Part shown: positions 1-64,000 of the stretch, one piece after another | Layout of the letters: each line of letters begins with the position of its first letter | Position numbering within the stretch: the first letter of the stretch is position 1 | Source of the DNA: Streptomyces sp. Isolate_45 | GTDB taxonomy: Bacteria > Actinomycetota > Actinomycetes > Streptomycetales > Streptomycetaceae | Length of the DNA: 64,000 nt | Assembly: GCF_024721315.2 (NCBI RefSeq) | Contig: NZ_JANFAK020000005.1 | Span: 1-64,000 of the forward strand | Reading direction: 5' to 3' | The notes under the pieces: model-generated | Told to the model about the DNA's origin: nothing | Database searches by the model: none | What the model saw: the letters and a program-made list of their open reading frames with translations, nothing else | Position numbers and translations under genes: made by a program

Positions 1-71
<71 letters not shown>

Positions 72-99
72 ATGACGTGCAGTCGAAGCGGGTGTTCGG

Positions 100-261
100 C
101 TACCAGCGGTACCAGCGGCCGCTACCGCCCTTCGGACGGGCGACGAAACCGACCAGCCACAACACCAGAACAGCGATCGCGACCCACCAAAGGATCTTCA
201 CCGCGAAACCGGCACCGAACAGAATCAGAGCGAGCAGAAGAACAAGAAGCAGGGGAACCAT
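100..261 (-). CDS. Small hydrophobic membrane protein (53 aa)
   Basis: A 53-residue peptide begins MVPLLLVLLL and is almost entirely hydrophobic up to a short basic tail ending SGRWYRW. It probably spans the membrane twice, or once as a long hairpin. The ATG at 261 was chosen over an upstream in-frame start because a strong GGAGGT ribosome site lies about 8 bases before it. Short hydrophobic proteins of this type are common in Streptomyces and have no established function. It stands alone, with a decayed endonuclease remnant upstream. Confidence 0.7.
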   Translation of the reverse strand: MVPLLLVLLLALILFGAGFAVKILWWVAIAVLVLWLVGFVARPKGGSGRWYRW

Positions 262-559
262 AGTTATCAACCTCCAAGGCATCGTGTGCCCGACCACCTC
301 CCCACCATGCACCCGACATTTATCTGTTTCTTATCCGAACCTGCGGGCACGAGCATCCGCTCCGAAGTCGACCGCCGGGCCCGCTCCTCCCCGGAAACCG
401 ACCGGCAGGACCAGCGCTCGCCGCGTGATCAGGCCGCACATCGTCACCGATCCACCCCCGACCGCAACCCACCCGACCCGGCACCCGGCACGTCGGCCGC
501 CGACCCCCACACGGCGGCAGGGCGGGCACGCGAAAGCGCGGGCCGCCGCCAAAAGGCAG

Positions 560-722
560 CGGCGGGTCGCGGTCCACTCCGCCGCGTACCGGCACAGCGC
601 CTCCGACGACGACGGCAACCACTCCGCCGGATCCTGATCCGACTTCTGCCGATTCGAACGAGCGATCACCGCGACGAGGGACGTCTCCTGACCGAGGTCG
701 TTGGCGTACGCCTCCCGCCGAG
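560..722 (-). pseudogene. HNH endonuclease (DUF1524/GmrSD-like) remnant, copy A
   Basis: The minus strand encodes RREAYAND followed by NRQKSDQDPAEWLP and ALCRYAAEWTAT. These match the C-terminal half of secreted HNH endonuclease family proteins, where the DQDPAEWLP stretch follows the DIDHxVPLAEAWDSG catalytic region. The catalytic part and the natural C-terminus are missing, so only about 55 codons survive. Related remnants lie at 1821-2085 and 7505-8385. A 37-bp sequence at 745-781, just upstream on the same strand, is repeated next to copy B. Confidence 0.65.
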
Positions 723-744
723 CCGCCGTCTACGAACTTGCCCC

Positions 745-781
745 AGCTGGCGGGGAGCGCTATTCGAAGCGTGCGGTATTC
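745..781. repeat. 37-bp direct repeat, copy 1
   Basis: This 37-bp stretch, starting AGCTGGCGGGGAGCGCTATT, recurs at 2104-2140 with one difference. In both places it sits 20-25 bp from the truncated RREAY codons of an HNH endonuclease remnant. On the minus strand it reads NTARFE followed by a stop, so it may be the 3' tail of another lost gene. It marks a shared junction produced by duplication. Confidence 0.7.
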
Positions 782-1218
782 CCCCGATGTCGGTACGCCC
801 CACTAGGCGGCGACGTCGGTGTCCGGGAGGGCCGGGGACCCCGGAACGAGCGTCCGTGAAGTGGGGAGTTTCCAGACCTGGGCCAGGACGTCATTCGTGG
901 TGCTGCCGGTTCGCTCTGGCCGTTGGACGGAGAGGGACCGGAAACGTGGGCGAGCGCCAACGGCTCGGGCCTGATGTGCCGGTTGTGCGCCCCGGCCACC
1001 GGGGTGAACTCCGGGAGCCGATCAGGCGATGCCCGTAATCCGCCATCCGGGGGTGGGGCTCGGCAGTTCCGAATCGTTTCTCCGCCCGCAGGCTCGGCAG
1101 AGCCCTCCGGGCGGAGAGCGCCGGCAGTACCACGGAGCGGGATGACAACGAGCTGACGCCCATGATCATGTAGCGCCGTCCGGACCACGCCGGTCCGGAC
1201 GCAACGCGACAGGATCGG
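782..1218. other. Intergenic, no gene recognised
   Basis: Long open frames exist on both strands here, as expected in such GC-rich DNA. None has a recognisable product, a good ribosome site or third-position bias that sets it apart. The stretch directly before 1219 presumably holds the promoter of the secreted protein gene. Confidence 0.4.
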
Positions 1219-1227
1219 TTGGACCAG

Positions 1228-1710
1228 ATGAAGCGTTTCGTTCCGTCGAAGAAGACCCTCGGGGTCGCCGTGGCGGCCCTCGCGCTCGGCGCCGGCTGCG
1301 CCTTCAGCGCGCCCGTCGCCGCCCAGCAGCCGACCCAGCACACGGCCATTGACCTCTACGCCATGACGATCACGTTCAGCGATCTCACCGGAGCGAACTA
1401 CACGGGCCACGGCGTCGTCCACGACATTCGAGGAGAGAGCCCCGTCGTCGTCGGAGACGCCTACCGCCGCTGCGAGGACACGGCCTTCGTCTCCACCGAG
1501 ACCTGGTGCACGCTCCACATCCGCTTCGGCACCGACAAGGAGGCGAGCACCGTTGACCTGTCGGAGGTCATGAAGACGCCCGAGACCTACCCCTCCGAGG
1601 AGTGGATGGCGACGATCACCGCGGGCTCCTACACCCACGAGGGCCTCACCGGCCAGGTTCCGGCCAAGGCTCTGAGCCGTAACGTCGTCCAGTACGTCGG
1701 CGCGTACTGA
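1228..1710 (+). CDS. Secreted protein of unknown function (160 aa)
   Basis: The N-terminus MKRFVPSKK, a hydrophobic core of alanines and leucines, and a likely cleavage after FSAPVAA or PVAAQ form a Sec signal peptide. The mature part of about 130 residues is rich in beta-strand-forming residues and has two cysteines (YRRCEDTAF and TWCTLHI) that could form a disulphide. No family was recognised; a small beta-barrel is possible. The ATG at 1228 was preferred to a TTG at 1219, though AGGA lies nearer the TTG. A hairpin terminator follows 32 bp after the stop. Confidence 0.7.
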   Translation: MKRFVPSKKTLGVAVAALALGAGCAFSAPVAAQQPTQHTAIDLYAMTITFSDLTGANYTGHGVVHDIRGESPVVVGDAYRRCEDTAFVSTETWCTLHIRFGTDKEASTVDLSEVMKTPETYPSEEWMATITAGSYTHEGLTGQVPAKALSRNVVQYVGAY

Positions 1711-1742
1711 TCGTCACCCAACCACGATCACCCACCCTCATA

Positions 1743-1774
1743 GTGGGGGACGCGCAGACGCCCGTGTCCCCCAC
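1743..1774 (+). terminator. Hairpin terminator after secreted protein gene
   Basis: GTGGGGGACGCG pairs with CGTGTCCCCCAC (12-bp arms, one G-T wobble) around an 8-base loop. It begins 32 bp after the stop of the secreted protein gene. No U-tract follows, which is usual for Streptomyces terminators. Confidence 0.6.
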
Positions 1775-1820
1775 CCCGGGGGCCTGTCCCACTCGACCGG
1801 CAACGATCCGCTCAACGCTT

Positions 1821-2085
1821 CTACACGGCGGCCTCGTAGACGACGGTGGTGGTGGAGCAGTCCTCGGCGAGTCCGAGGAGAGCCTGCCGCTCGGACTCGC
1901 CGACGGCCATGTCCCAGCGCAACTTCGTGCCGACCAGGTCGCGGCGTACGTGCAGTGGTAGGAGCCGTCCGAGGGCAGCCACTCGGCAGGGTCCTTGTCG
2001 CTCTTGGAGCGGTTGGTGGCGGCGGAGACCGCGATCAGAGTGTCCGGGCTGCTCTGGTCGTTCGCGTACGCCTCCCGCCGCGCCG
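1821..2085 (-). pseudogene. HNH endonuclease remnant, copy B
   Basis: Read from the minus strand with one frameshift near 1945, this encodes REAYAND, NRSKSDKDPAEWLPSD, GSYHCTYAATW and then TKLRWDMAVGESERQALLGL, ending TVVYEAAV-stop. It is the C-terminal third of an HNH endonuclease family protein; the catalytic HNH region is missing. The truncation point is the same as in copy A, and both are followed by the 37-bp repeat. Nearly the same C-terminus recurs as a fragment at 7505-7589. Confidence 0.65.
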
Positions 2086-2103
2086 TACGCCACGGGGTGG
2101 GTT

Positions 2104-2140
2104 AGCTGGCGGGGAGCGCTATTCGAAGCGCGCGGTATTC
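2104..2140. repeat. 37-bp direct repeat, copy 2
   Basis: Matches 745-781 at 36 of 37 positions and lies next to HNH remnant B. On its right it joins directly a fragment related to the I36 inhibitor gene at 2545. Confidence 0.7.
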
Positions 2141-2450
2141 GCCAGACATCTTTTATGTCCAAGGCGGCCACGGGCACAACGCCCGCGTGGAGCTCCCCTG
2201 CAGCACCTACGCTCTGCACCGAGATCCGCGCTGGTTCCCCGACCCTGAGCGGTTCTAACTCGACCGCTGGCCGCCCGACCGCGCACGCTCCGCGCCAAGG
2301 GCCCCTGGCCTTCACCGAGATCGTCCTCGCCCTCGCGGTCATCTGCCGCCGCTGGAGCCCTCTGCCGGTTCCGGGTATCCGGGTGAGCGAGGTCGCCCGG
2401 GGAGATGCCACGCCAGCCGGCTCTCCATGGCCGTGGAACCCCGGAGCATC
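2141..2450 (+). pseudogene. Chimeric remnant: I36-gene fragment joined to cytochrome P450 C-terminus
   Basis: The first roughly 35 bases (2148-2182) nearly repeat the sequence at 2648-2682 inside the I36 inhibitor gene, encoding FYVQGGHGH. This runs straight into codons for ALHRDPRWFPDPERF, the conserved region of cytochrome P450s before the heme-binding loop. A stop follows, then LDRWPPDR and, in another frame, TEIVLALAVICRRW and a P450-like tail. The heme-binding Cys loop is absent. It is a decayed mosaic, not a working gene. Confidence 0.6.
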
Positions 2451-2544
2451 CGGACCGGCAGCCCGGCCGCCCAACAGGTGTGACCTTCGGGATCCGGTGG
2501 CGTTGATCATGCGATTGGATCCCACCCCTATCGGAGGTACCGGA

Positions 2545-3042
2545 ATGCGCATCCATCGCGCACGCGGGCTCACTCTGGCCGCCGGCTCGTTCGTCGCCTT
2601 GGCTCTGTCCCTGCCCGGCGGAACCGCCGCGGGGCAGGGACAGCCCGACACCTTCTATGTCCAGGGCGGCCACGGGCACGAGGCCTGCCCCGACGGCTAC
2701 CTGTGCGTCTACGACGACGTCCAGTGGAATACCACAGGAGGGCTCCCCGGCAAGGAGCCCGTGACTCCCAGCGGCGGATCCATGTGGGCCACCAAGGTCA
2801 GCGACCCTCACCTCAACCACATGAGCGACCGCGCTTCCTCCCTCGTCAACAACACCGGCCGCCGGGTCACGATCTACCAGGACCGCAGGTACAGCGGCCA
2901 CAGCTTCACCACCACGGCCCGCCGACGCACCCTGTACACCACCCTCCGCCAGGCCCCGTACGGCAAGGGCGACCAGATTCCCTACGGGCCGGAGGCCGGC
3001 TTCAACTGGAACGACCAGATCACCTCCGTGAAGATCAACTGA
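2545..3042 (+). CDS. Secreted peptidase inhibitor family I36-like protein
   Basis: A 165-residue protein starts MRIHRARG with a signal peptide whose core is LTLAAGSFVALALSLPGG and a likely cleavage near TAAGQ. The mature part begins with CPDGYLCVYDD and continues with SSLVNNTGRRVTIYQD and YSGHSF, the crystallin-like pattern of the I36 (Streptomyces metalloproteinase inhibitor) family. Such proteins act outside the cell against proteases or as stable beta-gamma crystallin-like domains. The ATG at 2545 has a CGGAGG site 7 bases upstream. A fragment of this gene is duplicated at 2148-2182. Confidence 0.75.
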   Translation: MRIHRARGLTLAAGSFVALALSLPGGTAAGQGQPDTFYVQGGHGHEACPDGYLCVYDDVQWNTTGGLPGKEPVTPSGGSMWATKVSDPHLNHMSDRASSLVNNTGRRVTIYQDRRYSGHSFTTTARRRTLYTTLRQAPYGKGDQIPYGPEAGFNWNDQITSVKIN

Positions 3043-3106
3043 TCCTCACGAGCCGCCAACGGACGTGGCGGGTGAGGCCGGCAAGCCTTCGGGCGGTCGC
3101 GGTGGT

Positions 3107-3646
3107 TCAGGCGGGGACGGCGAAGGCCTGCTGGGGTTGGCCGGTGGTGTGGTAGGCGGTGACGGCGGTGAGGATCTCGTCCTCGGTGATCAGTCCTGTG
3201 GTGTCGGTGTGGTGCTCGGCGGCGACACGGCGGGCCTGCTCCGGTTCCGCGCCGAGCGTGACCAACATCAGGTCGACCGCGTTGACGGTGACTCGGCGGT
3301 CGCCGTCGTGGTCGGCGGCCGTGAACACCGCCCGGTGCCAGGGCAGGGCGATCCGGGTGAACGCTTCCGGGTCCTGGTGCAGGCCGGCCAGGGCGGCGCC
3401 GACGAACTCCCCGCGGGTGATGCGGCCGTCGAGGTCCCTGTCGGCGAGGCCGGCCATGCCCTCCCAGTACCGGTCGGCCGCCTCCCGCAGAGCGACCTGG
3501 CCCGCGCCGTCGGCGACGTCGAAGGCGAGAGCGACCCGCTCGGCCATGAGCTGGAAGTCCCGGCGGGTGACGTGTCCGTCACCGTCCTGGTCGAAGGTGT
3601 GGAAGCGGGCCGCCATCTTGGCGGCGTAGTCGTCGAGCTCACTCAC
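3107..3646 (-). CDS. EF-hand calcium-binding protein (calerythrin-like)
   Basis: This 179-residue protein has four EF-hand positions. Loop 1 (D19-D30, DQDGDGHVTRRD) has Asp rather than Glu at position 12. Loop 2 (D69-E80, DRDLDGRITRGE) is canonical. Loop 3 (D112-A123) lacks the final acidic residue, and loop 4 (H146-E157) starts with His. Two calcium sites are therefore likely. The fold matches bacterial calerythrins, cytosolic calcium sensors or buffers. The GTG at 3646 is preceded by GAGG. It is divergent from the 2OG oxygenase gene. A 5'-truncated relative lies at 12343-12732. Confidence 0.85.
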   Translation of the reverse strand: MSELDDYAAKMAARFHTFDQDGDGHVTRRDFQLMAERVALAFDVADGAGQVALREAADRYWEGMAGLADRDLDGRITRGEFVGAALAGLHQDPEAFTRIALPWHRAVFTAADHDGDRRVTVNAVDLMLVTLGAEPEQARRVAAEHHTDTTGLITEDEILTAVTAYHTTGQPQQAFAVPA

Positions 3647-3835
3647 GGGGAAACCTCGCAGGTCGTCACAGCGGGAAGAACGCCGAGACTAGGTGGGCCA
3701 CGAAGGCCTCGACACCGCCGCACATGTGCGCCCGTGCGCCGCCGCCGCGCCCCGCCGGGCTCCCGAACGCTGTTCGAGGATGAAGCCTGCCCGCCCGCCT
3801 CATGCGGCCGGATGCTCCGTCGCCTGCCCGAAGGG

Positions 3836-4510
3836 ATGACCGTGATCACCCTGACCGAGACACTCGCCGTCCGCACCGTGCCCGGATTCCTCGACCCGAA
3901 AGAGATCACCGAGCTCACCGCGCTCCTTGACGATCATCTCGCGGCCATCAGCTGGCGTCCCGCCTACGTGGGCGAGGAACTCGACGACCTTCCCGCCCGC
4001 GTGCACGAGTTCCTCGACCGTGCGGTCGCCCGGCACCTGCCGGAGATCCGCAAGGTGTTCCCCTCGGCTGTGGGGGCCTCGCCGTGGCAGTTCATCGAGT
4101 TCGGGCCGGGCGAGGGCGCGGTCCGCCACCTCGACGGCATCGGGCCCGACCCGCTGGCCCACCCGCGGCATGTCGCCCGCATCGGCGTGACCGTCGAAGA
4201 CGCCACCGCCGGAGGCGAGTTCTTCATCGAGACCGGCCCCGGCGAAGCCGTATGGGACACACGGCTCGACGCCGGACCCCACACCGGCTACGCGCCGGGC
4301 ATGCGGTTCACCCGCATCGCACCCCACGACAAGATCTCCCGCGGCGAGCAGGACACGTCCTGGATCCACACCGTCACCGGCAGCCCCACCGTCCTGCCCG
4401 CCGACACCGGCACCGCCACCGTCTACGGCGCCCAACTCATCCACGGCATCAACCCCGTCCACCAGGGGCGCTGCCGCAAATTCATCACCGGACTCACATC
4501 AGGCCGGTGA
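3836..4510 (+). CDS. 2-oxoglutarate/Fe(II)-dependent oxygenase
   Basis: The 224-residue protein has a double-stranded beta-helix pattern. The iron triad is H98-x-D100 (VRHLDG) and H203 (QLIHGINPV), and R212 or R214 in GRCRKFITG is placed to bind 2-oxoglutarate. ARIGVTVEDATAGGEFFIE resembles prolyl-hydroxylase-like members. The substrate cannot be read from the sequence. A tail-to-tail neighbour at 4604-4753 encodes a 49-residue acidic peptide, separated by a terminator hairpin. The ATG at 3836 is preceded by GAAGGG. Confidence 0.75.
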   Translation: MTVITLTETLAVRTVPGFLDPKEITELTALLDDHLAAISWRPAYVGEELDDLPARVHEFLDRAVARHLPEIRKVFPSAVGASPWQFIEFGPGEGAVRHLDGIGPDPLAHPRHVARIGVTVEDATAGGEFFIETGPGEAVWDTRLDAGPHTGYAPGMRFTRIAPHDKISRGEQDTSWIHTVTGSPTVLPADTGTATVYGAQLIHGINPVHQGRCRKFITGLTSGR

Positions 4511-4555
4511 CCGATTACCGCTCGCCCTGGCGGAACGGCGACCGCGGCCGGCGGG

Positions 4556-4575
4556 CCTGTCCTCGGGTGGACAGG
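4556..4575. terminator. Bidirectional hairpin between convergent genes
   Basis: CCTGTCC and GGACAGG form a 7-bp stem around TCGGGT, between the stops of the oxygenase gene (4510) and the 49-residue ORF (4604). Its position suits termination in both directions. Confidence 0.5.
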
Positions 4576-4603
4576 ACAGGGCCGGGAGACCTGTCGGTGG
4601 GGG

Positions 4604-4753
4604 TCAGGACTGGCCTTGCTGCATCATGTTGCGCGCCTGCGCCTGTCCTTCGGCAGGTGCCCCTTCCTCCGTGGCGTCGTGGGCGTCCTCGTCACCGGCG
4701 ACGGCGGTGATGACGAGTTCGGGCTCGTCGGCGTAGAGGTCCTTCTCGGTCAT
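4604..4753 (-). CDS. Acidic 49-residue peptide of unknown function
   Basis: The peptide runs MTEKDLYADEPELVITAVAG, then an acidic middle (DEDAHDATEE), ending ARNMMQQGQS. It is shorter than most gene finders report. It is supported by an excellent GAGGAGG site 7 bases before the ATG at 4753. It has no signal peptide or membrane segment. It could be a small regulator, or a precursor peptide with an acidic leader and a short Met/Gln core next to a modifying-type oxygenase. The second idea rests only on size, composition and neighbourhood. Confidence 0.6.
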   Translation of the reverse strand: MTEKDLYADEPELVITAVAGDEDAHDATEEGAPAEGQAQARNMMQQGQS

Positions 4754-5221
4754 GGCGAATCCTCCTCATGCGGCGGCAGGGCGCCGGCCGCCCGCCGATG
4801 ATGTCACTACGCAAGGTGGCGAGCCGACAGCGGAGGGTCGCCGCCGACGGTGTCCATGCCCCCTAAGCCCGATCTTCGACGAGAAGCCGACGGATGTTGG
4901 GGAGCGCGGCTCGGGGACAGCCGTCGGTGCCCGCTCTCCGCCGAAGCGCCCTCAAGGGGTCGGTGGGTTCTCCGCAGGCGGGACTGGGTTCACGCCGGAT
5001 ACGGTCGGTGCCACGTCCACGGTGGCGCCCGAACGCGGTCGGGCGTGCAAAGGAGCACTCGCCCACGGCCGGAGCCCGCGTTACCGGCCCTGGGTCGCCG
5101 GCCGACCGACGCCCCCGGCGCCGGGCCCTCGCAACGACGGTTCGGCTGGGGGCCCGCCGGATTCGCAAGCCCCCGCGGTCGTGTCCCGGGCCCGGGGCGG
5201 AGGCGCGGCGGCCCTGCCGAG
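4754..5221. other. Intergenic, no gene recognised
   Basis: No reading frame here has a recognisable product or a good start. The stretch separates two minus-strand small genes. Confidence 0.4.
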
Positions 5222-5428
5222 CTACTTGCCGACGGCGTAGACGATGTCCTGTTCCAGGTACTTGTCCTGGACGGTCTCGGCGTAGGTGGCGAGGTTGGTG
5301 GAGAGCACCGCCCTGGCCCGTGCCTGGACAGGAGCGGGTGCGTCCGTCAGCTGCCCGAGCGCGGTGGCCAGGTCGCGGGACAGGACGGTGATCGTCTCGA
5401 TCAGGGCATCGTGGTCCGGAGTTCTCAT
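5222..5428 (-). CDS. Small helical protein of unknown function (68 aa)
   Basis: The sequence begins MRTPDHDALIETITVLSRDL and ends DKYLEQDIVYAVGK. It is soluble, alpha-helical in character and free of cysteine. A GAAGGAA site lies 5 bases before the ATG at 5428. The family was not recognised. It lies 51 bp downstream of the secreted protein gene at 5480 on the same strand, so the two may be co-transcribed. Confidence 0.6.
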   Translation of the reverse strand: MRTPDHDALIETITVLSRDLATALGQLTDAPAPVQARARAVLSTNLATYAETVQDKYLEQDIVYAVGK

Positions 5429-5479
5429 GAGGTTCCTTCACTGCGTGGGCAGGGATCTCGCACCGCGTGGATGCCGGGT

Positions 5480-5761
5480 TCAGGCCTGGTCCGCCGTCAC
5501 ATCCAGCTGGGCCGTCCTGCTGTCTTCGTTGGCGGTGAAGTCGACCTCGATGGGAATGACGTCGCCGGGCCGGGGCACGCCCAAGGTGCCGGTGCCCGCC
5601 GACAGCCGTCCACTGTCAAGGTTCTCCTGCTCGACGTCCGCCGTGAGGGTGGCGACACGGTCCCTGAGGGCGGCTTCGTCGACGGCGTCGGCGTGCGCCA
5701 AGCCGGCGGAGAGCAGGACGGTGCCCACGACGAGTGCCGCCTGTGCGGTTTTCTTGATCAT
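5480..5761 (-). CDS. Small secreted protein (93 aa)
   Basis: A signal peptide (MIKKTAQAALVVGTVLLSAG, cleavage likely after AHA before DAVDEA) precedes about 68 residues. The mature part has a short helical stretch followed by a beta-rich part with PGDVIPIEVDF. The family was not recognised. No clear ribosome site precedes the ATG at 5761, which lowers certainty about the start. Confidence 0.6.
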   Translation of the reverse strand: MIKKTAQAALVVGTVLLSAGLAHADAVDEAALRDRVATLTADVEQENLDSGRLSAGTGTLGVPRPGDVIPIEVDFTANEDSRTAQLDVTADQA

Positions 5762-5958
5762 GTAAAGATCAACGACAACAGGCTCCGCCGGTCACCGTGC
5801 CGGACGCGGTCCGGTCGGTCCGTCAGGCCATCCGGGATCAGCGGCGTCGCGGTCGTGGGCCGACGGCCGCCCGCCAGAGTCGGTGCTCGAAGGGCGGATC
5901 CGGCATCGCCGGTGTGCCCGATGTGCTCCACGACGAGCGTTCCGTCGTATGCGGTGCT

Positions 5959-6147
5959 TCAGTCGAAGTTGTAGGTGATGCCGGTCGCCTCGCCGTTGAC
6001 GACGTTGAACGTGACCCTCTGGCTCTCCATGAGCGCGGTGCCCCGCTCAACCTGACTGGGGACGAAGTTGTAGATCTTGCCGTCGTCACCGGTGATGGTG
6101 CCGAAGCCCTTGTCCGAGTTGTACAACGAGATGTTCCCTGCCGGCAT
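5959..6147 (-). CDS. Divergent cold-shock domain-like protein
   Basis: The 62-residue protein has YNSDKGFGTITGDDG and KIYNFVPSQVE. These are recognisable versions of the RNP1 (KGFGFI) and RNP2 (DIFVH) motifs of cold-shock proteins, followed by QRVTFNVVNGEATGI as in the last strands of the fold. Key aromatic and His residues are changed (FVP for FVH), so nucleic-acid binding may be altered. GGAGGAAC lies just before the ATG at 6147. It is a single gene with its own upstream region. Confidence 0.75.
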   Translation of the reverse strand: MPAGNISLYNSDKGFGTITGDDGKIYNFVPSQVERGTALMESQRVTFNVVNGEATGITYNFD

Positions 6148-6483
6148 CGTTCCTCCGCTGCCACGTGAATCGGTCCGCCGCGCGGTCCGACGCGACGGGC
6201 GGCGACCGAAACGGTCGCCTCAGCGGATCGTTCCAGGCCCGCCGGCAGCCCGCCAGGCTCAGCGGGGCGGCCCACCCCAAGGGGTGAATTCCCATACCGG
6301 ACCAGCAGAGATGCCGCTGCCACCGGGCGAACCGGAGCAGCACACCCCGTACAAGGATCAGCAGCCGGCGGTGAGAGAAGCCGGGGTGTGAAACCCGATC
6401 GGACTCTTCGCGAACGCCGGAAACGAGCCTGCCGCATGGGGCATGATCGTCATTCCCGATCATGTCCTGGAAGGGTTCCTGCG
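6148..6483. other. Divergent promoter region between csp-like gene and secreted protein gene
   Basis: A 336-bp gap separates two divergent genes. No ORF with support was found. It must hold both promoters, but no confident -35/-10 pair was seen. Confidence 0.4.
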
Positions 6484-7266
6484 TTGATATCGAAGAGTCC
6501 GGCGGTGCGCAGAGGCGCTCTGGTCGCGGGTGCGGCGGCCTGTGGCGCGGTGGTACTGGCCGGGTCGCTCACCGGCGTGGCACACGCCGCGGAGCCTGCC
6601 GGGACCGGGGTGAGGATCGTCTCCGCGCAGAGCTCCGGGGGCACCCTCGCCTGGTCGGGGAGCTACTCGTGCGCGGGCGGTGTCGCGAACACGGTGACGG
6701 TCCACGCCAGTGACGAACTCGGCCACAGCGCAACGGGCCTGGCCGTCATCACCTGCCTGGGCAAGGTCACCGGTGCATCCGTCAGCGGCACCGTCAGCAC
6801 CGGACTGCTGGGGCTCGGCGGCTCCTGGGGCAACGAGATCACCCTGACGACCACGATGCGCGGCCTGCTCGGCGTCACACTGGCCTCCGACCAGGTCGCC
6901 CTGGCCGGCAACCGCCTGAACAAGGCGTCCCTGGAGGGCGTCACCCCCACCCCGAGCGGCCTGACCGTCTCCGGCGGCTTCGACTGCGAGACCCCGGTCG
7001 GCACGGTGACGCTCCGCCTTACGGCGGCCGACCGCATCACCGGCCTCCCGCTCGGCACCACCGCCCAGACCCTCTCCTGCCAGGGCAACACGGGCACCCC
7101 CGGCTCCGGCACCTGGAGCGCCGCCCTTCCCTCGGCATCGGGCGGCGCATCCGGCGGTACTGCAGGCAGTGACGAGAACCTGAGTTTCAGCATGGAAGGC
7201 AGCGTCGCCGTCACCATTGACGGGCAGAACGTGGCGCGCAAGTTCAGCTTCAACGGCCAGATCTGA
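6484..7266 (+). CDS. Secreted beta-rich protein of unknown function (260 aa)
   Basis: The TTG at 6484 is chosen because GGAAGGG lies 9 bases upstream and translation from it gives a clean signal peptide (MISKSPAVRRGALVAGAAAC, cleavage after VAHA before AEPAG). The mature part of about 225 residues contains two similar halves, each with a paired-Cys beta-sandwich pattern (SYSCAGGVANTV...VITCLG and GFDCETPVGTV...TLSCQG). It ends with a Gly/Ser linker and FSFNGQI. The family was not recognised; an extracellular Ig-like or beta-sandwich role is plausible. Confidence 0.7.
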   Translation: MISKSPAVRRGALVAGAAACGAVVLAGSLTGVAHAAEPAGTGVRIVSAQSSGGTLAWSGSYSCAGGVANTVTVHASDELGHSATGLAVITCLGKVTGASVSGTVSTGLLGLGGSWGNEITLTTTMRGLLGVTLASDQVALAGNRLNKASLEGVTPTPSGLTVSGGFDCETPVGTVTLRLTAADRITGLPLGTTAQTLSCQGNTGTPGSGTWSAALPSASGGASGGTAGSDENLSFSMEGSVAVTIDGQNVARKFSFNGQI

Positions 7267-7504
7267 CACGGCGCCGCGCGGTGCTGAGCCGACGGGGTGG
7301 CCGCCAGTGCGGACGACTGACTGCGGACTGGGTGTTCGGCTGACATCCGTCATCCACGCCACCGCAACTGGCAAGGGCGCCGCATCGTTGGTTCGCTGAC
7401 GCGCACGGATTCTGAACGACCCCCACGGGGATCCGTGTACGTCGGTGGGCCCCGGTGCGCCGTTCAGCACCGGGGCCACAGCACGAGCGGAAACTGCCCC
7501 GGCT

Positions 7505-7589
7505 CCGGGGGCTGCCTCGTAGACGACGGTGGGTGGTGGGACAGTCCTCGACGAGTCCGAGGAGAGTCTGCCGATCAACCTCGTCGACG
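7505..7589 (-). pseudogene. HNH endonuclease C-terminal fragment, copy C1
   Basis: The minus strand reads DEVDRQTLLGLVEDCPTT and then, after a one-base shift, the equivalent of TVVYEAA. This is nearly the C-terminus of copy B (SERQALLGLAEDC, then TTTVVYEAAV). It directly abuts the C-terminus of the larger copy C2, so two C-termini lie in tandem. Confidence 0.6.
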
Positions 7590-8385
7590 CTACGGGGCGG
7601 GGGTGTAGGTGACGGTGTTGCCGCCGCAGCCGGCCGCGATGTCATACAGGCGGTCCTGCTCACTCTCGTCGACGGCGAGCTCCCAGCGGAGCTTGGTCGC
7701 GGTCCACTCCGACGCGTACCGGCACAGCGCCTCCGACGCCGGCGGCAGCCACTCGAACGGGTCCTGGTCGGACTTCTGCCGGTTCCGACCGCGCCGTGAC
7801 CGCGACGAGGCTGCTGGCCTGCTGTTGGTCGTGCGCGTACGCCTCACGCCGCGCCGGCGTCCAGGCGGAAGCGCCCGAGTCCCAGGCCTCGGCCAGGGGC
7901 ACCATGTGGTCGATGTCCAGCGCGCCCGCCGAGGTCACGGTCTGCTCGTCGTAGTACGACCACCAACTGCCCCCGCTCAGCGTGCGCCGCGGCCCCACCA
8001 CCGGCGGCTCGACGGCCTCGGCGATCAGAACCTCCCGACGGGTGTCACAGCCGTCGGTGCGGTTCTCGCCCGCGTTCCAGTGCCTGAACGCGTCGCGGTC
8101 GTAGCCGTCCCGGGACTCGTCCGCGATCCGCAGCGCGGAAACCACGACACCGATCGGCGAACGGGTCCTCGGTCTCGTCCATGACGTCCTCGGACGCGGC
8201 CGCCAAGGCGTCGGCGAAGCGCCTGGTGGACGGCCGCCTCCTTCAGGGCCTGGACGACGCTCTCGCGGTCGGCGGTGCTCCGCGTGATGGCGTCGGCGAG
8301 CATTCCCAGCGCGGCGGCCGCCGCCGGGGCCAGGTACGCGAGCTCGCTGTCGACGGCACCCGCCTCTCAGGTCCGCGACCTCTTC
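7590..8385 (-). pseudogene. HNH endonuclease family gene, frameshifted (copy C2)
   Basis: The minus strand encodes DIDHMVPLAEAWDSGA, the HNH/DUF1524 catalytic segment, then REAYAHDQQQASSLVAVTAR and, after a frameshift near 7795, NRQKSDQDPFEWLPP through TVTYTPAP-stop. A second frameshift near 8140-8200 separates GYDRDAFRHW from an upstream helical segment (LADAITRSTADRESVVQALK). That helical part may belong to a different protein fused by deletion. All catalytic residues remain, so sequencing error cannot be fully excluded, but sibling fragments at three other sites favour real decay. Confidence 0.65.
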
Positions 8386-8559
8386 CGCTGGCTGTAGACC
8401 CGCCCGCCGACCCCGCCCAACCCCCACTAGGGAGACACCGTGTTCATTGGAACCACCGAAGACTCCGCGCCCGCGAGGCTTCGACGCCCGCCTGGCCGCC
8501 GACAACCTCTCGGGCGCGGCTGGGCCTGGGCGCGGGCGGCGGGCAGGGGGAGGGGGAAT

Positions 8560-8974
8560 TCAGCTCAGGCGCAGGATGGCTTGGATGGTTTTGCCGTCGG
8601 GGTGGGGGGTGATGTCGATGTGTTCGGCCAGTCGCTGGATTAGCGGCCACCCGTATCCGCCGGACCGGGCGGGGTCACGGCCGTGGGAGGACGGTGTGCG
8701 CGTACTGGCGTCGCCGACGAGGACGCGCAGGGCGCCGTCGGTGATGTCGGTGTGGAAGAGGGTGATGCCGCCGCCGTGGCGGATCGCGTTGGTGACGAGC
8801 TCGGTGGTGACGAGGAGGGCGTCTGCGGCAAGACACTGTCAGGGGGATGCCCGCGCGTTCCAGGATCTCGCCGACGTGACGGCGGGCGGCGGCCGACGTC
8901 GTGACGGCCGGCTGGTCGCCGCCCCGAGCGCGGTACGGGCCGAGCGTGCCGTCAGCTGCTGGGGGCGTGCTCAT
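8560..8974 (-). pseudogene. RsbW-like anti-sigma factor/ATP-binding protein with one frameshift
   Basis: From the ATG at 8974 the frame gives MSTPPAADG and RRHVGEILERAGIPL, then needs a one-base shift near 8840. It continues AADALLVTTELVTNAIRHGG, the N-box of HATPase_c_2 kinases, then GGYGWPLIQRLAEHIDI and ends AILRLS-stop. This is the serine kinase or anti-sigma type found in Streptomyces partner-switching sets. It lies downstream of SpoIIE, STAS and MerR-type genes on the same strand and would complete their module. The shift may be decay or a sequencing error. Confidence 0.7.
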
Positions 8975-9086
8975 ACCCTGATCACCTGCCCTGCCTCCCG
9001 TTGTCAAGCCCTCCGGCCCGTTCGGCGGCGGTGTTGGTGATCAGGATGCCATCTCGGCGTCCGGGCATCCTGCGGCAGGCCCCGCA

Positions 9087-10292
9087 TCAGAGGTCGAGGG
9101 CCTTCGGGGAGATTTCGGTGCGGGGGCCGTGCCAGTCCAGGCAGAGAACGGTCGCGTCGTCTCTCGGCGGCCGGCTGTCGTAGGCGTCGGTGACCGCTCC
9201 GACCAGAGCGCGCACGACCTCACGGGGGTGCTCGGCGGTGGTCTTGCGCAGGAGGCCGGGCAGGTCGACCGTTTCGGCTTCGCGGTCCTGCATGCCGTCG
9301 GTGTGGAGCAGGAGGCGATCGCCGGGTTGCAGGTCGAGGTCCTGGACCTGATAGATGCCCGGATGGTCACCGAAGCCGAAAGGCATGTCCACGGCCAGGG
9401 CGAGTTCGGTGACGGTGCCGTCGCGCAGTCTCAGCGGCTTGGGATGGCCGGCGTTGACGAGCTGGGTGCCGCTTCCGTCGAGGGCGATGCGCAGCATTTG
9501 GCCGGTGACGAAGGTGCGGTGGCCGTGGTCGAGGAGGGCCTGGTGGCTCTGGCGTGCCTGTTCGGCGAGGTCTTGGCCGGCTCGGCGGGCGCCGCGGGAT
9601 GCGTTGACCAGGAGGGTGGCCATCAGCGAGGCGTGGACGTCGTGGCCCATGGCGTCGGTGATGGACAGGTGCAGAGTGTCGGCATCGAGGCTGTAATCGT
9701 AGGTGTCGCCGGCGACGGTGGCCGCCGGGACGAGGGCGCCGGCGAGGGTGAACTGGGGGGCTTCGCACGCGGCGGCGGAGGGCAGGAGCTGGCGCTGGAT
9801 CTCGGCGGCGACGCTGACCGTGGTGGTGCGGTTGCCCCAGTGGTAGAGGTCGGTGAATCGGCGGTCGGTGACGATGATGTACGCCAGCGCGTGCGCGGCC
9901 TCCTCCACCTGCGCCAGGACATCGTCGGTGACGTCGGTGGTGAGGAACAGCTCCAGAACTCCGACGGTGTCGCCGCGGTTCGTCACCGGGGCCAGGACCC
10001 GCTGCCCGTCATCGCCGGCCGGGGCCCGCACCAGCTGCTGCGTGCGCAGGACCTCGTCGTAGACGCCGCTGTCGACCAGGGGAATCCGCTCGGCGCGATC
10101 GTCCGGATCCGCGCCCAAGGTGTCGTGAACGCGCAGCATGCGCCGGCCAACGATGTCGACGAACAGAAATGACACATATCGGGCACCGAATCGGTCCCGC
10201 AGGTTGTGGGCGACGATATTGAGGGAGTCCACCGGCGCGGCCGCCTCCGCCCCGGCCAGCACATCAGCCAACCCGAACCGGTCATCCGTCAC
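9087..10292 (-). CDS. SpoIIE-type PP2C phosphatase with N-terminal GAF domain
   Basis: The 401-residue protein has a GAF-like N-terminal half ([20 protein letters not shown], then [17 protein letters not shown]). A SpoIIE/PP2C catalytic half follows: [53 protein letters not shown] and [10 protein letters not shown]. The aspartates in AGD, TDAMGH, HTDG and DDAT are the metal ligands. It would dephosphorylate a STAS anti-sigma antagonist, such as the product of 10547-10879. The GTG at 10292 was preferred to one at 10304 because GGAGG lies 5 bases before it. It sits between STAS and RsbW-like genes. Confidence 0.85.
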
Positions 10293-10546
10293 AGCAGCCT
10301 CCACAGGATCCGCACTTCATAAGAGTCAGCCCGGAAGGTTTCCAGCTTCCCCTCGGACGAAGACGTCCCACCTGGTGTACCCGCCGCTGGACAGCCAAGC
10401 CCACCCCATGAACAACGTCACACCACTGCGATGCCGGCATGAGTGCGGCGGCACGGGGCAAAGCCGGGCGAAGTTCCGCTCCGGTCCCGGCGTGAGGGGG
10501 CCGGGGCGAGCACTGCGTGCCCGCGAAGGCAGGAGGGCGGGGCCCG

Positions 10547-10879
10547 CTACAGGGTGCGGGCCTCTTCCACACTGCCGGCCGTCGGGAACAGCGGGCCGGC
10601 CTGGGTTATCTCCAGGACCCGGGCCAAGGAACGCGGCAGCGGGCCGGCCAGGACCAGACGGCCGGTGCGTAGCAGGTGGAACATGGTGTTGAGCATGGAG
10701 GAGTCGGCGAAGGTGATACGGCTGACGTCCAGGACGATCCGTCGGATTGCCGGGTCGGCGACGGCCGGTGCGTAGGCCTGTCGCAGCGGCTCGAGGGTGT
10801 CCTGGTCGAACTCTCCGGAGCACGCGATCACGCGGACGCCGTCACCTTCGTCCGGGAGTGTCAGGACGTCTTGTTCCAC
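10547..10879 (-). CDS. STAS-domain anti-anti-sigma factor
   Basis: The 110-residue STAS protein has the phosphorylation-site segment ITFADSSMLNTMFHLL, whose serine pair is the usual target of an RsbW-type kinase. It begins VEQDVLTLPDEGDGVRV and ends with a helix typical of SpoIIAA/RsbV folds. The GTG at 10879 follows AAGGAAAG. It lies about 108 bp after the MerR-type gene and 255 bp before the phosphatase gene. With them and the RsbW-like gene it forms a partner-switching set lacking a sigma factor. A paralogue with a changed phosphosite is at 16098-16613. Confidence 0.85.
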   Translation of the reverse strand: MEQDVLTLPDEGDGVRVIACSGEFDQDTLEPLRQAYAPAVADPAIRRIVLDVSRITFADSSMLNTMFHLLRTGRLVLAGPLPRSLARVLEITQAGPLFPTAGSVEEARTL

Positions 10880-10986
10880 GGGCTTTCCTTGATCGGGTAC
10901 AGGGGTCTGGATGGGCGGGGGATGTGGAAGAGCCCATGCGGGGGTTCTCCACATCGGCTCATGAGGGTGCGTCGGGGTGACTCGGG

Positions 10987-11331
10987 TCAGGCCGCGGCCC
11001 GGGGTCGCGCCGGCGCCGCGGTGGCGACTTGCCGGTGCTCCGCGTTGACGCGCCGTGCTTCCTGGAGCTGGTCCTCGAGGATCACGATCCGGCAGGCCGC
11101 CTCGATAGGGGTTCCCCGGTCGACGAGTTGCCGGGCGCGGGCGGCGATGCGCAGCTGGTAGCGGGAGTAACGCCGGTGCCCGCCGGCGGAGCGCAGCGGG
11201 GTGATCAGGCGAGCCTCGCCGATCGCGCGCAGGAAGCTCTGGGTGGTGCCGAGCATGTCGGCGGCCCGGCCCATCGTGTAGGCGGGGAAATCGTCGTCGT
11301 CGAGACGGTCGAGCATGTCGCCTGCGGTCAT
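10987..11331 (-). CDS. MerR-type HTH regulator (copy 1)
   Basis: The 114-residue protein contains the winged helix AYTMGRAADMLGTTQSFLRA, LITPLRSAGGHRRYSRYQL and a short coiled helix (AACRIVILEDQLQEARRV). It is MerR-like DNA binding without an effector domain, ending in an Ala/Arg/Pro tail. The ATG at 11331 has GAGAGGTG immediately upstream. It is almost identical to the protein at 16613-16963. Both have the same long leader and a conserved hairpin 25-35 bp before the start, which points to control at the leader. It probably heads the STAS/SpoIIE/RsbW set. Confidence 0.85.
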   Translation of the reverse strand: MTAGDMLDRLDDDDFPAYTMGRAADMLGTTQSFLRAIGEARLITPLRSAGGHRRYSRYQLRIAARARQLVDRGTPIEAACRIVILEDQLQEARRVNAEHRQVATAAPARPRAAA

Positions 11332-11356
11332 TTCACCTCTCTGTGAACCATGCGGA

Positions 11357-11388
11357 GGGGCCCGGGCGCCTGATGGCACCCGGGCCCC
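11357..11388 (-). promoter_or_regulatory. Leader hairpin before MerR-type gene, copy 1
   Basis: GGGGCCCGGGCGCC pairs with GGCACCCGGGCCCC across a 4-base loop (14-bp stem, one mismatch), 25 bp before the start codon. The second copy at 16997-17028 has a G-C pair replaced by T-A, and the mismatch replaced by a T-A pair. These compensating changes support selection for the RNA or DNA structure. Confidence 0.7.
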
Positions 11389-12050
11389 GAAGGAACTGCT
11401 ACACCATCTACCGGCCCTGGAACTGCGCCGGCCTTCTTGTTCCGCCTACCCGACCGGAATGCTGCCGGGGGTGCGGGGATCGCGGTTGCTCGACCGGAGA
11501 CCACCTCACAAACGATGTCCTGCGGTACCCGGACTCGCGTGGCGTCCGGGCGATCCTGATGGCGCCTCAACTCCTCCGTTCATCCCTCTGGGATCACTTA
11601 CTTACCAAACGGGTACTGCTCTTACTGCGGTACTGCAACTGCTGGTACTGCGAACTGCTCGTGGCCTGACCAAGCACCACGCTTCGGCAGCCGGCCCCGT
11701 CGCCCATCCTGCATCTGCTCTGGCTTGGAACCCCACTGCCGAACCTCCCGGTCCGGACGCCCACCTTCGACGCCCTGACCGAGGTACTGCGGACTTCTGT
11801 TACTGCACCACTGCGGTAATGCTCCCGGTGGCCCCTGACGACTGCGGGCCACCCGGTCCGGTGATCAGTCCCGTCGCCCATCCTGCACAAAACCTGGCTT
11901 CGACACTCCACCACCGCACCGCACTGCTGAACTGCAACAACCTTTTCTGTTGCCCGCCAGTTCGTCTCTGCCGGGCCCTTCTTGACTGGGCTACGAGAGA
12001 AACCATAACCACACCAGCACCCAATGTCTACTCCGGCCACCATAGGTTTT
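11389..12050 (-). promoter_or_regulatory. Long duplicated leader with ACTGC repeats, copy 1
   Basis: About 660 bp upstream of the MerR-type gene has no supported ORF but is strongly similar to 17029-17720. It is dotted with the pentamer ACTGC, dense at 11624-11670, 11785-11815 and 11920-11935. It also contains two copies of CCCGTCGCCCATCCTGC followed by CTGGCTT (about 11698 and 11873). The distal end (about 11983-12020) has a 38-bp block identical in both copies. It may be an extended 5' leader, a binding array or a hidden small RNA. Confidence 0.55.
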
Positions 12051-12342
12051 CGTGTGAGATCCGCTGAGGAAAACGAACGCCACCACGGGCGGGGAACAGC
12101 CGGCGGGAGCGGGGCCGGCAGGCGGCAGGGCCCCGCGAAGGAAGGGTGAACACCGCCCGAGCCCTGACCAGGACAGCTCGTTCGAAGTCAGTTCCGGCGG
12201 GCCGTGATCCGATGTGCGGGTGCTGTGACGTGGTGACCCGGACGGCTGAATCCGGACAGCAATCCGGGATCGTCATGGAGTGACGGGGCTGCGCCCGCTA
12301 CCTCCGGGCCAGACTGCTGGCCTACCGCTCGACCACACATGA
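12051..12342. other. Intergenic, no gene recognised
   Basis: This stretch joins the end of the duplicated leader to a 5'-truncated EF-hand gene. No supported ORF was found. A GC-rich imperfect palindrome near 12095-12140 was not resolved. Confidence 0.35.
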
Positions 12343-12732
12343 CAGGGGACCCCTACCCTGCACGACCCGAGCGGCCGGGGCGAACTGGACCGCGACGCCT
12401 TCGCCGCGCAACTGCTGGCGGCGGCACGAGAGAACGCCCGCTCCTTCCGAGCCTCGCTGAACCGGCTGTGCTGCGCGCTGGTGGACATCGCGGATACCGA
12501 CGGCGACGACCAGGTGTCCGAGCGCGAGTACCGGGTGCTGCTCTCCGCTGCCTTCGGGCTCACCTCGGAGCGCGACCTGACCGCGGCCTACCGGATGCTG
12601 GACCGTGACGGGAGCGGAACGCCGGAGCACAACGAGATCCATGCGGCGGTGCTGGAGTACTTCACCAGCGAATCGCCCGATGCGCCGGGCAATTGGCTGC
12701 TGGGCCCGCCGCCCACCTCGTTCACGGCGTGA
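12343..12732 (+). pseudogene. EF-hand protein gene lacking its 5' end
   Basis: The frame is open from a stop at 12340 and reads DPSGRGELDRDAFAAQLL, then DTDGDDQVSEREY and DRDGSGTPEHNEI, two good EF-hand loops, ending PPTSFTA-stop. The first possible start codon in frame is GTG at 12481, after the first loop, and no ribosome site is evident. The protein resembles calerythrins such as that encoded at 3107-3646 but lacks the N-terminal quarter. A 5' deletion is most likely; a product starting at 12481 with two EF-hands remains possible. Confidence 0.6.
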
Positions 12733-13157
12733 AGTGTGCCGCATCGGCCGCTCCGGCATCACCGTCGCCCACGCCGGGGAACGGCCGCAGAGGGTAACCT
12801 GCGCGGTCGAACGAGGCGTCATGGGGCTGGAGTGCCGCATCGACGTGTTCAACCTCCGGGGTCAGGACCCGCCTGGGCTGTGCCCTCGGGTGACAGCACG
12901 GACCGTTGCCCCGCTCGGTTACGGCGATGCGCCCGGAGTCGCATGGGCGCGGAAGAGGCCCGGCGGCGCCCGACCCTGATGACGGACAACCAGACCTGCG
13001 AGCCGTCGTTCGCTCGGCCTTAGGTCGGTGGAACGCGGGGGCGCCCTGCCGTGCGCCCCTGCCGAACGGGTGAGGGTCGCCGGATTTCGACCCGGTCCGT
13101 GGTGTTTGAACTCGATGCTTGGCAGGTCGGGATGGGTAGACGCACGTGGAGAGTGTC
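12733..13157. other. Intergenic, no gene recognised
   Basis: Open frames here run through from neighbouring shadows and carry no known domain. The promoter of the decarboxylase gene presumably lies in the last 100 bp. Confidence 0.4.
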
Positions 13158-15491
13158 ATGGCGAACGGTAGTGTCCTGCTGGCTTTGCGCGAGGACCCCT
13201 TGGGTCGGGGTGTCGGCGGTGACCAACTGCGCAGGATCGGCAAGGAGTTGGAGAATCGCGGCCTGGAGGTGCGGTGGGCTCGGACCGTTGAGGCGGCCTG
13301 TGCCGCCCTGCGTACGGAGGCGGGCCTGTCGGCCGCGGTCGTCGCCTGGGACCTGCCGTCCGAGACCGGCGAGGACGGCGACGGCCGGGGAGCGGCCGTC
13401 TTGCGCCAGATCACCCGCCGTTTCACGGCCCTGCCCGTCTTCGTCGTCATGAGCGAGGAGTCGGACCACGGCCTGGACCGGCTACCCCTGTGGGTGGCGG
13501 AGACCGCCGTCGGATACATCTGGCCGCTGGAGGACACGCCGTCCTTCATCGCGGGCCGGGTCTTCAACGCCGCCCGGGAGTACGGCGACTCCGTCCTGCC
13601 GCCGTTCTTCAAAGCGCTGCGTCGGTTCGACGACGCCCACGAGTACTCCTGGCACACCCCGGCACACTCGGGCGGCGTGGCCTTCTTGAAGTCGCCCGTG
13701 GGTCGGGCCTTCTTCGACTACTACGGTGAGCGGCTCTTCCGCACCGATCTGTCGATCTCGGTGGAGGAACTGGGCTCCCTCTTCGAGCACAGCGGCCCCA
13801 TCGGGGACGCCGAGCGCAACGCCGCCCGCGTCTTCGGCGCCGACCGTACGTACTTCGTGCTCCACGGCGACTCCACCGCGGACCGCATGGTCGGCCACTA
13901 CTGCGTCACCGCCGACGAGATCGCCCTCGTGGACCGCAACTGTCACAAGTCGGTGCTGCACGGGCTGGTGATCTCGGGTGCGCGCCCGGTCTACCTCGTC
14001 CCGACCCGCAACGGATACGGGCTGGCCGGACCGCTCCCGGCGCGCGAGACGGCGCCCGCCGCGGTCGCCGCCCGGATCGCAGCCCACCCGCTGACGCCTG
14101 GCGCGGTATCGCCCCAGGCCCAGTACGCGGTGATCACGAACTCGACGTACGACGGCCTGTGCTACGACACCGTGGAGACGGCGCGCGCCCTGGCTCCCAG
14201 TACGCCCCGTCTGCACTTCGACGAGGCGTGGTTCGCCTATGCGCGTTTCCACTCGCTCTACGCGGGCCGTTACGGCATGGCCGTGGGGCCGGACACCTTC
14301 GAGGGCGACGAGCGTCCCACGGTCTTCGCGACCCAGTCGACGCACAAGCTGCTGGCCGCCCTGTCGCAGAGCGCCATGGTCCACGTGAAGTCCTCGCCCC
14401 GAGCGCCGGTCGAGCACCACCGGTTCAACGAGACGTTCATGATGCACGGCACCACCTCGGCGCTGTACCCGGTGATCGCCTCGCTGGACGTGGCCGCGGC
14501 GATGATGGACGGACCGCAGGGCGAGTGGCTGGTGAACGAGGCGGTGACCGAGGCCGTGCGGTTCCGGCAGGCCCTCGTCCGTACCGCACGGCGGATCGCG
14601 GAGGCCGGGGACCGACTGCCGTGGTTCTTCGGCGTCTGGCAACCAGACACCGTCACCGACCCGGCCGACGGGACCACCGTCGCCTTCGCAGACGCCTCCC
14701 CGGCACTCCTGGCCTCCGACCCCCGCTGCTGGGAGCTCGTCCCGGAGGCGGACTGGCACGGCTTCGAGGGACTCAGCGAGGGCCAGTGCCTGCTGGACCC
14801 CATCAAGGTGACGCTGACCTGCCCCGGCGTCAATGCGCGCGGCGAGGCGGACTCCTGGGGCATCCCCGCCCGCATCCTCACCGCGTACCTGGCCGGCCGC
14901 GGCATCGTCGTGGAGAAGACCGACACCTACACCACCCTCGTCCTGTTCTCCATGGGCATCACCAAGGGCAAGTGGGGCACCCTGATGGATGCCCTCATGG
15001 ACTTCAAGGCCCTCCATGACGCCGACACCCCGCTGCGCCAAGTACTGCCGGACCTCGTCGAGCGCTACCCGCAGCGCTACAGCGGCACGACACTGCGCGG
15101 TCTGTGCCAGGACATGCACGAACACCTCACCCGGGCGGAACTGATCGACGCCCTGGACACCGCCTTCCAGCAGCTGCCGGAACCCGTCGTCCCGCCCCAG
15201 GCGTGCTATCGGCAGCTGATCCGGGGCGGCACGGAACGGCTCCCCCTCGCCCAGGCCGCCGGCAGGGTGGCAGCGGCCATGGTGACCGTGACTCCCCCGG
15301 GGATCCCCGTCCTGATGCCCGGAGAAGCGCTCGGCGCACCGGGCGGCCCGGTCCTGCGCTACCTGTCCGCGCTGGAGGCGTTCGACCGGGCCTTCCCCGG
15401 ATTCCACAGCGAGGCCCACGGTGTCACCATCGATGCCGACACCGGGGACTACCTCATCGAATGCGTACGCCAGGGCACCCGGATGACGTGA
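13158..15491 (+). CDS. Orn/Lys/Arg decarboxylase (PLP, fold type I)
   Basis: The 777-residue protein follows the inducible bacterial amino-acid decarboxylase layout. An N-terminal response-regulator-like wing (about 1-130) precedes the PLP domain: HTPAHSGG, FVLHGDSTADRMV, ITNSTYDGLCYD, FDEAWFAYARFH and QSTHKLLAALSQ. Lys397 is the Schiff-base lysine. The C-terminal part has SWGIPARILTAYL and GIVVEKTDTYTTL. It would decarboxylate arginine, lysine or ornithine to a polyamine, consuming protons; substrate choice cannot be settled by eye. GGAGAG lies 4 bases before the ATG at 13158, and an in-frame GTG at 13146 is less favoured. No antiporter gene is adjacent. Confidence 0.85.
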   Translation: MANGSVLLALREDPLGRGVGGDQLRRIGKELENRGLEVRWARTVEAACAALRTEAGLSAAVVAWDLPSETGEDGDGRGAAVLRQITRRFTALPVFVVMSEESDHGLDRLPLWVAETAVGYIWPLEDTPSFIAGRVFNAAREYGDSVLPPFFKALRRFDDAHEYSWHTPAHSGGVAFLKSPVGRAFFDYYGERLFRTDLSISVEELGSLFEHSGPIGDAERNAARVFGADRTYFVLHGDSTADRMVGHYCVTADEIALVDRNCHKSVLHGLVISGARPVYLVPTRNGYGLAGPLPARETAPAAVAARIAAHPLTPGAVSPQAQYAVITNSTYDGLCYDTVETARALAPSTPRLHFDEAWFAYARFHSLYAGRYGMAVGPDTFEGDERPTVFATQSTHKLLAALSQSAMVHVKSSPRAPVEHHRFNETFMMHGTTSALYPVIASLDVAAAMMDGPQGEWLVNEAVTEAVRFRQALVRTARRIAEAGDRLPWFFGVWQPDTVTDPADGTTVAFADASPALLASDPRCWELVPEADWHGFEGLSEGQCLLDPIKVTLTCPGVNARGEADSWGIPARILTAYLAGRGIVVEKTDTYTTLVLFSMGITKGKWGTLMDALMDFKALHDADTPLRQVLPDLVERYPQRYSGTTLRGLCQDMHEHLTRAELIDALDTAFQQLPEPVVPPQACYRQLIRGGTERLPLAQAAGRVAAAMVTVTPPGIPVLMPGEALGAPGGPVLRYLSALEAFDRAFPGFHSEAHGVTIDADTGDYLIECVRQGTRMT

Positions 15492-16097
15492 GCCTCACGT
15501 CGCGTCGTCCTCCGGCCCGGGCAGTTCGAGTAGCGCTCTCCGCCGGCCGGCGGAATCACCAGCCATTGCCAAAACCCATCAACGAGATCCCGGCCTCACA
15601 CACACGGCCTTGTCCCCCCTCCGGGCGTTCCCGGTGTCCCGGCGGCGCTCGCCAGGAACGTGGTCTACCCGAGGCGTAGTTCGGCCAAGCAGCCCCCGAC
15701 ACCGGCCGGCAACAGCGGCGAGCGGCTCGGGGGCCCCCGACGGACGTCCGGTGGTCGCGGACTCGGCTGCACTGAGTCGATGACGGCACAGTGGGGACTG
15801 CCGGAGCGGTGGGCCCCACCGTGGTGCCCGCCTGTCCGACAGGTTCCGGGGGTGCTGTCCGGGCTCGGGACGCGGACACCACGCAAAGGGGGGTGGGTCG
15901 GAAGCGGGCGCAAGGGCGGCGGCGGGAAGGAGGCGGCTCGTTGCTCGTCGCGCGGGCCGGGGACGAGGCAACCGGCGGCCCGTCGCTCGCGGGCGGGCGC
16001 GGCGTAGATCGGCCGCAGGTCGGGGCGGGAAACCTCATCTCCGTGCTCCCGCCCGGTGATGGCCGGGGTGGTCCGCACCGTCGTGGTCATATCCCGT
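15492..16097. other. Intergenic, no gene confirmed
   Basis: About 600 bp between convergent genes. A minus-strand frame beginning near 16090 with MTTTVRTTPAITGREHGDEV could be the start of a small gene, but the remainder becomes low-complexity Pro/Arg and has no domain. It is not called. Confidence 0.35.
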
Positions 16098-16613
16098 TCA
16101 ACGCGCAACCACCGGGCCGGTTACTCCACCACGGCGGGCACTGTCGCAGGCCACAGCACGCCGCGTTCTTCCCGCCGCCCGCGGTTCCGTTCGGCCGCGC
16201 TGGAGCGTCGGGCCGAGATGGGTGGTGGTGCCGGTGGCCTCCAGGACCCGAGCCACGGCGGGCTGGAACGGGCCGCCGAGGTGAAAACCGGCCCCGGCAC
16301 GGGCCGCCTCGGACCTCGCCCACAACAAGGCCCCCAGACCCGCGCAGTCGCAGAACGAGACGCCACTGACATCGATGCGCAGCAGAGCGGGGCGGCTCTC
16401 CAGGCACTCGCGGACCGCGTCGCGAACGGCCGGGGCGCTCGCCAGGTCGAGTTCGCCGGTGAGACGGATCAAGCCGTCGCGGCCGGCGAGGAACACCGTG
16501 CGGTCGGCCCGCCGAGGAGATGGGATCGTGCCCGGCTTCCGCGGATCCGCCGGCTCATGGCCCGTCAGCGTCTGCGGGCCCGTGGGCGTGTGGCGTTTCG
16601 CCTCTGCCCTCAT
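16098..16613 (-). CDS. STAS-domain protein with altered phosphosite (copy 2)
   Basis: This 171-residue protein has a STAS core (LIRLTGELDLASAPAVRDAV, then LLRIDVSGVSFCDCAGLGAL) between a basic N-terminal extension and an Arg-rich C-terminal tail. Where active antagonists have D-S-(S/A)-G-L, this one has D-C-A-G-L, so the usual phosphorylatable Ser is missing. Its ATG (16613) overlaps the stop of the upstream MerR-type gene in an ATGA junction, implying translational coupling. It may be an always-unphosphorylated antagonist or a decaying paralogue. Confidence 0.75.
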   Translation of the reverse strand: MRAEAKRHTPTGPQTLTGHEPADPRKPGTIPSPRRADRTVFLAGRDGLIRLTGELDLASAPAVRDAVRECLESRPALLRIDVSGVSFCDCAGLGALLWARSEAARAGAGFHLGGPFQPAVARVLEATGTTTHLGPTLQRGRTEPRAAGRTRRAVACDSARRGGVTGPVVAR

Positions 16614-16963
16614 CAGGCCGCTGCCGGTGGGTTCGTCGATCCGGAAGTGCGGCGGAACTCGGCGTTGATGCGCTGCGCTTCCTGAAGCTGGTCCTCCAGG
16701 ACCACGATCCGGCAGGCCGCGTCGACGGGGGTGCCCTGGTCGACGAGTTCCCGGGCGCGGGCCGCGATGCGCAGCTGGTAGCGGGAGTAGCGTCGGTGTC
16801 CGCCGGGCGAGCGGAGCGGGGTGATCAGGCGGGCCTCGCCGATCGCGCGGAGGAAGGCCTGGGTGGTACCGAGCATTTCGGCGGCCCGGCCCATCGTGTA
16901 GGCGGGGAAATCATCGTCGTCAAGGTGACCGCCGAGGGGGCCGGTCGGGTTTTCTGCTGTCAT
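16613..16963 (-). CDS. MerR-type HTH regulator (copy 2)
   Basis: The 116-residue protein has the same DDDDFPAYTMGRAAEMLG winged-helix domain and EDQLQEAQRINAE helix as the protein at 10987-11331; they differ mainly at the two ends. The ATG at 16963 has AAGAGG 5 bases upstream; an in-frame GTG at 16969 leaves no room for the site. It is coupled to the downstream STAS gene by a 4-base overlap. Its leader carries the second copy of the hairpin and the ACTGC array. Confidence 0.85.
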   Translation of the reverse strand: MTAENPTGPLGGHLDDDDFPAYTMGRAAEMLGTTQAFLRAIGEARLITPLRSPGGHRRYSRYQLRIAARARELVDQGTPVDAACRIVVLEDQLQEAQRINAEFRRTSGSTNPPAAA

Positions 16964-16996
16964 CGACACCTCTTACGTGGTTGTGGAACGCGTGGA

Positions 16997-17028
16997 GGGG
17001 CCCTGGTGCGTACTGGCACCAGGGCCCC
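16997..17028 (-). promoter_or_regulatory. Leader hairpin before MerR-type gene, copy 2
   Basis: GGGGCCCTGGTGC and GCACCAGGGCCCC form a perfect 13-bp stem with a 6-base loop, 34 bp before the start at 16963. It is the homologue of 11357-11388, with one compensatory pair change and one mismatch repaired. Confidence 0.7.
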
Positions 17029-17720
17029 GAAGGAACTGCTTCACCACCTGCCGGCCCTGATAGTGCGCCGGCCTACTTGTTCCGCCTACCCGACCTGAGC
17101 TGCGCCGGGTGTGCGGGGATCGCGGTGCTTGACCGGAGACCACCTCACTCACGATGTCCTGCGGTGCCCGAACTCGCGTGGCGTCCGGGCGATCCAGATG
17201 GCGTCTCAACCCCTCCGTTCATCCCTCGGATGATCAACTACATACCTACAGGGAACTGCGGTACTGCGAACTGCGGGTACTGCTCCACTCGATACCGCTG
17301 ATACTGCGAACTTCTTGTACTGCTCGTGGCCTGACCGAGCGCCACGCTTTCGGCAGCCAGCCCCGTCGCCCATCCTGCGTCCGCTCTGGCTTGGAACCCC
17401 ACTGCCGAACCTCCCGATGCGCGCGCCCGCAGCCGACGCCTTCACCGAGGTACCACTCCACTTCACTGCTGAGTTACCGCCTGGGCGGCGGCCCCTGATC
17501 ACCGCGGGCCACCCGGTCCGGCCGCCAGTCCCGTCGCCATCCTGCACAAAACCTGGCTTCGACACTCCGCGACCGCACCACACTGCTGAACTGCAACTAC
17601 GGGTACTGCTGCCCGGCAGTTCGTCTCTGCCAGGCCCTTCTTGACTGGGCTACGAGAGAAACCATAACCACAGGATCAGCGAATGTCTACTCCAGCCAGC
17701 ACAGATTTCTGTGTACTCTG
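17029..17720 (-). promoter_or_regulatory. Long duplicated leader with ACTGC repeats, copy 2
   Basis: Homologue of 11389-12050. ACTGC pentamers are dense at 17250-17325. CCCGTCGCCCATCCTGC-like elements lie at about 17364 and 17527; the second lacks one base. The block CCCTTCTTGACTGGGCTACG onward, at about 17635-17672, is identical to copy 1. Divergence elsewhere with preserved blocks argues for function rather than very recent duplication. Confidence 0.55.
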
Positions 17721-17879
17721 CGAGGAGGAATACGGCTGTTCCGTGAGGAGAAAATCGAACGCGAAGAGGGTTACCCGGCCGCAGGCCGGGGCAGAACACA
17801 CCGCCCGGATCCACCGTCGGCCGTCAGAGACCGGGGAACGAGTAGCCCGGCCCCGGCGGGCATCAACGCCCTACGCCTC

Positions 17880-19070
17880 GCGGGCTGCCGTGAGTTCGCG
17901 GCAGCGGACGTCGCCCGCGCGATGGTGTTCCATTGCGGGCGGGCCCGCCGGAACCCGTGATGCGTACAACCGCTGTGGTCCACCAGGAGCTGCCCGCACT
18001 CCGCTTCCGCGCACGAGCAGCCCGCCGTCCCCACGGCCGGCCCGGCGAACGGTCGGGAGTGCTGGCACACCTGAGGGCGGGCGCACGGCCCCGACCACGA
18101 CAGCTCGACCCGGCACAGCCGGCCCCCGAAGGCGGTCCAAGCCGCCAGGACGTTGACGTGGGTCGCGCTGAACGCGGTCCGCGCAGGCCGGCTCGGCGAA
18201 GCCCCACCAGGCGGTGAACATCGCCCGCATCTGCGGTCGTGAGGCCGTCGGCGCGCAGGTCGACCCCCAGACCGGTGTGCAGAACCAGGCGGGCGGCGGG
18301 CACGGCTTCGGTGAGGGTGATCTTGCCGTGGTCGAGGAGCCATTCGCCGACCGCTCGACGGTCGAAGACCGGGGATTTGGGCGTGCCGCCGGTCGGGGTG
18401 GGGAAGTCGGTGTGGCGGCGCCGCCAGGCCGTCACCGTCGCACGGCCCACGCCGGCGATCCTCGCCACCACCGCCGCCGTGACAGCGTCGTCGCCCGCCT
18501 CGGGCAGCAGGCGGGAGAGCGGGGACCGCGCACCCGACCCCAGCACCCGCATGGGCGGCCAGCCGAGTTCGGGTCGCAGCAGCGGGAGCAGGGCCACGTC
18601 CAGGCCCCGGAAGAGCGGCACGTCAACTTCCCCGCCCGGGCCTTTCCGAAGTCGACGGCTACCGTGCGGGCCCGCCGCAGCAGGTCGAGGCGGACGAGGT
18701 GATCGACGTCGCTACGGCGCAGTCCGAGGCGCACGCGATCTGGTCGGGGCCGTAGTGGGTGTGGCGGTCGAGGAGGCTGGGGAGGTCGCGGCGGCGGCCG
18801 AGGGCGGCGAGCTGGTCGGCGTGGACGGTCGGGGCGTCCGCCGGGCCGCCGGGGCGGAGCAGGACTCCGGCGGCGGTGAGGTCGGCGATCGTGCGGGCCG
18901 TCACCGCCGGCCGCACCCCGACACGGAGCCGTGTCCCGACGACCCTCCTCGGGGCACGCCTCGTCACCCGCCGACCCACCAACGCATCGCGGCGGCCGTT
19001 CCAGAACCCGCCGCCCGAGCATCCTGCGAACGTGCGATCCGTGGCAGCCGATCTGCCGGCACGCATACGC
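17880..19070 (-). pseudogene. Decayed DNA-binding protein gene with several frameshifts
   Basis: Reading the minus strand across at least three frames gives one plausible protein: VRPAVTARTIADLTAAGVLL, HYGPDQIA, LRRSDVDHLVRLDLLRRA, LFRGLDVALLPLLRPELGW, then VARIAGVGRATVTAWRRRHT and SPVFDRRAVGEWLLDHGKI. The last part is a clear helix-turn-helix of the kind at the N-terminus of some Streptomyces methylase-like and AlpA-like proteins. Frame changes occur near 18700, 18630 and 18230. The protein family was not recognised. Confidence 0.5.
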
Positions 19071-19185
19071 GCCCCGAGGGCTGGTCGCGGCCGGCCCGGT
19101 CCCCGCCGGCACGCTCACGCCGGTCCGGCGCTGCCTGCCCGTCATCACCATCCATCCGCCCCTCTCCGTCACGGTTCTCCCCCGG

Positions 19186-19800
19186 TCAGGTGCCCGCCTC
19201 GCGGGCGGCGTGCCGCTGTACTTCCTCCGAGGGCGCCATCAGCGAACCGGCCGCAGGCGGGACGGACCGCGGCCGGTGGACGGCTCCCCGGTACAAGGCG
19301 GCGACGCCCGCCGTGCCGGCCAGAACCGACAGGACGAAGTCCGCCTGCGCCAGCCCGAGGTGGTCCGCCCGCCGGGCGGCCGCGAACAGCGCGCCGGCCG
19401 GCAGCAGTCCCTCGACAGCGATCCGGTCCCGGTCCGACAGCGCCCACCAAGCCGCCCGTACCCGGTCCGCCAACGCCCGGGGCCCCGCCTACGGCGTCCG
19501 GGCGTGGGAGCCGCCCCCGTCACCGCGTGCGCCCCGCGCCCCTGGCCGGTACGGCCTGCCGCCGGGAAGACGCGGAACACGGGCGTGGGACACGGGCGCG
19601 GCCGAGGTGGAGGTAGCCGAACTGCTCCAGCACCTTCGCCACGGCGACGAGGTCCAGGTTCCGGGGCACGTCCAGGCCTCGGTCAGCGGCCCCAGGACCG
19701 CTTCGCGTTCGTACTCGCGGGCGGCGCCCACGGCCTGGCAGCCTCCCACACAGGTACCGCAGCGGCGGCCGGGCTTCTTGCGCGGTATCCCTCTCCTCGT
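19186..19800 (-). pseudogene. Decayed gene of unknown function
   Basis: The minus strand encodes LDSPVHTRRGIPRKKPGRRC, then, in another frame, DVPRNLDLVAVAKVLEQFGY, and then in a third VRAAWWALSDRDRIAVEGLL to a stop at 19186. The pieces look like one soluble helical protein broken by at least two frameshifts. No family was recognised. It lies directly downstream of the large terpene synthase fusion gene on the same strand. Confidence 0.4.
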
Positions 19801-19856
19801 ATGTACAGGCGAATCGAGGTCACCGGTCACGGTGGTCCTGTGAGCATGTGGTGCTG

Positions 19857-22800
19857 TCAATTTGAATGGTGCCGCGGGGGTCCGTCTGTGGAGCGGGTGT
19901 CGGCTGTGGCCTGTAGCTGAGTGGGGAAGGCCGGCAGGGAGGAGGCTCGGACGGCCTGGGGGAAGTCGAGCACCTGGTCGGGGTCGTAGGTCGCCTTGAC
20001 CTTCTGTAGCCGGGGGTAGTTGTCGGCGTAATAGGCGTGTTCCCAGCCAAGGAGTTCGGGATCTGTGTCGTTGACGTAGGCTCCGGGGCCCAGGTGCATC
20101 TGCATGGCTGCGTGGGTGTTCCGCATCGAATCCAGCCGGGCGGCGGAGTCGGAGTGCGGGCATGTCCGGGACCATGTGGTGATGTATTGAAGGACTGCCA
20201 GGGCGTTTCGGTGTGGAAACGCCGTCGCGCTGCTGGTCATGTCGGCCACGGCGCCTCCCAGGGAGTCGAGGTAGAAGCCGCCGGTGGCGCCCAGCCGGTG
20301 GAGGTCGTCGATGCCTGCGATCAGGATGGCGGTGGCGGCTTCGGTCATGGGTGCACGGACGATGTGCGACTTCCCGGCCCAGGCCATCCGGTCATCGCCG
20401 CCGGGGGCGCCACCCGAGTCGTTGCGGGCCCCCGGGTCTGTGAAGGCAGGGGCGGGCCAGGCGGATTCGGAGTGGGTCGCGCCGTCGCGCAGGGGGTGGT
20501 CGGTGACCATGGCGGATTCGACGTAGCTGCCGGGCGTGATGGTGATCCGTTTCGGCGGGCGTCCGACGGCTGCGATCAGGCGGTCGATCTCGCGGAGAAG
20601 CGAGGGGGTGCCGCCGATCCAGGCGCCGTGCACGATGGGTTGGGAGGGCCCGCTGCCGTCGAGCAGGATCCGTACGTCGCAGGAGACCTCGCGCGGTGTA
20701 CGGGGGTCGGTGATCCAATGCTGCCATCCGCGCAGCGCGCTCGCCATATCGGCGTGCGCCCACTGGACCTGGAAGTGCGCGAACGAAAGGCCGGTGATGT
20801 CGACCGGTTGGAAGTCCAGGGCCGTGACGACGCCGAAGTTGCCTCCGCCCGCGCCACGCAGGGCCCAGAACAGTTCGCGGTCGGGATCCTCGGGTGCGCA
20901 GGTGAGGTGACGCGTGCGTCCGTCCGGGGTGACGATGGTCGCTCCGATGAGCCGGTCGCAGGACAGTCCCCAAGCGCGGGTGAAGGCACTCTTGCCACCG
21001 CCGAGGGTCAAGCCGGCGACCCCGACCGACCCCCACCGTCCTGCTGCGATCGCCAGGCCGGAGCGTGCGAGGGCCTGTCCGGCGCTCGTGCTGCTGACAC
21101 CGGCGCCCAGGCGCACCCTGTCACGTGAGACGGTGATGCTGTTCAGGGCGGCGACATCGATCACCAGCCCCGGGGTGGTGGAGAAGCCTGCGTAGTTGTG
21201 GCCACCTGCGCGGACGGCAGTCGCTGTGCCGGTCTCGGCGGCGTAGGCGAGGCACGCCGCGGCGTCGTCCTCGTCTACGATGCGGGCGATTGCTGCGGGC
21301 ATGACGACGTCGTAGCGCTGGTTGTGCAGCACTCGGGCTTTGTCGTAGTCGGGGTCCCCCGGGCGCAGGAGCCGCCCGCGAAGCCTTCGTGCCAGCCGGG
21401 TGAGCTCCGCGTCGGTGCGCTGACCATGAGCCCGGACGGTGGGGCGCGATCCGGTGGGTGTCGTGACCGTACCGGTGGAGGGCGTCGTGGCAGGGGTGAT
21501 GGCCCGGGGCTGGGTGAAGAACCGGTCCGGGTCCACTGCGGCCTTGACGCGTTGCAGGCGGGGGTGGTTGTCGCCGTGATAGGCGCTTTCCCATTCGTCG
21601 AGTTCGGGGTCCATGCCGTTCACGTAGCCACCGGTGCCCAGGTGGGGGTGCATGGTGTTGTGGATGTCACGGAGCCACTGCAGACGCTGTTCGATGTGGG
21701 GCTGTGGGGTGAATTCGTGCCAGTAGGAGTGGTACTGGACGACACCGACCGCCGACCGGTGAGGGAAGGCGGTGGCATCCGGAGCCACGTCGTTGACCGC
21801 CCCGCCCAGGGAGTCGATGAGCAGCCCTCCGGCTCCGGTGACGCCGCCCAGCCGGTGGAGCCGGTTGACCGCGGCGACCATGTCTTCGGCTGCCGCCGGG
21901 GTCATGGGCCGGCGGACGATCTGCGACTTGGCCGCGAAGGCAACGCGGGGCCCGAAGGTTCCCCCGCCCCAGCGCTCCGGTTCGGCTGCCGCCTGGACGT
22001 AGCTGACGGGGTGGGTGACGCGGTCGCTCTCGGGCCTGCCGACGGCGGTGACCAGGCTGTCCAGGAGCGGCTGTACTTCGCGGGGGGTGCCGATGAAGGT
22101 TCCGGTGACGACGAGTTCGGAGGGCGCGCCTCTGTCGCTGAGCTGTTCGATGGCGGTGCGCAGTTCGCGCGGCAGGTTCGGGTCGGCGTTCCAGGCCGTC
22201 CAGCCCTGGATGAGGGCGGCCATGTCCTTCATGGGCCAGCGCATGACGATGCTGGTGAAGGCCATGTCGCTGATGTCGACGGTGGTGTAGTCGAGTGCGG
22301 TGACCACGCCGAAGTTGCCTCCGCCGCCCCCCAACATGGCCCAGTGGAGATCGCGGTCGGCACCGGAGGAATGAGCGTCGACGCTGCGGAGCCGCCCGTC
22401 CGCGGTGACGATGTCCACACCCGTGAGGTGGTCGATGGCCAGGCCCCAGGACCGGGTGAAGGCGCTCAGGCCGCCGCCCAGGGTCGCTCCGGCCACCCCG
22501 ATGGAGGGGCAGCGCCCCAGCGGCAGGCCCGCTCCGGATGCGGCCAAGGCCATGTGAGCCGCCATCCCCAGCGTTCCGGCACCCAGCCTGACCCGGCCGT
22601 CGCCCACCCTGATCGAGTTCAGTTCGCGCAGGTGGACCACGAGGCCGGGACCGGTGGAGTACCCCGCGTAGCTGTGGCCGCCGGAACGAATCGTCAGCTG
22701 CACGCCGCGCTCGCGTGCGAAGGTCACGCACGCGGCGACGTCCTCGGCTGTGGCCGGGTAGGCCACGGCTTGCGGGCGCACGTCGTCGTAGCGCTGGTTG

Positions 22801-25490
22801 ACCACGAGCCTTGCCTGCTCGTAGCGGGCGTCGTGAGGCTCCAGCAGCGTTCCACTCATCCTGGCGTCGAGGGCCGACCAGTCCACGGTGCTCGGGGCTC
22901 GGCCGCCGGACGGGATCCTTCGGTGGGGCGCGGAGCCCGGCGACGGGGCGGGCGGATCCTGGGTGAGCGAGGCGGCGGTGAGGAGGGCCGGCAGGGTATA
23001 GAGGGGAGCCAGGACCGGAAAGTCGAACGGCAGCGGGCGCGGGCCCGTCTGGTCGGGCACGGAGGTGAATCCGCCGTCGGAGTCCTGGTGGGCCAGGAGG
23101 TAGCTGATCCCGTGGCGGGCGCACGCGTGGTTGCCGTGGCGGGCCAGGACGGGCACTGCCTGTGCCGTCGACAGCACGTCGCTGGGGTCGTTGTTCTGCC
23201 GTCCCCAGCCTCCGTCGGCGTTCTGCGCAGCAGTCAGGTGTGACACTGCCCGCGCGGTCGCCTCGGTGATCCGGGCAGCGAGGGAAACCGACGGCTGTGG
23301 AACCGCGTGCAGGGCGTTGAGCGCGCGGAGGATCCCGCTGGACTCGCTGATCGTCCAGCTGCGCTCGAAGGTTCCGTCAGGTCGCTGGGTATCGAGGACG
23401 AACCCGGCGGACTTGATGAGCATTGTGTGGTGCCATCCGGTGGGGGCAAGTGCGAGCAGGGCCCCGGCGGTCATGTCCAGGTCGGGCGCGTCGCCGCTGA
23501 CCCAGGTCGGGAAGCCGCCGTCCGGCCCGCCCATGGCTTCCAAGTACCGGGTAGCCCGTCGCAAGTGGGAGGCATAGCGCTCGGGGGCACCAGCCTGGAG
23601 GAACTCCATGCAGCGGGTGGTGGTGTCGAGGTCTGTCTGGGACATGGCGCTGGCGAACGGCCAGCCACCGTCGGGCGCCTGCCAGGAGGCGACGAACTCT
23701 GCCATCCGGCCCGTGAGCGGGCGCAGCCGGTCATCGGCAAGGAAGGCCAGTCCGGCGACGGCTGTGAGCCAGAGGTCCTGGCTGTCGAGAAATGGCAGCC
23801 CTCCGTCGCGGTTCTGAGCCAGGGTCATCCTCAGAATGCCGTCGTCCACCACCGGGTGGCCGGGGCGGAAGCCACGAACGGCGTGCAGGGCGAGCAGGTG
23901 GGTGGTGGCGCCGGCCTCCCAGAACAGCCGGTTGCGGCCGGAGTCCAGCGAGTCGACCAGCCGGTTGCGTTCGGCTCCGGTCACCATGTGCGGGTGGCCT
24001 GTCGCCAGGGCGCAGATCATTCGGATGGCGAGAAGATTGACATCGGTGTACGTCGTGATCCGGTCCGGCGGCATCGACGGCAGGAGATCGTCGTCCGTCA
24101 GGGGGGCGTCGCACAGCAGGTGAAGCACGGTCCGCATCATGGCGGCTTTGAACCGGCCGCGCCCGCCGGTACCGCGGTTCAGCCGGCCGGAGAGCTCCGC
24201 GACGGCCGGGCCTGCCCGTCCCGCTGTTTCGGCGGGGTGGAGACAGGCATCGATCAAGAGGGCGTCGACGGGATCCGCGCCCACCCGGCGTGAGCGCAGG
24301 AACAAGGTCAGCTGTTCCTGCTGGGGCTCGTGTGTCCGTGCGGCGCGCAGGAGGGCAAGGAACAGTGCCGATTCAAGTACCCGGCTGGCACACCGGTCCG
24401 TCACCGCTCCTGTGGGCGAGACGGCCAGCGAAAGACGCCGGGTGAGGCGGTCGACGCTCCTCGGCGCGTCTGTCGGTGCCTGACAGGGGCCCCGCCAGGG
24501 GCCGAGCCAGGGGCCGAGCCATCCGGTGGCCGGGGCGAAGGGCGGAGGATCGTTGCCGGCCCGCTCTGGCCCTGCCGGTCGGGCGGCGTCGGGGGCTGCT
24601 GCCTCGGGGTCGTTGCGTCGCGTTTCTCCCTGCCAGGCCAGGGCCCCGTCGAGGAAGGAGCGGATCCGATCGACTCGTACCCTCAGACCTGCACCGTGCG
24701 GGCCTTGAGCGAGTGCGGTTGCCACTGCCGAGTCGAAGGCGTCCATGCGTTCGCTGATCATCGTGCGGGCGATCGCGGCAGCCTCGTGGTGGGTGCACCG
24801 GCGTTCGCGCGCGAGGATCGAGACGAGGTTGTCCGTTCCTTCAGCGGATTCCCGTTCCGCCGATGCCAGGTCGTTGGTCCACGCGACGAGATCCGCGGTG
24901 GCCTCGCGCAGACTCTCCAGGCCGCTCTCCTCGCCGGACAGCCCGCGCTCCACCAGAGCGAGCATCGGCAGCACCGTGATGGTGTGCCGGCGCATCTCCA
25001 CGTAGCGGGACAGTGCAAGGGGAGTGCGCCTGGTGCGCAGCAGGGCTTCTTCACAGGTGGCGTCGGCGAAGTCGCGGTAGCGGGCGGCGAATCGCCTTGC
25101 CCATTGCGGGCTGGTGGCCGGTGTCGAGCGGTTCCACAGGTCCACGATCGCCCGCACCGCAGGAACGGACAGATCGGATGTGGTGGCCGACCCGTCCACC
25201 ACGGAGACAAGGGAGTCCATGAGGGCCCGCACGTGCGATTGACTGCCGCTGCCCGGTCCACGGTCGATGCTGTCGTCGACCAACGCGATGAAGGCACCCC
25301 ACTGTGCGAGGAGTTCGAGTTCGGCATGGTCCGCCCAGGGAGCGACGAAGCCGGCCATCCTTCCCTGCCCCATCCTCTCCAGACGCCGCTTATCGTCCGG
25401 GGTCGTGAGCAACCCCATGCGGTCGGCCCAGGCGCGTGCACGGCATTCTGCCCGGTCCCACTGCCGATTGCAGATGGTGGGTTGGTTCAC
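19857..25490 (-). CDS. Four-domain terpene synthase / terpene cyclase / twin BBE-type FAD oxidase fusion (1877 aa)
   Basis: One uninterrupted frame encodes four enzymes. Residues 1-290 are a class I terpene synthase with D72-D-S-I-D76 (DDxxD), the NSE triad N206/S210/E214 (NDLASAERE) and YVEMRRHT before it. Residues about 345-845 are a class II (beta-gamma) cyclase-like alpha-barrel domain with repeated DGGW/DGGF motifs and D620-L-D-T-T624 in place of DxDD. Residues about 870-1330 and 1360-1850 are berberine-bridge-type FAD oxidases. The first has H939 and C994 for double FAD attachment; the second has H1431 but Trp at the Cys position. Linkers at 291-345, 843-868 and 1330-1355 are rich in Pro, Ala, Thr and Gly. 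The GTG at 25490 follows GAGG at 10 bases. It may cyclise a prenyl diphosphate and oxidise the product. No prenyltransferase gene is nearby. Confidence 0.85.
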   Translation of the reverse strand: MNQPTICNRQWDRAECRARAWADRMGLLTTPDDKRRLERMGQGRMAGFVAPWADHAELELLAQWGAFIALVDDSIDRGPGSGSQSHVRALMDSLVSVVDGSATTSDLSVPAVRAIVDLWNRSTPATSPQWARRFAARYRDFADATCEEALLRTRRTPLALSRYVEMRRHTITVLPMLALVERGLSGEESGLESLREATADLVAWTNDLASAERESAEGTDNLVSILARERRCTHHEAAAIARTMISERMDAFDSAVATALAQGPHGAGLRVRVDRIRSFLDGALAWQGETRRNDPEAAAPDAARPAGPERAGNDPPPFAPATGWLGPWLGPWRGPCQAPTDAPRSVDRLTRRLSLAVSPTGAVTDRCASRVLESALFLALLRAARTHEPQQEQLTLFLRSRRVGADPVDALLIDACLHPAETAGRAGPAVAELSGRLNRGTGGRGRFKAAMMRTVLHLLCDAPLTDDDLLPSMPPDRITTYTDVNLLAIRMICALATGHPHMVTGAERNRLVDSLDSGRNRLFWEAGATTHLLALHAVRGFRPGHPVVDDGILRMTLAQNRDGGLPFLDSQDLWLTAVAGLAFLADDRLRPLTGRMAEFVASWQAPDGGWPFASAMSQTDLDTTTRCMEFLQAGAPERYASHLRRATRYLEAMGGPDGGFPTWVSGDAPDLDMTAGALLALAPTGWHHTMLIKSAGFVLDTQRPDGTFERSWTISESSGILRALNALHAVPQPSVSLAARITEATARAVSHLTAAQNADGGWGRQNNDPSDVLSTAQAVPVLARHGNHACARHGISYLLAHQDSDGGFTSVPDQTGPRPLPFDFPVLAPLYTLPALLTAASLTQDPPAPSPGSAPHRRIPSGGRAPSTVDWSALDARMSGTLLEPHDARYEQARLVVNQRYDDVRPQAVAYPATAEDVAACVTFARERGVQLTIRSGGHSYAGYSTGPGLVVHLRELNSIRVGDGRVRLGAGTLGMAAHMALAASGAGLPLGRCPSIGVAGATLGGGLSAFTRSWGLAIDHLTGVDIVTADGRLRSVDAHSSGADRDLHWAMLGGGGGNFGVVTALDYTTVDISDMAFTSIVMRWPMKDMAALIQGWTAWNADPNLPRELRTAIEQLSDRGAPSELVVTGTFIGTPREVQPLLDSLVTAVGRPESDRVTHPVSYVQAAAEPERWGGGTFGPRVAFAAKSQIVRRPMTPAAAEDMVAAVNRLHRLGGVTGAGGLLIDSLGGAVNDVAPDATAFPHRSAVGVVQYHSYWHEFTPQPHIEQRLQWLRDIHNTMHPHLGTGGYVNGMDPELDEWESAYHGDNHPRLQRVKAAVDPDRFFTQPRAITPATTPSTGTVTTPTGSRPTVRAHGQRTDAELTRLARRLRGRLLRPGDPDYDKARVLHNQRYDVVMPAAIARIVDEDDAAACLAYAAETGTATAVRAGGHNYAGFSTTPGLVIDVAALNSITVSRDRVRLGAGVSSTSAGQALARSGLAIAAGRWGSVGVAGLTLGGGKSAFTRAWGLSCDRLIGATIVTPDGRTRHLTCAPEDPDRELFWALRGAGGGNFGVVTALDFQPVDITGLSFAHFQVQWAHADMASALRGWQHWITDPRTPREVSCDVRILLDGSGPSQPIVHGAWIGGTPSLLREIDRLIAAVGRPPKRITITPGSYVESAMVTDHPLRDGATHSESAWPAPAFTDPGARNDSGGAPGGDDRMAWAGKSHIVRAPMTEAATAILIAGIDDLHRLGATGGFYLDSLGGAVADMTSSATAFPHRNALAVLQYITTWSRTCPHSDSAARLDSMRNTHAAMQMHLGPGAYVNDTDPELLGWEHAYYADNYPRLQKVKATYDPDQVLDFPQAVRASSLPAFPTQLQATADTRSTDGPPRHHSN

Positions 25491-25986
25491 GGTTCGCTCA
25501 ACCTCGGTGGAAGTTCGTGTGCAGCTGGACAGCGGCGGGACGGGACGCGTTCGAGGGGCTGGTGACCGACCTCGTATCGTGAGCGCATCCTGAAGGAGAC
25601 GGCCGGGATACGGCTGGCCTCGAGCAGGGGCCACGGTGAACCGGCGTTATGGGCGCGCTGGTTCACCAGGACCGATACCGCGCTCCGCGGCGCTCCTGGG
25701 TCAGGCTTCCCGAAGACAGATCAAGACCCGCTGTTGCGTGGCGGCCCGCGCTCCGACGCTCTCTTCGGCGGCACGACCGGTACCTCGCCCAAAAGGGTCG
25801 TGAACAGACGGCGATCCGGCCTGGCCTCCTTCTCGATCTCCCGCGAAACTCATCGCACCGCACTCGAACGAACATCGAACGGCATCGACTCCAGCCGTCC
25901 ATGCGGGTCCAACCGCACCGTCAATCGCCCCTCCGTCACCCCGCAAACCGACCGCAACAGACTCGCGGCACACACCGGTCACCGCA
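25491..25986. other. Upstream region of the terpene fusion gene, no gene recognised
   Basis: About 500 bp with open frames on both strands but no recognisable product. It lies between the fusion gene start and a truncated Tn3 transposase remnant, and must contain the fusion gene's promoter. GC content is locally lower near 25840-25990, which may mark foreign or regulatory DNA. Confidence 0.4.
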
Positions 25987-27500
25987 TCAACTTTGGTGCA
26001 CTCTCCTCCGCACGAGGTGCTGCACGAATGCTTGTACGGCACCGGCTGGTGTACGGCGCCGGCTGGACGTCTGCTTCGTGCCGGCGTTGTCGGTCCAGTA
26101 CTTGGTCAAGCCGGCCTTGTCCGCCAGGCCCGGCTCCAGGCCGGGGGCCGCGAACACCTGCCGCCGCCACGACCCGCCCACCAGCGTGTCGGAGACCTCG
26201 CAGGTGTCGATCTTCTTGCGGCCGATCAGGTGCGGCAGCTGCTTGAGCGCGTTCACCACCGGGGCGCCGGCCTGCTCGGCGCCGAAGTCGACGACGTCGA
26301 CCAGCAGGCGGATGAAGCCGAGCACGGTGCTGTAGCGGGTGGCGAGCGCGGCCCTCCACTCCGCGTCCTCGTCGCCCTCCTCGTCGCCCTCCTCGTCGGG
26401 GACGACCTCGGCGATGACCGCCAGGGCCTCGGCGAGCTTCTCGCGGGGCACGGCCTTCTCGATCGCCGACCACGCGTCGACCACCGACACCAGCTCCCCC
26501 GTTTCGGCCGCCGGCGCGGTCTCCAGGAGCACGCCGACCACCTTCGCGATCCATCCCGCAGCCCTGCGCAGCCTCGGCAACGACTTGAGCTTCTCCTGCT
26601 TGCCGACCCGCTCCGTCCGCGACAGCAGCCGCGAGGACATCAGGACGTCCAACAGGTCCGGGGCGTCCTCGACAGTCGCGGTCTCCAGATGCTGCACTGT
26701 GGCCAGCAACGTCGCCGTCTTCCGCGACTCCGACTCCTCCAGTTCCCGCAGGGTCGGCGTCTTCGAGCCCATCCCGTACCGGGCGAGCCCCGACAGCCGG
26801 ACCGCCGGCAGCACCGCCGTGGGCACCAGGCGGGCGCCCAGGCCCTGCACCTCCCCCGCCCGCTCCAGTGCTGCGGTCATCGCCGACCCCGAGACGCGCA
26901 TCGGCGGTGTCCGCAAGCGTTCCAGTCCCGAGATCCGCTTCCCGTCGGGCACTTTCAGCAGGTCGCGCATCGTCTGCCGCAGGCCGTTCGGGACGGCCTC
27001 GTCCAGCGTCCGGTACAGGACAGTGTTCTCGCTCGCGCGAACCTCGGCGACCAGCCGGGTCAGCGTCGTGATCCCCGGCAGCAGCACCCTACTGTCACCA
27101 GCCACACCACCGCCCGGTCGAACAACGCCCGCAGCCCCTCCAACGACGCCAACACCCGCGCCGCCAAACACGCACGGACCTCGTCCTCGGAAGCCGAGAA
27201 CACCCGATAGCCGCAGGCATCCCGGAACTCCCACGCCTGCTCGTACCGGTTCTGCCGCCGCGCCCCGTACACGGCGAACTCCTCTGGCCCGACGTCGAGC
27301 TGCTCGGCCGCGAACCGCACCACCGCGGCCGGCACGACGGACAGGCCCTCGGTCGGGAACACCCCGAGCATCCACACACAGCCCCACTGCACCGCCCAAC
27401 CCCAGCCGCATCGCCGGGGCCAAGGCGAGCGCCTGCGCGTCCAGGCGGAAGAACTGCTCCAGCCACCGGGAGAGGGCACGGCAGCGAACCGGCCGAAGCG
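25987..27500 (-). pseudogene. Tn3-family transposase (tnpA) N-terminal remnant
   Basis: Pieces in at least two frames match the N-terminal half of Tn3-family transposases (DUF4158 type): WLEQFFRLDAQALALAPAMR, GWAVQWGCVWMLGVFP, ARRQNRYEQAWEFRDACGYR, LASLEGLRALFDRAVVWL, then after a shift near 27090 RVLLPGITTLTRLVAEVRAS and on to TDNAGTKQ. The catalytic DDE half is absent. Frameshifts lie near 27410 and 27090. It is flanked by a helicase remnant and a truncated HAD gene, so the element appears to have decayed after inserting. Confidence 0.7.
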
Positions 27501-27505
27501 GGCTG

Positions 27506-27673
27506 CCGGGGTGGAGCGTGGTCGAGGTCCTGCCCGACGGGGTGGAGCACCGTACGGGGAACTGGATCGGGAACACGAAGGCCCGCCGCGACCGGCTCCA
27601 CCCGGCGCCGCTGACCGCGCTCGCCGAACTCGGGTTCCTCCCCTTCGGTGGACAGGCCAACGTAGGCGTGTAG
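27506..27673 (+). pseudogene. Helicase-associated (HA) domain remnant
   Basis: The plus strand reads WSVVEVLPDGVEHRTGNWIG, then NTKARRDRLHPAPLTALAEL and GF, ending at a stop at 27673. This is the repeated helicase-associated domain (GxWxxNxRxRRDRL...ALxxLG) found at the C-terminus of Streptomyces DEAD-box-like helicases. No helicase core precedes it. It lies between two other fragments. Confidence 0.6.
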
Positions 27674-27675
27674 GG

Positions 27676-28087
27676 CGGGTCGGGTGCCGGGGAGGCCGTA
27701 TTGGGTGAACCGCTCGTGGAGATCTGAGCCGAACGGCATGGGGAAGGCCTCGACGGTCCCGGCCTCCAGCGTGCGTACGAACTCTTTCTCCTTGCGCGCC
27801 GCGACCGCCCAGACCGTGTCGGTACCCGGGGCGCTGCCGGGGCCCCCGGCCGGCAGGTCGATGCCTCGCGCGTCCAAGAAGGCGGCCGCTCCGTCCAGCC
27901 GGGGCTTGCCGTCGACCCACTGGCGGTACTCATGATCCGCGTCGAAGGGTGGCTGCCGCCCCTTCCCGGACGCGGTCCGGGCGCCCAGACAGCTGTCGAA
28001 TGCGGTCTTCCAGGCTGCGGCGTGCAGCCGTGCCGAGTCGAGCAATACTCCGTCGGTGTCGAACACGACGGCACGTAGCGCGCTCAC
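27676..28087 (-). pseudogene. HAD-family phosphatase, 3'-truncated
   Basis: The GTG at 28087 starts VSALRAVVFDTDGVLLDSAR, with the DxD nucleophile motif (D10-T-D12) of HAD phosphatases of the beta-phosphoglucomutase type. FDADHEYRQWVDGKPRLDGA and ARGIDLPAG in the cap domain follow. Similarity stops around EAGTVEAFP (near 27740), before the Ser/Thr and Lys motifs, and the frame then runs into foreign sequence. Its GTG overlaps the TGA of the upstream XRE-PNPOx gene, so the two were once coupled. The remaining product would be inactive. Confidence 0.65.
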
Positions 28088-28764
28088 CCGGATCGCGCGC
28101 GGCGGCCGCTGATCCGAGTGGGGGTGATGGACATCCAGTGCGTGCGGGGGCCGCCGGCCCAGGGAAGCGAGCGGGCGATCGAAAACAGGTGGCTGACGCG
28201 CGCCCCGTCCGTGACGCCGGACAACTCGCCGACGGCCATGACGCTCCAGCCTTCTCGCATCGCGTCGTCGATGTGGTCGACCTCGAAGGCGACCTCGGTC
28301 CCGGTTGCCTCGGCGAGCCGGGAGTTGGCCGCTGTGCGGAACGCGATCTCGTCTCCCAGGACGACGTAGTTGACGGGAAGGACGGCGAGTCCCTCCAGAT
28401 CCGAGAACCCGACCCGGCCGATGCCGTGGGTGGAGAGCAGGCGGTGGCACTCCGCCTCACCCAGCACCGTCAGCTCGGAATCACGCATGGCGGTCCCCAT
28501 GCCGGGCGGACTGTCGGTCGTTCTCCCGGTCAGCTCGGAGACGGTGGTGCCGAGGCCGTCCGCGAGACATACGAGCATGCCCATGCTGGGCGCCGCCGCC
28601 CGCTCCTCCACATAGGTGATGTACGACGCGGCCGCCCCGACGCGCTGCCCGAGTTCTTCGCGTGTGATGCCCAATTCTTCGCGGCGGGCGGTCACGCGCC
28701 GTCCGAGGTCGCCGCGGGCCGCGGGGACCTTGATCGGGGACGGATCTGCTGCGGTCTTTCCCAT
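28084..28764 (-). CDS. XRE-type HTH regulator fused to a pyridoxamine 5'-phosphate oxidase-like domain
   Basis: The 226-residue protein has an XRE helix-turn-helix (about 22-75: VTARREELGITREELGQRVG, then ASYITYVEERAAAPS). A PNPOx-like flavin-binding split barrel follows (about 95-225: LLSTHGIGRVGF, LPVNYVVLGDEIAFRT, GWSVMAVGELSGV). In Streptomyces such fusions are taken to be flavin- or redox-responsive regulators. The ATG at 28764 follows AAGGTG at 8 bases. It is coupled by a GTGA overlap to the HAD remnant downstream. The gene itself appears intact. Confidence 0.8.
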   Translation of the reverse strand: MGKTAADPSPIKVPAARGDLGRRVTARREELGITREELGQRVGAAASYITYVEERAAAPSMGMLVCLADGLGTTVSELTGRTTDSPPGMGTAMRDSELTVLGEAECHRLLSTHGIGRVGFSDLEGLAVLPVNYVVLGDEIAFRTAANSRLAEATGTEVAFEVDHIDDAMREGWSVMAVGELSGVTDGARVSHLFSIARSLPWAGGPRTHWMSITPTRISGRRARSG

Positions 28765-29100
28765 GTTCGTCACACCTTTGCCATGTCGAAGCCGGTACAG
28801 GAGGGTCCCGTGGGCGTCCCCCCCAGGCTGTACCCGCTGCCGGCGCGTGGCCAGGGCCGGTCGGCCCCCTACCTGGGCCCGCCCGGCCCGCTTCCGCGCA
28901 GTGCGGACCTCGGACGCCCTCACGGTTCGAGAGGTCAACTCCCCTGGTCCGTTTCGGGTACCAGCCGGCGGTGGATTTCCTTGGTCATCGAGTGGATGGC
29001 ACGGGTCAGTTCCGTATGGGTCTGAGCTCCTGCTCCTGCTCGACGAAGTCATGGTCGGCCTTCGCCTGCTGGAACGCCGCCTGGCGGCCGGGCGTACCGT
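28765..29100. other. Intergenic, no gene recognised
   Basis: This 336-bp gap between the XRE-PNPOx gene and an IS end contains no supported ORF. It should hold the regulator's promoter. Confidence 0.4.
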
Positions 29101-29121
29101 CTAACTGATCGTTTCAGAATG
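29101..29121. repeat. IS terminal inverted repeat, left end
   Basis: ACTGATCGTTTCAGAATG, with CTA in front, marks the left end of the truncated IS5-family copy that follows. The same 21 bases, inverted and with one difference, lie alone at 48839-48859. Confidence 0.65.
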
Positions 29122-29173
29122 AGATTGGTTGCGGGGCTTGGCAGTTGGGTGTGGTGTCGGGAGGATCTGGGGT

Positions 29174-29605
29174 GTGTCTGCTGATCTCGTGCCTGATGAC
29201 CTGTGGGAACGTGTGGCCCCGTTGTTGCCGGGGCGGCCGGTCAGGCGGCTTCGGTATCCCGGGCGGCTGCCGGTGGATGACCGTGCCGCCTTGAGGGCCA
29301 TCGTTTACGTGTTGTGCAAGGGCGTGAGCTGGCGTGACGTTCCCACCGGGCAGCTCGGCTGCAGTGGTGTGACGGCCTGGCGGCGGCTTCGGGACTGGAC
29401 CGAGGCCGGCGTGTGGCCCCGCATCCACCAAGTCCTGCTGACCGAGTTGCGGGCCGCCGGGCTGCTGGACATGGATGACGCCGCCATCGACGCCTCGCAC
29501 GTCAGGGCCCTCAAGGGGGGCCGGTCGCGGACCGGGATCAAGGCTCCGTCCACGATCCACAACCGGTCCACATCGGCGACCGGCCGCAGGGCCCAGCACC
29601 TTTGA
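29174..29605 (+). pseudogene. IS5-family transposase, 3'-truncated
   Basis: The GTG at 29174 starts VSADLVPDDLWERVAPLLPG. GVSWRDVPTGQLGCSGVTAW and DMDDAAIDASHVRALKGG follow, the N-terminal part of a Streptomyces IS5-family transposase including the first catalytic Asp region. After KGG the sequence departs from the family (expected GPSPVDR...) and ends after about 25 unrelated residues. The DDE domain is lost. The element's left terminal repeat is at 29101-29121. No right end is adjacent. Confidence 0.7.
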
Positions 29606-29879
29606 CCAGCACAAACGTCCTTCCGGACATAGAAGTCGACATGACTGACACGGCACTTCGTCACGTGTGAACAGGCACGCCCATGGCAGCTGGCCGTCCT
29701 CGCGACGGGCACCTCACGGCAGCAGCTTCGTCATTCCGTGCCAGCCATGACCACTACCACTGCGCAACGTGAGCAGGGGCAGCCGTCCGGTCGCGGCTGA
29801 CACCCATCCGATGCCACCACCGCACGCATTCACAGGCGGGGCGACACGTGCCCGTGTTCCGGCCCCCACGGTCGTCACG

Positions 29880-30290
29880 GCCCCGACTCCGCGCCCGGCG
29901 TCGGCGCCTCCCCCCGGCGGTGGTTGGTCGGTGGAGCGGATCTCGTACGGCCAGCGCAGCCCGTGCAGGACGATCACCTTGTCCATGACGCGCGGAAGGC
30001 CCAGGCGCTCGCGGTCGCGCATCGCGAACCTGACGACGGCGACCTTGCTGCTGCGCTGCAGTGCCTGGCGCAGGAGCTCGTACGGCTTGGCCCCGACGCC
30101 GTCGGCGGCAAGGTAGTAGGAGGCCCCGATCCGGACCGGGTCGATGCTGTCGGCCGGGACGAACGCGACGATCTCGATTGCCTTCGCGGTCGGCAGCGGC
30201 ATGTTGTCCAGGTCGGCATCGGTGATCGCCACGAGGGTGCCCGTCACGGTCTCGTAGCTTCGGCCGATCTCGTCCTACCGCAGCTCCCAG
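29880..30290 (-). pseudogene. Ku (end-joining protein) internal fragment
   Basis: The minus strand reads GRDEIGRSYETVTG (with one frame change near 30245), then DADLDNMPLPTAKAIEIVAF, VPADSIDPVRIGASYYLAAD, KPYELLRQALQRSSKVAVVR and VIVLHGLRWPYEIR. This is the central beta-barrel and bridge region of bacterial Ku, the DNA-end-binding protein of non-homologous end joining. Both the N-terminal roughly 60 residues and the C-terminal part are missing. The fragment lies between an IS5 remnant and a strong hairpin. Confidence 0.7.
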
Positions 30291-30320
30291 CCGTCGACCT
30301 CCCACGGCGCCCACCTGGTA

Positions 30321-30357
30321 CGAGGGGCGCCGTACGGGATCCGTACGGCGCCCCTCG
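30321..30357. terminator. Perfect 17-bp hairpin
   Basis: CGAGGGGCGCCGTACGG and its exact complement flank a 3-base loop (GAT). It lies about 240 bp after the end of the carbonic anhydrase-SulP-small ORF operon (30599, minus strand) and just before the Ku fragment. A terminator is most likely. No T-run follows. Confidence 0.6.
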
Positions 30358-30598
30358 CGAGACATCAGGCCGGGCAAGACCTACCGTTGTGCATGAGGTG
30401 TAGGCGGGTTGGAGAGTGGAGGTGCCGCTGAACTGCTCCTGGCCTGGGCCGTACAGGATCAGCTGGTGGCAGAGGTGTCATCAGCGTTGCCGGCATCCTG
30501 AGCGTGCCGGCAGTAGCCAGTCGAGTGGGATGCATCGCCCCGGCGAGCCGGAGGCCGTCCGCGCCCCCACCCGTCTCACGTTTCTGCTCCACGCAGAC

Positions 30599-30934
30599 TC
30601 AGTACGGATGACGTAACGGGACAGGCTTCGCCAGCACCCCGGTGGCCGGATGGTGGGTCGGCTGGACGGTCGTGTTCGCCACGGGTCCTACTGTGTGCGC
30701 GGGTGCGGTGAGCAACGCATGGAGGTCGCACAGCAGCATGAAAAGACCGTTGTTCTCGACGACGTTGCTCTGCTGGCGAGGGATCATGCGGGGTCCGCGT
30801 GCCTCCCTCGTGGCTTCCGGACGGGGGGCGGGGGAACGGGCCGAGCGGTGGTTCGGGGCGCCGGGTTCGTCCCACTGGGCCTGGCAGCCCGCGCACGTCG
30901 TGTGCCTGGGGTGCAGGCGCACGGGGCGCTTCAT
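30599..30934 (-). CDS. Small protein with CxxC motif, coupled to SulP gene
   Basis: The 111-residue product begins MKRPVRLHPRHTTCAGCQAQ, with one CxxC pair that could be half of a zinc ribbon. It continues with a basic, low-complexity middle and VVENNGLFMLLCDLHALLTA. Its ATG overlaps the SulP stop codon (ATGA), which implies translation coupling. No family was recognised. The tail composition is unusual and the C-terminal half might be a shadow, but the overlap supports at least the start. Confidence 0.5.
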   Translation of the reverse strand: MKRPVRLHPRHTTCAGCQAQWDEPGAPNHRSARSPAPRPEATREARGPRMIPRQQSNVVENNGLFMLLCDLHALLTAPAHTVGPVANTTVQPTHHPATGVLAKPVPLRHPY

Positions 30935-32883
30935 TGTTGGGTTCCTTCCCAGTAGGCGCGTTCGGCGGCGCGCTCGTCCTCGGAGGTCCAGTGGCTGGCC
31001 TCCGGCGGATCGTAGGCGTGCCCGTAGTCGTAACTGCCGGGGTGTGGGGCACCGTAGGCCGCGTTGTATGAGGCCGCGTGCGGGGCGCCGTAGTTGGAGA
31101 CCACGTGGTCCAGCACCGCGTAGTTCGTGGCTGTCTGGATCGGGACGCCGTGCTGCCAACCACCGGCGCCGGCGTGCGGCCATGGCTCCGCGACCGGGTG
31201 CTGCTGACCGGGGATCAGGCCGACAGCCGGTGTGGGGGTCTGGCCGGGGAACTGCGCGGTCTGTCCCTGCGGGTGTTCCAGTCCTGCCGGGAAGTCCCCT
31301 TCGAGGGGGCTGTGGTCGGGTGCCGTCGTCTTCTCTGGCGGGGTTCCTGGCAGGAGGAGTTCCACGTGTTCGGCGCCTGCCTTGCGCTGTCGTTCGGCGA
31401 ATTCCTCCACCTGGCTGCGGCATGCGAGGTCGAGGTGGACCACGGCGGTGAGGTCCAGATGGATGCGCGGCTTGCCCGCGACAGAGTCCAGGGCCTCGAT
31501 CAGCTTGGGCAGGCGCAGGAATGTCGCGTTGCCGCTCATTGTCAGGCAGGCGGTGTTGTCGACCGAAGTGGTGCGGAAGGCGATCCTGGACATGCGCAGG
31601 GCGACCAGGACGATGGCGACGGCCAGACCTGCGAGCACGCCTTCGAGGAGGTTGGCGACCACGATGGCGACGGTCGTGATGATCATCACGATGCCCTCGC
31701 CGCGGTCGGTCTTCCACATCTTCGGGAAGGCGGTGGGGTCGAAGAGTTTCCAGCCCGCGTGGAGGAGGATGCCGGCAAGTACCGCCACCGGAATGAGGCC
31801 GAGCAGGCCGGGCAGCAGCAGCCCGAAGCCGAGCAGCCAGCCGCCGTGCAGCACGCGGGAGATCTTGGTCTTGGCGCCGGCCTGGACGTTGGCGGAGCTG
31901 CGGGCGATCACTGCGGTCATGGGCAGTGAGCCGAGGAATCCGCACAGAACGTTGCCGATGCCCTGGGAGAACAGCTCCGCGTTGTACTTGGTGCGTGGCC
32001 CGTCGTGCATCCGGTCGACGGCGGCGGCGCTGAAGAGGCTTTCGGCGGAGGCGATGATGGCGAAGGTGATCACCATAGTGATCACCGCGGGGTCGGCAAG
32101 GCCGGCGAAATCGTCCGGTCCGGGGAGGTTCACCGCGTCCAGCAGACTGCCGAAGACCACACGCTTGACCTCGATGCCGGGCAGGGCGGCGAGGACGGAG
32201 CCGAGCATGACGGCGATCAGGGGAGCGGGCACTTTGGACAGGGGTGCGGGCGCTTTCTTCCACAGGAAGCAGATCGCCAGGGAGCCGATACCCAGGAACA
32301 GGGCGGCCAGCCGGTGTGGATCGGCCAGGGTGGACTGGACCAGGTGCGGCAGGCCCCCGATGTTCTTGATGGCCGAGCCGAGCTGCTTGGCGTCCATGAC
32401 GGCGTAACTCTGGCTCAGCATGAGCGGCAGCCCGATGCCGGCGAGCATGCCCTGCACCACGGCCAGGGAGATGGACTGGAACAGGCTTCCCAGTTTGAGC
32501 GCTCCGAGCCCCATCTGGATCAGGCCGGAGGCCAGGATGACGGGGCCGAGCAGGGCCAGACCGTGCTCGGTGGTGAATTCCAGGCAGAGCCCGGCGAGGC
32601 CGGCGGCCGGCCCTGATACCTGCAGGCTGCTGCCGGGCAGGAAGCCGACGACCAGGCCGCCGATGATCCCGGAGATGATGCCGAGGGCGATGGGGACGCC
32701 GGAGGCGGCCGCCACTCCGATGCACAGCGGCAGCGCCACCAGAAAGACGACGAGGGAAGCGAGGATGTCCGTGCCGGCGGAGGCCGGGCGGGCTGACGGG
32801 CCGGCGGCGCTATGGGCCGACCGGCCGGGTCCCCGGCGCGCGTGGCGTGCGCTGCCGGCGGAGCGTGTGTGTTCAGGGGGCAC
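30931..32883 (-). CDS. SulP-family inorganic anion transporter with C-terminal STAS domain
   Basis: The 650-residue protein has 10-12 membrane segments beginning DILASLVVFLVALPLCIGVA. SulP signatures GIISGIIGGLVVGFLPGSSL, QVSGPAAGLAGL and SAESLFSAAAVDRMHDG are present. A STAS-like domain follows at about 470-560 (IHLDLTAVVHLDLACRSQVE), then a Tyr/Gly/Pro-rich tail of about 90 residues. It sits 55 bp after a carbonic anhydrase gene, matching BicA-like or SulP-CA pairs that move bicarbonate. The GTG at 32883 was chosen because GAAAGGA lies 5 bases upstream. Confidence 0.85.
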   Translation of the reverse strand: MPPEHTRSAGSARHARRGPGRSAHSAAGPSARPASAGTDILASLVVFLVALPLCIGVAAASGVPIALGIISGIIGGLVVGFLPGSSLQVSGPAAGLAGLCLEFTTEHGLALLGPVILASGLIQMGLGALKLGSLFQSISLAVVQGMLAGIGLPLMLSQSYAVMDAKQLGSAIKNIGGLPHLVQSTLADPHRLAALFLGIGSLAICFLWKKAPAPLSKVPAPLIAVMLGSVLAALPGIEVKRVVFGSLLDAVNLPGPDDFAGLADPAVITMVITFAIIASAESLFSAAAVDRMHDGPRTKYNAELFSQGIGNVLCGFLGSLPMTAVIARSSANVQAGAKTKISRVLHGGWLLGFGLLLPGLLGLIPVAVLAGILLHAGWKLFDPTAFPKMWKTDRGEGIVMIITTVAIVVANLLEGVLAGLAVAIVLVALRMSRIAFRTTSVDNTACLTMSGNATFLRLPKLIEALDSVAGKPRIHLDLTAVVHLDLACRSQVEEFAERQRKAGAEHVELLLPGTPPEKTTAPDHSPLEGDFPAGLEHPQGQTAQFPGQTPTPAVGLIPGQQHPVAEPWPHAGAGGWQHGVPIQTATNYAVLDHVVSNYGAPHAASYNAAYGAPHPGSYDYGHAYDPPEASHWTSEDERAAERAYWEGTQQ

Positions 32884-32897
32884 GGGTGTTCCTTTCG

Positions 32898-32921
32898 CGC
32901 GCACCGGTCACCCGGTGCGCG
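32898..32921. promoter_or_regulatory. Perfect 10-bp inverted repeat between carbonic anhydrase and SulP genes
   Basis: CGCGCACCGG, loop TCAC, CCGGTGCGCG, located 15 bp before the SulP start and 18 bp after the carbonic anhydrase stop. It could be an attenuator, a partial terminator setting the expression ratio, or an operator. It is close enough to the start to cover the SulP ribosome site region. Confidence 0.55.
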
Positions 32922-32938
32922 TGCAGGGGGGCGTGGTT

Positions 32939-33541
32939 TCAGTGCTGGCCGAATACACCTCGTGTCTCGTCGAGCTCCCACAAATCTCCGGTGTCCACCC
33001 GGTAGAACCAGCCGTGCAGGCTCAGTTGGCCCTCGGCCGTGCCGCGCTCGATCTGCGGATAGCCACGCAGCGTCATCAGTTGCGCGGTGACATGGCGCTG
33101 TACGGCGTCCGGCAGCGCCGGGTCCTTCGGCGGGATGTCGAGCAGCCCGGTCAGTGCCGGTCGGGCGAAGTCCACCCAGTCCGCCACGCTGGGCAGATGG
33201 GTCAGGTCCTCACCACGGGCCACGGCCCCTACCGCGCCGCAGTGCGAGTGCCCGCACACGATGATGTCGCGGACCTTCAGGACCTCTACCGCGTACTCGA
33301 TGGTGGCGGCTTCGCCCGTCCGATAGCCCGGCCGGTAGGGCGGCACGATGTTGCCGGCGTTGCGCAGCTCGAAGAGTTCGCCCGGCGCGGCCGCGGTGAT
33401 CAGTGTGGGCACGACCCGCGAGTCCGAGCAGGTGATGAACAGCGTTGCCGGGCTCTGCCCGAGCGCGAAGCTCCGGAAGATTTCCTTCTCGCGAGCGATG
33501 CGGTGTCGAAAGGAACGGGCCCGCTTCAGTAGGTCGTCCAT
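32939..33541 (-). CDS. Beta-class carbonic anhydrase
   Basis: The 200-residue protein has the beta-class zinc site: C38-S-D40-S-R42 (TCSDSRVVP) and H98-S-H-C101 (VCGHSHCGAVGAV), with the Asp-Arg dyad intact. It interconverts CO2 and bicarbonate in the cytoplasm. It is followed by a SulP transporter, probably in one operon, suggesting bicarbonate supply or pH control. The ATG at 33541 has AGGAGA 7 bases upstream. A GAGA-N4-TCTC box lies about 90 bp upstream. A broken copy with the same upstream sequence is at 38225-38640. Confidence 0.9.
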   Translation of the reverse strand: MDDLLKRARSFRHRIAREKEIFRSFALGQSPATLFITCSDSRVVPTLITAAAPGELFELRNAGNIVPPYRPGYRTGEAATIEYAVEVLKVRDIIVCGHSHCGAVGAVARGEDLTHLPSVADWVDFARPALTGLLDIPPKDPALPDAVQRHVTAQLMTLRGYPQIERGTAEGQLSLHGWFYRVDTGDLWELDETRGVFGQH

Positions 33542-33628
33542 GCTCACGTCTCCTGGCTCTGAAACATCCTGGGTGGATGTCGTGGGTGAGAGCTTGTGGC
33601 GAATACATGAGCTAATCGTGGGTTCCCT

Positions 33629-33644
33629 GTGAGAGTGTTCTCAT
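33629..33644. promoter_or_regulatory. GAGA-N4-TCTC box upstream of carbonic anhydrase
   Basis: GTGAGAGTGTTCTCAT, an inverted repeat 88 bp before the carbonic anhydrase start. A matching box lies upstream of the kinase operon (37797-37811), and a near-match lies upstream of the anhydrase pseudogene (38225-38240). It is a candidate site for the response regulator at 35288. Confidence 0.5.
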
Positions 33645-33825
33645 GGAAACGCCACAACGGTTTGGGGCGGCCGGGAGACGCCCACATACCCAGCCGGATG
33701 GCGGCGTACGCACGAAGATGGGTGTGCTCGTGCCGGATTACACGCGAGGCTTCCACTGAGGTTCCCCCGAGATGCGGGAAGAGGTGACAGAGGGTCAGAT
33801 GGGTTTCATGAGAGGAACCCAGACG

Positions 33826-34134
33826 ATGCCTGCGCCGAGGAAGTACCCGCTTGGAGTTGGTGAGCGTGCGGTCCGGGTGTACCGGACCGCCGAGCCGAAG
33901 CCGGTGATCCGCCGCATGGCCGAGGAGCTCGGCCTGCACCACGAGGCCCTGCGCAGTTGGATTCGACAGGCCGAGACCGACGCCGGCGAGCGAGGCGACA
34001 TGCTCACCACCGCCGAGCGTGAGGAGCTGGCCGTCCTGCGGAACGAGAACGCCCAGCTCAAGCGGGCGAACGAGGTCCTGCGGACGGCCTCGGCTTTTTT
34101 CGCGGCCCAGCTCGACCCGACCCGGCCCAGGTGA
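33826..34134 (+). CDS. IS3-family transposase OrfA
   Basis: The 102-residue protein begins MPAPRKYPLGVGERAVRVYR. It has the helix-turn-helix VIRRMAEELGLHHEALRSWI and the leucine-zipper-like LRNENAQLKRANEVLRTASA of IS3 OrfA, which binds the element ends. The ATG at 33826 was chosen by alignment with the family, although the frame opens at 33772. OrfB starts 4 bases before its stop, giving the overlap used for frameshifting to the OrfAB fusion. Confidence 0.8.
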   Translation: MPAPRKYPLGVGERAVRVYRTAEPKPVIRRMAEELGLHHEALRSWIRQAETDAGERGDMLTTAEREELAVLRNENAQLKRANEVLRTASAFFAAQLDPTRPR

Positions 34135-35047
34135 CCGCGCTCCTCGACGCGCACCCGCGCCTGGGGGTCGAGCCCGTACTCCGGGAACTTTCCATCCCCT
34201 CCTCCACCTACTACCGGTGGCGCCAGGCCGAGACCGAGCCGTGCGAGCGGCGCCGCCAGGACGCCGAGCTGACCGGGCGGATCCGTGAGGTCCACGCCGA
34301 GTCCGGCGGGATCTACGGCTCACCCCGCGTGCACGCCGTCCTCAAGCGTGAGGGCGTCCACGTCGCCCGCAAGCGCGTCGAACGGCTCATGCGCCAAGCC
34401 GACCTGACCGGGATCAACCCCCGCCGGAACAAGGGCTTCACCCGTCGTGCCCCGGACGCCGACCGCGCCCTGACCTGGTCAGGGGCGACTTCACCGCGAA
34501 CGGGCCGAACCGGCTGTGGGTCACCGACCTGACCATGGTCACGACGCTGGAGGGCCCGCTGTGGCTGTCCGCGATCCGCGACGTTCTCCCGCCGGGTCGT
34601 GGCCTGGGAAACCTCCGCCCGCGCCGACGCGGACCTGGTCCTCACTTCGCTGGAATACGCCCCGGCCAGCCGCGATGTCACGCCCGGCGAGCTCATTCAC
34701 CACGCGGACCACGGCTGTCAATACACGTCCGTGGAGCTCACAACCCGCCTGGTCAGGTCCGGGATCCAGGCGTTCATGGGCTCGGTCGGCGACTCGTATG
34801 ACAATGCCCTGGCGGAGAACCTGTGGATGGTCATCAAGACCGAGTGCATCCGCGGCCGCATCTTCACCACCGGAGCCGAAGCGAACCTCGCGCTCTTCGA
34901 GTACATCGACGGGCTTCTACAACCCCCGCCGCATCCAGAAACGGCTCGGCTACCTCAGCCCCGTCGAGTACGAGGAGAAGCACTTCGCCAACCAGGCAGC
35001 AGCCGAACAAGAACCTGAAACCACGTCAACCCGCCCTGAACAGCTAG
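34131..35047 (+). pseudogene. IS3-family transposase OrfB with several frameshifts
   Basis: Pieces in different frames make up an IS3 OrfB integrase: LLDAHPRLGVEPVLRELSIP, GIYGSPRVHAVLKREGV, then VTDLTMV, LIHHADHGCQYTSVEL, SYDNALAENLWMVIKTE, FYNPRRIQKRLGYLSPVEYE and NLKPRQPALNS. The DDE residues (D of VTDL, D of HADHG, E of AEN) are present. Frame changes occur near 34480, 34590, 34913 and 35005. Four shifts in 0.9 kb mean the copy is probably dead. Confidence 0.75.
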
Positions 35048-35287
35048 TCAGCCACTCCCGCGCAGCGGGGGACCTCACACAGGTCATCTGATCGGAACGT
35101 GTGCGAACCGTGCCGAGCGGTCGAGGGCGCCTGCAGTGTCGCTGCGGGATGGGCTTCGCCCACCCTGGACAGTCCTGGCCGGAGGCGTGGCGGGCTGCCG
35201 GACGCCCCCGGACCAGAAAGACGCCCGGCCCGCGGCACCGCCGCCTGGGCTTTGCCCATGAACTTTGTGCGCGGACAGAGGCGGCAG

Positions 35288-35947
35288 TCAGACGCGCAGC
35301 CGGTAGCCGGCGCCGCGGATGGTCTCCACCCGGTCGGCACCCACTTTGCGTCGCAGGTAGCGCACGTAGACATCGACGATGTTGGACCCGGGATCGTAGT
35401 CGAATCCCCAGACCATGCTGAGCAATTGTTCCCGCGTCAGCACTTGGTCGGGGTGGCGCAGGAACACCTCGGCCAGTGCGAACTCCCGCGCGGACAGCTC
35501 CGCCACCCTCCCGTCCACGTGTGCCCGCCGGGTGCGCAGATCGAGTACGAGGTCACCGGCTCTGAGCAGTGAGGCTTCCGGTGCGGCGTCCGCGCGTAGC
35601 CGCAGCCGAACCCGGGCCAGCAGTTCCTCGAAGGCGAACGGCTTGGAAAGGTAGTCGTCGGCGCCGCCCTCCAGACCCGCCACGGTGTCGGACACGCTGT
35701 CCCGCGCTGTCAGGATGATCACCGGCAGGGTCACCCGCTCCTCGCGGAGCCTGCGCAGCACGGTGAACCCGTCGCAGACCGGTAGCCCCAGATCCAGGAT
35801 CATCAGGTTACAGCTGCCCGTCCGGGCCTCCTCGTAGGCGGATAGCCCGTCACCGACCACAGTGGTGACGAAACCAGCGCTGTGCAGGCCCCGTTGCACG
35901 AAGGCGGCGATTCTGACCTCGTCCTCCGCTATGAGCACCCGGTTCAT
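35288..35947 (-). CDS. OmpR-family response regulator
   Basis: The 219-residue protein has a receiver domain with E8/D9, phospho-acceptor D52 (LMILDLGLP), T80 and K102 (YLSKPF). A winged-helix DNA-binding domain follows (about 125-219, ending FDYDPGSNIVDVYVRYLRRK and GAGYRLRV). The ATG at 35947 has AAAGGAC 6 bases upstream. It follows the histidine kinase gene on the same strand and its start lies inside the kinase's last 98 bp. The fragment at 38035-38205 is a decayed relative. It may control the carbonic anhydrase operon through the GAGA-N4-TCTC box. Confidence 0.9.
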   Translation of the reverse strand: MNRVLIAEDEVRIAAFVQRGLHSAGFVTTVVGDGLSAYEEARTGSCNLMILDLGLPVCDGFTVLRRLREERVTLPVIILTARDSVSDTVAGLEGGADDYLSKPFAFEELLARVRLRLRADAAPEASLLRAGDLVLDLRTRRAHVDGRVAELSAREFALAEVFLRHPDQVLTREQLLSMVWGFDYDPGSNIVDVYVRYLRRKVGADRVETIRGAGYRLRV

Positions 35948-37379
35948 GGTGTCCTTTCTGCCAGGAAGTGTGGGTGGGCAGAGCGATAACGAATCGGGCG
36001 CCGCCGCCCTCGGCGTCCTCCACCCAGGCCGTGCCGCCGTGCGCCTGGGCGATTTCCAGGACGATGGCGAGGCCGAGCCCGATGCCCGGGCTCGACGCGT
36101 CGGCCGAGACAACTCGGCCGGCTTGCACGAAGCGTTCGAAGATGCGCTCCCGGTCCTGCGGCCCGACCCCCGGCCCCGCATCCCGCACCCACAGCAGCAG
36201 TAGACCCTCGCGGAGCTGGGAGCCGACTTCGATGAGGTCCCCGGCGCGGGTGTGGCGCACGGCATTCGCCGCGAGCTGCATCAGCGCCTGGGTGAGCCGC
36301 TGGCCGTCGATAAAGAGCGTGCCCTCCGACACTTGTGCCACCCGCCAGTGCCGGTTGCCCAGCGCCCGGGCTTTGGCGACCACGTCGACCACCAGGTCCG
36401 TCAGGTTCGTCTCGCCGAACGCGAGGAAGTCCGGGCGCTCCGCCTTGGCCAGCAGCAGCAGGTCCTCCACGATCCGGGTCATCCGGTCCAACTCGTCCAC
36501 TACCAGGGCTCGGGTCGCCGCCGGATCGTCCGCCCCGTCCTCCATCAGCTCCAGAGTGCCCCGGATCACCGTGATCGGGGTGCGCAGCTCGTGCGCCACT
36601 TCGTCGAGAAAACGGCGCTGGGTGGTGAACGCGCTCTCCAGCCGGTCCAGCATGTTATTGAACGTATGTGCCAGCGCTGCCACGTCGTCAGTTCCCGCCA
36701 CCTCCAGCCGCTCCGTCAGGTCGGATTCTCCGATCCGCTCGGCGGTCTGCCGCACCAGGCGGATCGGCGCCAGCACCCGGCCGGCCACCAGCCAGCTCGC
36801 CGCGCCCGCGAGCACCAGTCCTCCGCCCCCCGCGGTCAGGAACATCTTCGCGAGCCACCGTTCCTCCCGCGTCTGGCGATCCCGGAACTCCACGATCACC
36901 AGACGCGTGTCGTGCCGGTCCCCCGCCACCCGCACCGGGACGACGCCGTAGCGCACTCGCCCGGCCGGCGAGTCGAGCCAGCCGATCTGCGTGCCGCTCC
37001 CCTTCGACAGCCGCGCGACCACAGCTGCGTCCTGGTCCAGTCGCGTGGGTACGGCATTGGGGCTGAGCCGGTCGGCTCGGCCGTCGACGAGGCTGAAGAA
37101 CGCCTCATCCCGGCGCGGCAGGTTGACGGTCATGAACTCGGTCAGCAGCGACGCCCCTTCGACGAACGGCTCCCCGGTGGCCGGCTCCCGCGCCGTATGT
37201 GCGAACCGGCGCAACTTGTCCGCTTCACTGCGCAGTTGATCATCCATCTCGGCGTCGAGTCTGACCTGCCAGATCAGCGTGATGCCGAATGCCGGCACGG
37301 CCAACGTCGTGGCGACCAGGAGCAGCATCATTCCCACGATGCGTGACCGGGCGCTCGGCATCCGATGGCGCCGTCTCAC
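35850..37379 (-). CDS. Sensor histidine kinase
   Basis: The 509-residue kinase has a membrane segment at about 14-36, an extracytoplasmic sensor of about 140 residues, a second segment at about 180-200, and HAMP (about 200-253). The phospho-acceptor is H263 (EVAHELRTPIT), with an ATPase domain showing NAVRHT, DAGPGVG and GIGLGLAIV. The normal end of such kinases is near VIALPTHTS. Here the frame runs about 35 codons further, through the start of the response regulator gene in another frame. Its GTG overlaps the stop of the upstream small gene (GTGA), so three genes are coupled. Confidence 0.88.
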   Translation of the reverse strand: MRRRHRMPSARSRIVGMMLLLVATTLAVPAFGITLIWQVRLDAEMDDQLRSEADKLRRFAHTAREPATGEPFVEGASLLTEFMTVNLPRRDEAFFSLVDGRADRLSPNAVPTRLDQDAAVVARLSKGSGTQIGWLDSPAGRVRYGVVPVRVAGDRHDTRLVIVEFRDRQTREERWLAKMFLTAGGGGLVLAGAASWLVAGRVLAPIRLVRQTAERIGESDLTERLEVAGTDDVAALAHTFNNMLDRLESAFTTQRRFLDEVAHELRTPITVIRGTLELMEDGADDPAATRALVVDELDRMTRIVEDLLLLAKAERPDFLAFGETNLTDLVVDVVAKARALGNRHWRVAQVSEGTLFIDGQRLTQALMQLAANAVRHTRAGDLIEVGSQLREGLLLLWVRDAGPGVGPQDRERIFERFVQAGRVVSADASSPGIGLGLAIVLEIAQAHGGTAWVEDAEGGGARFVIALPTHTSWQKGHHEPGAHSGGRGQNRRLRATGPAQRWFRHHCGR

Positions 37380-37756
37380 CCGTCGCTGCCGCCGTCGTCA
37401 TCGTCATCGCTCCCGGTCGTAGCTCGCCGGCTGGTACTGGGAGAAGGGCTGGTACTGGGAGAAGGGCTGGCATCGTCATCGCTGCGGGGCAGCGACCGCC
37501 TCGGGACTGGCCGGCCTCCGGGTTCGGTCGACGAAGGAGTCGACGCCACGGCTGACGGCGGTGGAGCGGAGGAAGGCGCGACAGACCGCGACGGAGGTGA
37601 CGACGGCTCACCACTGCTCTCCGATACGGGTACCACGATCTCAGGACCCAGAGATGGCGGATCGCCGTCACTGGACCACCCATACCCGATCACTGCCCCT
37701 ACGGCCGTAAGGGCGCACAGAGCAGCGACTACCACGCCGACCTTCCGAAGCACCAT
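37376..37756 (-). CDS. Small exported Ser/Pro-rich protein, first gene of two-component operon
   Basis: The product starts MVLRKVGVVVAALCALTAVG, a membrane anchor or signal segment. About 100 residues of Ser/Pro/Thr-rich, low-complexity sequence follow, ending in an acidic GSDDDDDGGSDG run. The translation overlaps the kinase start by 4 bases. Similar short anchored proteins precede kinase genes in other Streptomyces operons. It could modulate the sensor domain outside the membrane, which is inference. The start is uncertain; an in-frame TTG at 37777 is possible. Confidence 0.6.
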   Translation of the reverse strand: MVLRKVGVVVAALCALTAVGAVIGYGWSSDGDPPSLGPEIVVPVSESSGEPSSPPSRSVAPSSAPPPSAVASTPSSTEPGGRPVPRRSLPRSDDDASPSPSTSPSPSTSRRATTGSDDDDDGGSDG

Positions 37757-37796
37757 CCGGCTAGCCTGCCGCCCCAATCGAATGTATGGATGAAGA

Positions 37797-37811
37797 GGAG
37801 AGATTTCTCAT
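37797..37811. promoter_or_regulatory. GAGA-N4-TCTC box upstream of kinase operon
   Basis: GGAGAGATTTCTCAT, about 40 bp before the small exported protein gene. It keeps the GAGA-N4-TCTC symmetry and the CAT edge seen at 33629-33644, so the operon may be self-regulated. Confidence 0.45.
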
Positions 37812-38034
37812 CTCCCGCCTCGGCGGATACGCCACCCCATTCCGGACCACGGCGACAACTCGACGACAGTGTCCGCTCGCGGCCGGTTCGCTCGGGCCCC
37901 GGGTGCGGACCGATCTTGCGAGCTGCAAGAGACTGCCACCCGTATGCATGGGGCCTGCCCACCACGACCCCCTCAGCGAAGGCGAGACACCAGGTTTCGA
38001 CCACATGCTCCGTACTTCCACCGATGAGCGGTGT

Positions 38035-38205
38035 GCCATCCCGACCAGGTGCTGAGGCGGGAGCAACTGCGCAGCTGAGTTTTGGGTTTCGACCACGACC
38101 CGGGATCGAACCTCGTCGACGCCTTCGTCGCTACCTTCGGCGCAGAGTGGGGACCGGACAAGGTGGCGACCATCCGCGGCGCCGACTACCGGCTCGACCT
38201 ATCGT
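38035..38205 (+). pseudogene. OmpR-family response regulator C-terminal remnant
   Basis: The plus strand reads PDQVLRREQL, a stop, then GFDHDPGSNLVDAFVATFGA and DKVATIRGADYRLDL. This lines up with PDQVLTREQLLSMVWGFDYD and the rest of the regulator at 35288. Only the last third survives. It lies directly before an anhydrase pseudogene, so the pair is a decayed copy of neighbouring genes. Confidence 0.7.
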
Positions 38206-38224
38206 CAAATGACCGGTCAGTCGC

Positions 38225-38240
38225 ATGAGGACACTCTCAC
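38225..38240. promoter_or_regulatory. Decayed GAGA-N4-TCTC box upstream of anhydrase pseudogene
   Basis: ATGAGGACACTCTCAC is the reverse orientation of the box at 33629, with one change in an arm. It sits at a similar distance (86 bp) from the start codon of the broken anhydrase gene. Confidence 0.45.
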
Positions 38241-38325
38241 CGTAGGCTCACGATCAGCTCACGCAGCTTCCTCAGGCTCTTCACCTGACACCCACCCGGG
38301 ATGTCCAGAGCCAGGAGACGCAAGC

Positions 38326-38640
38326 ATGCACGAACTGCTGGATCGAGCCCGCTCGTTGAGAGATCGCATCGCCCCCGACCCGTGGGTCTTCCGGGACTTC
38401 GCCCTCGGGTAGAGCCCCACGACGCTGTGGGTCAGCTGCTGGGACTCGCGCGTGGTCCCCGCCCTCATCACCGCTGCTGCGCCAGCGGACTCTTCGAGCT
38501 GTGCAATGCGGGACACATCGTTCCGCCGTACCAGCCGGGTCATTCATGGGTCAGGAGAAGCCGCCCCATTGAGCACGCGGGGTGCAAGTTCTGATGGTCC
38601 GGGACATGCTCCTCTGCGGGCATTCACGCTCCGGCGGCGC
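38326..38640 (+). pseudogene. Beta-carbonic anhydrase pseudogene
   Basis: MHELLDRARSLRDRIAPDPW and FRDFALG are followed by an in-frame TAG, then SPTTLWVSCWDSRVVPALIT and, in other frames, LFELCNAGHIVPPYQPG, MVRDMLLCGHSRSGG. It is a copy of the anhydrase at 32939 with CSDSR changed to CWDSR, HSHCG to HSRSG, one stop and at least two frameshifts. The promoter-side sequence is also shared. Confidence 0.85.
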
Positions 38641-38797
38641 TCCTGACCACACCCCCGCGAACGTGGCAGGGCCGACGGCGCGACCTTGGTCCGCCGCTGA
38701 CCGCCTTGACCACTGCCGCACAACAACCGGTGCCCACGATCGAGGGTCAAGCCCCTACGTTCCGTGGCGCCCACGTACCGCAAGCGAAAGGTTTCGC

Positions 38798-40210
38798 ATG
38801 CCCAGTCGGAAGACCACCACGGTGGCTCTCGTCGCCGTACTCGCTTCAGCCGCCGTGGCGGCCACTGCCCTGACAAGCCTCGCGCCCCGCGCGTCGGCAG
38901 GGGACATCAGGTTCTCCCCGACCGCCGACACCTACGTCAACAACCGCTACGCCAGCACGAACTACGGCACATCGAAGCAGCTCGGCGCGGACAACAGCCC
39001 CGTCAAGCGGATGTTTCTGAAGTTCGACGTCACGGGCATCACCAAGCCCATAACCCGGGCGACGCTCCGGATCCACGTCGACGACGTCGCGGGAGCGGAG
39101 AGCGGCAGCGGCGGCACGTTCCGCGCGATGTCCAACACCTCGTGGTCCGAGACGTCCGTCACGTACGGAAACCGGCCCTCCATTGACGGCACCGTACTGG
39201 GCACCCTCGGCTCGGTCTCCCGCAACACCTGGTACAAGGTCGACGTGACCTCGTACGTGAAGGGCAACGGCAGCTTCGGTATCGGCGTGACCTCGTCGAG
39301 CAGCAACGGGGCGGACTACGACTCGCGCGAGACGGGCGCCACCGCACCACAGTTGGTAATCGAGACTGGCGGCGGTCCGACGCCGACAACGCCGACCCCG
39401 TCGGGCTCCACCACCCCGCCGCCCGGCGACCCGGTGCTCGTCGGTGCGGGTGACATAGCCACATCGGGTTCCGGGGACACCGCGACGGCGAAGCTGCTCG
39501 ACAACATCCCCGGCACGGTGTTCACCGTCGGGGACAACGCCTACCCGAACGGCACTGCGTCGGACTTCTCCACGTACTACGAGCCGACCTGGGGCCGCCA
39601 CAAGGCCCGCACCCGCCCCGCGCCGGGCAACCACGACTACCACACCTCGGGCGCCTCCGCGTACTACAACTACTTCGGTACCAAAGCGGGTGCGGCCGGC
39701 AAGGGCTACTACTCGTACGACCTCGGCAACTGGCACGTCGTCGCGCTGAACTCCGAGACCGGCATGGCGGTGGGCTCGGCCCAGGAGCAGTGGCTGCGCG
39801 CCGACCTTGCGGCCAGCACCAAGCCGTGCACGGTGGCCTACTGGCACAAGCCGCGGTGGACCTCGAGCTCCGGCCACGCCCCCGACCCGGCGACGGGTCC
39901 GCTCGTACAGGCACTGTACGACAACAACGCCGAGGTCATCCTGACCGGCCACAACCACCAGTACGAGCGGTTCGCCCCGCAGAACCCGAGCGGCCGGCTC
40001 GACACTGCGCGCGGTCTGCGGCAGTTCGTCGCCGGCATGGGCGGTGCGAGCCTCTACGGCTTCGGCACCATCAAGCCCAACAGTGAAGCCCGCAACAACG
40101 ACACCTTCGGCGTGCTCAAGCTGACCCTGCACGCCAGCAGCTACGACTGGCAGTTCGTCCCCGTGGCGGGCAAGACGTACAAGGACAGCGGCACCGGCAC
40201 CTGCCACTGA
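38798..40210 (+). CDS. Secreted metallophosphoesterase with N-terminal CBM96-like domain
   Basis: The 470-residue protein has a signal peptide (MPSRKTTTVALVAVLASAAV, cleavage after ASA). A beta-sandwich follows (about 33-190) with FSPTADTYVNNRYASTNYGT and MFLKFDVTGI, typical of CBM96/DNRLRE domains. After a Thr/Pro linker comes a calcineurin-like phosphoesterase: GAGDIA, VGDNAYPNG, PAPGNHDYH, YWHKPRW and LTGHNHQYERF carry the metal ligands. It resembles purple-acid-type secreted phosphatases. The ATG at 38798 has GAAAGG 7 bases upstream. The 3' spacer has short CCCCTCATC tandem repeats near 40338. Confidence 0.88.
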   Translation: MPSRKTTTVALVAVLASAAVAATALTSLAPRASAGDIRFSPTADTYVNNRYASTNYGTSKQLGADNSPVKRMFLKFDVTGITKPITRATLRIHVDDVAGAESGSGGTFRAMSNTSWSETSVTYGNRPSIDGTVLGTLGSVSRNTWYKVDVTSYVKGNGSFGIGVTSSSSNGADYDSRETGATAPQLVIETGGGPTPTTPTPSGSTTPPPGDPVLVGAGDIATSGSGDTATAKLLDNIPGTVFTVGDNAYPNGTASDFSTYYEPTWGRHKARTRPAPGNHDYHTSGASAYYNYFGTKAGAAGKGYYSYDLGNWHVVALNSETGMAVGSAQEQWLRADLAASTKPCTVAYWHKPRWTSSSGHAPDPATGPLVQALYDNNAEVILTGHNHQYERFAPQNPSGRLDTARGLRQFVAGMGGASLYGFGTIKPNSEARNNDTFGVLKLTLHASSYDWQFVPVAGKTYKDSGTGTCH

Positions 40211-40384
40211 TAGCGCCCGTTCCGTTCTCCCCTCTGCCGGTCCGGCCATCTGCCTGACCAAGCCGGATGCCGCCCGCGCCACCGCTTCGGGGGCTCGGCG
40301 GTGTCCGGACCCCACCCGCCCTGATCCCCTGCACATCCCCCTCATCCCCCTCATCCCTCATCCCCGTCCGGAGGTCGCAACCCC

Positions 40385-41725
40385 GTGTATCTCTCCACGA
40401 TCGGCAGGAAGGAGCTGCCAGCCGACTCCGCCGTCACCGGCCGGCGCGGCCGGTGGACCATGGTCGGGGGCAACGTCCTCACGCTCGGCACCGTCAGCCT
40501 GATCACCGACGTCTCCGCAGAAATGGTCAGCGCCGTCCTGCCCCTTTACCTTGTCCTCGGCCTGCAACTCAGCCCGGCGGCGTACGGAGTCCTCGACGGG
40601 CTCAACACCGGGGCCACCGCCCTGCTCAGACTCGTCGGCGGGTACGTGGCCGACCGGACCAGCCGGCGCAAGGCGGTCGCCGGCGCCGGATACGGCCTCT
40701 CGGCCCTGGCCAAGCTCGGCCTGGTGGCCGTGGGCAGCTCCGCGTCGTCGATCGGGCTGGTGCTGACCGCCGACCGGGCGGGCAAGGGATTGCGTACCGC
40801 TCCACGCGACGCGCTCATCACCCTGTCCGCGCCAAGCGACGCGCTCGGCCGCGCCTTCGGGGTGCACCGCGCCATGGACAGCATCGGGGCCTTCGCCGGC
40901 CCTCTGGTGGCGTTGGCCGTACTGACCGCCTCCGGCCAGTCGTTCGACGCGGTCTTCGTCACCAGCTTCTGCATCGCGGCCTTGGGCGTGCTGGTCCTCG
41001 TCCTCTTCGTACGGGACCACCGGGAGGCGGGGCCGACGAAGGGCACCGTGTCACCGCGCGCCCTCGGCCGGCTCCTGCGGACCGGGCCGGTCCGGCGCCT
41101 GGTGGCGGCCGCCTGCTTGCTGGGACTCGCCACCATCGGCGACGGATTCGTGTACCTGCTGCTGCAGCGGCGCGAGTCGCTGTCCATCGGATGGTTCCCG
41201 CTGCTGGCCGTCGGCACCAGCCTCTCCTACCTGCTCCTCGCGGCCCCACTGGGTGCGCTCGCGGACCGTATCGGAAGGCTGCCGGTGATGCTCGGCGGCT
41301 ACGGCATGCTGGCGCTGGTCTACCTGCTGCTGCACGGCCCGCTCGACGGCCCGATGCTCCTGGTCCTGGTCGTCGGCCTGAACGGGATCTTCTACGCCGC
41401 CACCGAGGGCGTGCTGATGGCACTCGCCGCACCCGTGCTGCCGGAACGGCTGCGGACGACCGGCATCGCCGTGATCCAAAGCGGCCAGGCGCTGGCCTAC
41501 CTCGGCTCGTCCGTGCTGTTCGGGCTGGCCTGGCAGGTGTGGGGCGCGGCCGCGGCGAGCCGGGGGGCGGCGCTGTGCGTGGTCGTCGGCGCGGTGGCGA
41601 CGGCGTTCCTGCTGGCCCCTGAGGCCTCCCGAACCGCGGCCCCGACAGCAGGACCCGCCATGCACACAACTCGGGAACCGGATCCGAAGCGAAACCCGGA
41701 TGAAAGGACTGGTACTTGCGAATGA
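40385..41725 (+). CDS. MFS transporter
   Basis: The 446-residue membrane protein has about 12 segments. MFS signatures are GGYVADRTSRRKAV between segments 2 and 3, and GALADRIGRLPVML between 8 and 9; LTADRAGKGLRTAPRDALIT is typical of a drug/sugar-efflux-like clade. The substrate is unknown. The GTG at 40385 follows CGGAGG at 11 bases, and the last codons overlap the next gene by an ATGA junction. The coupled partner is an exported propeller-like protein. Confidence 0.85.
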   Translation: MYLSTIGRKELPADSAVTGRRGRWTMVGGNVLTLGTVSLITDVSAEMVSAVLPLYLVLGLQLSPAAYGVLDGLNTGATALLRLVGGYVADRTSRRKAVAGAGYGLSALAKLGLVAVGSSASSIGLVLTADRAGKGLRTAPRDALITLSAPSDALGRAFGVHRAMDSIGAFAGPLVALAVLTASGQSFDAVFVTSFCIAALGVLVLVLFVRDHREAGPTKGTVSPRALGRLLRTGPVRRLVAAACLLGLATIGDGFVYLLLQRRESLSIGWFPLLAVGTSLSYLLLAAPLGALADRIGRLPVMLGGYGMLALVYLLLHGPLDGPMLLVLVVGLNGIFYAATEGVLMALAAPVLPERLRTTGIAVIQSGQALAYLGSSVLFGLAWQVWGAAAASRGAALCVVVGAVATAFLLAPEASRTAAPTAGPAMHTTREPDPKRNPDERTGTCE

Positions 41726-42735
41726 ACGCCCCCACCCAGCGCGGCAGGATCATAGCGACCGTGCTCGCCGCCGCCCTGCTGGCGACCCTGGCAACCACCA
41801 CCGTCGTCCGCGCCCGTCACAACGCGACCGACGCCCCCGGCGACGGCCCCGGTCCGGTCGCCGCAGCCTCCCCGGACGGTCGGCACCCACACGGCAGCCG
41901 GCTCCAGGTGCTGAGCAACGGGTTGCTGTCCACGGTGTCCCTCGCCGACCCGGCGGGCCCGCGGACCGTCACGTCGCAGCGCTGTGACCGCGCTTACACC
42001 GCGGGCGGCACCACCGCCTGCCTCACTCCCACCGGCGCACTCAGCGAGCCCCGGCTCCTGGTTCTCGACGCGGACCAGCAAGTTCGACGTACCGTCAACC
42101 TGACCGGTCTCCCGAACCGGACCCGGGTCTCCCCGGACGGCCGGATGGTCGCCTGGACGCTGTTCGTGGGCGGGGACTCATACGCCGGCGGCGGCTTCTC
42201 GACCCGTACCGGGATCCTCGACACGCGCACGGGCGGGCTCACCCACTCCTTGGAGGAATTCGCCGTCTACCGACAGGGGCACCCCTACCGGGCGGCGGAT
42301 ATCAACGTCTGGGGCGTCACCTTCGCCGCCGACAGCAACCGCTTCTACGCGACGCTCTCCAGCGGGGGAACCCGCTCCCTGGTGGAGGGGGACCTGGCGG
42401 CCAGGACCCTGCGTATCCTGGTGGACAACGTGGAATGCCCGTCGCTGTCTCCGGACAATACCCGGGTCGCCTTCAAGCAGGCCGTCGGTGCCGACCCCGC
42501 CAAGGGCTGGCGCCTGTCCGTCCTCGACCTCGCGACCCTGCGGCGCACCGAGTCGGCGGAGACGCGAACGGTGGACGATCAGGCGGCCTGGCTCGACAAC
42601 TTCACCCTGGCGTACGGGCTCCAGCGCGGGGACGGTACCAACGACGTGTGGACAGTACCGGCGAACGGCAGCGGCGAGCCCCATGTTCTCGTTTCCGGGG
42701 CCAACTCGCCTGCCGCGACGGAAGCGGCGCGCTGA
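41722..42735 (+). CDS. Exported TolB-like beta-propeller protein
   Basis: The 337-residue protein starts MNAPTQRGRIIATVLAAALL, a membrane anchor or signal peptide. It has repeated blade motifs such as RVSPDGRMVAWTLF, ADSNRFYATLSSGG, SLSPDNTRVAFKQ and LDLATLRR, as in WD40/TolB propellers. Its ATG overlaps the MFS stop. It may sit outside the membrane next to the transporter; that is inference from coupling. Confidence 0.75.
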   Translation: MNAPTQRGRIIATVLAAALLATLATTTVVRARHNATDAPGDGPGPVAAASPDGRHPHGSRLQVLSNGLLSTVSLADPAGPRTVTSQRCDRAYTAGGTTACLTPTGALSEPRLLVLDADQQVRRTVNLTGLPNRTRVSPDGRMVAWTLFVGGDSYAGGGFSTRTGILDTRTGGLTHSLEEFAVYRQGHPYRAADINVWGVTFAADSNRFYATLSSGGTRSLVEGDLAARTLRILVDNVECPSLSPDNTRVAFKQAVGADPAKGWRLSVLDLATLRRTESAETRTVDDQAAWLDNFTLAYGLQRGDGTNDVWTVPANGSGEPHVLVSGANSPAATEAAR

Positions 42736-42968
42736 TGCGGGTGGGGCGGGCACGGAGTCCGCGGCCCTTTCGGACTGCTGCCCCGCCACGCGTCCACCCC
42801 TCGGCCACGACCACGACCAGATCGCAACGTTCGTGACCAAGTGACCAAGCTGATCAGCGCCTGACCAACTCTCCGACGGGGCCGCAGCTGCACGACCCGA
42901 CCGCGTCCTGCCTCGGACAGCCACCAGGAGGCAGCCAGCCCAGCCATTCGCCACGCATGAGGACTACC

Positions 42969-43156
42969 ATGTGCAACCATCAGCCGCCCTGCCCGCCGGC
43001 CACTGCGCCGGACCATGATGCCGCCCGCACCGTCGTCTTCCACCCTGAACAGGGGTGGAGCCTCTTGTGCAACGGAGTCCTGGCCTTCGACGTTATGTCG
43101 ATCTCGGACGCGGAAGAGGCTGCTGACCAGGGGCACTACGAGACGGACATGTCTTC
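42969..43156 (+). pseudogene. DUF5999 gene joined to unrelated sequence
   Basis: MCNHQPPCPPATAPDHDAAR and then VVFHPEQGWSLLCNGVLAFD match the N-terminal two-thirds of Streptomyces DUF5999, a short Cys-containing protein. The expected tail (DTGELLPDG...) is replaced by VMSISDAEEAADQGHYETDM, which looks like part of another small protein. The frame runs on through an opposite-strand gene. A recombination junction lies at about 43092. Confidence 0.55.
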
Positions 43157-43157
43157 G

Positions 43158-43505
43158 TCAGGACCGGAGGCATTCTCCCTGCGGATCGAAGCAGATGAGT
43201 CCGTGCTCGCGAGCCAGCGCAGCGGCGTACTCGGACACTGCCTCAGCCTCGCCATAGGACATGAGCAGGTACACGATCGGGCCCGATGCCTCATCGAGGA
43301 CCGGTGGCGACGCCCATACGACACTGCGCTCGTCGTCGGGGTATCGCGCCACGAGTGCTTGCACGTAGGCCATGATGCGCGGCGCCGGAGGCACGACGAC
43401 GTCGTCCGATTCCAGGTAACGCTCGTAGAGCTCGTTGTAGGTCGAGCCCGCTTGGCAATCGTCGGTGGGACGGTCACCGTCCCAAACAGCAAGATCATAG
43501 CTCAT
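43158..43505 (-). CDS. Small soluble protein of unknown function (115 aa)
   Basis: The product begins MSYDLAVWDGDRPTDDCQAG and contains YERYLESDDVVVPPAPRIMA and WASPPVLDEASGPIVYLLMS. It is acidic, with no signal peptide, and resembles immunity-type or DUF proteins that many Streptomyces carry next to toxins; no toxin gene is seen here. The ATG at 43505 was chosen by family style; an AGCTATGA-like weak site precedes it. Confidence 0.6.
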   Translation of the reverse strand: MSYDLAVWDGDRPTDDCQAGSTYNELYERYLESDDVVVPPAPRIMAYVQALVARYPDDERSVVWASPPVLDEASGPIVYLLMSYGEAEAVSEYAAALAREHGLICFDPQGECLRS

Positions 43506-43586
43506 GGGCGCATCGTCGCAGGCAGGAGCTCCGCTGGCGCCCGCAGGCCCCGAGATCGAACCTCCACTCGTGACCCACAAGAAGTC

Positions 43587-43970
43587 CTAGGTCAGGGTGC
43601 GGAGGCGCCGGATTTCACCGTGGGCGGTCTCCAGTTTCCGGGTGAGGTCGGCGACCTGGTCGCGGAGTTGCCGGTTTCGTTCGAGTGCGGTCTCCAGCCT
43701 GCGGTGCAGAGAGGTGTCGCTGGCCGCGTGCCGAGGGCTGCGGTGGGGTGCAGGGGATCGCTGCTGGAGCTGGTTGATCGCGGTGATGAGGTCGGTCTGC
43801 GTGTATAGCCAAGACCTGGAGACACCTGCTGCGTTCGCAATACTGACGACGGTGGGCCGTTGGTCGCGGCGGGCGGCTGCCTTGATGGCTTCTTCTGCGC
43901 GTTCGCGTGCTTGTCTGCTGCGGGCCTTCGAGGCTTCGACAAGGAAGCGGGCGTTGTCAGCCGGTGGCAT
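43587..43970 (-). CDS. TnpC-like DUF6262 protein
   Basis: The 127-residue protein has an N-terminal basic helix, an HTH-like segment (TVVSIANAAGVSRSWLYTQT) and a C-terminal coiled coil (ALERNRQLRDQVADLTRKLE). This is the standard DUF6262 layout found beside Tn554-type recombinases. Its ATG (43970) lies 14 bp inside the end of tnpB, so it is translated by coupling. It is presumed to assist or orient transposition. Confidence 0.8.
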   Translation of the reverse strand: MPPADNARFLVEASKARSRQARERAEEAIKAAARRDQRPTVVSIANAAGVSRSWLYTQTDLITAINQLQQRSPAPHRSPRHAASDTSLHRRLETALERNRQLRDQVADLTRKLETAHGEIRRLRTLT

Positions 43971-46245
43971 CGAGATCGGTCACCTTTCCGCCGGCCACGA
44001 TCTGCTGAGGTCCGGCTTGTTCCAGGGCGTCGATGATGGTGTCGAGCTTGCCGAGCGTGCGGGTGTTCTTCTCGGCGATCCGCGAGAGCCCGGCCCTCTC
44101 GGCATCGCCGATGAGCTTGCGGGTCTCATCGCGCTGGCGTCGGTGCTGGTCGAGGAAGTCGCCGGTTGTGATGAAGAATCGGCAGTCCAGGCATGGGTTG
44201 GCGTACTCGCAGTCGGTCTGGATGGGGGCTCCGCAGTACCCGTTGGGGAGACTGACCTTGGCGCGAACGAGGGACAGACGCATCCAGGCGGCGTCGGCGA
44301 GGGGATGGTCGGTGGGCAGTTCGACGGGTTCGCCGTCGGCGTCGACCTTGAGGGCCTTCTCCCAGTGCTCGCGCAGGGTCTTCTGGTGGAGTCGCGCGTA
44401 GACGGCGGTCATTTCCGGCGACATGTGGTCAAGCAGCTGCTGGACGATGTACTGCGGGACGTTGGCGTTGATCAGCCGGGTGCCCAGCGTGTGTCGGAAC
44501 TGGTGAAAGGTGACCCGCGCGGAGCGTCCGTGCTCGTCGAGGAGACGAATGCGCTGCAGCCAGTTCTCCATGAGGCTGCGGCACCAGGTGTCCGAGATGG
44601 GTTTGCTGCCGTTGAGGTTTGCCTGCCCGCTGGGGAACAGGAAGCGGCTCCCGGCCGGGAATCTCGACTCGACCCGGTGTTGCTGTTCTGCGATCTCGTC
44701 TGCCAGGTCCTGGCTGATCGGGAAGAACGCGGCACGTCCGTGCATCTTGTGGTTGATCCAGGCCAGGTAGGGGGCGCCCGTGTCGTCGTGGGTGACGCAG
44801 TCGAATCGCAGGCGTCGGGCGTCCTTCATGCGCAGGCCGCAGGAGATCAGCAGGGGAATCATGAGGCGGAGGTCATCACTGGGGATCAGTGCCAGGTTGG
44901 AGGGATTTTCCAGCTGGCGCATGAGGTGCTCGGAGATCCAGCGCGGCTTGGCCGGCGGCAAGGCTGGGGCGTCGTTGTAGACGACGGCGTTGCGCGGAAG
45001 GTCCGGCTGCCAGTCGTGCGCCCGGGTATCTGTGAGCAACCGGCTCAGAGCGTTGACCGCGGTCCGGCGGGTGTAGACGTCCGGGTAGTCGATGCTCAGG
45101 ACGGCGATCCATGTCTCGATCCGTGCGCGTGTCAGGTCGGCGGGCGCTGCGTTCGGCGGGAGATGCCGGGCGAAGTGGACCAGGGAGCGGAGATTGTTCG
45201 CCACCGTGTTGACGCTGATGCCCGTACTGATCCGCCACCGGCACCACCGTTTGGTCAGCTCGCGAAGCCAGGGCTGGGGGATGCTCGCAAAGCGCAGGTA
45301 GCGCGACTCGCCTTCTGCCAGGGCGAGATGGCGCAGGTCCCAGGTATCGCGAGGGTACTGGTCGGCCCATGGGTCATCGGCGATGAGCAGGTGTTCCAGT
45401 GCGAAGCGGGTGTCCGCGATGAAGCGGAAGGCCACCACGTTGTGGGTCGAACGCTGGCCGTCGGGGTTGGCGGGGGCGACGTAGTCCCGCCAGTGGGCTT
45501 CGCTCCAGTCGACGAGGCTGGTGACCGGTGCCTGAGACGCCCAGGTGACCGCGCGGCGCACGTCTCGGGCGGGGGTGAATCGCAGCCCTTCATCGAGGCG
45601 GTGCTGGAGTCCGAACTGGAATTCCAGGCGGAGTCCGGGGGCGAGCTGGCCGAGGCGGATCTTCGGGTCGCCGCGGTGGGCGAGGTCGTCGTACCAACCG
45701 CTGAGATCTGGGCGACCGTGCTTGCGCCACCGGCTGTGGTGCGTGTGACACAGCGATGCGTTGGTGCTGTCGGTCCAGCGCGGGCAGTCGGGGAATTCGC
45801 AGGACCGTTCCACGGCCTGGGGCCCCTGCGGCGGCTGGTAGATGGTCCGTCCGACCCAGTCCGCGAGGTCCGGCCGTCCCGCATGGTTCCAGCGCGAGGC
45901 ATGTCGGTGGCACAGGGTGTTGGCGGCTCTGGCCCGATTGCATCCGGGGAGCACGCAGTCCAGTACCTGATTGCGCTGACGCAGCCGCGCGTCGACCTGC
46001 ACGGACCAGCTGTCCAGGTCGACCGGTCGGTCGGCTGCCACCCAGTGGTGATGGTGGGTGCGACAGAGCAGCAGCCTGCCCATGGTCAGCGTGGTCGGGC
46101 AGGACGGTATGCGGCACTCCCCCGGGAAGAACGTCGGGCTGTCACGAGGGGGACGGAACACGTCGGCACGGAACTCCGGCCGGACCGTCTCCATCAGCTT
46201 CGCCAGAAGCCCAGCCGAGCCCCGGTGTATCTGGGGTGTGTTCAC
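43957..46245 (-). CDS. TnpB-like tyrosine recombinase
   Basis: The 762-residue protein has an N-terminal region with Cys/His clusters (CRIPSC, LLCRTHHHHW, CVLPGC, LCHRHASRW, CEFPDC, LCHTHHSRW) resembling zinc-binding repeats. A central SAM-like domain follows, then the catalytic part: R in LISCGLRMKDARRL, H-x-x-R in FHQFRHTLGTRL, and LLDHMSPEMTAVYARL with the nucleophile Tyr. The C-terminal Cys group CEYANPCLDCRFF follows. The GTG at 46245 overlaps the tnpA stop (GTGA). It strand-exchanges DNA together with TnpA. Confidence 0.85.
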   Translation of the reverse strand: MNTPQIHRGSAGLLAKLMETVRPEFRADVFRPPRDSPTFFPGECRIPSCPTTLTMGRLLLCRTHHHHWVAADRPVDLDSWSVQVDARLRQRNQVLDCVLPGCNRARAANTLCHRHASRWNHAGRPDLADWVGRTIYQPPQGPQAVERSCEFPDCPRWTDSTNASLCHTHHSRWRKHGRPDLSGWYDDLAHRGDPKIRLGQLAPGLRLEFQFGLQHRLDEGLRFTPARDVRRAVTWASQAPVTSLVDWSEAHWRDYVAPANPDGQRSTHNVVAFRFIADTRFALEHLLIADDPWADQYPRDTWDLRHLALAEGESRYLRFASIPQPWLRELTKRWCRWRISTGISVNTVANNLRSLVHFARHLPPNAAPADLTRARIETWIAVLSIDYPDVYTRRTAVNALSRLLTDTRAHDWQPDLPRNAVVYNDAPALPPAKPRWISEHLMRQLENPSNLALIPSDDLRLMIPLLISCGLRMKDARRLRFDCVTHDDTGAPYLAWINHKMHGRAAFFPISQDLADEIAEQQHRVESRFPAGSRFLFPSGQANLNGSKPISDTWCRSLMENWLQRIRLLDEHGRSARVTFHQFRHTLGTRLINANVPQYIVQQLLDHMSPEMTAVYARLHQKTLREHWEKALKVDADGEPVELPTDHPLADAAWMRLSLVRAKVSLPNGYCGAPIQTDCEYANPCLDCRFFITTGDFLDQHRRQRDETRKLIGDAERAGLSRIAEKNTRTLGKLDTIIDALEQAGPQQIVAGGKVTDLDATG

Positions 46246-47405
46246 CGCTCTGACTTCCCGTCCTTGATGACCCCAGCCGAGAGAAGCACCCTGCGATGAT
46301 CTTCGACACTGAGGTGGCTGTAGATCTCCGCGGTCGTCTGCGAACTGGCGTGGCCGAGGAGCTCGGCCACGACCTCGATCGGAACCTTGGCCCGCAGCAG
46401 TCGCGTGGCGTAGGTGTGCCGGCACGCGTGCGGCGAGAAATGGGCGATACCGGTCCACTTCTTCAGGCGTCCCACGAGCTCGTTGACGTTCGCCCGGGTC
46501 ATCGGGGAGCCGATCGGGGCACGGAAGAGGTTGACGAACACGAAGTCGCAGTCAAGAGCCCTGTACTCGCTCTCCATGTAGGAGGCGTAGCGGTCGAACA
46601 GCTCCGGACTCACCGGAACGGTCCGACCCTTCATCCCCTTGACCCGAGCGCGGTTCGGATTGTTCTCCCGCGGAACGATGTAGATCTCGCCCTTGCGGAG
46701 GTTGAGGTCGCTATGCCGCAGGCCCAGGGCCTCGCTGATCCGCAGACCCGAGTCGTCCAGGAGGGCGATGAGGAACTGGTCCCGCCGCCGACTGCAGGCT
46801 CGCATCAGCCGCTGCACCTCGTCGCCGGTGAGGGTCTTGGGCGGGTTGCGGTGGGCGTGGATGCGGATCGGGCTGTGCTCGACTTCCCCGCCGCGCTGGG
46901 TGTGCACCAACATCGGCATGTAGGTGCCGGTGGGCTGCCTGGCCAGCAGGTTTCCCAGCAGCGCGGGAACGCTCTCATCCCGCCGGGCGTGGAACCGGTA
47001 GAAGGACGCGAGCGCCGCCCTCTTCCGCTGCAGCGTGGTGTTCTCCAGCGCCGGACCGACATCCGGCAGCACGAACACACCGGCCGCTCGGGCCGGCTTC
47101 GGCCGGCGCAGCCAGTCGAAGAACTGGGCAAGGACCTCCAGCCGCACCCGCCGGAAGTCCAGACAGACCTGCTCCAGCCAGACGAAGAAGTCCCTCAGGT
47201 CGTAGGCGTAGCCCTGGACCGTGTTCGGCGACGCGCCCGTCGCGGACAGGTACGCAAGGAAGTCCTCCACGGCATCGACGGGCAAGCCGTCGTCTCCCAC
47301 CACGGTGTACGAGAGCGGACCGTCATCGGACAGCCGCAGCCTCTGCACTGCGAACGACACACCACACCCCAGGCCGATATGGACAGGCGAACAGAACCCG
47401 TCCAT
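46242..47405 (-). CDS. TnpA-like tyrosine recombinase
   Basis: The 387-residue integrase has a core-binding domain (about 45-150: FLAYLSATGASPNTVQGYAY) and a catalytic domain. The latter has R in LLDDSGLRISEALGL, H-x-x-R in SPHACRHTYATRLL, H in ELLGHASSQTTAEIY and the following Tyr nucleophile. It is the first gene of the cassette. The start is uncertain: ATG at 47405 or GTG at 47360 (VSFAVQRL), the latter preceded by GGGGTG. Confidence 0.85.
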   Translation of the reverse strand: MDGFCSPVHIGLGCGVSFAVQRLRLSDDGPLSYTVVGDDGLPVDAVEDFLAYLSATGASPNTVQGYAYDLRDFFVWLEQVCLDFRRVRLEVLAQFFDWLRRPKPARAAGVFVLPDVGPALENTTLQRKRAALASFYRFHARRDESVPALLGNLLARQPTGTYMPMLVHTQRGGEVEHSPIRIHAHRNPPKTLTGDEVQRLMRACSRRRDQFLIALLDDSGLRISEALGLRHSDLNLRKGEIYIVPRENNPNRARVKGMKGRTVPVSPELFDRYASYMESEYRALDCDFVFVNLFRAPIGSPMTRANVNELVGRLKKWTGIAHFSPHACRHTYATRLLRAKVPIEVVAELLGHASSQTTAEIYSHLSVEDHRRVLLSAGVIKDGKSER

Positions 47406-47559
47406 GAAGCACTGAAAGGCCCTTGGATGGCAGCGAGTTGGACGTCAAAGACACTCGGAAGACTGATCGACATAGTCGAGGACGGCGGTGAACTGCTGCC
47501 GGGCGGCGAAGTCATCGAGCCTTCACCAGGGGCTTGCTGAACGCCGTATGAACCAGGGA

Positions 47560-48366
47560 ACGGCCCCTCCACAGCAGCCGACTGCTGCCCCCTCGCCGAG
47601 GGGGAACGACAGCACATAGCCGCGCTGATGCCCGTCCGCGACCACATCGGCAGAACTCCGGGCGGCTCTCGCCGGCGTCATGTACGTCCTGCGAACCGGT
47701 GTTGCCTGGCGCGATGTCCCGGCCGAGACCGTGGGCTGTTCCGGAGTGACGGCCTCGCGCCGGCTGCGGGACTGGACCGAGGCCGGCGTCTGGCCACGCC
47801 TGCACGCCGCCCTTCTCGCCGAACTGCGCCGCGCGGACGCGTTGGACCTGGACGACTGCTCCGTGGACGGATCGCATGTCCGGGCCCTCAAAGGGGGGAC
47901 CACGTTGGCCCCTCGCCCGTCGACCGCGCCCGCCCCGGCTCCAAGCACCACCTGATCGTCGACCGCCACGGAACCCCGCTCGCCGTCACGCTCACCGGCG
48001 GCAACCGGCACGACGTCACCCAGCTCCTGCCGCTGCCGGGCACCGTCCCGCCGATCCGGGGCCTTCGCGGACGCCCGCGCCGCAAGCCCCGGCGCCTGTA
48101 TGCGGACCGGGGCTACGACTTCGACAAGTACCGCCGCCTGCTGCGGAAGCGAGGCATCAAGCCGATGATCGCCCGACGCGGCGTCGCCCACGGCTCCGGA
48201 CTGGGCAAAGTGCGCTGGGTGGTCGAGCGTGCCTTCGCGTGGCTGCACCAGTTCAAACGGCTCCGCACCCGCTACGAACGACGGGCCGAACTCCACCAAG
48301 GCCTGCTCGAACTGGCCTGCAGTCTCATATGCCTCCGCCGCCTACGCACCGCATCGCGGAGCGGTC
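47560..48366 (+). pseudogene. IS5-family transposase remnant (frameshifted)
   Basis: The frame from 47680 gives MYVLRTGVAWRDVPAETVGC and DDCSVDGSHVRALKGG. After a -1 shift at the run of six G (near 47893) it continues HVGPSPVDRARPGSKHHLIV, TLTGGNRHDVTQLLPL, LYADRGYDFDKYRRLLRKRG and VVERAFAWLHQFKRLRTRYE, the complete DDE part. The first 35 or so codons (before 47680) cannot be read cleanly. The G-run could be a programmed frameshift as in the IS427 group, but with the N-terminus lost the copy is unlikely to work. A sequence like the terminal repeat (GAGCGGTCAGT) ends it near 48366. Confidence 0.7.
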
Positions 48367-48766
48367 AGTTGGCTACGCTGAACCATCCCGGCCGCACCTC
48401 GTTCAGAAGCGGTTGCAGCGACCGCACCGCGGACCGCATGTCCTGATCCGTGACGTCAAGAGGCTCCGGCAGGTTCAGCCCGTACCGGCGCAGCCGCCAG
48501 AGGTCGAAGATTTCGCTCCCGTCGGCTGTGAAGTCGACATCGACCTCAGTGCCGTTGTCGCTCTCGAAGCGGCACCCTGCCCCGTGAACCGTGTAGGCGT
48601 AGGCGCCGATGTGACCAGTCCGACTGATCTGGCGCGAACGGACCAGGCCGAGGACATCTGCCAGTCGCTCAATCGACGGGATCGCCACCCTCATGGCTTC
48701 ATCAATCGCGTTCAGAGCGCGGACATAACCAAGCACAAGGTCTCGCGCAGCCCCAACCCGTTCCAT
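48365..48766 (-). CDS. DUF6896-like protein
   Basis: The 133-residue protein starts MERVGAARDLVLGYVRALNA and contains HGAGCRFESDNGTEVDVDFT, then DGSEIFDLWRLRRYGLNLPE, the signature of DUF6896 proteins, whose role is unknown. The ATG at 48766 follows a G-rich AGGGGGG at 11 bases; an in-frame ATG at 48811 gives a longer form. Its 3' end touches the IS5 remnant and its 5' side faces an isolated IS terminal repeat, so it is bracketed by IS sequence. Confidence 0.65.
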   Translation of the reverse strand: MERVGAARDLVLGYVRALNAIDEAMRVAIPSIERLADVLGLVRSRQISRTGHIGAYAYTVHGAGCRFESDNGTEVDVDFTADGSEIFDLWRLRRYGLNLPEPLDVTDQDMRSAVRSLQPLLNEVRPGWFSVAN

Positions 48767-48838
48767 ACGGCGCCATCCCCCCTGAGCCCGTGACTGAAGG
48801 GATTGTGCCATGAGGCCGCCAGCCTCTCCGCAGGACGG

Positions 48839-48859
48839 CATTCTGAAACGATCAGTAAG
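48839..48859. repeat. Isolated IS terminal inverted repeat
   Basis: CATTCTGAAACGATCAGT plus AAG is the reverse complement of 29101-29121 with a single change. No transposase gene is directly joined to it. It may be a solo IS end left after deletion, or the outer end of a larger unit with the remnant at 47560-48366. Confidence 0.6.
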
Positions 48860-49077
48860 CCGGCCCCCAGCCGTGCGGCCGAACCCCGATGCCCGTGAAA
48901 CCTGACCGGCGGACAACCGACTGCCCACAATCCGCCCCACGGCGATGGCGCAGAAGGGGCCGTCCGGCCCCCGCAGGGGGGCCGATCCTGCCCTTCCCGC
49001 CCCGGCCCCACGAGAGCAGCGTGTCAGGCATCGGCCAAGCCGACGCATGCCCCGGCCCGCGGTCCGAAGGAGTATTC

Positions 49078-51438
49078 ATGACCACGTACCGAATCTCGGA
49101 GCTTGACGCGCACTGGCGCGCCGCGAACTACCTGGCCGCCGGCCAGATCTACCTCTTGGACAACCCGCTGCTCACGGAGCCGCTGCGGCCGGAACACATC
49201 AAGCCCCGGCTGCTCGGGCATTGGGGCACCGCACCCGGCCTGAACTTCGTCCACACCCACCTCAACCGGGTGGTCAAGGAGCGATCGCTGGAGGCGCTGT
49301 GCGTCTGGGGGCCCGGCCACGGCGGGGCCGCCGTGCTCGCCAACTCCTGGCTGGAGGGCACGTACAGCGAGACCTACCCGGACATCGGCCGCGACGCGGA
49401 CGGGATGCGCAAGCTGTTCCGGCAGTTCTCCTTCCCAGGCGGCGTCCCCAGCCACGTCGCGCCGGAGACGCCGGGGTCCATCCACGAGGGCGGGGAGCTC
49501 GGCTACTCGCTGGCCCACGCGTACGGGGCCGCCTTCGACCATCCCGGACTGCTGGTGGCCTGCGTCATCGGCGACGGCGAGGCGGAGACGGGGCCGCTGG
49601 CCGCTTCCTGGCACTCCAACAAGTTCCTGGACCCGGTCCACGACGGCGCCGTCCTGCCGGTCCTGCACCTCAACGGCTACAAGATCGCCAACCCGACCGT
49701 GCTGTCGCGCATCCCCGAGGCGGAGCTCGACGCACTGCTGCGCGGCTACGGGCACGACCCCCTCTACGTTTCCGGCAGCGACCCCGCCCTCGTCCACCCG
49801 GCCATGGCCAGGGCCCTTGACCAGGCCCTCGACCGCATCCACACCATCCAGGGGGAAGCGCGGCCCACGGGTACGGATCCCGGCAATGAGCGCGCGCGGT
49901 GGCCGATGATCGTGCTGCGGACCCCCAAGGGCTGGACGGGGCCGGCGACCGTCGACGGCCTACCGGTCGAGGGCACCTGGCGCGCACACCAGGTGCCGCT
50001 CGACGCGGTCCGCGAGGACCCCGCACACCTGCGCCAGCTGGAGGACTGGATGCGTTCCTACCGACCGGAGGAGCTCTTCGAGGCCGATGGCTGTCCTGCG
50101 GCCTCCGTGCTGGCCTGCGTACCGGAGGGTGGGCGGCGACTGGGCGCGAGTTCGTACGCCAACGGCGGCCGGCTGCTGCGCTCGCTCCCCCTGCCCGGCC
50201 TCGACGCGCACGCCGTCCCCGTGGAGAAGCCCGGCAGCACCCTGCACGAGCCGACCCGCGTCCTGGGACGCTACCTCGCGCAGATCATGAGGGACACGGC
50301 CGGACGGCGGGACTTCCGGGTCTTCGGACCGGACGAGACCGCGAGCAACCACCTCGACGATCTGTACGACGTGACGGGCAAGGCCTGGCAGGGCCTGACG
50401 GAACCCACCGACCGGAACCTGTCCCCGGACGGCCGGGTCATGGAGATCCTCTCCGAGCACGTGTGCCAGGGCTGGCTGGAGGGGTACCTCCTGACCGGCC
50501 GCCACGGCCTGTTCTCCACGTACGAGGCCTTCGCCCACATCGTCGACTCGATGGTCGGCCAGCACATCAAATGGCTCAAGAGCGCACGCGAGCTGAGCTG
50601 GCGGGCGCCCATCGCCTCGCTCAACTACCTGCTCACCTCGCACGTCTGGCGCCAGGACAGCAACGGCTTCTCCCACCAGGACCCCGGATTCGTCGACCAC
50701 GTCCTCAGCAAGAGTCCCGGTGTCGTGCGCGTCTACCTGCCGCCGGACGCCAACACCCTCCTCGCCGTGGCCGATCACGCCCTGCGCGACCGCGACCAGG
50801 TCAACGTCATCGTCGCCGGCAAACAGCCCTGCCACGACTGGTTGTCCATGGACGAAGCACGCTCACACGTGGCACGCGGCGCCGGAATCTGGGAGTGGGC
50901 CGGCACGGACGACGGGGCCCAGGAGGTCGACGTCGTTCTGGCCTGCGCCGGAGACGTGCCGACCCTGGAGGTGCTCGCCGCCACCGCCCTGCTGCGCCGA
51001 CACCTACCGGATCTGGCCGTGCGCGTGGTCAACGTCGTCGACATCGCCCGCCTGATGCCGCGGGAGGAGCATCCGCACGGGATGACCGACACGGAGTACG
51101 ACGCGCTCTTCACCACCGACAGGCCCGTCGTCTTCGCCTACCACGGCTATCCGTGGCTGATCCACCGCCTTGCCTATCGCCGGACCGGCCATCCGAACCT
51201 GCACGTCCGCGGCTACAAGGAGTCCGGTACGACCACCACCCCCTTCGACATGGTCGTCCGCAACGACCTCGACCGCTATCGGCTCGTCATGGACGTCATC
51301 GACCGCGTCCCCGGCCTCGCCGGGCGGGCGGCGGGCCTGCGGCAGAGCATGTCCGACCAGCGGATCCGCCACCACGACTGGATCCGCCTCCACGGAACCG
51401 ACCTGCCGGAGGTGGCCGACTGGTCCTGGCCCTACTGA
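49078..51438 (+). CDS. xfp: Phosphoketolase (xylulose 5-phosphate/fructose 6-phosphate)
   Basis: The 786-residue thiamine-diphosphate enzyme has [37 protein letters not shown] and [20 protein letters not shown]. The ThDP-Mg motif [19 protein letters not shown] and the C-terminal [13 protein letters not shown], typical of XFP, follow. It cleaves xylulose 5-phosphate (and often fructose 6-phosphate) with phosphate to give acetyl phosphate and glyceraldehyde 3-phosphate or erythrose 4-phosphate. The length and motifs are complete. GAAGGAG sits 6 bases before the ATG at 49078. It is followed by a cNMP-binding gene and an OsdR-like regulator, a grouping seen in dormancy/hypoxia loci. Confidence 0.93.
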
Positions 51439-51554
51439 GCGCCCGCTCGGGGTGAGAGGGGTGGGCCGTCCGGGCCGACGAGGGTACCGAACGGCCCTTC
51501 CCGGGCCGGCCGCCACCGGCGGAGGGTGGAGGTGTACCCGAACGGAGAACCGCC

Positions 51555-52040
51555 ATGAGCACCTCCTCCCTCCACCGGCTCACGTCCTCCCCCGACCGCT
51601 TCACCCGCGCCCTGTCCCCGGAGCACCGTGGCAGCCTGCTGGCATTGGCCCACGAGAAGAACTTCCCCGCCGGCGCACGCCTGTTCAACCAGGGCGGGCA
51701 CACCAGCCATTTCTGGGTCATCCGGTCGGGCAGTGTCGGCATGGACGTGCACGTGCCCGGCAGGCAGGCCGCGGTGGTCGAGACGGTCGGCCCCGGCGAG
51801 CTCGTCGGCTGGTCCTGGCTGTTCCGCCCCTACACCTGGCACTTCGGCGCCGAGGCCATGACACCGGTACGCACCGACGAGTTCGACGCCGACGCCGTGC
51901 GCATGCTGATGAACTCCGACCCCGCACTCGCCTCCGAGATGTGGCAGTGGGTGGGTCAGGTGCTCGCCCACCGGCTCATATCCGCCCAGGTCCGCCTCCT
52001 CGACCTGTACGCGCCCCACGGCAGCGGAAGCAGCATCTGA
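51555..52040 (+). CDS. Cyclic nucleotide-binding domain protein
   Basis: The 161-residue single-domain protein has the cNMP-binding barrel: FPAGARLFNQGGHTSHFWVI, RSGSVGMDVHV, VETVGPGELVGWSWLF. It then has a C-terminal helix but no DNA-binding domain. The phosphate-binding cassette differs from CRP (no clear RxA Arg), so ligand binding is uncertain. The ATG at 51555 has ACGGAG upstream. It is likely co-transcribed with the phosphoketolase gene 116 bp upstream. It resembles the small CNBD proteins near OsdR-type loci. Confidence 0.8.
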   Translation: MSTSSLHRLTSSPDRFTRALSPEHRGSLLALAHEKNFPAGARLFNQGGHTSHFWVIRSGSVGMDVHVPGRQAAVVETVGPGELVGWSWLFRPYTWHFGAEAMTPVRTDEFDADAVRMLMNSDPALASEMWQWVGQVLAHRLISAQVRLLDLYAPHGSGSSI

Positions 52041-52084
52041 GACAATCGACCCCAGACGTATCCCGACCCGAGGGTGTGGCGCGG

Positions 52085-52774
52085 ATGTCCGATGCACCAG
52101 CTGCCACCCCGGCCCCCACCAGGGTCTTCCTCCTCGACGACCACGAGGTCGTCCGCCGGGGGCTCCACGATCTCCTGGACGCCGAGCCCGACATCGAAGT
52201 GGTCGGCGAAGCGGCCACGGCCGCACAGGCCCTGGCCCGGGGGCCGGCCCTGAAGCCGGATGTGGCGGTGCTCGACGTGCGGCTGCCCGACAGCGACGGC
52301 ATCACCGTCTGCCGCGAACTGCGCTCTCGCATGCCCGATGTCGCCTGCCTCATGCTCACGTCCTTCGACGACGAGGACGCCCTCCTCGACGCCATCATGG
52401 CCGGCGCCGCCGGGTACGTCCTGAAGCAGATCAGGGGCTCCGACCTGGTCGCCGCCATCCGGACGGTGGCGACGGGTCAGTCGATGCTCGACCCGGCGAC
52501 GACCGCGCGCCTCATGCGCTCGCTGAGGGACCCCAGCGCCGGAAAGCCGCCCGAGGACCAGCGGCTGACGGTCCTCACCGAACGCGAGCGCGCCGTGCTG
52601 GAACTCGTCGGCGAGGGCCTCACCAACCGGCAGATCGGCAAACGGCTCTTCCTCTCGGAAAAGACGGTCAAAAACCACATCTCACGACTGCTGGCCAAGC
52701 TGGGAGTGGAGCGGCGCGTTCAGGCGGCGGTCATCGCCGCCGAGGTCCGCGAACGTGACGAACCGGGCCGCTGA
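52085..52774 (+). CDS. NarL/DevR (OsdR)-like response regulator
   Basis: The 229-residue protein has a receiver with D18/D19, acceptor D64 (VAVLDVRLPD), T/S at LMLTSFDDED and K at GYVLKQIRG. A LuxR-type HTH follows (LTERERAVLELVGEGLTNRQ, SEKTVKNHISRLLAKLGVER). The sequence is typical of the DevR/DosR-OsdR group that controls hypoxia or dormancy genes in actinobacteria. It is convergent with its likely kinase, with stops 9 bp apart. Genes likely under its control include those around it (xfp, CNBD, USP). Confidence 0.85.
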   Translation: MSDAPAATPAPTRVFLLDDHEVVRRGLHDLLDAEPDIEVVGEAATAAQALARGPALKPDVAVLDVRLPDSDGITVCRELRSRMPDVACLMLTSFDDEDALLDAIMAGAAGYVLKQIRGSDLVAAIRTVATGQSMLDPATTARLMRSLRDPSAGKPPEDQRLTVLTERERAVLELVGEGLTNRQIGKRLFLSEKTVKNHISRLLAKLGVERRVQAAVIAAEVRERDEPGR

Positions 52775-52783
52775 CGCCATCGC

Positions 52784-54502
52784 TCATTCGGGAGGGCCGA
52801 GCGGCACACGCCACTCCAGGCGGGTTCCACCGCCATCAGGGCGCGGCACGACCGACAGCCTGCCCCCGCGAACCTCCGCGCGCTCCGTCAGATTACGCAG
52901 CCCACTCCGGCTGCCACCAGCCGAAACACCCACACCATCATCACTCACCGTCACGACCACCGTGCCGTCCGCCACGGCGATGGTGACATCCGCCCGAGCC
53001 GCACGCGCATGCCGGGCGACGTTGCTGAGCGCCTCGACGAGAACGGCGACCACGTCCTCGGCAACCGGGGACGGCACATCGGTGTCGATCAGCCCCTCCA
53101 TCCGCAGGGCGGGGGCGAAACCGAGCACCGCCGCCGCCTCACCCACGGCCCGCACCGCGCGGACCCGGAGTCTGGCGGGGTGGCCCGGTTGCGCCTCGTG
53201 GTCGCGGAGTCCGAAGATGGTCGAACGGATGATCTTGATCGTCTCGTCCAGGTCGTCGATCGACCGGCCCAGCCGCTCGGACGCCTCGGGATGCTCAACG
53301 AACCGCTGGGCGCTCTGCAGGGTCATCCCCGTCGCGAAGAGGCGCTGGATCGCGAGATCGTGCAGGTCGCGGGCAATCCGGTCACGGTCCGCGAGCAGGC
53401 TGACCTCCTCGGTGTCCCGGCGCCGGTCCGCCAGTTCCAGCGCCAGGGCGGCCTGCCCTGCGAACCCGGGCAGCGGCGCGACCTCGGCCGCGGCGAACGA
53501 CGGGCGCCCGGTCCGCCGTGCCAGCATCAGCACCCCTCGCAGCATGTCCCGGGTGCCCACCGTGACCGCCACAGCCGGCCCGAAACCCGTCCAGACGTCC
53601 GACTGGACCGCGACCCGGGCATCGGCGGCCACCTCCGTGAAGGTGATCAGGCCGTCCCGCGCCGTGACCAGATCCGCGAGGATCCCCTCACTGCCCGGCA
53701 GGACGACGCCGCGGTGGGCCTCGGCCCCCTCCCCCAGGGCCAGCGAGCCGTGCAGCTCTCCGCTGGGCTCCACCTGATAGAAGACACACATCTCGGCCGA
53801 GATGATGGACCGGGCCCGGTCCATCATGCCCTCCAGGACCTTTATCTCGGAGGAGCCCGACAACAGGGCGCTGGTGAAGTCGGAGTTCGCGGCCAGCCAG
53901 CGCTCCCGAAGCCGGACCTCCTCGTAGAGGCGGGCATTGTCGATGGCGACGCCGGCGGCGACCGCGAGGGTCGCCAGGACCCCTTCGTCCTCCGCGTCGA
54001 AGGCCGTACCGCCGCGCTTCTCCGTCAGGTAGAGGTTGCCGAACACCTCGTCCCGGATCCGGATCGGTACACCGACGAAGGAACGCATCGGAGGATGATG
54101 CTCCGGGAAGCCCGAGGAGGCCGCATGCTCCGACAGGTCCGCCAGGCGTAGCGGACGCGGGTGCCGGATCAGCTCACCCAGCAGTCCGTGGCCGGCCGGA
54201 AGGGCTCCGATCCGCGCCCGGAGCTGGTCACCGATGCCCACCGGGATGAACGCGGCGAGTCGCTCCTCGTCCCCCACCACGCCCAGCGCACCGTACTCCG
54301 CGTCCACGAGGACGACCGCGGCCTCCACGATCCCGCGCAACACCTGGGGCAGGTCCAGTTCCTGCCCCACCGACATGACGGCCTCAAGCAGCCCGTTCAG
54401 CCGGTCCCGGCTGCCCCGGGCGTCGGTGACCTGGGCCTGGAGCGCGTCCAGCCTCCGCTGCGGAACGCGGCTCCGTGGCGCGTCGCCATCGTCCCCGACC
54501 AT
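52784..54502 (-). CDS. Two-GAF sensor histidine kinase, DevS/OsdK-like
   Basis: The 572-residue cytosolic kinase has GAF1 (about 50-190) with SEHAASSGFPEHHPPMRSFV, the HPPM segment shared by DevS/DosT-type sensors. GAF2 (about 215-360), HisKA_3 with acceptor H381 (RIARDLHDLAIQRLFATG), and HATPase with NVARHARA, DDGVGV and GLRNLTERA follow. DevS-type GAF1 binds heme to sense O2, NO or CO; whether this one does is inferred. The ATG at 54502 has CGGAGGT upstream. The product is likely to phosphorylate the regulator encoded at 52085. Confidence 0.88.
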   Translation of the reverse strand: MVGDDGDAPRSRVPQRRLDALQAQVTDARGSRDRLNGLLEAVMSVGQELDLPQVLRGIVEAAVVLVDAEYGALGVVGDEERLAAFIPVGIGDQLRARIGALPAGHGLLGELIRHPRPLRLADLSEHAASSGFPEHHPPMRSFVGVPIRIRDEVFGNLYLTEKRGGTAFDAEDEGVLATLAVAAGVAIDNARLYEEVRLRERWLAANSDFTSALLSGSSEIKVLEGMMDRARSIISAEMCVFYQVEPSGELHGSLALGEGAEAHRGVVLPGSEGILADLVTARDGLITFTEVAADARVAVQSDVWTGFGPAVAVTVGTRDMLRGVLMLARRTGRPSFAAAEVAPLPGFAGQAALALELADRRRDTEEVSLLADRDRIARDLHDLAIQRLFATGMTLQSAQRFVEHPEASERLGRSIDDLDETIKIIRSTIFGLRDHEAQPGHPARLRVRAVRAVGEAAAVLGFAPALRMEGLIDTDVPSPVAEDVVAVLVEALSNVARHARAARADVTIAVADGTVVVTVSDDGVGVSAGGSRSGLRNLTERAEVRGGRLSVVPRPDGGGTRLEWRVPLGPPE

Positions 54503-54663
54503 GGACACCTCCGGCGCCGTCAAGGGGCTCTGCGGATCCGCCCACTTCAGCGTAGTGCTTCCACCAAAGCTGCCGGTCACTTTCCGGACCATGTGCGGCG
54601 GGCGGGAGGCGCCCGAGCCGATCCCGGCTCGATGCGGCCCAACGGCGACCGCCCAGGCCCCGC

Positions 54664-55080
54664 CTACACGCCCGGTATGGTGATCACCGGGCAGTTCGCG
54701 CGGTGCAGGAGCCCGTGGACGACCGATCCGAGTCGGATGCCCGTGTAGCCGCCCCTGCCCCGTCGGCCCACAATCAGGGCCAAGGCGTACTCCGCCGCCG
54801 CGGCCAGGCACTCCACCGGGTGCCGGTCGGGACCTCGCAGGTGAGCTTGACGTCCTGAAATTCCTCTGCCAAACCTCGGGCCGTGTCGGTCAGCATGCGG
54901 TGCTGGGCCCTCACGGCCGCCGTGTTCGACGTCGCCCACCACGACGATGGGGCAGGAGGCCTGCGCGGTGACGGGCAGCACGACGGAGGTACAGGGCTCG
55001 GCCGCCGGGGCCGACTCCCCGATCTCGGTCATCAGCGCAACGTCGGGCTGGATCTCGCCCCGACACACGCACCGGAGCTC
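54664..55080 (-). pseudogene. Universal stress protein remnant
   Basis: The minus-strand pieces SVVLPVTAQASCPIVVVGDV, then HRMLTDTARGLAEEF and KLTCEV, and finally ECLAAAAEYALALIVGRRGR with GYTGIRLGSVVHGLLHRANC and PVITIPGV-stop match the end of the first and most of the second domain of a tandem UspA. Frameshifts lie near 54840 and 54900 and the N-terminal domain is lost. It sits in a dormancy-type gene neighbourhood, where such proteins are common. Confidence 0.7.
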
Positions 55081-55084
55081 GATG

Positions 55085-55474
55085 TCAGCCCGGGCAGGAG
55101 CCGGCGCAGAGGGAGCCGATGGTGTAGGTACCCGCGAGATTTCCCCTGTTGCCGGCGGTGGTGCTGCCGATCCGATTCGTGTAGTTGACGCTGTGGTAGT
55201 AGTGGAACCTGCTGCCGGTGCGGTTGTAGACGGACCGGGTGTTCGTGCCGGCTCGCATCCATGAACACTGGGAACGGGTGTCGGTGGAGCTCTGGGACCA
55301 CTGGCATTTCTCTCCGCCCCCGTCCCTCTCCGAGTAGAAGCAGATCCAGCCGGACGCGCAGTTGTCGTAGCCGCTGATCGAGACGTCGTCGGCCTGGGCC
55401 GCGGGCGCGAGTGCAAGCGCTGCACCGACGAGTCCGGTCGTTACGGCCAGGCTGAACTTTGTCCGACGGTTCAT
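55085..55474 (-). CDS. Secreted I36-type (crystallin-like) small protein
   Basis: The 129-residue protein has a signal peptide (MNRRTKFSLAVTTGLVGAAL, cleavage after AQA before DDVSIS). The mature domain has NCASGWICFYSERDGGGEKC, QSSTDTRSQCSW and a C-terminal NRGNLAGTYTIGSLCAGSCP, five or six cysteines in all, like peptidase-inhibitor I36 or SCO-type secreted crystallins. A strong GAAGGAGG site lies just before the ATG at 55474. It is monocistronic. A relative lies at 2545-3042. Confidence 0.8.
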   Translation of the reverse strand: MNRRTKFSLAVTTGLVGAALALAPAAQADDVSISGYDNCASGWICFYSERDGGGEKCQWSQSSTDTRSQCSWMRAGTNTRSVYNRTGSRFHYYHSVNYTNRIGSTTAGNRGNLAGTYTIGSLCAGSCPG

Positions 55475-56330
55475 TACCCCTCCTTCGACTGCTGGCGAGA
55501 TTGCCGTGGCGGCCCGCACCGTCGAGGTTCGGGCTGCCACCGAGAAGTCTGGTGGGTACACCGATTGAGCGGCTACGGAAGAATCAGCCAGTTCGTTGAA
55601 CTTCGTTCGCCATAAGGCGTGTTCGAGGCTCTTCGTGCCATCAGAGCCGGAACTTCCCATGTGAGCGGTTTGTCGTCCACTGATTCCTGAGGGCCGTTCG
55701 TACGAGCCGGATCGGTTGTGCTCCACCTCGTACCGGGGTCAATCGGTGGTGCCACAAACGCGGGAGAGGGGTGTCACATGCTCGTGAGCTCGGACGATGG
55801 CCCGTCGAAGAGGCTGGGCCGGCTGGTTGTCGGACGAGAGCACGATCATGGCTGAACCTGAAGGAGGTCTTGCCGGTCATCGACTACGGCCCCCTGTCTT
55901 CTCCCTGCCCCGCACCTGGTTCAGCTGGGCTTCGGCTATCTCCTGGCCGTGGAAGCCGGAGGCGCCGTTGAGGCACGGCTCGCACCGGAGGTGGAGCGAC
56001 TGTCGGGTCTGCTGCGGCCACCGCGGAACTGGTCGCCTTCCCCGTGACCGCGCTATCCGACGACACCGAGCCCTGCGCCGGCTCCTTCGCCCTGGACGAG
56101 GTCGGCGTGCTCTTCCTCATGATCATCAGGGAATGTGCCACGGCCACCCCGGCTCCCGGGATTCGCGCACCATCGCCCGCTTCGTCGGGCAGATCGCGGA
56201 CTCCCCTTCGGCGGCGAGGAGAACGTCCCGCCGGTCGGCAGGGTCACCTCCGTCGACCACGCCGACAACGGCCCCAGCCCCGGCGGCTGCATCCGCGGCA
56301 TCGTCCTCGGCTGTCCTGCGGCAAATCCGC
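55475..56330. other. Mixed remnant region, no intact gene
   Basis: Plus-strand fragments in several frames, such as FGYLLAVEAGGAVEARLAPE and SFALDEVGVLFLMIIRE, look like pieces of lost genes. None has a full domain or start. Nothing could be named. Confidence 0.35.
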
Positions 56331-56843
56331 TTACGTCCCTCCGGTCACATATTCCTGGGCCTTCGCCACGTTCGAGGCCAGGTCCGCGATCGAATCGAGC
56401 ACCAGCCGGTCATCGATCCAGGGCTCGTACTCGGTCCGTCGCTGCTGAACCGCTTGCCAGGTCGGTTCCTCGAAGCCCACGATGCCCCGGGACCGGCGTT
56501 CCAATCTCTGCTGGTGCACTCGCGAGTCCGAGCAGACAACCTCGATGAACGCCACTGGCACCCGATGGCGGTCGGCCAGCGTCCGCCACTGTCGGCGTGC
56601 CACCTCCATCGCGTTGACCGCGTCGATGATCACGCATTGGTCCAGCGCCAGGACACCGTCGGCCACCGCCTCGGCAACGAGGTAGGCCGCCAGGCCCGTT
56701 GGCTGGACTCGGTCCACGCCGGCACGCCACATGGCCGCCTCGATGGGGTCGACCGACACCACCGCAGCGGGCAGCGCCCGTCCCAGTTCCCCGGCAACCG
56801 AGCTCTTCCCCACCGCGGGCAGACCGGCCATCACGATCAGCAT
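56331..56843 (-). CDS. P-loop kinase/AAA-type ATPase (zeta-toxin or CPT-like)
   Basis: The 170-residue protein begins MLIVMAGLPAVGKSSVAGEL, with a Walker A loop (GLPAVGKSS), followed by VVSVDPIEAAMWRAGV, VIIDAVNAMEVARRQW and AFIEVVCSD with a Walker-B-like strand. The LID-like segment VHQQRLERRSRGI follows. This matches AAA_33-type small-molecule or nucleotide kinases. The substrate is unknown; zeta-toxin-like or chloramphenicol-phosphotransferase-like activities are possible. The upstream ribosome site is weak. Confidence 0.75.
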   Translation of the reverse strand: MLIVMAGLPAVGKSSVAGELGRALPAAVVSVDPIEAAMWRAGVDRVQPTGLAAYLVAEAVADGVLALDQCVIIDAVNAMEVARRQWRTLADRHRVPVAFIEVVCSDSRVHQQRLERRSRGIVGFEEPTWQAVQQRRTEYEPWIDDRLVLDSIADLASNVAKAQEYVTGGT

Positions 56844-57616
56844 GACGGCACTGTCCCATACCCGGCTCAGCCCGGCGTGCCGGCCGGGTTGGGGTCATGT
56901 ACCGGTACCGAATCCGCGCACCAAGCATCAGTCAAGGTGACGGGTTCGACGCTTTCGGTGCGCATCACTGTCGAAAAGGGATCGAGGGAGTTCCACCACC
57001 ATGCCTGTTGACCCGAGTGACCCGGATACCTCCACCGACGCCCCCCAGGACGACCCACAGAAGCCTTCAAAAGAGGCTCTGGACCACCAGCAGGAAGACC
57101 GGCGGAAGCACCACGGCGATGGCCGGCGCCGCCCACCAGCCGATGGCACGGCGCTCCACACGACGACTCGGTGGTCTCAGCACGAGCTGGTCGTCGGTGG
57201 GTCCGCCGGGCGACGAGACGGCTCATCGGTGGAGGGTTCGGCCATCTTCAGCTCCGAAGAAGTCGGGTGGTCAGTCGACCCACGCACCGGCGGACCGCTG
57301 TCCACCGTGAGGCTCATGGCGCAGACCTCGCCGCCCGCGACCTCCAGCGAAAAGGGCTGCCCCGTCAGGGAGTTGCCTGCCTGCCGCACGGCTGATGACC
57401 CCCGCATCCCCCGCGCGACCTCCCGGCGGTGGGGCCCTGCCCGCACACCCACCGCCTCGCTCACCCTCCCGCCCGGCAGAGTGCGGCCCTCCACCACGCC
57501 TACTGGCCTGGGGTCAACGCGACGAAGGTGCCGCCATGGCCGGCCGCAAGGTGCAGCAGCCGATCCCACTCCAACTCGTCGACCACCAGGCCTCGACGGA
57601 CAGGGGCGCCCCGGGC
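56844..57616. other. Region without a confirmed gene
   Basis: An ATG at 57001 with GAGGGAG upstream opens a hydrophilic frame (MPVDPSDPDTSTDAPQDDPQ) that might be a short protein, but composition turns to low complexity. Another minus-strand piece (LEWDRLLHLAAGHGGTFVAL, near 57515-57585) looks like an internal gene fragment. Neither is called. Confidence 0.35.
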
Positions 57617-57800
57617 TCAGTCGGTGTCGATGCCACGTGGGGCGAAGATGTCCGCCGCGTCCGGCACGGCCAGGACGCCGTCCTCCACGAAGGTGACCTC
57701 CCGCAGGTTGGGCAGCAGGGCGAGGGCGTCGAGCGAGCGGACGTCGAACAGGTCGTCCTCGCCGTCCCAGGCGGGGGCGCCCCTTGCTCTGAGCGCAGGG
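57617..57800 (-). pseudogene. C-terminal fragment of a leucine-rich-repeat-like protein
   Basis: The minus-strand end reads WDGEDDLFDVRSLDALALLP, then NLREVTFVEDGVLAVPDAAD and IFAPRGIDTD-stop. One LRR-like unit (LDALALLPNLREVTF) is visible, but no start or earlier repeats. It is the tail of a larger gene whose front is missing. Confidence 0.4.
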
Positions 57801-57816
57801 CATGGCGCGCGGCTCG

Positions 57817-59055
57817 TCAGTGACGTAGCCGGGCGGCTGCGGCCAGAAACGGGGTGCTCACGACGGTGGCTGCGGCGCCGAGTGTGGTGTCGGTGGCCAG
57901 GATCCACCGAACGGTCTTCATTGCCAGGGTGAGGACTTCACTCCCGCGACGGCGCATGCCGGCCTCGAAATGGTGCACGGCATCGGTGAGGGTGGCGGTG
58001 CCGTCGGCGACGGCGCTGATGTGTGTGAGCAGGTCGGCGGCGTCGCGGATGGCCGCGCCCGCTCCCATGCCGGCGGTAGGGGGCGTGGCGTGGACAGCGT
58101 CGCCCAGCGCGGTGATACGGCCCGCAGGCCAGGGCGCGAGATCCTCCGCGCGGGTGGAAGCGGCGTTGAAGCGGAATCCGGCCACGCTGTGCGGGTCGGC
58201 TTGGGCGATGACCTCGAGTGTGTGCTCGGCCCAGCCCCGCTCGCGGAATCGGCCGAGCAGCGCGGCCTGCAGTTCGCCGCCGAGCAGGTCGCGCAGGGAA
58301 TCGGTGCTGGTGGATTCGGGGAACATGGCGCCCCAGATGTAGGTGGGTCCGGTGGTGACCGACATCCGCAACTCGGGGGCGTCGAGCGCGGTGTTGCCGA
58401 CCGGGTCGAGGAAGCCGACGTAGAGCGCTGCTCCGCGCGGGCCGATCGCCAGCCCGGATCGTGGCCCAAGCCGCTGCTGCTCGCCGGGGCTGAGGTCTCG
58501 CCGGAGGGTGCGGCCGGAGTACCCGATGATGCCCGCCGGGCTGTTGGTCGGACCTCCCGCCAGGTGGCGGGCGACCACCGAGTGGGTGCCGTCCGCGCCC
58601 ACGACCAGATCCGCTGAGACCGGCGCCCTGTCGGTGAACAGCACTCGGGGCACGCCGTGGTCGTCGTGACCGACGCCGGACACGTCACATCCCAAGTGCA
58701 GGCTATCTCCGACGGCTTCGGCCAGCAGTATCCGCAGGGTGATCCGATCGACGTCGACACTTGCACTGCCGCTGAGGTCCGGCCCGTGGCCCAGCAGCCG
58801 GCCTCGACGATCCCAGAACGCGTCGCGCTCGCGCAGTCGCAGCGCCGATCCCGATGCCAACAGCCGCTGCATGATCTTCGGTTCCACCAGGTCATTTAGC
58901 GCCGACTGCGCCCGCTCATCCAGGGTGATGTGGTAGCCGCCCGTCGCCGCCACATCGATGTCCCGCTCGAATACCGCCACCTCAAAGCCCCGGCTACGCA
59001 GCCCCGCCGCCAATGCGAGCCCGCCGATTCCGCCACCAACCACTACTACCCGCAT
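57817..59055 (-). CDS. FAD-dependent monooxygenase (PHBH type)
   Basis: The 412-residue flavoprotein has the Rossmann motif MRVVVVGGGIGGLALAAGLR, an FAD-binding DG motif in LVVGADGTHSVVARHLAGG and the GD motif ITALGDAVHATPPTAGMGAG. Such enzymes hydroxylate aromatic or polyketide-like substrates with NAD(P)H; the substrate is unknown. The ATG at 59055 has AAAGGAC 10 bases upstream; a GTG at 59064 would be too close. It is divergent from the WYL regulator gene across a palindrome, so it is likely that regulator's target. Confidence 0.85.
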   Translation of the reverse strand: MRVVVVGGGIGGLALAAGLRSRGFEVAVFERDIDVAATGGYHITLDERAQSALNDLVEPKIMQRLLASGSALRLRERDAFWDRRGRLLGHGPDLSGSASVDVDRITLRILLAEAVGDSLHLGCDVSGVGHDDHGVPRVLFTDRAPVSADLVVGADGTHSVVARHLAGGPTNSPAGIIGYSGRTLRRDLSPGEQQRLGPRSGLAIGPRGAALYVGFLDPVGNTALDAPELRMSVTTGPTYIWGAMFPESTSTDSLRDLLGGELQAALLGRFRERGWAEHTLEVIAQADPHSVAGFRFNAASTRAEDLAPWPAGRITALGDAVHATPPTAGMGAGAAIRDAADLLTHISAVADGTATLTDAVHHFEAGMRRRGSEVLTLAMKTVRWILATDTTLGAAATVVSTPFLAAAARLRH

Positions 59056-59097
59056 ACCAGACACCGTCCTTTCCGTCGCTGCTCACTGAACAGAACT

Positions 59098-59148
59098 CAC
59101 CCTGACATCGGTAGTGGACACGGAGTGGCCACTACCGATGTCAGGGTG
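59098..59148. promoter_or_regulatory. Perfect 20-bp inverted repeat, likely operator
   Basis: CACCCTGACATCGGTAGTGG and its exact complement flank an 11-base spacer, in the 98-bp gap between the divergent monooxygenase and WYL genes. The right arm ends 5 bp before the WYL start codon, so a bound protein would block both genes. Confidence 0.75.
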
Positions 59149-59153
59149 GGACG

Positions 59154-60161
59154 ATGGCGAACACTTCACACCGGGCGTTGCGGCTGTTGTCTCTCCTCGG
59201 ATCAGGACGGCGGTGGTCGCTGCGCGAGCTCGCCACCCGGCTCGGGAGCAGCGAACGCACTGTCCGCCGCGACATCGAAACCTTGCGCGCGCTCGACTAC
59301 CCGATCGCCACCATCCACGGCCCCGATGGCGGCTACCGGCTCGGAGCCGGGGGAACCCTGCCGCCGTTGCTGTTCGACCACGAGCAGGCTCTCGCGGTCG
59401 CGGTGGCCCTGCAGACCGCACCAAGCGCGATGTTCGGCCTGAGGGACGACGCGGCGCGGGCACTGGCGGCTCTGCACCAGGTCATGCCCCCTGCGCTGCG
59501 GACATCCATGGAATCCCTGCGCCTGACTCGGCTGCAGAACTATTGGGAGTTCTCCGCGCCCCCCATCGACGCGGCCGCCCTCACCGCCGTCGGAACCGCG
59601 GTACGCCAACGCCACCTACTCGTCACCGAGACGCTGCGTCCCGACGGCACACGCCCCGAACCCAGTGACCCCGACTACCTGCCCGCCCACCGCATTGAGC
59701 CACACCACCTGGTCTTCTGGGCCGCCCGGTGGTATCTGGTCGTCTACGACCTCACCGACAACGAATGGCGAGTGCGCCGCGTCGATCGACTGCACCCCCG
59801 CCACACCACACAGCGCTTCGCAGCCCGTACGCTCCCCCACCCCGACCTCGCCCACTTCGTGATGAGCACCCACGACCGCGGCGACACCCCCGCCGTCTGG
59901 CAATGCACCGGCACCGCCCGGCTCAACCTGCCCGCTCACATCGTGGCCCGCTGGGCACCAGGCGGCTCCGTCGTGGAACACCTCGACACCGATTACTGCC
60001 GGCTCACTCTCGGCGCCTGGTCCTGGGCCGGCATCGCCGGCATCCTCGCCACCTTCGACACCGAACTCACCGACCTCCACCCACCCGAACTCGTCGACGC
60101 ATGCCGCCGTCTCGCACTCCGATGGGCCACGATTGCCGACACCGAGAACCTGGGACTGTAA
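59154..60161 (+). CDS. YafY-type HTH and WYL-domain regulator
   Basis: The 335-residue protein has an N-terminal HTH_11 domain (RALRLLSLLGSGRRWSLREL, then SSERTVRRDIETLRAL). A linker and a WYL domain follow (about 140-220: RIEPHHLVFWAARWYLVVYD, then VDRLHP), then a C-terminal extension. WYL domains bind small ligands or nucleic acid. The start codon follows the palindrome directly and has no strong ribosome site (GGGTGGG at 59144). It probably controls itself and the divergent monooxygenase. Confidence 0.88.
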   Translation: MANTSHRALRLLSLLGSGRRWSLRELATRLGSSERTVRRDIETLRALDYPIATIHGPDGGYRLGAGGTLPPLLFDHEQALAVAVALQTAPSAMFGLRDDAARALAALHQVMPPALRTSMESLRLTRLQNYWEFSAPPIDAAALTAVGTAVRQRHLLVTETLRPDGTRPEPSDPDYLPAHRIEPHHLVFWAARWYLVVYDLTDNEWRVRRVDRLHPRHTTQRFAARTLPHPDLAHFVMSTHDRGDTPAVWQCTGTARLNLPAHIVARWAPGGSVVEHLDTDYCRLTLGAWSWAGIAGILATFDTELTDLHPPELVDACRRLALRWATIADTENLGL

Positions 60162-60205
60162 AGAAACGGGTCTGTCCCAAAGTCGGTAGTGACGGTGGGT
60201 GCCTG

Positions 60206-60610
60206 TCAGTCGAGCAGGATGCGGTGACGAAGGAGGTCGAATTCTGCCGTCCGCGCATCTGTCTCATGATCCTTTTGTTACGGGTGGTGACGCCCTCAGT
60301 GCGTCCGTAGTGGTAGGGCTTCACGGCTGGCCGGTCGATTCGAGGCCGTTGGTGAGGCTGAGCAGGTGGGTCAGGGCAACCGCGCGGGCGGCTGTGATCA
60401 AGTCGGTGAGTTTCGTGTCATTGCCCTCGGCGGGTTTCAGCAGAGTGGGTTCCGTACGAGATCGGCGAATGCGGTCATCTCCGGGCAGGCTGCGGCGATC
60501 TTCTCCAAGGGCCGTTTCCTTCGGGCGCAGGTCGTCGGGTCGGTGAGCAAGCGGCGGCTGACGTGACGCACTGTGGTGACGGGGCGGTCGCCTTCGGCAC
60601 GACCCTGGTC
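60206..60610 (-). pseudogene. ISL3-family transposase C-terminal remnant
   Basis: Minus-strand pieces TTVRHVSRRLLTDPTTCA, LEKIAAACPEMTAFADLVR, ITAARAVALTHLLSLTNGLE, YHYGRTEGVTTRNKRIMRQM and AEFDLLRHRILLD-stop match the C-terminal third of ISL3 transposases. At least three frame changes and a missing catalytic segment show it is dead. Confidence 0.7.
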
Positions 60611-60783
60611 CGGTGCCACGGACGGATTCACCATCGACGAGGAGCCGGCTCAAGCAGGCAACCAGCTGCCGCCCCCCAAGTCGTGGGAAAGGCACCATGG
60701 CCTCCTGCCTCGCCCGGACCCAGTACCTTGGCAGCTTCGCCGTCCTGCCCCTGTGCCCCGACACCGGCAACCGGCGGGCCCCG

Positions 60784-61437
60784 TCAGTTCGCGCCTTCGA
60801 AGGCGCCGGCGCGGGCCGCCGCCGCGGAGGCCGCGGCGGCGCGGCGCGGCAGCGTCGGGTCCGGGGCGGTCCGGAGCAGCAGCAGTTCGTGGTAGAGCGG
60901 GGCGGTCGCGGCGACCAGCAGCGCCCGGCTGTCGGCCGGGCCGGGCAGCTCGCCCCGGTCGGCCGCGCGGGTGACGACCACCGCACAGCGCGCGTAGCGG
61001 TCCTCCCAGAACCGCGACAGTGCCGCTGCCGCTTCCGCCGACCGGAACCCGGCGGCGATCAGGGCCGTGGTCACGTTCGGCCCGCCACCCGCCAGCGCCT
61101 CGTACACCTCCTGGTTGAGGGCGGTCAGGTCGTTCTCCAGCGACCCGGTGTCCGGTGGGCTCCACGTGCCGTCGGATGCGGCGTCGAGTACGTCGGCAAG
61201 CAGGCGACCGACGTCGCCCCAGCGCCGGTAGACGGTCGTGCGGTGGACGCCGGCGCGTTCCGCGACCGCGTCGACCGTGAGCCCGTCGTATCCGGCCTCC
61301 AGGAGCAGCGCGCCCACCGCCTCCAGCACCTGGGCGCGGACGCGGGCGCTCCGGCCGCCGGTCCGGCGCCGTGTCGTGGCCGGTTTGGCCGGTTCCTGTT
61401 GGCCGGAACCTTCGCTTGCCTGCGCAGGGGAATCCAT
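60784..61437 (-). CDS. TetR-family regulator
   Basis: The 217-residue protein has an N-terminal HTH (about 30-80: VLEAVGALLLEAGYDGLTVD, then AERAGVHRTTVYRRWGD) and an all-helical ligand domain of the TetR_C_11-like type. It is divergent from the ABC-F gene, with a 115-bp gap containing TTTTAACGC and CGCCTTAAA as a possible operator. It probably represses the ABC-F/lyase genes. Confidence 0.88.
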   Translation of the reverse strand: MDSPAQASEGSGQQEPAKPATTRRRTGGRSARVRAQVLEAVGALLLEAGYDGLTVDAVAERAGVHRTTVYRRWGDVGRLLADVLDAASDGTWSPPDTGSLENDLTALNQEVYEALAGGGPNVTTALIAAGFRSAEAAAALSRFWEDRYARCAVVVTRAADRGELPGPADSRALLVAATAPLYHELLLLRTAPDPTLPRRAAAASAAAARAGAFEGAN

Positions 61438-61482
61438 GTCAGCATTTTAACGCAACATCCGTCGCCTTAAAGGAGAACTCCC

Positions 61483-61578
61483 GTGCTCATCCACCACGCC
61501 ACCACCCACCACACCGCCGCCTCGACGACCCCCGAACCCCTGGAGCCGCCCCATGACTGCACAGCTCACCGCATCTGA
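61483..61578 (+). CDS. Leader peptide ORF upstream of ABC-F gene (31 codons)
   Basis: A GTG at 61483 with AAAGGAG 8 bases upstream opens the short frame MLIHHATTHHTAASTTPEPL and runs past the ABC-F start (ATG 61553), ending at 61578. Its ribosome site is stronger than that of the ABC-F gene (TGGAG). Antibiotic-resistance ABC-F genes are often induced by ribosome stalling on such leaders. Whether the His/Thr-rich sequence stalls ribosomes is inference; the ORF could also be simple translational coupling. Confidence 0.55.
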   Translation: MLIHHATTHHTAASTTPEPLEPPHDCTAHRI

Positions 61579-63232
61579 CCTCACCAAGTCCTACAACGGC
61601 CGCCTGGTCCTCGACTCCGTCGACTGCTCCGTCCACGTCGGCGAACGCCTCGGCATCGTCGGCGAGAACGGCTCCGGCAAGTCCACCCTGCTCCGGCTGC
61701 TGTCCGGGTCCGAGCGCCCCGACCGCGGCGAGGTCGTCCTGCACGCCGAAGGCGGCGTCGGCTACCTCGCACAAGAAGAGGACCTCGCCCCGCACCTGAC
61801 CGTCCAGCAGGTGGTCGACCGCGCCCTCGCCGAGCTGCGTGCCCTGGAGCGGGACCTGCGCCGGATGGAGGCCCGTATGGCCGACGGCGACGCCACCGCC
61901 AAGACCCTCAGCGCGTACGCCGACACCCTCACCGCCTTCGAACTGCGCGGCGGGTACGACGCCGACGCCCGCGTGGAGCGCTCCCTGCACGGCCTCGGCC
62001 TGCCGGCCCTGCCTCGCGAGTGCGCCGTCGGCAGCCTGTCCGGCGGCGAGGTCGTACGTCTGCGCCTCGCCGTGCTGCTGGCCGCCGCCCCGGAGGTGCT
62101 GCTCCTCGACGAGCCCACCAACCACCTCGACGGCGCCGCCCTGACCTGGCTGGAGGACCACCTGCGCGCCCGACGCGGCATAGCGGTCGCCGTCTCCCAC
62201 GACCGGGCCTTCCTGGAACGCGTCGCCACCTCCCTCCTGGAGGTCGATGGCGACCTGCACAGGACCGTGCGGTACGGCAACGGCTACGTCGGCTACCTCG
62301 CCGAGCGCGCCGCCGACCGGCGGCGCCGCGCCGAGGCCCACACCGCCTGGCGGGCCGAGGCGGCCCGGCTGCGCGCGGCCGCCGCCGTCACCGCCCGCCG
62401 GGTGGCGCCCGGCCGTGCCATGAAAGACGGCAACAAGATGGCATACGACCGCGCCGCCGGCCGGGTCCAGCAGTCCCTCGCGAGCCGGGTCCGCAACGCC
62501 GAGGAACGCCTCGCCCGGCTGCTGGCCCGGCCGGTGCCGGCCCCCGCGGACCCGCTGCGGTTCACCGCGGTACCGCGCAACGCTGCCACGGCTGCCGCCG
62601 ACCCCGGAACGCCCGCCGGTTCCGGGGACGCGCGAGGGGTGCTGCTGGCCGCGGCGGGCGTCGCGGTCGAGGGGCGGCTCGCGCTGGTGGACGTGAACGT
62701 GCCGGTCGGCGGCCGACTGCTGGTCACGGGCCCGAACGGGGCGGGCAAGAGCACCCTGCTGCACGTACTGGCCGGCACCCTGGCCCCCGACCGCGGGCAG
62801 GTCGTACGGCACGGCCGGATCGGACTGCTGGCCCAGCACACCGATGCCGGCACGGGCCGCGGAACGCTGCTCGCGGCCTACGCCGAGGGCCGCCCCGGGA
62901 CCCCCGAGGAGCACGCCGAACAACTCCTCTCACTGGGCCTGTTCGCCCGCGACCGGCTGTCCGCTCCCGTCGGCTCCCTGTCCGTCGGACAGCGGCAGCG
63001 GCTGGCCCTGGCCCGCCTGGTCACCGAACCGGTCGACGTCCTGCTGCTGGACGAGCCCACGAACCACCTCTCTCCCGCGCTGGCGGAGGAGCTGGAGGAG
63101 GCCTTGGCCCGGTTCGCCGGCGCGGTGGTCGTGGTCAGCCACGACCGACGGCTGTGCGCCCGCTGGTCGGGCGACCGGCTTGCCCTGCACGCCCCGGCAC
63201 CGGAACCAGCCGCAGCCGCCACCTGCCCGTGA
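61553..63232 (+). CDS. ABC-F family ATPase (ribosome protection type)
   Basis: The 559-residue protein has two ABC ATPase domains without membrane segments. Walker A motifs are GENGSGKST and GPNGAGKST, signature motifs GSLSGGE and GSLSVGQ, and Walker B LLLDEPTNHLD and LLLDEPTNHLS. A linker of about 80 residues (AHTAWRAEAARLRAAAAV, KDGNKMAYDRAAGRVQQS) separates the domains. The linker and motif order match the antibiotic-resistance ABC-F group. Neighbours are a TetR regulator, a leader ORF and a streptogramin B lyase gene, suggesting protection from macrolide, lincosamide, streptogramin or pleuromutilin drugs. Confidence 0.9.
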   Translation: MTAQLTASDLTKSYNGRLVLDSVDCSVHVGERLGIVGENGSGKSTLLRLLSGSERPDRGEVVLHAEGGVGYLAQEEDLAPHLTVQQVVDRALAELRALERDLRRMEARMADGDATAKTLSAYADTLTAFELRGGYDADARVERSLHGLGLPALPRECAVGSLSGGEVVRLRLAVLLAAAPEVLLLDEPTNHLDGAALTWLEDHLRARRGIAVAVSHDRAFLERVATSLLEVDGDLHRTVRYGNGYVGYLAERAADRRRRAEAHTAWRAEAARLRAAAAVTARRVAPGRAMKDGNKMAYDRAAGRVQQSLASRVRNAEERLARLLARPVPAPADPLRFTAVPRNAATAAADPGTPAGSGDARGVLLAAAGVAVEGRLALVDVNVPVGGRLLVTGPNGAGKSTLLHVLAGTLAPDRGQVVRHGRIGLLAQHTDAGTGRGTLLAAYAEGRPGTPEEHAEQLLSLGLFARDRLSAPVGSLSVGQRQRLALARLVTEPVDVLLLDEPTNHLSPALAEELEEALARFAGAVVVVSHDRRLCARWSGDRLALHAPAPEPAAAATCP

Positions 63233-63276
63233 CAACGGGCCCGCCCCTCCCCGCCCTGCCGATAGGACGCCCCCAC

Positions 63277-64000
63277 TTGACCACCTCCGTAAGCCCGCTG
63301 GGCACCCTCGACCTCCCCACCCCGGACTCCGGCCCGTACGCGCTCGCCGTCGGACCGGACGGCCGGCTGTGGTGCACCCTCGTCCGCACCGGGCGCATCG
63401 CCCGCCTCACCCCGTCGACCGGCCGCGTCGAGGAGTTCGTACTGGACTCCGCCGACTGCGGCCCCACCCTGATCACCGCCGGACCGGACGGCGCGCTGTG
63501 GTTCACCCGGTACCGCGACCACCGGATCGGCCGGATCGCGGTGGACGGCGAGAGCCGCTCGTACGAGCTGCCCGGCGGCGCGGGCGGCCCGTACGGGATC
63601 GCGGCCGGCCCCGACGGCGCCTTGTGGTTCACCTGCACGGACTCCGACCGCATCGGCCGGATCGGCATAGACGGCCGGATCGTGGAGTTCCCGCTGCCGT
63701 GCGAGGGGGGATTCCCGTCCTTCCTCACTGCGGGACGCGACGGGGCCCTGTGGTTCACCCTCAACCAGGCGAACGCCATCGGCCGGATCACCGTCTCCGG
63801 CGAGGTGCGGCTCCATCCCCTGCCCACGCCCGGCGCCGCCCCGGTCGGGCTCGCGGTCGGCCCGGACGGGAGCCTGTGGTTCGCCGAGATCGGCGCCGGC
63901 CGGATCGGGCGGCTCACGACCGGCGAGACGGCAGGCGTGGAGTTCGCCGAGTTCGCGCTGCCGGAGGCCGACTGCCGCCCCCACGCCGTCGCGGTCGCCC
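63277..64000 (+). CDS. vgb: Virginiamycin B (streptogramin B) lyase-like, partial
   Basis: The TTG at 63277, with TAGGAC 10 bases before it, opens MTTSVSPLGTLDLPTPDSGP. Repeated blades follow (GPDGRLWCTLVRTGRIARLT, GPDGALWFTRYRDHRIGRIA, GPDGALWFTCTDSDRIGRIG, GRDGALWFTLNQANAIGRIT), the seven-blade propeller of Vgb. The lyase opens streptogramin B rings without water by cleaving the ester bond. The frame is open to the window edge, after about 241 codons, so the C-terminus and the catalytic His are not seen. Environmental Vgb-like proteins need not all be active on streptogramins. Confidence 0.8.
   Translation, partial: MTTSVSPLGTLDLPTPDSGPYALAVGPDGRLWCTLVRTGRIARLTPSTGRVEEFVLDSADCGPTLITAGPDGALWFTRYRDHRIGRIAVDGESRSYELPGGAGGPYGIAAGPDGALWFTCTDSDRIGRIGIDGRIVEFPLPCEGGFPSFLTAGRDGALWFTLNQANAIGRITVSGEVRLHPLPTPGAAPVGLAVGPDGSLWFAEIGAGRIGRLTTGETAGVEFAEFALPEADCRPHAVAVA

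Follow-up and report, generated by a model that had tools for sequence, protein, structure and literature searches.

Terpenoid pathways are normally spread across a gene cluster, and to our knowledge the cyclase fusions known so far end at scaffold formation or dephosphorylation. Both cyclase classes occur in one chain in the abietadiene synthase type, the class I-class II bifunctional diterpene synthases. In the HAD-TC bifunctional drimenol synthases (AsDMS, AstC and AacA), an N-terminal phosphate-handling domain is combined with a C-terminal class II cyclase, and excerpts of PMC9128629, PMC12365925 and PMC13244436 ascribe a DxDT(T) motif to AsDMS and AstC. The drimenyl diphosphate synthase SsDMS of Streptomyces showdoensis (7xq4, 7xr7 and 7xqz) is a lone enzyme without a class I or oxidase part, and was solved with FPP according to structure titles.

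The Streptomyces gene described here shares the general arrangement of the HAD-TC synthases, but a class I synthase stands in the place of their HAD phosphatase, its class II part has a beta-gamma instead of a beta fold alone, and oxidases are attached, which they lack. Unlike the abietadiene synthase type, the protein is bacterial, its class I part comes first, its class II part is of the SsDMS type and oxidases are fused to it. The literature searched, which consisted mainly of open-licence papers, yielded no description of a fusion of class I, class II and BBE parts, and such a fusion is absent from the excerpts of PMC12453296, PMC12860625 and PMC12298776.

Gene and domain organization

The window, the whole stretch of 64,000 nucleotides of Streptomyces sp. 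Isolate_45 that was analysed, lies on contig C364 of a 9.07 Mb genome in 408 contigs. On its minus strand, the frame 19857..25490 encodes 1877 residues from a GTG, and its translation has no internal stop. The mechanical open reading frame starts at 25634, 48 codons upstream of 25490; the relatives P0003 and P0005 open with the same Asn-Gln-Pro, which makes 25490 the likely start. All four domains have a third-position GC of 0.80-0.88, so that a single reading frame is used from end to end. An earlier note on this DNA had described a DDxxD/NSE terpene synthase, a class II cyclase and two BBE-type oxidases joined in one unbroken frame by Pro/Ala/Thr-rich linkers, and Pfam, the motifs and the composition of the three linkers (62-72% P/A/T/G/S) bear this out.

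The same uninterrupted architecture is present in P0002 (93% identity, Streptomyces sp. NPDC058401) and P0003 (89%, S. subrutilus), so that chance and a local assembly error are excluded. That stops were overlooked or adjoining genes mis-joined has next to no probability: P0005, a close copy elsewhere 92% identical, departs from the family sequence within OX1, and frameshifts or errors therefore do occur in this gene, but the architecture recurs in P0002, P0003, P0004, P0006 and the locus L015, and these independent copies already refute an artefact. Separate adjacent genes in relatives, which the earlier note regarded as evidence against a fusion, were found in the form of unfused class I/class II pairs and some split-looking relatives; yet, because uninterrupted four-domain copies exist, the fusion here is real.

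The class I (alpha) domain comprises residues 1-294 (24609..25490, minus strand, as for all features below), of which residues 63-250 match Terpene_syn_C_2 (PF19086) in Pfam with 108 bits against a curated cut-off of 23.7. Conservation was counted in a family alignment of 41 rows (P0001-P0041), with gaps counted apart. In the DDxxD metal motif, DDSID at residues 72-76 (25263..25277), D72, D73 and D76 are kept in 40/40 rows holding the stretch; in the NSE motif, NDLASAERE at residues 206-214 (24849..24875), N206 is kept in 40/40, S210 in 39/40 and E214 in 37/40. Class I synthases frequently carry an RY pair close to the C-terminus, a feature that does not define them; here R292 is kept and the Tyr is replaced by Asn, the column being N in 38 of the 41 rows and Y in three. 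The fold is of the ordinary sesquiterpene-synthase type, and the best solved sequence match is 9m25, a type I diterpene synthase. A HAD-like phosphatase domain found no match in the Pfam scan of the protein. Linker 1 (residues 295-340, 24471..24608, 65% P/A/T/G/S) follows, with pLDDT <50 at 295-338 in the structure model.

The class II cyclase (beta-gamma) domain comprises residues 341-843 (22962..24470), with SQHop_cyclase_C at 667-810 (Pfam, 46 bits against a cut-off of 26.1). Its beta-gamma fold spans the whole domain, as the SsDMS type demands, and it is 36% identical to SsDMS. The DxDT acid motif (residues 620-623, 23622..23633, reading DLDTT at 620) retains the catalytic acid Asp of DxD(D/T), since D622 aligns with D303 of SsDMS; the fourth residue is Thr, as in AsDMS, whereas SsDMS has DxDD. 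D620, D622 and T623 are kept in 41/41 rows. No match to diterpene class II structures was obtained with this domain, and Foldseek and VIA comparisons of residues 1-860 gave no plant alpha-beta-gamma synthase among the best 50 matches, a result without bearing on domain packing. The model for Family 2 encapsulin cargo terpene cyclases (NF041168) reached 94 bits against a curated cut-off of 1200; an encapsulin cargo, for which only sub-threshold matches were seen, was discarded. Linker 2 (residues 844-868, 22887..22961, 72% P/A/T/G/S) leads to the oxidases.

The oxidase domains

OX1 (residues 869-1336, 21483..22886) and OX2 (residues 1366-1850, 19941..21395) are 45.5% identical and are separated by linker 3 (residues 1337-1365, 21396..21482, 62% P/A/T/G/S). 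FAD_binding_4 and BBE each occur twice in the chain (Pfam), one of each per oxidase. In OX1, both bicovalent-flavin residues are present in 41/41 rows: His939 (22674..22676, in RSGGH at 935), the predicted flavin-linking His, and Cys994 (22509..22511), the predicted second link. In OX2, the predicted single flavin link is His1431 (21198..21200, in RAGGH at 1427), found in 5/5 OX2 rows, while the position of Cys994 is taken by Trp1486 (21033..21035); at this place GRW stands in all five OX2 rows and GRC in OX1, and a sixth W in this column is a misaligned residue of P0039. The full His and Cys pair is thus lacking in OX2; not every oxidase of the berberine-bridge-like type needs it, and the residues of OX2 fit a monocovalent flavin enzyme. 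From the conserved catalytic residues, both cyclases and OX1 look intact.

The nearest solved sequence relatives of OX1 and OX2 are EncM and 9p1o/9p1p, with EncM best by fold; these are stand-alone enzymes, whereas the oxidases here are fused. EncM acts on a polyketide, and its Thr139 is important at the O2 site. The Cys of OX1 is missing in EncM, as it is in OX2, and the alignments place Ile997 of OX1 and Val1489 of OX2 at the position of Thr139. Since this O2-site residue differs, EncM-like flavin-N5-oxide chemistry is not claimed.

In a BBE tree of 90 of 111 segments (21 were dropped), in which 18 chosen OX1 rows stood for a part of the fused family, these and the five OX2 rows formed a single clade (100/100). 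All but one of the 67 stand-alone BBE rows fell outside it. OX2 (5 rows, 100/100) was sister to every OX1 row except P0039 (99/90), a protein for which the tree program flagged long-branch effects, and OX2 therefore looks like an internal duplicate. Recruitment of OX2 from a stand-alone family was rejected because of the joining of OX1 and OX2 in the tree and the OX2 search, in which P0043 (69%), a truncated protein with OX1 and OX2, was the only one above 47% identity among the best 120 of 295 matches. In the tree, the duplication precedes the divergence of three- and four-domain OX1, so OX2 was probably lost in many lines. Its carriers are rare (P0001-P0004, P0006 and the cut P0043), and at E 1e-100, among 150 genomes (the window's own and 149 relatives), it was found in the window's own genome only. 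The remaining stand-alone row, L018 of Streptomyces diacarni (9896-11488), is a solitary oxidase 63% identical to OX1 which nests in the fused OX1 clade; no cyclase domain was found within its 21.5 kb locus.

Family members and probable module exchange

With the full-length sequence as query, 41 proteins were obtained from a database of 5.8 billion (E 1e-10, 7992 candidates scored). The architecture, which the earlier note did not know from elsewhere and proposed to look for in databases, was found in P0002 and P0003 and is not unique, as relatives with two, three, four and five domains exist. P0004 and P0006 carry a C-terminal SDR as fifth domain, its position being taken from L015, the P0006 locus; P0007-P0038 are 32 class I-class II-OX1 proteins of 1233-1354 aa; P0039 is a three-domain protein ending in a GXWXG/DUF4334 tail (Pfam), for the role of which a literature search gave nothing relevant. 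P0040 is without the class I start, P0041 has a cut OX1 and P0042 is without an oxidase. In P0006 (Streptantibioticus silvisoli), the SDR lacks the YxxxK pair that P0004 keeps and may thus be inactive. Residues 1-860 as the query brought in 14 further proteins, 753-851 aa long and made up of a class I and a class II domain (P0163-P0176); among them, P0164, from a contig of 3.3 kb, and P0167, designated as partial, may simply be truncated. Besides Streptomyces, the genera with members include the myxobacterium Nannocystis as well as Nonomuraea, Amycolatopsis, Saccharothrix and Kitasatospora.

Of 392 genomes from the genus, 48 gave a class II match at 1e-30; 54 places were found, 30 of which were turned into loci and read. 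The fused family occurs in at least 5/392 genomes, namely that of the window, G190, G378, G270, where the class I part lies in a different frame, and G166, with a two-domain form. In G166, this relative occurs twice with the same score, once close to each end of a chromosome contig of 9.12 Mb (G166:C1:54869-56347 and 9068010-9069488), probably within terminal inverted repeats. We conclude that the family to which the fusion belongs is real and evolving, with a known fold for each module.

In the trees, the class II domains of P0038 and P0040 fall inside a two-domain clade (9 rows, 100/100), and an AU test, for which the group was picked after the tree was seen, rejects placing them with the 19-row clade of most three-domain rows (p 3.6e-8). 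Their OX1 domains lie inside a three-domain Streptomyces/Nonomuraea/Kitasatospora clade (100/99). Along its chain, P0038 shares 33-70% identity with four three-domain proteins at 56-780 and 72-97% beyond 780, compared with 48-88% to four two-domain proteins over 56-780, where the latter end; its block 0-56 is close to both groups (61-79%), and block 732-780, the last before the switch, is similar for both (55-62% vs 57-67%). This profile places the switch at or near the class II-OX1 linker, at or near the place equivalent to linker 2 when blocks of 60 columns are used. We read P0038 and P0040 as candidate recombinants in which a two-domain cyclase would have gained an oxidase.

P0163 and P0165-P0168, all two-domain proteins, nest within three-domain clades, which indicates that their oxidase was lost or split off; the other two-domain proteins form a deep clade. 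The two-domain proteins were not taken to be the simple ancestor. The pairs P0163/P0044 and P0165/P0047, each agreeing in the length of the longest contig and the latter also in the strain name, are read as putative split genes. The C-terminal part seems modular and would have undergone duplication, loss and, in P0038 and P0040, exchange close to the linker.

Genomic neighbourhood and proposed pathway

Pfam revealed no other terpenoid genes among 30 chosen ORFs, a part of those in the window. A comparison of 11 fused loci (the window and L008-L017; up to 10 kb per side; 181 gene calls from a crude GC3-based caller, with the flank cut at L009 and L013) showed that the sole family common to all is the fusion itself, three other families being present in two loci each. 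A gene-cluster explanation was rejected on these grounds, with no terpenoid gene in the 30 ORFs and no neighbour family in more than 2/11 loci. The window also holds a putative transposase gene (DUF4096) adjoining a partial Ku gene at 29129-30247, and a phage-type integrase gene at 46242-47405. The absence of a nearby prenyl diphosphate synthase, remarked upon in the earlier note, was confirmed: PF00348 has no match on C364 and six elsewhere in the genome. Since no other family is shared by more than two loci and no prenyl diphosphate synthase lies on the contig, the gene seems to bring the whole pathway, for which FPP or GGPP would be supplied by general metabolism. At G000:C349:39154-44913, some 3.6 kb separate a polyprenyl synthase from BBE-like pieces, one with an internal TGA.

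Our preferred reading, to which we give slightly less than an even chance, is that a single polypeptide turns a prenyl diphosphate into an oxidised terpenoid with no other pathway genes nearby, starting from FPP and with class II before class I. FPP from housekeeping enzymes would enter the class II domain, where D622 would protonate the terminal alkene to give a bicyclic drimane-type diphosphate. The N-terminal class I domain would then remove the diphosphate, yielding an alcohol or a rearranged product; OX1 would oxidise the alcohol, and OX2, the probable duplicate of OX1, would perform a second oxidation. In relatives, an SDR or GXWXG/DUF4334 domain is attached behind. These are steps that we infer, the residues read from the sequence being the class I DDxxD/NSE, the His and Cys of OX1 and the His and Trp of OX2. 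Diphosphate removal is the task of the HAD domain in AsDMS, and probably of a Nudix hydrolase in the cav cluster. Cyclisation followed by oxidation on one chain, as the earlier note had suggested, remains the best reading, though an inferred one, but the class I domain, which it listed first, probably acts second.

Tetraprenyl-beta-curcumene cyclases act on a class I product. By analogy, the class I domain could first turn FPP into a hydrocarbon or alcohol, a neutral product that would then be protonated and cyclised by the class II domain. The N-terminal position and ordinary sesquiterpene-synthase fold of the class I domain fit this order, which leaves no homoallylic diphosphate to ionise; we nevertheless consider it improbable, as the class II domain resembles SsDMS, an enzyme solved with FPP and, according to an excerpt of PMC12365925, requiring Mg2+ for phosphate binding.

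Oxidation seems to follow cyclisation in other loci too. A class II gene directly adjoins a separate BBE gene in L121 (2412-5709) and L122 (9107-12427), without a class I match in the fetched stretch, and this pair is an unfused counterpart of part of the fusion. L132 (G366:C22, 6981-12740) encodes an independent class I-class II fusion of 1214 aa whose class I part is unrelated; 15 bases behind it lies a GMC oxidoreductase that ends in a GXWXG/DUF4334 tail, as do P0039 and the fused protein of S. fumigatiscleroticus (L016). In L136, class I, class II, SDR, WS/DGAT-type acyltransferase and KAS III stand in line. The oxidases and acyltransferase beside cyclases in these four loci suggest that the cyclase product is an alcohol, which would then be oxidised or acylated.

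Pairing of class I and class II enzymes is classical labdane logic, and in a C20 version of the pathway the class II domain would make a copalyl-type diphosphate from GGPP, the class I domain would ionise this allylic diphosphate and the oxidases would act on a diterpene alcohol, as in labdane-related pathways. The match of the class I domain to 9m25 agrees with it, but the class II domain is near the FPP-cyclising SsDMS and unmatched by diterpene class II structures. The sister clade of the class II domain comprises L022, L024 and others, and its genes have a polyprenyl synthase and a class I gene as neighbours in L024 and L025; these polyprenyl synthases fit a farnesyl/geranyl model (279 and 259 bits) better than the GGPP synthase model NF041003 (133 and 148 bits), all below cut-offs, which only weakly suggests an FPP type, the best match of that in L025 being an encapsulin-cargo polyprenyl transferase model (264 bits, below cut-off). 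The class I partner in L024 is closest to selinadiene synthase, again below cut-off. Taken together, we regard the C20 version as unlikely, though less so than a class I start.

The two cyclase domains might also make unrelated products, or the class I domain be mainly a structural partner. The change of RY to RN in 38/41 rows speaks for this. In the cav cluster of Streptomyces clavuligerus (CavC, CavB, CavF), an SsDMS-type class II enzyme (L135, 34.6% identical) has a class I synthase (29.5%) two to three genes away; the record is unannotated, and Cav names were assigned from the description in PMC11035983, an excerpt of which reports the authors' suspicion that CavC and CavF belong to two different clusters. 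However, DDxxD and N206 are intact in 40/40 rows, and class I and class II are paired in unfused form as well and were fused again with an unrelated class I part (L132, P0042), so that we hold this to be slightly less probable still than a class I start. The cav cluster differs from the fusion in its separate genes, its Nudix hydrolase and its P450s as oxidisers.

Discussion

There is also a broader proposal, which we regard as evenly balanced: the fusion may represent a new class of terpenoid megasynthase, a portable one-gene pathway with cyclase and tailoring modules in line, in which tailoring modules were duplicated (OX2), appended (SDR and GXWXG/DUF4334) and swapped (in P0038 and P0040) at Pro/Ala-rich linkers, like those of modular polyketide synthases. 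Conserved neighbours were not found, so mining by gene cluster could easily pass over the products of such genes. One chain running on to flavin oxidation and, in some members, to a dehydrogenase too, would show that natural terpenoid assembly lines exist. Such a family would allow direct tests of what class I synthases do next to drimane-type class II cyclases, and would offer ready-made linkers and swap points for engineering.
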